Below are positions 1 through 28,899 of a DNA stretch of 28,899 nt, one piece after another. Both the position numbers and the translations under genes were made by a program. The notes under the pieces are model-generated. The model was not told the origin of the DNA. It saw nothing but the letters and a program-made list of their open reading frames with translations, and made no database searches. Numbering within the stretch: the first letter of the stretch is position 1; the number at the start of each line of letters is the position of its first letter. The stretch is from a virus, in the IMG/VR virus record IMGVR_UViG_3300006916_000265, positions 1 to 28,899 of that record; one strand, written 5' to 3'.

Positions 1-477
1 ATTTCGGATACGGAATTAGCAAAGACAGAAAGAAACGACTGTATGGTTCGTTCATTAGCTTCAGCAGCAGGTATTAGTTATAGATCAGCTCATAAATACT
101 GTAAAGATGAGTTAGGTAGAAAGTTTAAAAAAGGAACTAATGCTGCTATTTTAGCTGAGAAATTTAAAAAAGCTGAGAAAGATGGGCTTAAGATCGATAA
201 TAAAGAGTTCAGTGTTCGCCAGTTAAGTAAAACTGAGATAAAGAATAAGTATAAGCTCAAAGGAGAAGTGATTTGGAGAAAGAAAACATTAAAGAGTTTT
301 ATTGAATCTCATCCTAAAGGATCATATATGGTGATGGTTGCTAAGCATGCCTTGACGGTAAAAGATGGAGAGTTAATGGACTGGGATAGCCATGCTTTTG
401 AACCAACTAGAAAGGTTATGGGAGCTTATGAACTTAAGCGTAAAGATAATCAAGTTGTTCAATTAGAATTATTTTAA
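1..477 (+). CDS. Papain-like cysteine-protease-fold phage protein, 5' partial
   Basis: The frame is open from base 1, so the gene starts upstream of the window. An internal ATG at 43 is unlikely to be the start because the residues just before it (E-R-N-D-C) continue the conserved block. The pattern N-D-C followed by V-R-S-L-A-S-A-x-G, then after about 85 residues a hydrophobic strand ending in K-H-A-L-T-V-K-D-G, is the Cys...His layout of a small papain-like family widespread in phages. The putative nucleophile Cys is encoded at 40-42, and the His lies in the K-H-A-L segment. The middle is Lys-rich. I do not know the substrate and infer no function beyond a possible cysteine hydrolase. The gene ends 4 bases before a tiny membrane-protein gene, so it is probably co-transcribed with it. 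Family recognition is from memory of the motif pattern, not a search. Confidence 0.6.
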   Translation: MSDTELAKTERNDCMVRSLASAAGISYRSAHKYCKDELGRKFKKGTNAAILAEKFKKAEKDGLKIDNKEFSVRQLSKTEIKNKYKLKGEVIWRKKTLKSFIESHPKGSYMVMVAKHALTVKDGELMDWDSHAFEPTRKVMGAYELKRKDNQVVQLELF

Positions 478-481
478 TAAA

Positions 482-622
482 ATGAAAAAAAGACAATATA
501 GATCGAGACAAGGTAGAAGCGATAGCAAATATTTAGAAAGCTATAAAACTATAGCAGCTGCATTTATCCTTTTTTTAGCTGCGATGGTCATCTATTTATT
601 AGTAAATCTTTTTAATTTATAA
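482..622 (+). CDS. Small one-TM membrane protein (46 aa)
   Basis: This short frame runs from ATG 482 to TAA 620-622. The first 20 residues are strongly basic (K-K-R-Q-Y-R-S-R-Q-G-R), followed by a hydrophobic stretch of about 20 residues (I-A-A-A-F-I-L-F-L-A-A-M-V-I-Y-L-L-V) reaching almost to the C-terminus. That fits a single membrane anchor with the basic N-terminus inside the cell. It fills the gap between two genes, starting 4 bases after one and ending 5 bases before the next, as expected for a real gene in a packed phage genome. Function is unknown; small membrane proteins of this kind in phages can be holin-like or act on the host envelope, but nothing here decides that. Confidence 0.55.
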   Translation: MKKRQYRSRQGRSDSKYLESYKTIAAAFILFLAAMVIYLLVNLFNL

Positions 623-627
623 GTTAT

Positions 628-1308
628 ATGTACTCTTTAGACAATGTTGGTGTTAAATCATATAAAGGCAAACTAGAAGAGTACAGAGAGATCAAAGGAC
701 TTTACCTAACTTATAAAGAAAGGTTTGAAAAAGACTATCCAGAATACTATAAGTTTATAAAAGAAGCTCAGGATAAGCTCTCCTCTTCGTCTGTTTTTGA
801 TACCTCTATGGGAGTAGACTATGGCTTTTATCATCAGATGGCCAGACAGATAATCGACCATAACTGTAAGCATATTATTGAGTATGGTCCAGGATTTACT
901 ACTCTTCTTCTTCATAGAATAGTTCAAGATTTAGATTACGAAGTTAAAATATATTCATACGAAGACAGTGAGATATGGTTTGAAAATAATAAGAATAAAG
1001 GTCTTGATCCTTTCAATAACGTAGAGCTAGTTGATATGGACTTAGAAATAAAAGGAGGGCTACTGTACTGTACGTATATTCATGATCTAGAGAAACATAA
1101 AGATGTTGATTGTATAATTATAGACGGTCCAGGTCCTTTATTAGTTGATGAAATATCTCGTCCGTCTGTTACTACTAATGCTGATTTATTGGAAAAGACT
1201 TTTGATAGAGAAATAAGAACATTAATAGAAGGAAGACATTTTACTCAGCAGTTTATGCATATTCCTTATAAAGAAAGAACTAGAAGTATTACAATCGATG
1301 ATAGATAG
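628..1308 (+). CDS. Class I SAM-methyltransferase-fold protein
   Basis: The 226-residue protein has a helical N-terminal region (about 1-75) followed by a Rossmann-like core. Residues 83-90 (I-I-E-Y-G-P-G-F) match methyltransferase motif I, which binds S-adenosylmethionine. An acidic turn (Y-E-D-S, 111-114) sits where the ribose-binding acidic residue is expected. V-E-L-V-D-M-D-L (132-139) and D-C-I-I-I-D-G-P-G-P (161-170) fit the following strands, the last resembling motif IV. The substrate cannot be read. Its stop overlaps the start of an SGNH hydrolase gene by 11 bases, which in turn overlaps a glycosyltransferase-like gene, so the three look translationally coupled. The context suggests glycan or surface modification rather than DNA methylation, and no DNA-methylase catalytic motif (DPPY or PCQ type) is visible. 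Confidence 0.6.
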   Translation: MYSLDNVGVKSYKGKLEEYREIKGLYLTYKERFEKDYPEYYKFIKEAQDKLSSSSVFDTSMGVDYGFYHQMARQIIDHNCKHIIEYGPGFTTLLLHRIVQDLDYEVKIYSYEDSEIWFENNKNKGLDPFNNVELVDMDLEIKGGLLYCTYIHDLEKHKDVDCIIIDGPGPLLVDEISRPSVTTNADLLEKTFDREIRTLIEGRHFTQQFMHIPYKERTRSITIDDR

Positions 1309-2074
1309 AGTATTTGCAATGGGATGTAGCTTTGTTCAAGGTTCTGAGTTAGGACCTGATTGTAGGAATCTCCCTAACTATCCAGTTATATCTGTTCCTG
1401 GTAGATTTTCAGAACTAGTAGCTAATCATTTTGGAGCTTCTCATATTAACTTAGCTCAAGGAGGAGCAGGACAAATTAGAATATTTAGATCTACAGTTGA
1501 CTGGTTAACCGGTAAGAGTTTATTATTTCCTCCTGATTTAGAAACTAATAATCTTACGCCCCAACCAGTTCCTAAATTTAATCCAAAAGATAAGATGCTT
1601 TTTATTATAGGTTTATCTGTTCCTCTCCGTAAAGAGGTTTGGATTAATAGAAAGCAATGTTATGAAAAATGGAATGTATATTCTGATTCTGAAATAGTCT
1701 CTAGAGTAGTAGAAGGCTTAAATTTAAGCGGTAAAGAATTTGAAAAGGATTATAAGAAATTTATTAAGTATTATTTAGAAGGCATACATAATGAAGAAGA
1801 GAGCATCAGAGAGACTTACAGATATATCTCTGCTTTAACAAGTATGATAAGAGATAAAGCTCCTAATAGTAAATTATTTCTATTTAATGCTCTAGGTAAT
1901 GATCTTCCTGACTGGGTAGTACAAGGTTTAAACTTAGATAGTAAGTATCTTCCTTCTTGGGAATCGTATGCTTATAGGAACCAATTGATGGATATGGACT
2001 ATAGTCATCCTAAGGAATTAGCTCATAAAGAGTTAGCTGATTATATAATTAATAAGTTTTCAAATGAAGGATAG
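1298..2074 (+). CDS. SGNH/GDSL-type hydrolase-fold protein
   Basis: The 258-residue protein shows the SGNH layout. Block I is G-C-S-F at 9-12 with Ser11 as the likely nucleophile. Block II is N-L-A-Q-G-G-A-G-Q at 51-59. The C-terminal D-Y-S-H-P at 234-238 supplies the Asp/His pair before a terminal helix. Block III (normally G-x-N-D) is not canonical: the strand reads F-I-I-G-L-S-V-P, so the oxyanion Asn is not evident. Members of the superfamily are esterases, lipases or O-acetyl hydrolases/transferases acting on sugars or lipids. The gene overlaps the preceding methyltransferase-like gene by 11 bases and the following glycosyltransferase-like gene by 11 bases. That supports a role in building or trimming a modified glycan, but the substrate is inferred from context only. 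Confidence 0.65.
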   Translation: MIDRVFAMGCSFVQGSELGPDCRNLPNYPVISVPGRFSELVANHFGASHINLAQGGAGQIRIFRSTVDWLTGKSLLFPPDLETNNLTPQPVPKFNPKDKMLFIIGLSVPLRKEVWINRKQCYEKWNVYSDSEIVSRVVEGLNLSGKEFEKDYKKFIKYYLEGIHNEEESIRETYRYISALTSMIRDKAPNSKLFLFNALGNDLPDWVVQGLNLDSKYLPSWESYAYRNQLMDMDYSHPKELAHKELADYIINKFSNEG

Positions 2075-2825
2075 ATTAGCTATTCAGTTAGCAGGACAGA
2101 TCAGGGACTGGTTTCTAGCATTTCCTCATTGGCAATCTTTAGCTTCAGAGTTTAAAGAAGCAGGTATAGAAGTAGATTTCTTTTTAAGTACATGGGACAG
2201 ATACGGTATAAAAACAGATAAGGGTGCAGTATCTGGAGCCGATCTTGATATAGATCTCTCCTTTTTTAAAGGTTATAATATATTTAATCAAGAAACTTTC
2301 GAAAAGGACTTTGCAAATAAGTCCACAACTTGGCCTATGGCTCATCATTGGAGTAGTAGCTCTTTGCTTAGATTAAATTATGAGAATAAACATAGATTAG
2401 AGTACAAAGCTGTTCTTTTATCAAGACCTGATTTAATATTTACAGAGCATACAGAGTACTTTATTAACTTTATTAAACAAACAGGACCTTCTACCAATCT
2501 TGACCCTAGAGGAGTATATACCTCACAGGGAACCTTTGTAAAGTACATACCTCATAGAGTTGATAGAGGTAATCTATACTCAGATGATATGTGGGTGTTT
2601 GGCCATAGAGTAGCGATGAATAATTTTATATTGATGTATGATTATATTAGAGAAGGCCTCATTGATTGTACCAACCATGTCTTTGTAGCAGACTTTCTAA
2701 AGAAAATGGGTATTCACAATTGGAGATTATCATCTACCGAGGTAGTTAAAAATACTTTGACTAGATATGTTATAGAAGGTGAACGAAAGAGAAAAGAAGA
2801 TAAGATAAAAGAAAGGCTTGGTTAA
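2064..2825 (+). CDS. Glycosyltransferase-like protein (WavE-like layout)
   Basis: The 253-residue protein begins with a beta-strand A-I-Q-L-A-G-Q-I-R-D (6-15). It continues with V-D-F-F-L-S-T-W-D (37-45), L-L-S-R-P-D-L-I-F (118-126) and a late D-D-M-W-V-F-G (174-180). The same order of elements occurs in the WavE-type protein encoded at 5042-5977 (I-I-I-Q-G-P-V, then V-V-S-T-W-D, then K-L-R-T-D-E-F-Y-S-D). I therefore read it as a divergent nucleotide-sugar transferase whose R-P-D/R-T-D segment replaces a DxD metal site. It is the last gene of the overlapping trio with the methyltransferase-like and SGNH genes. The C-terminus is Lys/Arg/Glu-rich. It could instead be a non-catalytic member of the fold; donor and acceptor are unknown. 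Confidence 0.55.
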   Translation: MKDRLAIQLAGQIRDWFLAFPHWQSLASEFKEAGIEVDFFLSTWDRYGIKTDKGAVSGADLDIDLSFFKGYNIFNQETFEKDFANKSTTWPMAHHWSSSSLLRLNYENKHRLEYKAVLLSRPDLIFTEHTEYFINFIKQTGPSTNLDPRGVYTSQGTFVKYIPHRVDRGNLYSDDMWVFGHRVAMNNFILMYDYIREGLIDCTNHVFVADFLKKMGIHNWRLSSTEVVKNTLTRYVIEGERKRKEDKIKERLG

Positions 2826-2840
2826 GAGTAAGCTGTTGTA

Positions 2841-2881
2841 GAGGAGGGGGCGTTTTCTCTCTCACGAAGTGGCCACGCGCG
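2841..2881 (+). repeat. GC-rich dispersed repeat, copy 1
   Basis: A G-rich run leads into the pyrimidine tract GTTTTCTCTCTC, a short hairpin CAC-GAA-GTG (2863-2871), the palindrome GTGGCCAC (2869-2876) and CGCGCG. It contrasts sharply with the AT-rich surroundings. A second copy lies at 3447-3492, so the pair brackets the gene at 2897-3409. It ends 15 bases before that gene's ATG. Confidence 0.6.
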
Positions 2882-2885
2882 AATT

Positions 2886-2896
2886 AAATAAAGGTT
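2886..2896 (+). promoter_or_regulatory. Start-proximal AAATAAAGGTT element
   Basis: The 13-mer AAATAAAGGTTAT, which runs into the ATG at 2897, recurs exactly at 6499-6511 before the gene at 6516. A related sequence, AAAACGGTTATAGAT, precedes the gene at 4062. The AAAGG core could act as a weak ribosome binding site; here it lies only 2 bases from the ATG. It may instead be part of a promoter/leader unit. Confidence 0.4.
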
Positions 2897-3409
2897 ATGA
2901 GTAAATATGATTTCTATCCAATGTTATCTCCAAGAGAGATAATCGAACAAGGAGCCTTTGGTGGGTGTTACTTTGGTCTTCCAATAGAAGAGTATACCAA
3001 CTATAAGTATACCGAACTATTCAACTATCATTTCGATGGCTTAGACACAACCTTATACTTAGGAGAGACATATAAGCCTCGTATGAATAAGTTTAAGATA
3101 AGAAGCGGAATGCCATATGAGTATTGGAGAGATATGAATTGGATGCACGAAGATGACCCATATGGTTGGCTAGAGTGGTATTGTAAGTATAGTATGGGTA
3201 GAAGGCATCCAGACGACGATAGGCAGATTAGAAGATGGCAAGACTTTTGTGGAGTAAATGGTAGATGGAGACATAACATATATAAGAAGATATATAATAC
3301 CAAGGATTGGAATATAAGTCCAAGGGTACAACAATCATTGCTGCATTGGGGATATAAAGTCAATGAGGATGATTACATACAATGGAAAATTTTAAATAAT
3401 AAGTTATGA
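2897..3409 (+). CDS. Conserved Trp/Tyr-rich protein of unknown function
   Basis: This 170-residue soluble protein is unusually rich in Trp, Tyr, Asp and Arg. Conserved-looking blocks are F-Y-P-M-L-S-P-R-E-I-I-E-Q-G-A-F-G-G (6-23), W-M-H-E-D-D-P-Y-G-W-L-E-W-Y-C-K-Y (82-98), M-G-R-R (100-103) and D-D-R-Q-I-R-R-W (107-114). I recall the same block order from uncharacterised proteins of bacteria and eukaryotes, but I know no named function for the family. No catalytic triad or membrane segment is obvious; the many Asp/Arg/Trp residues suggest an enzyme or nucleic-acid-binding protein. The gene is flanked on both sides by a GC-rich repeat, so it may be a mobile cassette. Its TGA overlaps the ATG of a possible 59-residue frame at 3406. 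Confidence 0.6.
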   Translation: MSKYDFYPMLSPREIIEQGAFGGCYFGLPIEEYTNYKYTELFNYHFDGLDTTLYLGETYKPRMNKFKIRSGMPYEYWRDMNWMHEDDPYGWLEWYCKYSMGRRHPDDDRQIRRWQDFCGVNGRWRHNIYKKIYNTKDWNISPRVQQSLLHWGYKVNEDDYIQWKILNNKL

Positions 3410-3585
3410 ATTATAAACAAAGATTGAACAAGTACAAGAAAGAGTTGAGGGGGTGGGGGTTTTCTCTCTCATCACCGAAGGTGCCACGCGCATTTTCAAC
3501 TAACGTTTCAAATGAAACAACCATCCAACCTAAGAATCTATGCCATTATTCGGGTCTACGAAGTACTGCCGATTATATGGAATAA
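3406..3585 (+). CDS. Possible small protein (59 aa) spanning the second GC-rich repeat
   Basis: ATG 3406 overlaps the stop of the previous gene as ATGA, an arrangement seen elsewhere in this window. The frame begins with a basic helix-like N-terminus (M-N-Y-K-Q-R-L-N-K-Y-K-K-E-L) and then runs through the GC-rich repeat, giving G-W-G-F-S-L-S-S-P-K-V-P-R-A, to a TAA at 3583-3585. No family is recognised. The second half has no clear protein character, and the repeat may be non-coding. It may therefore be a chance frame or a gene remnant. Confidence 0.25.
   Translation: MNYKQRLNKYKKELRGWGFSLSSPKVPRAFSTNVSNETTIQPKNLCHYSGLRSTADYME
3447..3492 (+). repeat. GC-rich dispersed repeat, copy 2
   Basis: This is the same order as copy 1 at 2841-2881: G-rich run, GTTTTCTCTCTC, hairpin, then CCACGCGC. 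The hairpin here is CACC-GAA-GGTG (3473-3483), one pair longer than the CAC-GAA-GTG of copy 1, so the stem is kept while the bases differ. A related core, CGAAG-two bases-GCCACG, occurs inverted at 7019-7031. Confidence 0.6.
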
Positions 3586-4061
3586 TGTCTGAGAGGTAGT
3601 GTACGGCTGAGGCTACACATAGATACTAATTAGATTAGATACAATAGGAGAGATAAGCTATATAAGGTAGACCCACGGCTAATGATACTATATACTACTT
3701 AAGTATATTAATAATAGCGAGTGTATTATATATTTATATGTTCATATATGTATATAGATATTTCTTTATATATACTCGATATAAAACGTAAGGTAGGTGT
3801 ATGAAGTATAGGGGTAATTTATCAGGTGTGGGTGTGTCCCCTTCCGGAAAATTCTATAGACAGAAAATATTCTCCTTCAACAACTAATTATCCAGCTTTT
3901 TAAATTCCGATATTCGTAATGGCGGTATATGGCTTTAGTAACATTGTTTACCGTATTCTTACTAAATATAAGATATCATTACATATAATGTAAAAAGCAT
4001 AGGATAGTTGCTTATTCGAGATATTCTTCTTATATTAAGGTAAATTAAAACGGTTATAGAT
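3586..4061. other. Gene-poor AT-rich region with inverted repeats
   Basis: No convincing gene is seen over about 475 bases, the longest such stretch in the window. It contains a small hairpin GTGTA/TACAC (3599-3603 with 3614-3618). It also has a long AT-rich inverted repeat with arms CGAGTGTAT (3718-3726) and ATACTCG-side sequence (3770-3778) around an A/T loop. A TTCCGGAA palindrome lies near 3842-3849. A 28-codon frame at 3801-3887 is not convincing. The region could hold early promoters, an origin-like or recombination site, or decayed gene remnants. No tRNA-like cloverleaf was found by eye. Confidence 0.5.
4047..4061 (+). promoter_or_regulatory. Start-proximal AAAACGGTTATAGAT element
   Basis: This sequence directly precedes the ATG at 4062. 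It resembles the AAATAAAGGTTATATAT before the gene at 6516 and the AAATAAAGGTT before 2897, sharing the GGTTATA core. It suggests a shared leader or translation signal of accessory-region genes. Confidence 0.3.
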
Positions 4062-4259
4062 ATGAATACAATAGACATAGTTAACGACTTAAACGTACAG
4101 ATGACAGAGCACATACCATCAAAGGTTATCAATAAGATGTCCTTCCTACATCAATTGCAATGTATAGAGTGGCATTATAATCCTCAGGTGTTAAAGAGTG
4201 AGCATAGAATAAAGACATATGCTCAGTATAAAGATATATTATCTACATATGAAGCTTAA
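4062..4259 (+). CDS. Small hypothetical protein (65 aa)
   Basis: This is a short soluble protein with no recognised family. It begins M-N-T-I-D-I-V-N-D-L-N-V-Q-M and has a mixed helical composition, with H-Q-L-Q-C-I-E-W-H-Y in the middle and a Tyr-rich C-terminus. Support comes from the start-proximal GGTTATA element upstream and from the 11-base overlap of its 3' end with the start of a two-TM protein gene at 4249. Such small ORFs are typical of phage early regions. Function unknown. Confidence 0.5.
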   Translation: MNTIDIVNDLNVQMTEHIPSKVINKMSFLHQLQCIEWHYNPQVLKSEHRIKTYAQYKDILSTYEA

Positions 4260-4443
4260 TAAGAAAGATATATTATATACTATAGGTACAATAGGTGTTG
4301 TTATAATGCTGGTATCTATTATGGGTCTTATTATAGAGGCATTAGTACTAGGGCTACATATAGCTCTTACTAACCCCATCTACGTTATAGGTCTATCCAT
4401 TATAGGACTAATAGTCATTTTCTTACTCCCATCCAAGAAATAG
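4249..4443 (+). CDS. Small two-TM membrane protein (64 aa)
   Basis: I chose the ATG at 4249 (M-K-L-N-K-K-D-I-L-Y) over one at 4219. It gives a short basic N-terminus followed at once by a hydrophobic segment (I-G-T-I-G-V-V-I-M-L-V-S-I-M-G-L-I-I), and it overlaps the previous gene by only 11 bases. A second hydrophobic segment (Y-V-I-G-L-S-I-I-G-L-I-V-I-F-L-L) is followed by P-S-K-K. Two helices with a charged tail suit an inner-membrane protein. A holin-like role is possible but unsupported, because no endolysin gene is adjacent. Confidence 0.5.
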   Translation: MKLNKKDILYTIGTIGVVIMLVSIMGLIIEALVLGLHIALTNPIYVIGLSIIGLIVIFLLPSKK

Positions 4444-4590
4444 TCGGGCAGTACTCCGGCACTTTGATCTAACGTTGATATAACAGTGACAGTATAGTTC
4501 CCTAAAGGGTTGGTCGTCTGCGTGGTTCTTCCAGACCTATTTGCATAAAAATTATAGATTTTAAGTATATAGTTATATATATTTATATAT

Positions 4591-5049
4591 TTATATAATC
4601 TTAGATGTATTAGGATACGTCCACATATTCAATGATAGCCTACTGCCGCTATATACCGTTTCAACACCATGTAAGGTGTTACTACCATTAAACGTTATTA
4701 CATCTCCTTTATTTAGCCTTATGTATGTATCTTTATTAATAATAAAACGTCCTCCGCTACTGGCACTTCTGATTTCCGAAACTAGGGTTAAACTTGAATC
4801 CGTATCTCTATGGTTTCTTAAACTATCTCCTTTTTCGTATTCAGTTATATTAATCCAATTTTCGGTAAAATTATAAGGAATTGCAGGAAAAAAATTTTCT
4901 AAAATTTCTGTATATAGGGGGCCTTTATTTACATCGTATGCTTTCCAGCCTCCTCTTGGTGCATATATAGAGTTATCTTTATAAGTTTCAGCTACTCTAT
5001 CGCAGAATTCAGTACTTAGTAATTCTCTATGAATGGTGTAGTCAGCCAT
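4591..5049 (-). CDS. 2OG-Fe(II) oxygenase family protein
   Basis: The 152-residue protein carries the facial-triad pattern of 2-oxoglutarate/Fe(II) dioxygenases. The metal site is H80-x-D82 (N-H-R-D-T-D) and the distal His is H127 (N-T-L-H-G-V-E). R137 (G-S-R-L-S-L-N-M-W) is the likely 2OG carboxylate ligand. These fall on the expected double-stranded beta-helix spacing, and the length suits compact phage members. Prolyl hydroxylase-like and nucleic-acid-demethylating members share this fold; the substrate is not readable. Its start overlaps the end of the WavE-like gene by 8 bases (ATGGCTGA), so the two are translationally coupled. That favours a protein, sugar or lipid target over DNA. Convergent with the plus-strand gene ending at 4443. 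Confidence 0.75.
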   Translation of the reverse strand: MADYTIHRELLSTEFCDRVAETYKDNSIYAPRGGWKAYDVNKGPLYTEILENFFPAIPYNFTENWINITEYEKGDSLRNHRDTDSSLTLVSEIRSASSGGRFIINKDTYIRLNKGDVITFNGSNTLHGVETVYSGSRLSLNMWTYPNTSKII

Positions 5050-5977
5050 CTTGTTTTATATTAGTAAATACTTTATTTTGAGTATTCCACTTAATTATAT
5101 AGTCCCCCAGCTTTTCTTTATCTATAATTTTACAGTATACATCAAATATATCTTCTACATCGCAACTATGTGTCGAAACATTAGTACTTAAAAGAAAGGC
5201 AGTAAAGAGCTCTTCTTCGATAGTGTATCCTTCTCTATATGGATCGAAACAGGTTCTTTTAGTAAGCATAATTATACTTCTATACCTGTTAACAATTAAC
5301 CTACAGGTATCATACAATGCTTGTCCGGTAGTAGCTATAAGATGATCAGATGGTTGTATACCGGGTTCAGCAAAAGCATCACCACAGATATATTGAGGAA
5401 AGTCCATGTTATTAAGATATTCCTCTACTATACTCAAATCAGAGTAGAATTCGTCTGTTCTTAACTTAATTACATAACCTTCAGGTTTTATAAGGTTAAA
5501 AGCATTGAGTATACTTAGAGCTTGATAGTAATTAGTACATGAAGTAAATACATCTTCACCTTTTTCACTACTAAAAAAGGGATGACGGAAGTCTATTATT
5601 CTAGATCTATACTCCATTCCTTCAGAATACACTAGAATATCGTCAGGTAGCATGGCTTCTTGCCATTTACCATCACTATCCCAGGTAGATACTACGACTT
5701 GATACCCAAGATTACTATAATACCGGAAGTTTTTAGTAACAAACTCACTATCATATACAGGACCTTGAATAATAATAGAAGGTTTTTTAGTAAATTCTTT
5801 TTTCATTTGCTTATAAGTGTGTTGATATCTAGCTAAAGCGGAAGAATCATATAAACTTTTACTTTTACCTTGGACTTCTTTTGTAGATTCAATAAGTTTA
5901 TCTAATATATCTCGGTTTAATTGCTTTAGGTAGTTAAAAAACCTTGTTATCTTTACTACGTTTAGATTTTTTACCAA
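5042..5977 (-). CDS. WavE-like glycosyltransferase
   Basis: The 311-residue protein matches my memory of the WavE lipopolysaccharide-synthesis family. I-I-I-Q-G-P-V (68-74) opens the Rossmann-like domain. V-V-V-S-T-W-D (94-100) follows, and K-L-R-T-D-E-F-Y-S-D (171-180) resembles the acidic metal/nucleotide-sugar site. S-D-H-L-I-A-T-T (210-217) is the next conserved-looking block. About 60 N-terminal residues are basic and helical with no signal peptide, so it is probably cytoplasmic. An alternative start exists at Met58. The gene leads a two-gene minus-strand operon with a 2OG-Fe(II) oxygenase, the only minus-strand unit in the window, which suggests separate acquisition as a cargo module. 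It probably adds a sugar to a host surface polysaccharide or to a phage component. Confidence 0.75.
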   Translation of the reverse strand: MVKNLNVVKITRFFNYLKQLNRDILDKLIESTKEVQGKSKSLYDSSALARYQHTYKQMKKEFTKKPSIIIQGPVYDSEFVTKNFRYYSNLGYQVVVSTWDSDGKWQEAMLPDDILVYSEGMEYRSRIIDFRHPFFSSEKGEDVFTSCTNYYQALSILNAFNLIKPEGYVIKLRTDEFYSDLSIVEEYLNNMDFPQYICGDAFAEPGIQPSDHLIATTGQALYDTCRLIVNRYRSIIMLTKRTCFDPYREGYTIEEELFTAFLLSTNVSTHSCDVEDIFDVYCKIIDKEKLGDYIIKWNTQNKVFTNIKQDG

Positions 5978-6003
5978 TTTTAATTATGTTTATATTACAA
6001 TAT

Positions 6004-6474
6004 ATGAACTATTTATGGTATATGCAACAGTTAGACCCTCATTCTTTATTTTCTCTCTTTGAAAAAGGAGATGAAGAAGTGTATAAAGAGCATGGAGTTG
6101 AAAATACTCTTAAAAATCCTTATGTACTCCTTAATATGGTTACCAGGGGTATAGATAATTACGCTGTTATGGATATGTTATATATGAAAAATAAGCCTAT
6201 TGAGTATAAAAGTGTGAGATCTAATGTAAAGTATAAATATTTTAGTAAGCTTTACGGGTATCTTAAAAGATTAGACTTGAAGGCTATAGAAGATAGAGTA
6301 TATACAATTGGAGATTCATATGATGTACCTAATCTAATCTTACGTTTAGATGATTTAAGAATCTTTTTTGAAGAGTATGAGCAATATGAGAGATGTGGTC
6401 TAATAAAAAAGACTATAGATGTACTGTATGAGAAAACGGTAGAGGAGATAACTGTAGATAAGTTGTTTGTCTGA
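6004..6474 (+). CDS. Hypothetical protein, divergent from the WavE-like operon
   Basis: I chose ATG 6004 (M-N-Y-L-W-Y-M-Q-Q-L-D-P-H-S-L-F), giving 156 residues. Upstream in-frame codons from 5944 would run into the divergent gene, although ATG 5986 remains possible. The protein is helical and Tyr/Leu/Asp-rich, with no signal, membrane segment or recognised motif. It is separated from the divergent gene by only about 26 bases, so any promoters must overlap. No function is proposed. Confidence 0.5.
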   Translation: MNYLWYMQQLDPHSLFSLFEKGDEEVYKEHGVENTLKNPYVLLNMVTRGIDNYAVMDMLYMKNKPIEYKSVRSNVKYKYFSKLYGYLKRLDLKAIEDRVYTIGDSYDVPNLILRLDDLRIFFEEYEQYERCGLIKKTIDVLYEKTVEEITVDKLFV

Positions 6475-6495
6475 TATAATTTTCTTATCTTAAGG

Positions 6496-6515
6496 TATAA
6501 ATAAAGGTTATATAT
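6496..6515 (+). promoter_or_regulatory. TATAAATA late-promoter-like box with AAAGG leader
   Basis: TATAAATA (6496-6503), the T4 late-promoter consensus, is followed immediately by AAAGGTTATATAT and the ATG at 6516. AAAGG (6503-6507) is also a plausible Shine-Dalgarno at 8 bases from the start. In an AT-rich genome the TATAAATA match could be chance; the repeated 13-mer AAATAAAGGTTAT shared with 2886-2898 is better evidence of a functional leader. Confidence 0.4.
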
Positions 6516-7010
6516 ATGATACAAAGAATATCTAAAGAAAAAGCTGAAGGCTTAATCAAAGCCACTGAGGACTTCACAGATTCCCCAATTAAGTACTTTA
6601 CTATTACTCCCAGTACATCAGAGAGGTATACCGCAGAAGATGGTTGGGAAGACGTTACTTACTATACGGCACGTTCTAATAGGCTCACATATACACCAGA
6701 TACGTCTAAACAATACGTATATGTACTTACCAACCCTACTATACCTGGAATGGTAAAGATAGGTTATACTAAGAATGCTCCTTCTAAGAGAGTAAAGCAG
6801 ATAAATGCCTCTACCGGAGTCGCACAAGACTTTGAGGTAGCTTGGGCCTTTGGCTGTTACAACGGTATCGAATTAGAACAAGAAGTTCATAGATACTGTG
6901 AATCCTTTAGAGTAAACAATAAAAGAGAATTCTTTAGAATGACTGTAGATGAAGCGAAAGCTGTAATCGAAAGATTAGGAGAACGTTATACTGGTAAAAA
7001 TGATAAGTAG
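6516..7010 (+). CDS. T5orf172/GIY-YIG-type domain protein
   Basis: The 164-residue protein has a C-terminal T5orf172 (MUG113-like) domain, a branch of the GIY-YIG nuclease fold. Strand one is Y-V-Y-V-L-T-N (67-73) and strand two is M-V-K-I-G-Y-T (79-85). K91-R92 lies in the following helix, L-E-Q-E-V-H-R-Y (120-127) supplies the Glu/His region, and N-K-R-E-F-F (135-140) closes the motif. The first 60 residues are unassigned. Family members are common in phages as stand-alone or fused putative nucleases. It overlaps the start of the lipoprotein gene by 11 bases. Active-site elements look complete, so DNA cleavage or nicking is plausible; a homing role is not indicated. Confidence 0.75.
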   Translation: MIQRISKEKAEGLIKATEDFTDSPIKYFTITPSTSERYTAEDGWEDVTYYTARSNRLTYTPDTSKQYVYVLTNPTIPGMVKIGYTKNAPSKRVKQINASTGVAQDFEVAWAFGCYNGIELEQEVHRYCESFRVNNKREFFRMTVDEAKAVIERLGERYTGKNDK

Positions 7011-7629
7011 AAATTTTTCGTGGCAACTTCGCGCGTTTCGCGCGGCGGCCGTAGGCCTTATATTCTACCTTACCCTCTCTTGCTCACCCGAACCCCTTTT
7101 ACCTGCTGTTTGTGAAAGCGGTGATTGTAGTAGTTATATAGAGTTTTATAGAGATAAGGATAGTAACGGTTATTACCATGTAGAGTTAGATTGGACAGGA
7201 GAGTACTTACCTTACTTTTATGTAGATGTTCAAGCAGATAGAACTAGCCCTCAATACCGGTATAATAATTCTTCGGTAGTAACAGCAGAGTTTGATAGTA
7301 ATACCTCTTGGAAGATAGGAGATACATTAGTAATACAGCAACCTATATACTCACCTTTTGGTCCGGTTACATCTACAGGTATTCCTTTACCGGTGGACTA
7401 TACAGATCTAGCATTAACTCAGTATAAAGGAATTGAAGTTAACATAGCACAGCGTACGGAGTTGTATTTTAGAGAAAAAGATAATAAATTTACTACTAGG
7501 CGTTATTTAGGTCCATTTATTCCGCAGATGATTGGTGATACTATTACAATTTATATGCGAGTAAATTGGGATGCAGGAGCAAGTACGATAACTAAATCAA
7601 AGTATTTAGAAAAGTTTATTGTAAAATAG
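7000..7629 (+). CDS. Putative phage-encoded lipoprotein
   Basis: The 209-residue protein starts with a signal peptide. Its basic N-region (M-I-S-R-N-F-S-W-Q-L-R-A-F-R) is followed by a hydrophobic core (A-A-A-V-G-L-I-F-Y-L-T-L-S) and Cys28 in L-T-L-S-C-S-P-E-P. The lipobox is loose (Thr at -3), as is common in Bacteroidota. Two further Cys (C38, C43) may pair. The rest is beta-rich, without membrane segments, and resembles no family I know. Phage lipoproteins can block superinfection or act as outer-membrane spanins; 209 residues is long for a spanin. The signal-peptide region contains a GC-rich patch (7019-7058) with a perfect CGCGCG-TTT-CGCGCG hairpin, unlike the AT-rich remainder, suggesting recombination or transfer. 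Confidence 0.6.
   Translation: MISRNFSWQLRAFRAAAVGLIFYLTLSCSPEPLLPAVCESGDCSSYIEFYRDKDSNGYYHVELDWTGEYLPYFYVDVQADRTSPQYRYNNSSVVTAEFDSNTSWKIGDTLVIQQPIYSPFGPVTSTGIPLPVDYTDLALTQYKGIEVNIAQRTELYFREKDNKFTTRRYLGPFIPQMIGDTITIYMRVNWDAGASTITKSKYLEKFIVK
7019..7058 (+). repeat. GC-rich patch with strong hairpin; inverted core of the dispersed repeat
   Basis: CGCGCG (7030-7035), TTT, CGCGCG (7039-7044) form a perfect 6-bp stem. Read on the minus strand, 7031-7019 gives CGAAGTTGCCACG, near-identical to the CGAAGTGGCCACG and CGAAGGTGCCACG cores of the repeats at 2841 and 3447. It lies about 20-60 bases into the lipoprotein gene and could slow early translation. Confidence 0.45.
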
Positions 7630-7747
7630 TTGCTTTTCTGCTCTAAAAACATTATCTTAATTAATATATAAAATATTATATAGTATATAAGTTAATTTTA
7701 ATATAATTTAATAGTAATAATATAATATAATAAAGAATTAATATAAT
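7630..7747 (+). promoter_or_regulatory. AT-only leader before the HD/sigma/late gene block
   Basis: This 118-base gap is nearly all A and T after the first 25 bases, including repeated AATATAATA motifs up to the ATG at 7748. It is the largest gap on the plus strand between 6516 and the window end. It is therefore the most likely place for a promoter driving the downstream genes, although I cannot assign exact boxes. Confidence 0.35.
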
Positions 7748-8482
7748 ATGGCATTATCGGCAGAAAAAATATCTAAAAACTACCAAAAGCACCTTAAGAT
7801 TATAGATACTTACATAGGAGATCGTAAGGAGGGTATACTTTCAATGCTTAACCACATGGAGGATACTTATGTTATGGCACCTGCTAGTGGAAAAACTTGG
7901 TATCATAATGCATTTGCAGGAGGATATGTCGATCATGTTAACAGAGTAGTGGAATTTGCGGTAAAACAGTCTAGGTTATACGAAGAAATGGGTGGTTCTA
8001 TTGATTTCACCGAAGAAGAACTGGTATTTGCCGCATTGTTCCACGATTTAGGTAAGATAGGCGACGGAGATTCACCTAATTTTATACCTCAGACTGATAA
8101 ATGGAGGCAAGATAAGCTATCCGAGATGTATACATACAACCCAGACTTAGATTTTATGCTTATACCAGATAGATCTCTATTTATCTTACAAAAATTTGGT
8201 ATAAAAGTAAGTCAAAAAGAGTTTTTAGCTATAAGATGCCATGATGGAGTTTTTGATAAAGCTAACGAAGCGTACTTTTTCAGCAACGTACAGTCATCCC
8301 GACAGAAAACCTCTATTATTTCAGTTCTTCACACTGCAGACTTCTTAGCCTCTAAAGTTGAGTACGATATTTGGCTTAAAAACGGTGGTAACACTCAATC
8401 TAAGGTTTCTAAAACCAAATCTACTACAGGCAGACGGGTAAATTCATCAGACGGACTGTCAAACATGTTAAAAAACTTATAA
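7748..8482 (+). CDS. HD-domain metal-dependent phosphohydrolase
   Basis: The 244-residue protein has the HD-superfamily metal-site order. The first His is H63 (G-G-Y-V-D-H-V-N-R-V), and the signature H99-D100 lies in A-L-F-H-D-L-G-K-I-G-D. A later His-Asp pair is H165-D166 (I-R-C-H-D-G-V-F), and D198 is the distal Asp (L-H-T-A-D-F-L-A). Members hydrolyse phosphates of nucleotides or cyclic nucleotides, so nucleotide pool or signal degradation is plausible. The C-terminal 40 residues are Ser/Thr/Lys-rich and probably disordered. The preceding 118-base AT-rich gap probably holds a promoter, and the gene heads the block that leads into the sigma factor and the late operon. No (p)ppGpp-specific motif was recognised. 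Confidence 0.8.
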   Translation: MALSAEKISKNYQKHLKIIDTYIGDRKEGILSMLNHMEDTYVMAPASGKTWYHNAFAGGYVDHVNRVVEFAVKQSRLYEEMGGSIDFTEEELVFAALFHDLGKIGDGDSPNFIPQTDKWRQDKLSEMYTYNPDLDFMLIPDRSLFILQKFGIKVSQKEFLAIRCHDGVFDKANEAYFFSNVQSSRQKTSIISVLHTADFLASKVEYDIWLKNGGNTQSKVSKTKSTTGRRVNSSDGLSNMLKNL

Positions 8483-8491
8483 ATTCATAAA

Positions 8492-8812
8492 ATGGAAATA
8501 AATCCAACACTATTTTACGTAATTCTCGGAAGTCTAGTTGCTTTTTCCGGAATATTATCATATATTGTATATAATCTACTAAGAAAAGTAGAAAATTATG
8601 AAGATGTTGTACAGGACCAAGTACAATACTTACAGAATATATCAAACGCCGTAGGCGAAGGTCAAAAGCACCTAAAGAATCTTGATCAGAAAGGTACATT
8701 TCAGTCAGACGATGAGGTCGGTTATTTTTTTAAACAAATGGAAAACGTACAAAAAGAGCTAAACCGATATATGCTCCCTGAAAATTATGGCAAGAAAAAA
8801 AGCGAAAGCTAA
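8492..8812 (+). CDS. One-TM conserved phage protein with SDDEVG motif
   Basis: The 106-residue protein has one N-terminal membrane helix (about 7-29, L-F-Y-V-I-L-G-S-L-V-A-F-S-G) and a charged coiled-coil-like segment. A motif G-T-F-Q-S-D-D-E-V-G-Y-F-F (68-80) follows, then a C-terminus P-E-N-Y-G-K-K-K. I recall the F-x-S-D-D-E-V-G pattern from uncharacterised proteins of marine T4-like phages located near the late sigma gene. Its 3' end overlaps the sigma gene by 26 bases, so the two are coupled. Topology is probably N-out with a cytoplasmic tail. Function unknown. Confidence 0.65.
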   Translation: MEINPTLFYVILGSLVAFSGILSYIVYNLLRKVENYEDVVQDQVQYLQNISNAVGEGQKHLKNLDQKGTFQSDDEVGYFFKQMENVQKELNRYMLPENYGKKKSES

Positions 8813-9491
8813 TTACTTTACAAAAGAAACTGAAGAATATATAGTTAAATATAACGAGTCTACTGATCAAGACTATAGAAACAAAATCTTTACAGATCAC
8901 ATCTACCTCCCTTTTTATAAACTATCCGAGAATATTATACATACTTTTAAATTCTACTATACAGATGTAGATAAAATCGAAGATCTAAAGCACGAACTTG
9001 TAGCTGTACTGTTGGAAGATAAGATTATGAAGTTTGACCCTACTAATGGAGCTAAAGCATACTCTTATTTCGGTACCATAGTTAAAAGATGGTTGATTAA
9101 TTATAACAATAAAAACTATAAGAAGCTAAAAAGAATAGGTCAATTCTCTGAAATGGAAGAATCTTACGAACCAGGTAGTAATGCGGATAAAGTAAACAGA
9201 AAGACTCTTATTCTAGTATTAGATAACTGGATTGAAGATATGTACGAAAGGTTAGATGAACTTTTCGAAAAACCATCAGATAGAAAAATAGCCGATGCCG
9301 TTTTAGTTGTTTTTAAAACTAGAAATGATATAGAAATATTTAAAAAGAAAGCACTCTACATTTATATAAGAGAAATGACTGATTGCGACACCCCTACTCT
9401 AACGAAAGTAGTAAACATACTTAAGAAAGAATGGTATGCCATATACCAAAAAATGTACGATCAAGGACTTTTAAACAATAGTTACATATAA
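8787..9491 (+). CDS. gp55-like late-transcription sigma factor
   Basis: The 234-residue protein resembles sigma-70 region 2 in phage late sigma factors (T4 gp55 type). A helix containing D-L-K-H-E-L-V-A-V-L-L (66-76) is followed by K-F-D-P-T-N-G-A-K-A-Y-S-Y-F-G-T-I (82-98) and R-W-L-I-N-Y-N-N-K-N-Y-K-K-L-K-R (101-116). This corresponds to the region-2 core and the basic -10-element-binding helix. The C-terminal half is helical and charged, without a clear region 4, as expected for gp55. In T4 this factor recruits host RNA polymerase to TATAAATA promoters together with the clamp and gp33. Placement immediately before the baseplate operon fits. The assignment rests on pattern, not a search. Confidence 0.7.
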   Translation: MARKKAKANYFTKETEEYIVKYNESTDQDYRNKIFTDHIYLPFYKLSENIIHTFKFYYTDVDKIEDLKHELVAVLLEDKIMKFDPTNGAKAYSYFGTIVKRWLINYNNKNYKKLKRIGQFSEMEESYEPGSNADKVNRKTLILVLDNWIEDMYERLDELFEKPSDRKIADAVLVVFKTRNDIEIFKKKALYIYIREMTDCDTPTLTKVVNILKKEWYAIYQKMYDQGLLNNSYI

Positions 9492-9514
9492 TCTATTTAT
9501 AATAAAACTATTAT

Positions 9515-9886
9515 ATGAGCTTAGATAAAGAAATATTTAAAGGCAAAACGTTATCTGATCTTTTTTCTGAAATATACGATAATTCTAAAGAAACCAAAGG
9601 ACAGGTAAAAGGGTTAATAGGAGAACTAAAACCTCTTATAGAGAATATAGGAGATGCAACTCTTATAGTACCTATGATAAAGGAGTATATGGAGATAGGA
9701 GTAAAAAACGACGAACACTTAATTAAACTAGCCACAGTAATTCAGCGAATAGAAGCTGCTGCTGCTAAAGGTGAATCAGGTGAATTTGATTTTTCTGATC
9801 TTCAAGACCTATTAGAAGAACAAGAAGCGATGGAAAATGAAATACAAGAAGTAGAAAAACCTGAAGAAGGAGAGGATGCAATTTAA
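9515..9886 (+). CDS. Acidic conserved phage protein (123 aa)
   Basis: This helical protein opens M-S-L-D-K-E-I-F-K-G-K-T-L-S-D-L-F. A central block G-D-A-T-L-I-V-P-M-I-K-E-Y-M-E-I-G-V-K-N-D (46-66) follows, and the C-terminus is strongly acidic (from about 85, ending E-E-G-E-D-A-I). It lies between the late sigma factor and the gp5-like gene and overlaps the latter by 11 bases. By position and acidity it could be a small late-transcription co-factor (as gp33 is for gp55) or a structural chaperone. Neither is shown by sequence. Confidence 0.55.
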   Translation: MSLDKEIFKGKTLSDLFSEIYDNSKETKGQVKGLIGELKPLIENIGDATLIVPMIKEYMEIGVKNDEHLIKLATVIQRIEAAAAKGESGEFDFSDLQDLLEEQEAMENEIQEVEKPEEGEDAI

Positions 9887-11006
9887 TAACCCCCTTTCTA
9901 GTATTAACAATATTTCTGCCGATAATATTATACCGGTAAGAGTAAAAGATATTATATTAGATAAAAACCACCCTGAGATTGTATCAGGTAAATTTAAACC
10001 TATAGACGGAATAGGAGTAATTAAATACGTAAACCTTACTCAATCTATTGATGTAGAAGATACTAAAACTCTACCTTATGCTTTTCCTATCAATTCTTTT
10101 AACACTACACTTCCTCTTATAAACGAAGTAGTACTATTAGTCAAAGGGCCGAGAGAATCAGAAGAACTATCTCAATACGACTACTACATTTCTATATTAG
10201 GAATATATAACGATATTAATTACTTACCTCTAGAGAAGGAAAGTGAACCTCAAGATGAAGATGCCCCCGGCTATGAATATGAAGAAAATAGCGGTATTAG
10301 ACCTCTGTACCCTTTTAACGGTGATACCATAGTACAAGGTAGGTTAGGTAACTCTATAAGGTTTGGAGGAGCAAAGTCTCCTATGAATACTTTAACTAAC
10401 AACTCTAATAAAGAAAAACCCATTACCATACTCACCAATGGACACGAAGAGTTAGAAGTAACTGAATTATATGTAGAAGATATTAATAAAGACGACTCAT
10501 CTATATACCTAACTTCTCAGCATACCATACCTCTAAAACAATCTAAAGTAAAATTTGCTGGAGCTAAAACAAGACCTATTTTATCCGATGCATATGAAGG
10601 TAAACAGATAATTTTAAATAGCGGTAGATTATTTTTCAACTCTACTGAAGAAGATATAATATTTACAGCAACTAACTCCTTAGGTATATCATCTAAACAG
10701 ACATTTATTGATTCAGAAGAGTATATTGGATTAGATGCTAAAAAGATTTATCTTGGTGAACAAGCTAAAAGAACCGAACAGCAACCTGTTATCAAAGGAG
10801 AAGCATTAGAGCTATTTCTTAAAAGCCTTTTAGATACCATGATAGATATAGGTAAAGGTTTAACAAAAGCTAAGAATAGCGGAGGTCCAATACCTGATAT
10901 TAACCTTATAGGTCCTTCAGTTGTCGCTGCCATGAAAGCACTTGATAAACAAATCAACCCTAACGGAGCATCATTATTGAAATCACGTAAAGTATATACA
11001 GAGTAA
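9876..11006 (+). CDS. gp5-like baseplate hub/spike protein
   Basis: The 376-residue protein begins with an OB-fold-like domain. V-R-V-K-D-I-I-L-D (21-29) leads to strands such as G-I-G-V-I-K-Y-V (45-52) and P-L-I-N-E-V-V-L-L-V (80-89). It continues with R-P-L-Y-P-F-N-G-D-T-I-V-Q-G-R-L-G-N-S-I-R-F-G-G at 142-165; this pattern marks gp5-type hub proteins in T4-like phages of marine bacteria. Repeating short beta-strands and a helical C-terminus follow. No lysozyme domain is seen, unlike T4 gp5. It would form the centre of the baseplate and the base of the spike. It starts 11 bases inside the acidic protein gene and its TAA overlaps the next ATG by one base. Confidence 0.65.
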   Translation: MQFNNPLSSINNISADNIIPVRVKDIILDKNHPEIVSGKFKPIDGIGVIKYVNLTQSIDVEDTKTLPYAFPINSFNTTLPLINEVVLLVKGPRESEELSQYDYYISILGIYNDINYLPLEKESEPQDEDAPGYEYEENSGIRPLYPFNGDTIVQGRLGNSIRFGGAKSPMNTLTNNSNKEKPITILTNGHEELEVTELYVEDINKDDSSIYLTSQHTIPLKQSKVKFAGAKTRPILSDAYEGKQIILNSGRLFFNSTEEDIIFTATNSLGISSKQTFIDSEEYIGLDAKKIYLGEQAKRTEQQPVIKGEALELFLKSLLDTMIDIGKGLTKAKNSGGPIPDINLIGPSVVAAMKALDKQINPNGASLLKSRKVYTE

Positions 11007-12145
11007 TGCCACACACTTTTAAACCTAAATTGAAATCGAAGCTAGCTGAATATGCAATAACCGTTCTAGGGATGGCTAGAGCGTTAGTAATATCTAGAGT
11101 TTTTTCTATAGTAAATGACGTTCTAAACAAGCTCTCTAAAACTTGCCCTCCTCCTGCACAACTTAAAGCACTTACAAAAAAACTTGATACTATACAAAAG
11201 ACACTTAATAGAGTTCAAAAAGTAATAGACAGGATACAGAAATTACCTCTACTGTTAGATGCTGCTATATTAGCATTAAAATTATACCTAGACATTCAAT
11301 TTCATCTTAGACCTGACTTTGTCTCAAGCCCTATTACAGGAACAACCGGTACCCCTACTGGTGCTAAAAAAACAACTAACCTAACTAAACTAGAAGAAAG
11401 AATTAGAAGAGCAGAAGAAAGATTAGAAGATTTAGAAGAGGTAAAAGAGACTATAAAAATTGCTGTACTTACAACAAAAAATAGTATAGCTCCAATTTTA
11501 GCATTAGTAACTATTATTCAAGATCTTATAGATGCATGTTACTCTAAACAGGATTTAACTGATGAAGAAAGGAGAAAGATAATAGATGATGTTCAATCTA
11601 AAACTGATGACATATACGTTAAAGGAATAACATTTATCTCTGAAAGCGGCGAAACATACACTATTAAGGTACTAAGAGATCCAGACTCACCTCCTATATC
11701 TGCTAGAAGACAAGCAGTTGCGATAGACTTTAGAGGGATTACTGTTTTAACAGGTCCTAAATCTTTTGCCAGTAGCCCAGAAATATTGGTTGACGAAGTA
11801 AAATTTAGACTTAATCAACTAAAAGCAAATAATATCGTTACCGTAGAAAAATCAGCAGGTTCATCAATAGATGATATACTCAAGAAAAGAGCTACAGTAG
11901 AGTTAGGTTTAGGTATTATAGATGAAGATAGCAGTAAAGACTCAAGCAATAACCCAACCGCCACTCCTTTACCTGTAGTTACCCCTACGCCACTACCGAG
12001 CAAACCTAAAAGACAAACCAGAAGGTATCCAGAAGTACAGAAAAAGTATAGACAACTAGTTGCAAAAGGATTAGACGATGATGAAATACGAAACGAATTA
12101 AGAGAGTTTGGTGCAAACCAATACCAGATAAACAGAGTAATGTAA
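11006..12145 (+). CDS. Coiled-coil tail/baseplate-associated protein with Pro/Thr linker
   Basis: The 379-residue protein has a helical N-terminal half. It includes L-K-A-L-T-K-K-L-D-T-I-Q (about 54-65) and a heptad-like acidic/basic coiled coil around 128-155. A mixed alpha/beta part near 208-275 contains Y-T-I-K-V-L-R-D and R-G-I-T-V-L-T-G-P-K. A Pro/Thr linker (N-P-T-A-T-P-L-P-V-V-T-P-T-P-L-P) at about 314-329 leads to a basic C-terminal helical segment (R-R-Y-P-E-V-Q-K-K-Y). Placement between the gp5-like and gp25 genes suggests a baseplate or tail component; no named family is recognised. It shares the Pro/Thr linker type with four later proteins in the operon. Confidence 0.55.
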   Translation: MPHTFKPKLKSKLAEYAITVLGMARALVISRVFSIVNDVLNKLSKTCPPPAQLKALTKKLDTIQKTLNRVQKVIDRIQKLPLLLDAAILALKLYLDIQFHLRPDFVSSPITGTTGTPTGAKKTTNLTKLEERIRRAEERLEDLEEVKETIKIAVLTTKNSIAPILALVTIIQDLIDACYSKQDLTDEERRKIIDDVQSKTDDIYVKGITFISESGETYTIKVLRDPDSPPISARRQAVAIDFRGITVLTGPKSFASSPEILVDEVKFRLNQLKANNIVTVEKSAGSSIDDILKKRATVELGLGIIDEDSSKDSSNNPTATPLPVVTPTPLPSKPKRQTRRYPEVQKKYRQLVAKGLDDDEIRNELREFGANQYQINRVM

Positions 12146-12188
12146 AAAAAAATTATAAACAACTTCCATAACTTAACTATTTATATAT

Positions 12189-12599
12189 ATGAAACTCGAT
12201 CAATTAAGAAAAATCATACGAGAAGAAGTAAGAGCAGCTGTTAAGGAAGAGTTACAAGACGTAATCTCCGAAGCAGTAAAAATAGCTAGTACTCCGCAGC
12301 AAGCTACCTATAAAGAGGTACCAAAAAACCAACCTAAAAGATGGTCAACTGGTAAAAGCGCCTCTCTAGATGCTATGCTAGAATCTACAAGACAAGAAAT
12401 GTCAAGTCAAGATTATAATAACATGATAAACAATCCTGGACCTACGAAACCAAATTTTGCTTCAAATATAGCATCCGGTATGGGATTAACTGAAAACTCT
12501 GGACCTATGCCAGGCATAGATATATCTAAATTAGATTTTGTAAGTAAAGCGAAGTCTATACTGGATAAATCATACGAAAAAGATAGACAAGGACGATAA
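12189..12599 (+). CDS. Small virion-associated protein with N-terminal LRKIIREEVR helix
   Basis: The 136-residue protein opens with the amphipathic charged helix M-K-L-D-Q-L-R-K-I-I-R-E-E-V-R-A-A-V-K-E. This start motif recurs in many otherwise unrelated structural proteins of marine T4-like phages and is a plausible packaging or interaction tag. The rest is Ser/Asn/Pro-rich and probably disordered, with P-G-P-T-K-P and P-M-P-G-I-D turns. It sits directly before gp25. No enzymatic motif is seen. A baseplate adaptor role is inferred from position. Confidence 0.5.
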   Translation: MKLDQLRKIIREEVRAAVKEELQDVISEAVKIASTPQQATYKEVPKNQPKRWSTGKSASLDAMLESTRQEMSSQDYNNMINNPGPTKPNFASNIASGMGLTENSGPMPGIDISKLDFVSKAKSILDKSYEKDRQGR

Positions 12600-12602
12600 T
12601 AT

Positions 12603-13013
12603 ATGATAGTAAGGTTTGAACAAAAAGACCCGTTAGATATAAGAACATCAGTAGGTGTAGGTGTAAATCTACCCTTTTCTGGTAACGCCGTCTTTAACAC
12701 TACCTATACCACAAAAGAAGCAATAAAAGCTAATTTGATAAATTACTTTCTTACAAACAAAGGAGAGAGATACCTTAACCCTTTATTTGGTTCAGACATA
12801 AGGTTACTTCTTTTTGATAATGTATCAGAAGATACAATCATAGAATTAAAAGCACGTATAATATCAGAAATAGGGACATTTTTTCCTAGAGTTAAAAAAA
12901 CATCATTTGAGATATCTGGCGACCCAGATAATAACACACTTAGAGTGTACCTTAAATATAAGATTATAAACTCTAGTATTCAAGACGAAATCCTAATAAA
13001 TATAGATCAATAA
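12603..13013 (+). CDS. 25: gp25-like baseplate wedge protein
   Basis: The 136-residue length and pattern match the gp25 family (also called gp25/lysozyme-like, a conserved contractile-tail and type VI baseplate component). V-G-V-N-L-P-F (18-24) and a T-T-K-E-A-I-K-A-N-L-I-N-Y-F-L helix (36-50) lead to K-G-E-R-Y-L-N-P-L-F-G-S-D-I (53-66). A helix then leads to F-P-R-V-K-K and a final beta strand pair (L-R-V-Y-L-K-Y-K). In T4 it forms the wedge core that contacts the sheath and gp6. The gene overlaps the gp6-like gene by one base (TAATG), as expected for a 25-6 pair. Confidence 0.85.
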   Translation: MIVRFEQKDPLDIRTSVGVGVNLPFSGNAVFNTTYTTKEAIKANLINYFLTNKGERYLNPLFGSDIRLLLFDNVSEDTIIELKARIISEIGTFFPRVKKTSFEISGDPDNNTLRVYLKYKIINSSIQDEILINIDQ

Positions 13014-14818
13014 TGGCTCAAGATAGAGAAATAAAATACGTAAATAGAGGATTTAATGACTTTAGATCACAACTAATAGAGTATACAAAGAACTACTTTC
13101 CTAATACCTATAATGACTTTTCTCCTACTTCACCTGGAATGATGTTTATAGAGATGGCATCCTATGTAGGGGATATCCTATCTTTCTACCAAGATAGTCA
13201 GCTTCAAGAAACTTTCTTAACTCATGCAAAAGATCCAAAGAATTTATATTCTTTAGCCTACATGATGGGTTATAAACCTAAAACAACAGGAGTATCATCA
13301 ACTAAATTACAAATAACTCAAATTATACAAGCTAACTCATCAAGTCCATATTTACCAAAATGGAATCAAGCTGCTATAATACCTCAAAACTCTACAATCA
13401 CTTCAACCGATTCATCTCAGACTAAATTTTTAATAGATAGTAGAGTTGATTTCCAATTTTCAAGCTCCTACGATCCAACTGAAGTAACTATCCATAGTTT
13501 AGACAGCGGTAACCCATCAGAATATAAACTTGTAAAAAATGTAGATGTATTTTCAAGTGAAATAGTGACAACTAATTTTTCTATAGATTCCGTAGAACAG
13601 TTTAAAACTTTAACTGTACAAGACTCTAACATAGTAGGTATATTAGATATAGTAGATGCTGAAGGGAATGAATGGACAGAAGTAGATTATTTAGGACAAG
13701 ATACTATTTTTGTATCCGGTTCCTCTTCTAGTGATCTAGCTATACAAAAAGTACCGAGAAGGTTTGTGAGTAGATTCACCTCTAACGGTAATTTACAAAT
13801 CCAGTTTGGAGCAGGAACCAACGATAGCGACGACTCAATTATACTCCCTGACCCAACTACTATAAAAAGTAGCAATGTAAGAGATAAGTTTAACAAGGCG
13901 TACGATCCTTCTAACTTTTTACATACTAAATCTTACGGAATAGCTCCTGATTCAAACCTTACTGTTAGGTACTTAAAAGGAGGAGGAGTAAGCTCAAATA
14001 TTCCTGCCGACACTCTAAATACTATATCTTTTAATGTATTAGCTAACGGCGATTCATCTAGAACATCAAGTGCTTTTTTAACATTTACTAATCCAAAAGC
14101 AGCAGAAGGTGGAAGAGATGGAGATAGTGTAGAGGAGTTAAGAGAAAACTCTTTAAGAGCTTTTAACGAACAAAGTAGAACAGTGACGTTGAATGATTAT
14201 GCTGTTAGAGCTCTCTCTTTACCCCCTCAATTCGGAAGCGTTGCTAAAGCACTAGTAATACAAGAGCAAATTTTAAATAGCAATATAGATCCTAATACAG
14301 TACAAAACTATAATCCTTTTGCATTAGGGTTGTATGTACTTGCTTATGATAAAGATAAAAAACTTATAACAGCATCTTCACAGTTGAAAAATAACCTTAA
14401 AACTTATTTATCAGAACACATTATGGTATCCGATTCTGTTAATATAAAGGATGCATTTATCGTAAATATCGGTATTGAATACGATATTATACTAAGACCT
14501 AATTACTCCGGTAGAGATGTTATCAACCAGTGTAATGTAGCTCTAAAAGATTTTTTTAATATCGATAAAAGAAGTATAAACCAGTCTATAAATATTGCAG
14601 GTATTTATACTCTTCTAGATAAAGTAAAAGGCGTACAAACAGTACAAAATTTAAAAATAACAAATAAACAAGATAGCACCGGAGTAACTTACTCAGCTTA
14701 CGCTTACGATATAGAAGGAGCTACAAAAAATAATACGGTTTACCCGTCGTATGATCCTTGTATTTTCGAAATCAAATATCCTAACCAAGACATTAAAGGA
14801 CGAGTAACAATTATATAA
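13013..14818 (+). CDS. 6: gp6/baseplate-J-like wedge protein
   Basis: The 601-residue protein starts with N-D-F-R-S-Q-L-I-E-Y (15-24) and Y-N-D-F-S-P-T-S-P-G-M-M-F-I-E (34-48), typical of T4 gp6 and related baseplate J proteins. Y-V-G-D-I-L-S-F-Y-Q-D (52-62) follows. The middle is beta-rich. Around 360-400 it has G-G-R-D-G-D-S-V-E-E-L-R-E-N, then R-T-V-T-L-N-D-Y-A-V-R, a block seen in baseplate J proteins. It is somewhat shorter than T4 gp6 (660 residues). It would form the wedge ring with gp25. The next gene starts 2 bases after its stop. Confidence 0.85.
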   Translation: MAQDREIKYVNRGFNDFRSQLIEYTKNYFPNTYNDFSPTSPGMMFIEMASYVGDILSFYQDSQLQETFLTHAKDPKNLYSLAYMMGYKPKTTGVSSTKLQITQIIQANSSSPYLPKWNQAAIIPQNSTITSTDSSQTKFLIDSRVDFQFSSSYDPTEVTIHSLDSGNPSEYKLVKNVDVFSSEIVTTNFSIDSVEQFKTLTVQDSNIVGILDIVDAEGNEWTEVDYLGQDTIFVSGSSSSDLAIQKVPRRFVSRFTSNGNLQIQFGAGTNDSDDSIILPDPTTIKSSNVRDKFNKAYDPSNFLHTKSYGIAPDSNLTVRYLKGGGVSSNIPADTLNTISFNVLANGDSSRTSSAFLTFTNPKAAEGGRDGDSVEELRENSLRAFNEQSRTVTLNDYAVRALSLPPQFGSVAKALVIQEQILNSNIDPNTVQNYNPFALGLYVLAYDKDKKLITASSQLKNNLKTYLSEHIMVSDSVNIKDAFIVNIGIEYDIILRPNYSGRDVINQCNVALKDFFNIDKRSINQSINIAGIYTLLDKVKGVQTVQNLKITNKQDSTGVTYSAYAYDIEGATKNNTVYPSYDPCIFEIKYPNQDIKGRVTII

Positions 14819-14819
14819 A

Positions 14820-15956
14820 ATGGCAATATATAGAATTTTTCCCGAAAACGATACTTTTATATTCACAGAAAATATTACAGGTAACGCTGGTTTAGATGAA
14901 ATAAATGAAATCGGAGGCTACCCTGTAGCAGGAGTAGGGCAAGCTTCTAGAATAATAGTAAAAGTTAAAACAGAAGACATACAGTCAACTATTAATAATA
15001 AAGTAGGAGCTAATCTTTTTACTGCTTCACTACACTTATCCTTAGCTTCAGCATACGAACTTCCTCAAGCCTACACTCTATATTCTTATCCGATATATGA
15101 TAGCTATACACCGGGAGTAGGTAAGTATGGAGACGTACCAGTAGATAACTCAGGTGTTGCATGGTCTTTCCCTACAGGGTATGAAAATGCGAACAGTACT
15201 AAATGGACCACACCAGTATATACCTCTGTTCCTGCTAACGTAACATCATCATATAGCCCTACCGGTTCACTCGGTTACGGCGGTGGAGGAGCGTGGTATA
15301 CCGGTTCTGCAGGAGTTAATTTAGAATCTTCTAAACTTTATAACGTAGGAGATGATCATGATGTAGACATTAATATAACCAATGCTGTTACACTTCACTA
15401 CAGTGAGTCTATCAACAATAACGGGTACATAGTAAAGCTTCAAGATAGTTTAGAATTTTCAACTTCTTCTTATACTCGTCTTAAGTATTATAGTAACGAT
15501 ACTAATACCATCTACCCTCCTTATGTTGAATTTAAGTGGGATGATAGTTCTTACTCAACGGGTTCTCTTTCACTGCTAAATACCGATGAAAGTTTTATAA
15601 ATATAACTAATAATAAAGGAAAGTATGTAGACGAAGGAAAACAAAGATTTAGATTAAAAGCACGTCCGAAGTACCCTACAAGAACGTTTACTACTGGTTC
15701 CTCATATACTACAAATTACGCTTTACCAACAGCATCTTACTGGGGTATAAGAGATGAATTTACAGAAGAAATGATTATTCCTTTTGACACTTCGTATACA
15801 AAAATAAGCTGCGATGCAACAGGTCCTTTTTTCGACGTATACATGGACGTTCTTCAACCAGAAAGGCATTATAGAGTTTTGATAAAAACAGAATTAGACG
15901 GCACTAATACAGTCATAGATAATAATATAAGTTTTAAAGTTGTTAGAAATGGCTAA
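14820..15956 (+). CDS. Beta-rich baseplate/tail structural protein
   Basis: The 378-residue protein begins M-A-I-Y-R-I-F-P-E-N-D-T-F-I. It continues with repeated beta-strand segments (S-R-I-I-V-K-V; A-S-L-H-L-S-L) and many Ser/Thr/Tyr/Gly residues, for example Y-G-G-G-G-A-W-Y-T-G. The N-terminal part resembles DNRLRE-type jelly-roll domains in its order (strand, S-R-I-x-V-K, long Tyr-rich loops), but I am not certain. It directly follows gp6, where T4 encodes gp7 and gp8, so a wedge-periphery role is plausible. It overlaps the next gene by 8 bases. No catalytic motif is seen. Confidence 0.55.
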   Translation: MAIYRIFPENDTFIFTENITGNAGLDEINEIGGYPVAGVGQASRIIVKVKTEDIQSTINNKVGANLFTASLHLSLASAYELPQAYTLYSYPIYDSYTPGVGKYGDVPVDNSGVAWSFPTGYENANSTKWTTPVYTSVPANVTSSYSPTGSLGYGGGGAWYTGSAGVNLESSKLYNVGDDHDVDINITNAVTLHYSESINNNGYIVKLQDSLEFSTSSYTRLKYYSNDTNTIYPPYVEFKWDDSSYSTGSLSLLNTDESFINITNNKGKYVDEGKQRFRLKARPKYPTRTFTTGSSYTTNYALPTASYWGIRDEFTEEMIIPFDTSYTKISCDATGPFFDVYMDVLQPERHYRVLIKTELDGTNTVIDNNISFKVVRNG

Positions 15957-16299
15957 AAAAATAAGTATACAAAAGACAGCTATACAAAAAAACGAACTTG
16001 AAAAAGTAATTTCGAGAGAGTTTACAACTTTTATTCAACCTGTTGATGAAGTAGAAACTGATACAGTCTTTGAATTATTTAGACTATACGATAAACTTTA
16101 TATGGATATTCCTCTAGAAGGGGAGTCATCTCATACTACTTTAATAGAAGAGAGCTCTAAACTAGTAACTTTCGAAAAAGATAATAGTGATATACAACCT
16201 CTTCTTGACGAAATAACTAATTTAAGAGAGCAAATTTTACAAGCTAACGAAACTATTGAAGAATTAGAACAACAACTTTCAAACGTAAATACAATATAA
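15949..16299 (+). CDS. Small coiled-coil structural protein
   Basis: I start it at ATG 15949 (M-A-K-K-I-S-I-Q) rather than a TTG at 15940, giving 116 residues and an 8-base overlap with the preceding gene. The C-terminal third is a clear coiled coil (I-T-N-L-R-E-Q-I-L-Q-A-N-E-T-I-E-E-L-E-Q) with leucines or isoleucines at heptad positions. The N-terminal part is charged and includes F-E-L-F-R-L-Y-D-K-L-Y. It probably oligomerises or bridges the baseplate to the fibres encoded downstream. No family is recognised. Confidence 0.55.
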   Translation: MAKKISIQKTAIQKNELEKVISREFTTFIQPVDEVETDTVFELFRLYDKLYMDIPLEGESSHTTLIEESSKLVTFEKDNSDIQPLLDEITNLREQILQANETIEELEQQLSNVNTI

Positions 16300-16300
16300 A

Positions 16301-16942
16301 ATGGCACAGTACAAAGATTTTAACGGAGCTAATTTTGGAAACGCACACCAATCAGATACTACCTATAAGATAGTAAAAGCTCCACTAGCAGATGGTAACC
16401 CATCCTCAGGTTCAATTTACCTTAGTGGAAGTGGTGGTTATGTAAACTCACCAACAGGTATTTCTAAAGCATCTCTAGACGCAGGAATAAATGTAAGAAT
16501 AGATGATAACGATGTTACAAGATCTATCGTAGAGGTAGAGAACGGAACATGTGATGGCGAACAAGCATTTGCTACTTGGGTATTCCCAACACCTACAGCT
16601 ACACCTACTAATACACCAACACCTACAAACTTAGCTGTCTTTAGCAATAGTAATTTCTTCTCAGTAAGTAGTAACCTAACTTCTAGTGGAGGAGATGCAG
16701 ATGCGTCAACAGCATGTGGTGTAGTTGCTGATGGAGCTTATAATAGAACTCTAGACATACATAAAGACTCAGGTAATGGGCAAAGCAATAACTACCCAGA
16801 AGTGAACGATGTACTTAAAATTTCAGGGTCACCTGTTAACGGTGGATATCTAAGTTATAGCGGAAACTTTGGTTCAGGACCAGAAACTAAATCAGTTGCA
16901 GTTAATGCTGGAGGACAAGTACAATCATTAGCAAGCTGTTAA
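16301..16942 (+). CDS. Fibre-like protein with Pro/Thr linker and C-terminal Cys module
   Basis: The 213-residue protein has a small N-terminal domain (about 1-93), then the linker [14 protein letters not shown] (95-108) and a C-terminal module (about 112-213). The module contains S-S-G-G-D-A-D-A-S-T-A-C, then N-N-Y-P-E-V-N-D-V-L-K-I and G-G-Y-L-S-Y-S-G, and ends in Cys. The same module follows the long Pro/Thr tract in the protein at 23413-26286 ([30 protein letters not shown]), so it was duplicated. A receptor-binding or tip module is plausible. The gene lies 1 base after the coiled-coil gene. Confidence 0.65.
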   Translation: MAQYKDFNGANFGNAHQSDTTYKIVKAPLADGNPSSGSIYLSGSGGYVNSPTGISKASLDAGINVRIDDNDVTRSIVEVENGTCDGEQAFATWVFPTPTATPTNTPTPTNLAVFSNSNFFSVSSNLTSSGGDADASTACGVVADGAYNRTLDIHKDSGNGQSNNYPEVNDVLKISGSPVNGGYLSYSGNFGSGPETKSVAVNAGGQVQSLASC

Positions 16943-16954
16943 TAGAGAATTCAA

Positions 16955-19900
16955 ATGAAGTATAACTATAACTTTATACCAGTACAGCCGTCTGAGATAA
17001 TTCAGATAGATAGCTTTAGTTCAGCTGATAGCGAGCTGCTACAGGACTTTAAAGTTAACAGTACCTTTAATCAATTTTCAAATTTTATTGAGCTTCATTA
17101 CTACACTTTAGACGGTAGGTTACTTAAATCTATAAACAACTATACTAATTTTAGATCAAATCAAGATAGTGAGTCTACTCTAAATAATAGCTTATCTACA
17201 TTAACTCTAAGAACAGAAGATGACGTTAAACTTGGAGGGTATGAAGCAGGTGATGTATACCTTTACTATAACTTTTTAAACGATTACTACACTCAAGATA
17301 ATTCTAAATTAAAGTTTTTCATAGAAGAAATATCTCCTGATAGAAAAGAGCTAAGACTAGTTACTACGAAAGCAAGTAGAGAATCAGTAGAAACTAGTAC
17401 AGCAGAAATTAAAACTTCTCTTAGCGAATCAGACGCAGAAACATTCTATCTTAATTTAGGTAAGAATAGATTACTACTCTGTACTAATATAGATACTTTA
17501 GACTATAAAGAAGATACCTCGGTTGTAGTAAAACTATACAACCAACTTCCTAGCGATATATTAGTTAAACAACAATTGAGTATTAACTCTCAAGTTAACG
17601 ATTCAATTGCATATAAGGTAGACTCTGAAATAATTTTAGCTGAGCCAAAAATTAAATATTTAAAAGGACCTAACTTTAACATACAGGAAGGTAAAGGTAC
17701 TTCAAGCCCAACCCAGTACTTAAGTATAGATGAAGCATTTAGCTATCCGGTTACTAATTCATATTATGAAGTAAAGTCTTTATTCGAAGAAAAAGGAGCT
17801 TCTTTATCTATAGATCATTCAGATTATAACTCTTTTATCAATTTTAGTTCTGCTGAAGAAAGATTAAGAAACTTTAAGTATAAGCTTGACTTAATTAACA
17901 GCTACCAGTCTTCAAGTAATGACATAAGACTAGCAGGTAGTTATTCTACCGCAAGTGTAGAACACTACGATAATTTAATCAATACTGTACTTTCTAATTT
18001 TGATCATTATGATAGATTTCTATACTATGAATCAAGCTCTTATAGCTGGCCAAAAACAGGTAACGATAAACCCTATATACCGGTAATAGGATCTGCAACA
18101 GGTTCATGGTATAACAGTCAGCTTATATCAGCTTCTGACTTCGATAATACTAATCCTAACCAACTAATTAATACAGTACCAGAATTCTTAAGAGAAGATC
18201 CTAGTAACGTTAAGTATACTACTTTCATTCACATGGTAGCTCAACATTTTGACAACTTGTGGATCTATGCAAAGAACGTTACAGATAAGTATAATTCTGA
18301 TAACAGACTTGACTTTGGTATATCAAAAGATCTTATTGATGATGCTTTAAAAAATTTCGGAGTAAAACTATACAACAGTAATAAGTCTACTCAAGAACTA
18401 TTTGAAATGTTTACTGGTCAAACGTACCTAACTGGAAGTGAAGGTAACTCCTCAACTTTACCAGTTGAAGTTGTTAGTGGATCAAATACAGTAACATCTC
18501 AAGAAAATTACAGAAAACAGATTTATAAGAGAGTATACCACAATTTACCTCTACTATTAAAGAGCAAAGGTACTGATAGAGGAATGAGAGCTTTATTAAG
18601 TACTTTCGGTATACCGTCTTTCTACTCATCTGGTTCACATTCCGGTATAAACGTTTTACAACTAGGCGGGAGTGTATCAGGAAGTTATAATCTAGGACCA
18701 TTACAGTATACTACAGCATCTCTAGGTAAAATAAGAATAAGTGATACAGGTAGTATAGAGGGTACTACTCTTTCAAGATATGTAAACATTACTCAAGATA
18801 GTGACAAATACTCAAAAGATTTAAACACTATCCAGGTAGGTTTTTCTCCTACAGATGAAGTCAATGATATAATAATAACATCTTCAAGTGCAGCTTCTTT
18901 CGATATAGATTCCATATTAGGAGATCCTGGGTATGCATATTCAAGTAGCTATGAAGCTTTAATAAATAAAGCAGAGGAGTATCTACCTGCTACTACTGAC
19001 ACAAGTAAGTACGATCTAAATGCATTTTCAAGATTATTAAAGTATTACGATAATCTACTTTTTAAAACAGTAATAGATTTCTTACCAGCAAGAAGTAACG
19101 TAAATACCGGACTTGTAATAAAGCCTCACCTTCTTGAAAGAAACAAAATAAAGCAGGTAGAACCTACTACTGAAAGACATAATGAATTTTCTCAATCAAT
19201 AAGCATACAAGAGACTACAGGGAGTGAAGGAGGAGCATTTGGCGGTAGAAACCAGTATTCATCATCATACACAGAGTTCTATATGACATCTGGTGGATTC
19301 GCAGCCAGCTTTTTACATAGTCACGAACAAGCTAAATACGACGGAGAATTTTCAGGTAGTAAGATAGACATTTCAAACGGAGAATTAAATATTAATAACT
19401 CATTTAAATATGTTGATGCGATAGAAAATATAGTAGATATAGCTTATGTATCTTCGTCCGCTGTTCTTCCTACTCCTACACCTACTCCTACCTCAACTAT
19501 GACTCCAACACCAACACCAACTGAGCAGCCACCAGTAAGTGCTACACCAACACCAACTCCTACTATGACACCTACACCTAGTACAGCCGGAACGTTCCAA
19601 CTAAGAATTAGAATATACCCTAACATAGGTGTACAGGAAAATAATAATGATATAGAATATAAGATAACTGCAACACCTTCATCTTCTCCTTCTTCTACTT
19701 CAATTACTACAGGTGACTTAGCAGGCGGCTTTGTAAACCTAAACCTTTATAATGTTAGCGGTAACGACGAGGTACTTGTAAATGTTCTAAGAGTCGAACC
19801 AGACGGTAGTGCGATAGCTGTTGGAAGCATTGAATGGAGTAACTACGATATAACTCATCTAGATGTTTCACCTACTAGTGATATATTTAGCTCTAATAAT

Positions 19901-19993
19901 AATATTAACTTTAATTACACCCTCGATAACTTCGATGCTAGTCTAGGTATTATTGCTATCGACTTAAACATTACTGAAGGATCAGGTCTATAA
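16955..19993 (+). CDS. Large baseplate/tail protein with C-terminal Pro/Thr-linked beta domain
   Basis: The 1012-residue protein has a long mixed N-terminal body. A central block (Y-H-N-L-P-L-L-L-K-S-K-G-T-D-R-G-M-R-A-L, about 529-548, followed by L-S-T-F-G-I-P) is shared, as I recall, by large uncharacterised baseplate proteins of T4-like marine phages. Before it, T-F-I-H-M-V-A-Q-H-F-D-N-L-W (about 425-438) is another conserved-looking helix. Residues about 838-877 are a Pro/Thr linker with Met, Gln and Glu interruptions. The last 130 residues form a beta-rich, Ig-like-looking domain, possibly an added receptor or sugar-binding unit. By size and order it may replace T4 gp7/gp10 functions, which is inference only. 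Confidence 0.6.
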   Translation: MKYNYNFIPVQPSEIIQIDSFSSADSELLQDFKVNSTFNQFSNFIELHYYTLDGRLLKSINNYTNFRSNQDSESTLNNSLSTLTLRTEDDVKLGGYEAGDVYLYYNFLNDYYTQDNSKLKFFIEEISPDRKELRLVTTKASRESVETSTAEIKTSLSESDAETFYLNLGKNRLLLCTNIDTLDYKEDTSVVVKLYNQLPSDILVKQQLSINSQVNDSIAYKVDSEIILAEPKIKYLKGPNFNIQEGKGTSSPTQYLSIDEAFSYPVTNSYYEVKSLFEEKGASLSIDHSDYNSFINFSSAEERLRNFKYKLDLINSYQSSSNDIRLAGSYSTASVEHYDNLINTVLSNFDHYDRFLYYESSSYSWPKTGNDKPYIPVIGSATGSWYNSQLISASDFDNTNPNQLINTVPEFLREDPSNVKYTTFIHMVAQHFDNLWIYAKNVTDKYNSDNRLDFGISKDLIDDALKNFGVKLYNSNKSTQELFEMFTGQTYLTGSEGNSSTLPVEVVSGSNTVTSQENYRKQIYKRVYHNLPLLLKSKGTDRGMRALLSTFGIPSFYSSGSHSGINVLQLGGSVSGSYNLGPLQYTTASLGKIRISDTGSIEGTTLSRYVNITQDSDKYSKDLNTIQVGFSPTDEVNDIIITSSSAASFDIDSILGDPGYAYSSSYEALINKAEEYLPATTDTSKYDLNAFSRLLKYYDNLLFKTVIDFLPARSNVNTGLVIKPHLLERNKIKQVEPTTERHNEFSQSISIQETTGSEGGAFGGRNQYSSSYTEFYMTSGGFAASFLHSHEQAKYDGEFSGSKIDISNGELNINNSFKYVDAIENIVDIAYVSSSAVLPTPTPTPTSTMTPTPTPTEQPPVSATPTPTPTMTPTPSTAGTFQLRIRIYPNIGVQENNNDIEYKITATPSSSPSSTSITTGDLAGGFVNLNLYNVSGNDEVLVNVLRVEPDGSAIAVGSIEWSNYDITHLDVSPTSDIFSSNNNINFNYTLDNFDASLGIIAIDLNITEGSGL

Positions 19994-20005
19994 TAAAAAA
20001 ATAAT

Positions 20006-20938
20006 ATGAGAACTAAACAAGACTTTAGCGAAAGATCTCCATTAGATTACGGAGCACACATATTAGTTTTTATAGAATCTTCAACAACTATGAATACAGT
20101 TGAAGCTATCAATATTAGTACTAGAGATAAAGGAGAAAACGACCTTATAAATTCATTATCAAGGCTGATATCTGTAACTACAGACATATTAGGAGTAACA
20201 AGAACTATAATACCTATATCAGCTAAAAACAAAGGAAGGTATTGGAATTTTGAAATTGAACCTTTTAGTGTTACCTCAGCTCCTCAATTTAGTAGCAACG
20301 TAACCTCTTCTTTTTATTTCAACGAATTAACCGATAATGCTATTTTATTTACTAATAAAGTAGCAAGATTTAATCCATCTCCTAATGATGCAGGCTTTTC
20401 CAAAAGCGTATACCAAGCTATTGAAAACAATTCAGAAAAAAGTGCAACTACACATTTTATATATCAAGTAGACAAAAAAAATGATGCAATAGAAATTGCT
20501 AATATAGATGCTATAAATAGCGGTACTGCTGCACTAGCAGAATTTCAAGGAACTAATCACGAACAAATAGGATTAGTAAACAGTAGATACGATGGAGCAA
20601 AAACATCCATTCTTGAATACGGAATTAACTCAGCTATAAATGCGAAAGAAATAAGAGCTTCAATCTATGTTTCGTCGTCTGAAAATACGTTCATATGTAG
20701 TCAATCAGATGCTGATAGAAATATAGAAAACCTATTATTCAGCATACCAGAAAGTTATCCTACATCAGAGGCTGAAGACTACGGTGTTAACCCTACATCT
20801 GGTAGTAGAATATTTACTTTAAACGGCAATCAAATAATACCTTTGAGAGATAGAAAAGTTTTTGTTGAGGCAAACAGAACTATTGTATATATTAACCAAG
20901 ATGGATATGCTATAAATAAAGGTACTATATGTACATAA
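20006..20938 (+). CDS. Conserved structural protein, baseplate/fibre operon
   Basis: The 310-residue soluble protein starts M-R-T-K-Q-D-F-S-E-R-S-P-L-D-Y-G-A-H-I and contains V-N-S-R-Y-D-G-A-K-T-S (198-208), a pattern I associate with virion proteins of this phage group. The C-terminus carries beta strands (K-V-F-V-E-A-N-R-T-I-V-Y-I). There is no signal peptide, Pro/Thr tract or catalytic motif. It is placed between the large baseplate protein and a smaller conserved structural protein. Probably a virion component; exact role unknown. Confidence 0.5.
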   Translation: MRTKQDFSERSPLDYGAHILVFIESSTTMNTVEAINISTRDKGENDLINSLSRLISVTTDILGVTRTIIPISAKNKGRYWNFEIEPFSVTSAPQFSSNVTSSFYFNELTDNAILFTNKVARFNPSPNDAGFSKSVYQAIENNSEKSATTHFIYQVDKKNDAIEIANIDAINSGTAALAEFQGTNHEQIGLVNSRYDGAKTSILEYGINSAINAKEIRASIYVSSSENTFICSQSDADRNIENLLFSIPESYPTSEAEDYGVNPTSGSRIFTLNGNQIIPLRDRKVFVEANRTIVYINQDGYAINKGTICT

Positions 20939-20980
20939 ATAAAACATAATAAACATATATTTATATAAAAGAGACTAAAA

Positions 20981-21640
20981 ATGGGATACTTAAACAACGC
21001 AGTCGTAACAGTCGACGCAATTTTAACTAAAAAAGGAAGAGAGCTTTTAGCTAGAGGAGACGGCTCTTTCAAAATTACACAATTTGCTTTATCTGATGAT
21101 GAAATAGACTACACACTCTATAACACAACACATCCTTCTGGTTCATCGTTTTACGGAGAAGCTATTGAAGCAATGCCAATACTAGAAGCGTTTCCAGATG
21201 AAAATCAGATTATGAAGTATAAGCTAGCTACTCTACCAAGAGGAACATCTAAACTTCCATTACTAGAAGCAGGATATTCTGCTATAAGAATAAAACAAGG
21301 AGCATCTTTAGCTATTACTCCTCAAACTCTTAATTATTTAGGAGCAACTTCTACTTTTGAAGCAGCAGGATATACAGCAACAATTGCAGATGTAAGAGTA
21401 GTGTCTAATTTTTCTGGTGTAGGAGTAAATACAGAAGAAGCTGAAAGACTTAACTCAGTAACAACAGCAGGTACTAATGTCTCTAAAACAGTAATAGGAA
21501 CTTCTATAAACCTTACTGCTACGACTGTTAATACCCTATTCGGCAGTAGAACACAGCTACAAACAACACTTACCTTAGTGGGTAGAGACTCAGGAGCTAG
21601 AATTACTATTCCCGTAACTATAATTAAAGTAAATAACTAA
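20981..21640 (+). CDS. Conserved phage structural protein (MGYLNN family)
   Basis: The 219-residue protein starts M-G-Y-L-N-N-A-V-V-T-V-D-A-I-L-T-K-K-G-R, then E-L-L-A-R-G-D-G-S-F-K-I-T-Q-F-A-L-S-D-D-E. I recall this start as highly conserved among structural proteins of uncultured marine phages. The central part is acidic; the C-terminal part is beta-rich and Thr-rich with R-I-T-I-P-V-T-I-I-K-V. The conserved N-terminus suggests a docking surface on the baseplate. It follows a 42-base AT-rich gap that may carry a promoter. Not assignable to a T4 gene. Confidence 0.6.
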   Translation: MGYLNNAVVTVDAILTKKGRELLARGDGSFKITQFALSDDEIDYTLYNTTHPSGSSFYGEAIEAMPILEAFPDENQIMKYKLATLPRGTSKLPLLEAGYSAIRIKQGASLAITPQTLNYLGATSTFEAAGYTATIADVRVVSNFSGVGVNTEEAERLNSVTTAGTNVSKTVIGTSINLTATTVNTLFGSRTQLQTTLTLVGRDSGARITIPVTIIKVNN

Positions 21641-21646
21641 TAAGAT

Positions 21647-22669
21647 ATGTCATTCAAAAGATTCGATAACGAAGATATAGTAATAAGTGCTGACTCGATT
21701 TCTAGTCCTGCATGGACCGGTAATCAGGTAACTTTACAGAACTTTTTTACTTCTTCCGCACAAGTAAATGGAGCAACAGGTAATTATTTCTACGACGTAT
21801 ATAATGGAGATGCAGCATTAGAAGCTTCACAAATTCAATTTTCGATTGCTTATGGAAATAAAGAAGGATCAGGTTCTGCTGCTATCAACCTTTCTGTAGC
21901 AGGAAATACACCAAGTAGTATAATCTATAAACAGTATAGAAGTCTAATCAATGGCTCAGAAGATATAGAATTATCTTTTGATGGTACAGATGTAACTCAC
22001 ATCTATGCCCTGTCAATACAAAGAGCTAGATACAAAGAAAAACTTCTTCCTGGTTCTTTAACTTTAAGATTAGGTGATTTGTTTCTTACCGATAATAGTA
22101 AAGAAGTAACTACTCAAACATTTACGGATGCAGGTAGAGTATTTCAGATCATAAGCGGCTCAGCAGGAACAAAAACTTCTTCACCTGTAGACACAGGCGC
22201 TAAAGGAAACTCTAAACAACACGGATCATACGGTCTATTTCTTCCTGATACAGGGTTAATTATACTAAACGGTAAAGCATTAGACGATACAGTAATTAAC
22301 GGAGGTATAGCACTAGGTTCAGGAACAGGTTCAGTTGCACCTGCTGTTGAAAATATGGCACTTTTATATGATAAATTAGAAGCACCTAGTAATGGAGAGT
22401 TTACCTTAAGGTCCGAAGAAACAGTATCTTCTAACTACGTGTTCGTAAGAGCAAGAAACAGTGAATTTAATTACTCAACTAACCCATCTAACATAACAGG
22501 ATCAGGTGAACTTAGACACAGTAGTATGATTGATTCACCTCAATCTTATATTACAGCTGTAGGCCTTTATAATGACAATAACGATTTACTTGCAGTATCA
22601 AAGTTATCACGTCCACTATTAAAAGACTTTACTAAAGAAGCATTAGTACGTATCAAGCTTGATTATTAA
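21647..22669 (+). CDS. Fibre-like protein with C-terminal SYITAVGLYN module
   Basis: The 340-residue beta-rich protein ends in a module (about 263-340). It contains E-F-N-Y-S-T-N-P-S, S-Y-I-T-A-V-G-L-Y-N-D-N-N-D-L-L-A-V and S-K-L-S-R-P-L, then a final beta strand. The protein at 27565-28407 ends in the matching E-F-N-H-T-Q-N-P-T, P-Y-I-T-T-V-G-L-Y-N-G-S-N-E-L-I-A-V and G-K-L-P-Q-A-L. The shared C-terminal module suggests a common trimerisation or attachment unit. The N-terminal 260 residues do not match the partner. It lies 6 bases after the MGYLNN gene. Confidence 0.6.
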   Translation: MSFKRFDNEDIVISADSISSPAWTGNQVTLQNFFTSSAQVNGATGNYFYDVYNGDAALEASQIQFSIAYGNKEGSGSAAINLSVAGNTPSSIIYKQYRSLINGSEDIELSFDGTDVTHIYALSIQRARYKEKLLPGSLTLRLGDLFLTDNSKEVTTQTFTDAGRVFQIISGSAGTKTSSPVDTGAKGNSKQHGSYGLFLPDTGLIILNGKALDDTVINGGIALGSGTGSVAPAVENMALLYDKLEAPSNGEFTLRSEETVSSNYVFVRARNSEFNYSTNPSNITGSGELRHSSMIDSPQSYITAVGLYNDNNDLLAVSKLSRPLLKDFTKEALVRIKLDY

Positions 22670-22672
22670 TGA

Positions 22673-23413
22673 ATGAGTTCATTCAAAAATATAGAGAATC
22701 AATTTAATGAAAATGCTTCATACTCAGCGTTTAAAAAACTAGTACAACAAGATCTAGTAATTTCACACTACCAAGCGTCTAAAAAGTTTTGTACTAACGC
22801 TACTGTATACTTATTTGGTGATAATATAGAAGTAATAGACCCAACTCCTACTCCAACACCCACTCAAACACCTACACCTACTCAAACTCAAACCCCTACG
22901 CCAACTCAAACACCTACTCAAACTCCAACAGGTACACCTACCGGTACGCCTACAAATACTCCTACTCCTACTAACACATCAACACCTACAGGTACACCTA
23001 CAAGTACCCCTCCGGCTCCTTCAAATAGTGCAACACCAACACCAACGTCAACTAGTACGCCAACACCTACTAGCACTGTAACACCAACTCCTAGTAATAC
23101 CGCAGCATGTTATGCAACAGTATTTAGTGCTTCTTTAGAAACAATATTTAACGGAGCTTGTAGTGAAACTATAGCACAGGTATTATATACTGACTATAGC
23201 GGTTCATGGCCTCCAACTCAAGCATACTTAGACGGAGGAGGATCATTGACTGTATTTACAAATGACACTTGTACACCATCTCCTAATACTTATTATGCAT
23301 TCGATAGTAGTTCAGCAACAGGTACAGATGTTAATGCATTCTTAAGAGTAGATGATAGTATAGGAGATCATCCTGGAGATGTTGTTCAAATTTATAACTG
23401 TGATACGCCATAA
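22673..23413 (+). CDS. Fibre-like protein with VYLFGDNI anchor and Pro/Thr-rich stalk
   Basis: The 246-residue protein has three parts. An N-terminal domain (1-56) ends in [14 protein letters not shown] Pro/Thr-rich stalk follows (about 57-143; P-T-P-T-Q-T-P-T and P-T-G-T-P-T repeats with Ser interruptions). The C-terminal Cys-containing beta module (about 145-246) includes [19 protein letters not shown] and a late T-C-T-P-S-P. The anchor recurs in the next gene ([12 protein letters not shown]). Its TAA overlaps the next ATG by one base, so this looks like a tandem duplication with divergence in stalk length and tip. Confidence 0.7.
22840..23102 (+). repeat. Pro/Thr codon repeat, short stalk
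   Basis: These are degenerate tandem Thr-Pro codons with Gln, Gly, Asn and Ser inserts. Thr is written ACT, ACA, ACG and ACC and Pro CCT, CCA, CCG and CCC in irregular order, so the protein repeats more regularly than the DNA. Encodes the stalk of the protein at 22673-23413. Confidence 0.75.
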
Positions 23414-26286
23414 TGGGATTTTCTAACAACATATCATCCCTTATAGTTTATAAACAAGCTAAAAAAGAACAAACTGTCGATGTCAATAACAGTGTTTATC
23501 TTTTTGGAGATAATATACCTGTTATACTACCTTCACCAACTCCAACAAATACTCCAACAGTAACTCCTACTAACACAGTAACTCCTACTAACACGAGTAC
23601 ACCAACTCAAACACCAACTAATACTCCGACAGGAACTCCGACAGGAACTCCAACCAATACTCCAACGCCTACAAATACTCCAACTAACACTCCAACGTCT
23701 ACTAGTACCCCTACTAACACACCTAGTAACACACCTACAGGTACACCTACACCAACTAATACACCTAGTAATACACCGACAGGTACACCAACACCTACAA
23801 ATACTCCAACTAATACTCCAACACCTACTAGTACAGCAACTCCAACTAATACCCCTACTCCGACACTGGATTGTAGCTTTGAAATAGAAGTAGATGACGA
23901 ACCTGCACCAACAGCTACAAATACCCCTACTCCTACATCAACTGCTACTAACACCCCTACTCCTACTAATACACCTACTAATACACCTACACCTACATTA
24001 GATTGTAGTTTTGAAATAGATGTAGACGATGAACCTGCTCCTACTGCTACTAATACTCCAACACCGACTTCTACTGCAACGAATACTCCTACACCAACCA
24101 ATACTCCAACTAACACACCTACACCTACATTAGACTGTAGCTTTGAAATAGAAGTAGATGACGAACCTGCTCCTACTGCAACAAATACTCCTACGCCAAC
24201 TAGCACACCAACTCAAACTGCTACGCCTACTCAAACTCCAACTAACACTCCAACTAACACTCCGACAGGAACTCCAACAGGTACACCAACTGGTACGCCT
24301 ACAAATACTCCGACTAATACACCTACCCCGACTAATACTAGCACACCAACTCCTTCACCTACATTAGACTGTAGTTTTGAAATAGACGTAGATGATGAAC
24401 CTGCTCCTACTGCTACTAATACTCCTACGCCAACTCAGACACCAACTAATACACCTACTAATACACCAACTCAAACACCAACTCAAACACCGACTGGTAC
24501 TGCTACTAGTACACCAACTCCAACTGAAACATCTACTCAAACTCCAACACCGACTAGTACTCCAACTAATACACCAACTAATACTCCAACAGGAACACCG
24601 ACTGGTACACCGACTAATACCCCTACCGGTACACCAACTCAAACACCGACTAATACTTCTACCCCAACTAACACACCTACACCTACATTAGACTGTAGCT
24701 TTGATATTATAGTAACTGAAGAAGCAGCTCCAACAGCAACACCTACTCAGACACCTACTAGTACGCCAACTAATACTCCAACTAATACCCCTACAAAAAC
24801 ACCAACTAATACTCCTACTAATACCTCTACACCAACTAACACCCCGAGTAACACACCAACTAATACTCCGAGTAATACTCCAACTAACACTCCTACCCCA
24901 ACTAATACTCCAAGTAATACGCCAACTGGAACACCAACTAATACTCCAACTAATACTCAAACTCCAACTGGTACTGCAACGAATACACCTACACCTACAA
25001 ATACTCCGACTAATACACCATCTAACACTCCAACGAATACACCTACGCCTACAAATACTCCAACAAACACTCCTACTAATACTGTAACGCCTACGAATAC
25101 TCCTACCAAGACACCAACTAATACTCCAACTAATACTCAAACTCCTACAAAAACACCAACTAATACTCCTACTAATACTCCTACTAATACACAAACTCCA
25201 ACTAATACACCTACGAATACCGTAACTCCTACTAATACACAAACTCCAACTAATACACCAACACCTACGCCAACTCCATCGAGAGCTCAATACTCTATAG
25301 ATGTATTTTCATCTAACGGACCTATAACTACTACATCAGGTGGAGATGCTGCTGGAGGCTTAGCTTGTGAAGCTATTGGAGACGGAAGTAAACAGAAAAC
25401 TATAAAAATAGTTAAGTCTGTAGCTAACGGTGGAAGTAATGGATACCCAGAGATTGGAGATGATCTATACATCGGAACTACTAAACTATCTGGTGGAGGA
25501 TATGTTAGTTATGTAGACACTTCAGGTACTTGTGGAGTTGGTCCTCAAAATACTTACTTTGGATATAGTGCTGCAGGTATTGTAAGTACAGGATTAACTT
25601 GTTGTACAGAAACAACACCTACTCCTACACCTACAAACACACAAACTCCTACACCAACAAACACTCCTACAAACACTCAAACACCTACACCTTCTCCATC
25701 TCAAACTTCTTGTGTTGAAGTTACACTAGGTGAAGGTTCTACTTACGGTATAGCATGTGATGACTATGTCGACGGCGGAGCAACATTCTACATAGACAGT
25801 ACAGAGTTATCAACAGCAAATAATTTATATGATGCTGCTACTTGTTTAGTTGCTGACCATGCAACAGCTCAATACTACTCAGACGGTGAAATATGGAAAT
25901 ACTGGAACGGTAGTGAATTTACTACAGATGGAGATTGCGGTATATATGGATCTACTCCAGCATCACCGACACCTACTCCAACTCAAACACCTACTCCTAC
26001 TAACGCAGCAGTTACTCTATATAACATGACTTTAGGAACAGATGCAAGCTCAGGTCAAGACGCTTGCGATGATATAAACTTTGATGGAGGGTCGAGCTTT
26101 AAAGTTACTACTGACGATGGGTTCGGCGGTGGACAACTTGTTGACGGTTCAACTGTAGTTTATAATTCTTCTGGAACATCTGTAATAGCTAACACATACG
26201 TATCAGATGGGTCAAGTGTAGGTCTTACTAACGGTAGCGGGGTATGGACTCAATCAGGAGGCTCTGGAGGGATCTGTGGCTTATAA
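23413..26286 (+). CDS. Giant Pro/Thr-rich (mucin-like) tail-fibre-like protein
   Basis: The 957-residue protein has an N-terminal anchor (1-39, [12 protein letters not shown]) and a Pro/Thr tract (40-622), mostly T-N-T-P-T and T-P-T units. Five acidic islands of the form [13 protein letters not shown] start near residues 152, 196, 240, 318 and 426. Three beta-rich modules then follow, separated by short Pro/Thr linkers: A (about 626-735, shared with the protein at 16301), B (about 766-840; [13 protein letters not shown], ending in Cys) and C (about 864-957; ends G-G-I-C-G-L). B resembles small Cys-bounded modules in Bacteroidota and phage surface proteins. There is no signal peptide. Likely a long flexible fibre carrying several binding modules. 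The tract may be glycosylated, which is inference. Confidence 0.7.
23530..25278 (+). repeat. Long degenerate Pro/Thr codon repeat with acidic islands
   Basis: About 1.75 kb of Thr-Pro-Thr-Asn type codons encode residues 40-622 of the fibre-like protein. Synonymous codons are mixed so that long exact DNA repeats are few, apart from the island units, which start at 23866, 23998, 24130, 24364 and 24688 (spacings 132, 132, 234 and 324 bases). The low-complexity bias keeps other frames open, giving spurious Gly/Val-rich minus-strand and Leu/His-rich plus-strand frames. Confidence 0.8.
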
Positions 26287-26311
26287 AAAAATTAATTCGT
26301 AAATTATAATA

Positions 26312-26776
26312 ATGTGGTTATATAAAGACAAAGAGATACACTCTATCGAGGATATGCCCGAAGGCACTTATGGTTTTATATACGAAGTGACTCATACTAA
26401 GAGTAAGCAGAAGTATATAGGTAAAAAAGTATTATACTTTGAAAGAAATAAGAGATTAGGAAAAAAAGCATTAGCAGCATTAAAAGAAGAGCGTGCTAAA
26501 AAAGGAATGAAGGGTAGAACACCACTTAAGCAAAAAGTGATAACCGAATCAGACTGGAAAGATTATTTTGGTTCTCACCTTAAAATAAAAGAACTTTTAA
26601 AACGAGATGGTCCTGATGCATTTACTAAAAAAATCTTGCAGTATGTATCTAATAAGAAACAGCTTACATATTTTGAGTGTAAGTACCTATTTATAAATGA
26701 AGTATTAGACTCTAGAAATAACTATATTAACGATAATATTCTAGGTAAATTTTATAGAAAAGACTTTGAATTATGA
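26312..26776 (+). CDS. GIY-YIG-like putative endonuclease
   Basis: The 154-residue protein has an N-terminal GIY-YIG-like core. G-F-I-Y (21-24) is strand one, and after ten residues K-Y-I-G-K-K (34-39) is strand two. A basic helix, W-K-D-Y-F-G-S (about 82-88) and a late Glu in T-Y-F-E-C-K-Y-L-F (about 129-137) follow. It ends N-D-N-I-L-G-K-F-Y-R-K-D-F. I recall this as a recurrent phage protein in T4-like marine phages, annotated as a nuclease. It sits inside the late operon between a fibre gene and a conserved protein. It could be a homing-type (Seg-like) element or a late-acting DNA-processing nuclease. No DNA-binding C-terminal module is obvious. Confidence 0.65.
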   Translation: MWLYKDKEIHSIEDMPEGTYGFIYEVTHTKSKQKYIGKKVLYFERNKRLGKKALAALKEERAKKGMKGRTPLKQKVITESDWKDYFGSHLKIKELLKRDGPDAFTKKILQYVSNKKQLTYFECKYLFINEVLDSRNNYINDNILGKFYRKDFEL

Positions 26777-27558
26777 TTAAACTAAAAGAAATAATCGGAT
26801 ACCCATCACTAAAGTACCACATAGACAATAAACTCTCTTTACATGAGCATGTCTACCGCTATAACTCAGATGCCTTTATACAACTGTTTAAAGAAGCTAG
26901 AGAAGCTTATAATAACGAAGAAATAGAACTTTCAGAAGAAGATCAAGAGTTATTAGAAACAACTGATATAGGAGAGTATGGAGAGTATAATGGTTTAAAA
27001 GTGCCTTTAGACTTACCGATGGTATCACCAAAGTATAACCCTCTGTTTGAAATCGGATGTATGATCGACGAGATGATCGAAGATGAAAATACAATCGATG
27101 AAGCTTCTTCGATAGACCAAATGATTAACTTTGAACAAGTTAAAGAATTAGTAGAGTCTATTGGGGGTAACATAAACATGGACAAATTTAGAAAAGCAGT
27201 TTCATTACAAAATGAATCTTTCGATTATAATGGTTTTGAAATGCTAAAAGCATCCGTAGATTACATACCGGAAGCAGAGTACAGAGGTAAAAAGGTTGCA
27301 CTTAACAAACCTAAGAGAGGCGGAAGTAAAAAATTCTACGTCTACGTTAAGAGTAAAAAAGGAAACGTCAAAAAAGTTTCTTTTGGAGATACTGGTCTTT
27401 CAGTAAAATTAAAAAAGAGAGGAGCTAGAGCTTCTTTTGCTGCTAGACATAAATGCTCTACTAAAAAAGATAAAACGAAAGCAGGTTACTGGTCTTGTAA
27501 TATCGGAAGATATTGGAAATCACTAGGAGGTAGCTCAAACTTCTCAGGATACTGGTAG
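26773..27558 (+). CDS. Conserved two-domain phage protein with RHKC...YWSC motif
   Basis: The 261-residue protein has an N-terminal domain (1-84; H-V-Y-R-Y-N-S-D-A-F, then G-L-K-V-P-L-D-L-P-M). An acidic helical linker with I-D-E-M-I-E-D-E-N-T (98-107) follows, then a basic C-terminal domain (about 166-261). The last includes A-E-Y-R-G-K-K-V-A-L-N-K-P, K-K-F-Y-V-Y-V-K, R-H-K-C (225-228) and Y-W-S-C (239-242). I recall both domains from uncharacterised proteins of marine T4-like phages. The two Cys and one His suggest metal or disulfide, but this is not certain. It overlaps the GIY-YIG-like gene by 4 bases (ATGA). Possibly an internal head protein or virion nucleic-acid-binding protein. Confidence 0.55.
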   Translation: MIKLKEIIGYPSLKYHIDNKLSLHEHVYRYNSDAFIQLFKEAREAYNNEEIELSEEDQELLETTDIGEYGEYNGLKVPLDLPMVSPKYNPLFEIGCMIDEMIEDENTIDEASSIDQMINFEQVKELVESIGGNINMDKFRKAVSLQNESFDYNGFEMLKASVDYIPEAEYRGKKVALNKPKRGGSKKFYVYVKSKKGNVKKVSFGDTGLSVKLKKRGARASFAARHKCSTKKDKTKAGYWSCNIGRYWKSLGGSSNFSGYW

Positions 27559-27564
27559 AATAAT

Positions 27565-28407
27565 ATGGCTCATGAATATGGATATCACGATGGTGAAGTA
27601 ATAGATTTACGTAAAAGCACAGAGCTTAATAGTAATTACTATACAGGTTCTTATGCTCCATCTAGTGGTAGTAATAAAAGGTTAAACTACTATAGTGTAA
27701 GACACCTATACTATTCAAACTACGATACCGGTTCAGGGTATGTCGACCATTCTGGTAGTTTTTATAACTACGAAGAAAGTTCCTTTGCACCTGGTACTAG
27801 AACTATGGATATTACATCCGGTAGTGGTCTAGTTATCTCTATACCAAGAAAGTTATTCGGCACTAAGATACAACCTAACTCATTGATAGTCTCTTCATCA
27901 AATAGTAGTTATAGGTTAACTGATGATGGAGAGGGAAATCTGTTAAGAGGATCATCACACGTTGGTAATGTAATATACTCTCATGGGCAAGTAATAATTA
28001 CAGCAACTGGTTCTTTTGCTCATTATAGTTCAAGTTTCTTCGGGGACTTATCAGGATCAGCTGACCCAGCATTTGTATGCTTTAAATCAACTGTACCGGT
28101 TTATACTTACAACTATTCTTTAAAGGTTTCAGATTATGAATTTAATCATACTCAAAATCCTACAGCACAAAAAAATAATAGTATTCTCTACTATACTGGT
28201 AGTAGTAGCGATTCTTCTGGAAGTAGGTTTATAAGACCTTCTGGTCTATATGCAGATAATATTACAGGTTCTGAATTTCAGCCATACATTACTACAGTAG
28301 GTTTGTACAACGGCTCTAACGAACTTATAGCAGTCGGAAAACTTCCACAAGCATTACAGAAACCAAAAGATACTGAACTAACTATAAATTTAACTCTAGA
28401 TATATAA
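27565..28407 (+). CDS. Fibre-like protein, paralogue of C-terminal module at 21647
   Basis: The 280-residue Ser/Tyr/Gly-rich protein is built largely of beta strands. After an N-terminal M-A-H-E-Y-G-Y-H-D-G-E-V-I-D-L, a middle region has G-L-V-I-S-I-P-R-K-L-F-G-T-K-I (91-105), typical of phage fibre or appendage proteins. The C-terminal part (about 188-280) contains the E-F-N-H-T-Q-N-P-T and P-Y-I-T-T-V-G-L-Y-N blocks shared with the protein at 21647-22669. The intervening region has a Ser/Gly-rich insert (S-S-S-D-S-S-G-S-R). No Pro/Thr linker. It starts 6 bases after the previous gene and is followed at once by the truncated gene at 28419. Confidence 0.6.
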   Translation: MAHEYGYHDGEVIDLRKSTELNSNYYTGSYAPSSGSNKRLNYYSVRHLYYSNYDTGSGYVDHSGSFYNYEESSFAPGTRTMDITSGSGLVISIPRKLFGTKIQPNSLIVSSSNSSYRLTDDGEGNLLRGSSHVGNVIYSHGQVIITATGSFAHYSSSFFGDLSGSADPAFVCFKSTVPVYTYNYSLKVSDYEFNHTQNPTAQKNNSILYYTGSSSDSSGSRFIRPSGLYADNITGSEFQPYITTVGLYNGSNELIAVGKLPQALQKPKDTELTINLTLDI

Positions 28408-28414
28408 ACTAGAG
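28394..28414 (+). terminator. Possible hairpin CTCTAG/CTAGAG overlapping a stop codon
   Basis: CTCTAG (28394-28399) and CTAGAG (28409-28414) form a perfect 6-bp stem around the 9-base AT loop at 28400-28408, which includes the stop codon of the preceding gene. No T-run follows, so it is not a clear intrinsic terminator. It may instead affect translation of the gene starting at 28419. Confidence 0.25.
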
Positions 28415-28418
28415 AGTT

Positions 28419-28899
28419 ATGCATTTTAAGGAAGCACTTATACAATCGAAAGATAATAAAAATATATTTTATCTTGCACCAATCCCCGTCTGGGTTGAAG
28501 TTTTTGATGACGATTCTCTTCACGATAGGGTCTACGATTTAGGAATGAAAAAATTAAATGACTCTCAAAAACAGATGGGTCAAGAGCTACCTAATCAGAT
28601 AGATACAGAAAGGATTAATTCATATAAAGTAAACTATAAAAGAAGAGAAAACTGGATAGAACCTAATGAGTATAGCCCGATAGGTAGCAGATTTTTTACC
28701 CCTCCTAATAATTTTTTAGATATAGAGAATGAAGATGTAATTACTATACGTAATAGAATAAATAACAGTTATAAAAAATTACTATCCTATCTAGAAATTA
28801 AAAACAATCAATCACCAAAAATAACAGAGAGCTGGATGCAGTATTATGACCCTCATTCAGGTAGAGGACATAATGCTCATAATCACTGTAGATGGGAAC
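28419..28899 (+). CDS. Possible 2OG-Fe(II) oxygenase, 3' partial
   Basis: The frame is open from ATG 28419 to the end of the window (160 codons). The N-terminal part (I-F-Y-L-A-P-I-P-V-W-V-E-V-F-D-D, about 16-31) resembles the start of phage 2OG-Fe(II) oxygenases of the TIGR02466 type. E-S-W-M-Q-Y-Y-D-P-H-S-G-R-G-H-N-A-H-N-H-C-R-W at 137-159 resembles the segment holding the first metal His, with candidate ligands H151, H154 and H156. The second His and the 2OG-binding Arg would be beyond the window, so the call is provisional. It would be a second dioxygenase besides that at 4591-5049 and is transcribed with the fibre genes, consistent with modification of virion or surface components. Confidence 0.45.
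   Translation, partial: MHFKEALIQSKDNKNIFYLAPIPVWVEVFDDDSLHDRVYDLGMKKLNDSQKQMGQELPNQIDTERINSYKVNYKRRENWIEPNEYSPIGSRFFTPPNNFLDIENEDVITIRNRINNSYKKLLSYLEIKNNQSPKITESWMQYYDPHSGRGHNAHNHCRWE

Follow-up and report, generated by a model that had tools for sequence, protein, structure and literature searches.

The window analysed here is a stretch of viral DNA of 28,899 nucleotides (IMG/VR record IMGVR_UViG_3300006916_000265). Near one end its plus strand carries a gene for a conserved phage protein of 170 residues (positions 2897-3409, hereafter gene 2897). The earlier note on this DNA had described a pair of repeats, each with a G-run and a GAA-loop hairpin, bracketing this gene, and both pattern and covariance-model matches place the copies where they had been claimed. 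Copy 1 (2840-2880, plus strand; 56.8 bits with the covariance model), at what is called site B below, comprises a G-rich tract (2843-2852), GCGTTTT, CTCTCTC (2857-2863), a hairpin at 2863-2871 (CAC 2863-2865, GAA loop 2866-2868, GTG 2869-2871, with an extra U2862-G2872 wobble pair possible) and a CACGCGC tail (2874-2880). An AT-rich spacer (2881-2896) follows the tail, and the copy ends 16 nt upstream of the gene 2897 ATG. Copy 2 (about 3448-3491, plus strand; 56.2 bits), at site C, has CTCTCTC at 3464-3470, a hairpin at 3473-3483 (CACC 3473-3476, GAA 3477-3479, GGTG 3480-3483) and the CACGCGC tail at 3485-3491. The hairpin-plus-tail pattern occurs at exactly two places in the window and was not found in any of 100 dinucleotide shuffles. 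The copies do bracket gene 2897, but the second is not intergenic: it sits within an overlooked open reading frame of 59 residues (3406-3585, plus strand), the start of which overlaps the gene 2897 stop in an ATGA.

Gene 2897 has no PHROG or Pfam match. Its AlphaFold2 model has a pLDDT of 90.7, and a structure search returned one viral match, with no relative in the PDB and none of described function. The small reading frame ends in CHYSGLRSTADYME; about twenty loci have homologues of it, which contain the element in an identical frame and finish with CxYxG(L/M)xSxxAY or a variant. In other phages this C-terminal tail is carried by the gene 2897 homologues themselves, whereas gene 2897 of the window is a body without the CxYxGLPSPxAY tail. 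In the loci examined the tail lies either in gene 2897 or behind the site C element, never in both places, and in two loci (L310, 3989-4747, and L311, 1111-1869) body, element and tail are fused in one reading frame of 252 residues. These three arrangements of the tail indicate that the gene has been split or fused around the element.

Elsewhere in the window, a 2OG-Fe(II) oxygenase-like gene (4591-5049; phrog_61, E = 4.7e-10) and an adjoining gene for 311 residues without a PHROG match both lie on the opposite strand, and long Thr-Pro-rich repeat proteins with recurring blocks are encoded at 22673-26286.

A search for further copies, as proposed in the earlier note, found many in related phages, so that the refuting case it had named, which included a lack of copies anywhere else, does not apply. 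A pattern scan of IMG/VR gave mostly chance matches together with one group of AT-rich contigs carrying the whole element, and a scan of genome contigs was swamped by chance matches. A covariance model built from 17 copies gave 55 matches in 50 loci, and each of 28 phage records, all picked for having a copy, held one to three. A second sample was picked by homologues of gene 2897, independently of the element, using an alignment as the query (a single-protein query found no relatives). This sample yielded 55 element matches, and 32 of the 47 loci listed from it had at least one element within the locus stretch examined. All 55 lie on the sense strand, but this bias counts for little, since these phages carry almost all their genes on one strand. 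Merging both samples left 68 distinct copies, all from Immutovirus-like phages. Among cultured phages, Flavobacterium phage immuto (MW353175), which forms a laboratory pair with Flavobacterium sp. LMO8, has two copies: the one at 42.4 kb is full, and the one at 64.8 kb, at site B, is degenerate. A site C element was looked for in immuto and not found. In two 170-kb genomes CACGCGC is nearly restricted to the element, and no element was found in 395 sampled Bacteroidota genomes in a search that was run without a positive control. Rfam 15 gave no match near its gathering threshold for the window element and downstream region, and only a single tRNA in six related loci; open-licence papers yielded no description of the motif. 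It is apparently an undescribed hairpin element of about 42 bases of Immutovirus-like phages, in the order G-rich tract, GCGYUU, CUCUCUC, C-GAA-G hairpin, invariant CACGCGC and AU-rich spacer. The invariance of the GAA and CACGCGC letters is partly a search effect, as the first search patterns demanded both; the covariance-model search of the gene-anchored loci was less bound by this requirement.

The earlier note had taken the two differing stems that nevertheless pair in the window as a sign of selection on structure, and for the GAA hairpin this is upheld by reshuffling and covariation tests. About ten kinds of fully paired stem were seen, including CACC/GGTG, CGAC/GTCG, GACC/GGTC, CTCC/GGAG, CAAC/GTTG, CCCC/GGGG and CGCC/GGCG. 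The mean stem length is 4.17 bp, as against 2.16 (s.d. 0.15) when the arms are reshuffled, and none of 2000 reshuffles came near the observed value, relatedness among copies being uncontrolled. The covariation score is 0.259, compared with 0.146 after shuffling. The many different complete stems make chance pairing unlikely, even though the shuffle ignores relatedness. Together, these data support strong selection on pairing in the GAA hairpin, with compensatory changes of the kind expected of a structured RNA element. A few copies have no GAA hairpin, namely immuto site B and the G001 copies; the G001 variants (L279, near 3747; L366, near 5768) retain the G-rich tract, the pyrimidine tract and CACGCGCGAATTTAA.

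Other candidate features of the element fared less well. An outer helix, P1, between the G-rich tract and CUCUCUC is paired in 91.6% of cells in the model alignment, but showed no gain over swapped partners (P = 0.56) and is unsupported by covariation. As the partner-swap test failed, P1 was dropped as a selected structure, its pairing being possible. G-U cells outnumber A-C cells by 94 to 14, mostly inside this helix, and this surplus is not counted as evidence for RNA. A pseudoknot between the GCG of the loop and the CGC of the tail is possible in most copies; it is unsupported by covariation and absent from several, window copy 2 among them. A coding motif was also rejected as a general explanation. 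The small reading frame at site C is real and in frame with the element, yet the element is kept both inside and outside reading frames, with no frame common to all copies, so coding alone does not account for it.

There are three recurrent locations. At site A the element comes immediately 3' of a histone-H1-like (Hc1) gene, for which the match in immuto (PF07432) has an E-value of 5e-5; an element directly follows nine of the 13 Hc1 genes found in 27 records. In several phages a terminator hairpin with a CCCUUCC arm and a T-run begins about 10-13 nt past the site A CACGCGC. At site B the element lies 14-20 nt before the ATG of the gene 2897 homologue, in the window and in L122, L103, L047, L297, L303, L337 and others, and similar spacing is seen before other genes. 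Site C, downstream of gene 2897, leads into a conserved noncoding region of about 300 nt. In the window this region runs from 3587 to about 3900 on the plus strand; its 5' part (3587-3734) was matched by nhmmer with an E-value of 1.8e-24, and the element ends 97 nt upstream. Wherever a distance was given for an nhmmer match to the region, the element lies 65-164 nt upstream, in L303 and L304 as judged by covariance-model matches. Gene-anchored loci without the region mostly have no site C element either; L326 has a weak element and no region. The middle of the region is AT-rich, RNAalifold found no common fold in its core, and a hairpin just before CTGAG, picked by eye, folds in about a dozen loci. 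By position, 12 copies have an ATG no more than 31 nt away, mostly at 16-20 nt, at least six lie just before a hairpin and T-run, and 33 precede the conserved noncoding region.

Selection on the hairpin, invariance of the tail, a nearly constant distance to start codons or terminators, and recurrence at homologous junctions (3' of Hc1, 5' of gene 2897 homologues, and at the head of the noncoding region) point to a conserved cis-acting element in a group of large Bacteroidota-infecting phages. Its reader would be a trans factor, and RNA is the simplest form in which it would be read. We put the probability that the repeats act in this manner, in the transcript, at about 50%. The putative factor would bind the hairpin together with CACGCGC and would decide what happens to the RNA at the junction, through processing, stability or read-through, while the neighbouring AU-rich spacer may stay available to the start codon or terminator that follows. 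Such a factor would probably be encoded by the phage, as the sampled host genomes yielded no copy of the motif. The suggestion of a regulatory RNA element, which the earlier note had offered as an option, is thus the best-fitting one as regards the selected hairpin and the recurrent positions; action as RNA is the part that we infer.

The other option had been that gene and repeat form a mobile or recombination-borne unit. The content between copies does vary. Two copies are 97 nt apart with no gene between them in L060, 607 nt apart in the window and about 1400 nt apart in L275; L277 has other genes between its copies, and in L330 the copies are 147 nt apart with gene 2897 upstream of both. 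The gene content beside the element accordingly differs among L060, L277, L330, L278, L275 and the window, as it would beside the PeSLs of T4-like phages, which are promoter-terminator stem-loop cassettes (Arbiol 2010; Comeau 2014, as cited in PMC4503421). The copies might then mark the boundaries of shuffled cassettes, with brief stretches of shared sequence at the junctions promoting homologous swapping of the intervening genes, a role that has been proposed for PeSLs. This would suit the absence, presence or replacement of gene 2897 between copies, the finding of one module N-terminus, MINSGREWDWMD, behind site B in L296 and at site C in L323 and L319, and the differing place of the C-terminal tail, in gene 2897, in the small reading frame or in the fused frame of L310. 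Homologous recombination, however, does not need selection on pairing with changing sequence and would be weakened by it, and the copies hold recurring positions across diverged phages. Moreover, in 15 of the 47 listed gene-anchored loci gene 2897 has no copy nearby, and none of the relatives examined showed an empty site at which one copy had stayed behind. Gene content is shuffled here, yet the copies keep their places. Because the content between sites B and C varies and gene 2897 sometimes lies outside the pair, the moving-unit reading is at best partial and a regulatory element fits better; cassette boundaries are an unlikely, though not a negligible, explanation of the repeats.

It is doubtful that the element is an attenuator or antiterminator whose G-rich strand has two alternative partners, CUCUCUC and the C/U-rich arm of the next terminator. 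The terminators at site A, with their CCCUUCC arm close behind the tail, would be suitably placed. For site C, the pairing energy between the element and a C-rich stretch ahead of the distal T-run was -24.5 kcal/mol with matched and -23.5 kcal/mol with swapped partners (P = 0.0085), a lead only, as relatedness was uncontrolled. On the other hand, no terminator is found at the site B copies, and G-rich and C/U-rich strands pair with nearly anything.

The GAA hairpin could equally form in single-stranded DNA. An extruded C-GAA-G hairpin, which we take to be one of the very stable C(GNA)G DNA mini-hairpins, might serve as a promoter or a replication-initiation site, with the conserved AT-rich region after site C as an origin. 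We regard such a DNA-level signal as improbable. No switch in GC skew was seen at any of the sites in two large genomes, which gives no support to an origin; promoters would make little sense within a reading frame or immediately ahead of a terminator. A search for the single-subunit RNA polymerase that would recognise an N4-type hairpin promoter (PF00940) gave no match in six phages, nor in any control genome. A self-cleaving small ribozyme that separates neighbouring transcripts would suit the small size, the conservation of CACGCGC outside the hairpin and the position at gene junctions, but is very improbable, given that the element matches no Rfam ribozyme and that some copies are missing the GAA hairpin and several the GCG:CGC pseudoknot.

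If the repeats are cis-acting elements of the transcript, a broader scheme can be imagined, although it is unlikely in this full form. One phage-encoded RNA-binding factor might read the hairpin-CACGCGC unit in the Hc1 3' UTR, in the gene 2897 leader and at the head of a noncoding RNA of about 400 nt that could act as sponge or effector, forming a phage-wide post-transcriptional regulon in which the element is kept even within the site C reading frame. The motif is present in cultured phage immuto and in dozens of uncultured relatives, and it is associated with both a histone-like gene and a noncoding region that is itself conserved. Bacteroidota phages are abundant and, to our knowledge, RNA control in them has been little studied.

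The element can be set against several known systems. The put and nut antitermination sites of lambdoid phages are RNA sites, and a phage RNA hairpin near terminators would look alike; here, neither boxA nor the two-hairpin arrangement of put was seen, and after many copies there is no terminator. Animal histone mRNAs carry a 3' stem-loop, and the site A hairpin lies directly 3' of a histone-like gene. This is an analogy only: sequence, loop and genes are unrelated, other genes have the element on their 5' side, and no relationship is claimed. Candidate RNA motifs from comparative genomics (for example PMC2864571, PMC8040213) likewise combine conserved sequence and a covarying stem with no assigned function, and the comparison with the present element was made at the level of Rfam 15, no family of which matches it or its downstream region. 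PeSLs share with the element a short conserved stem-loop between phage genes and variable gene content nearby. They consist of an early promoter and a stem-loop terminator, whereas here no promoter was identified, a terminator follows only some copies, and the CACGCGC tail, the GAA loop, the few copies at recurring positions and the one copy within a reading frame are further differences. The PeSL, as cited in PMC4503421, is the nearest described idea.
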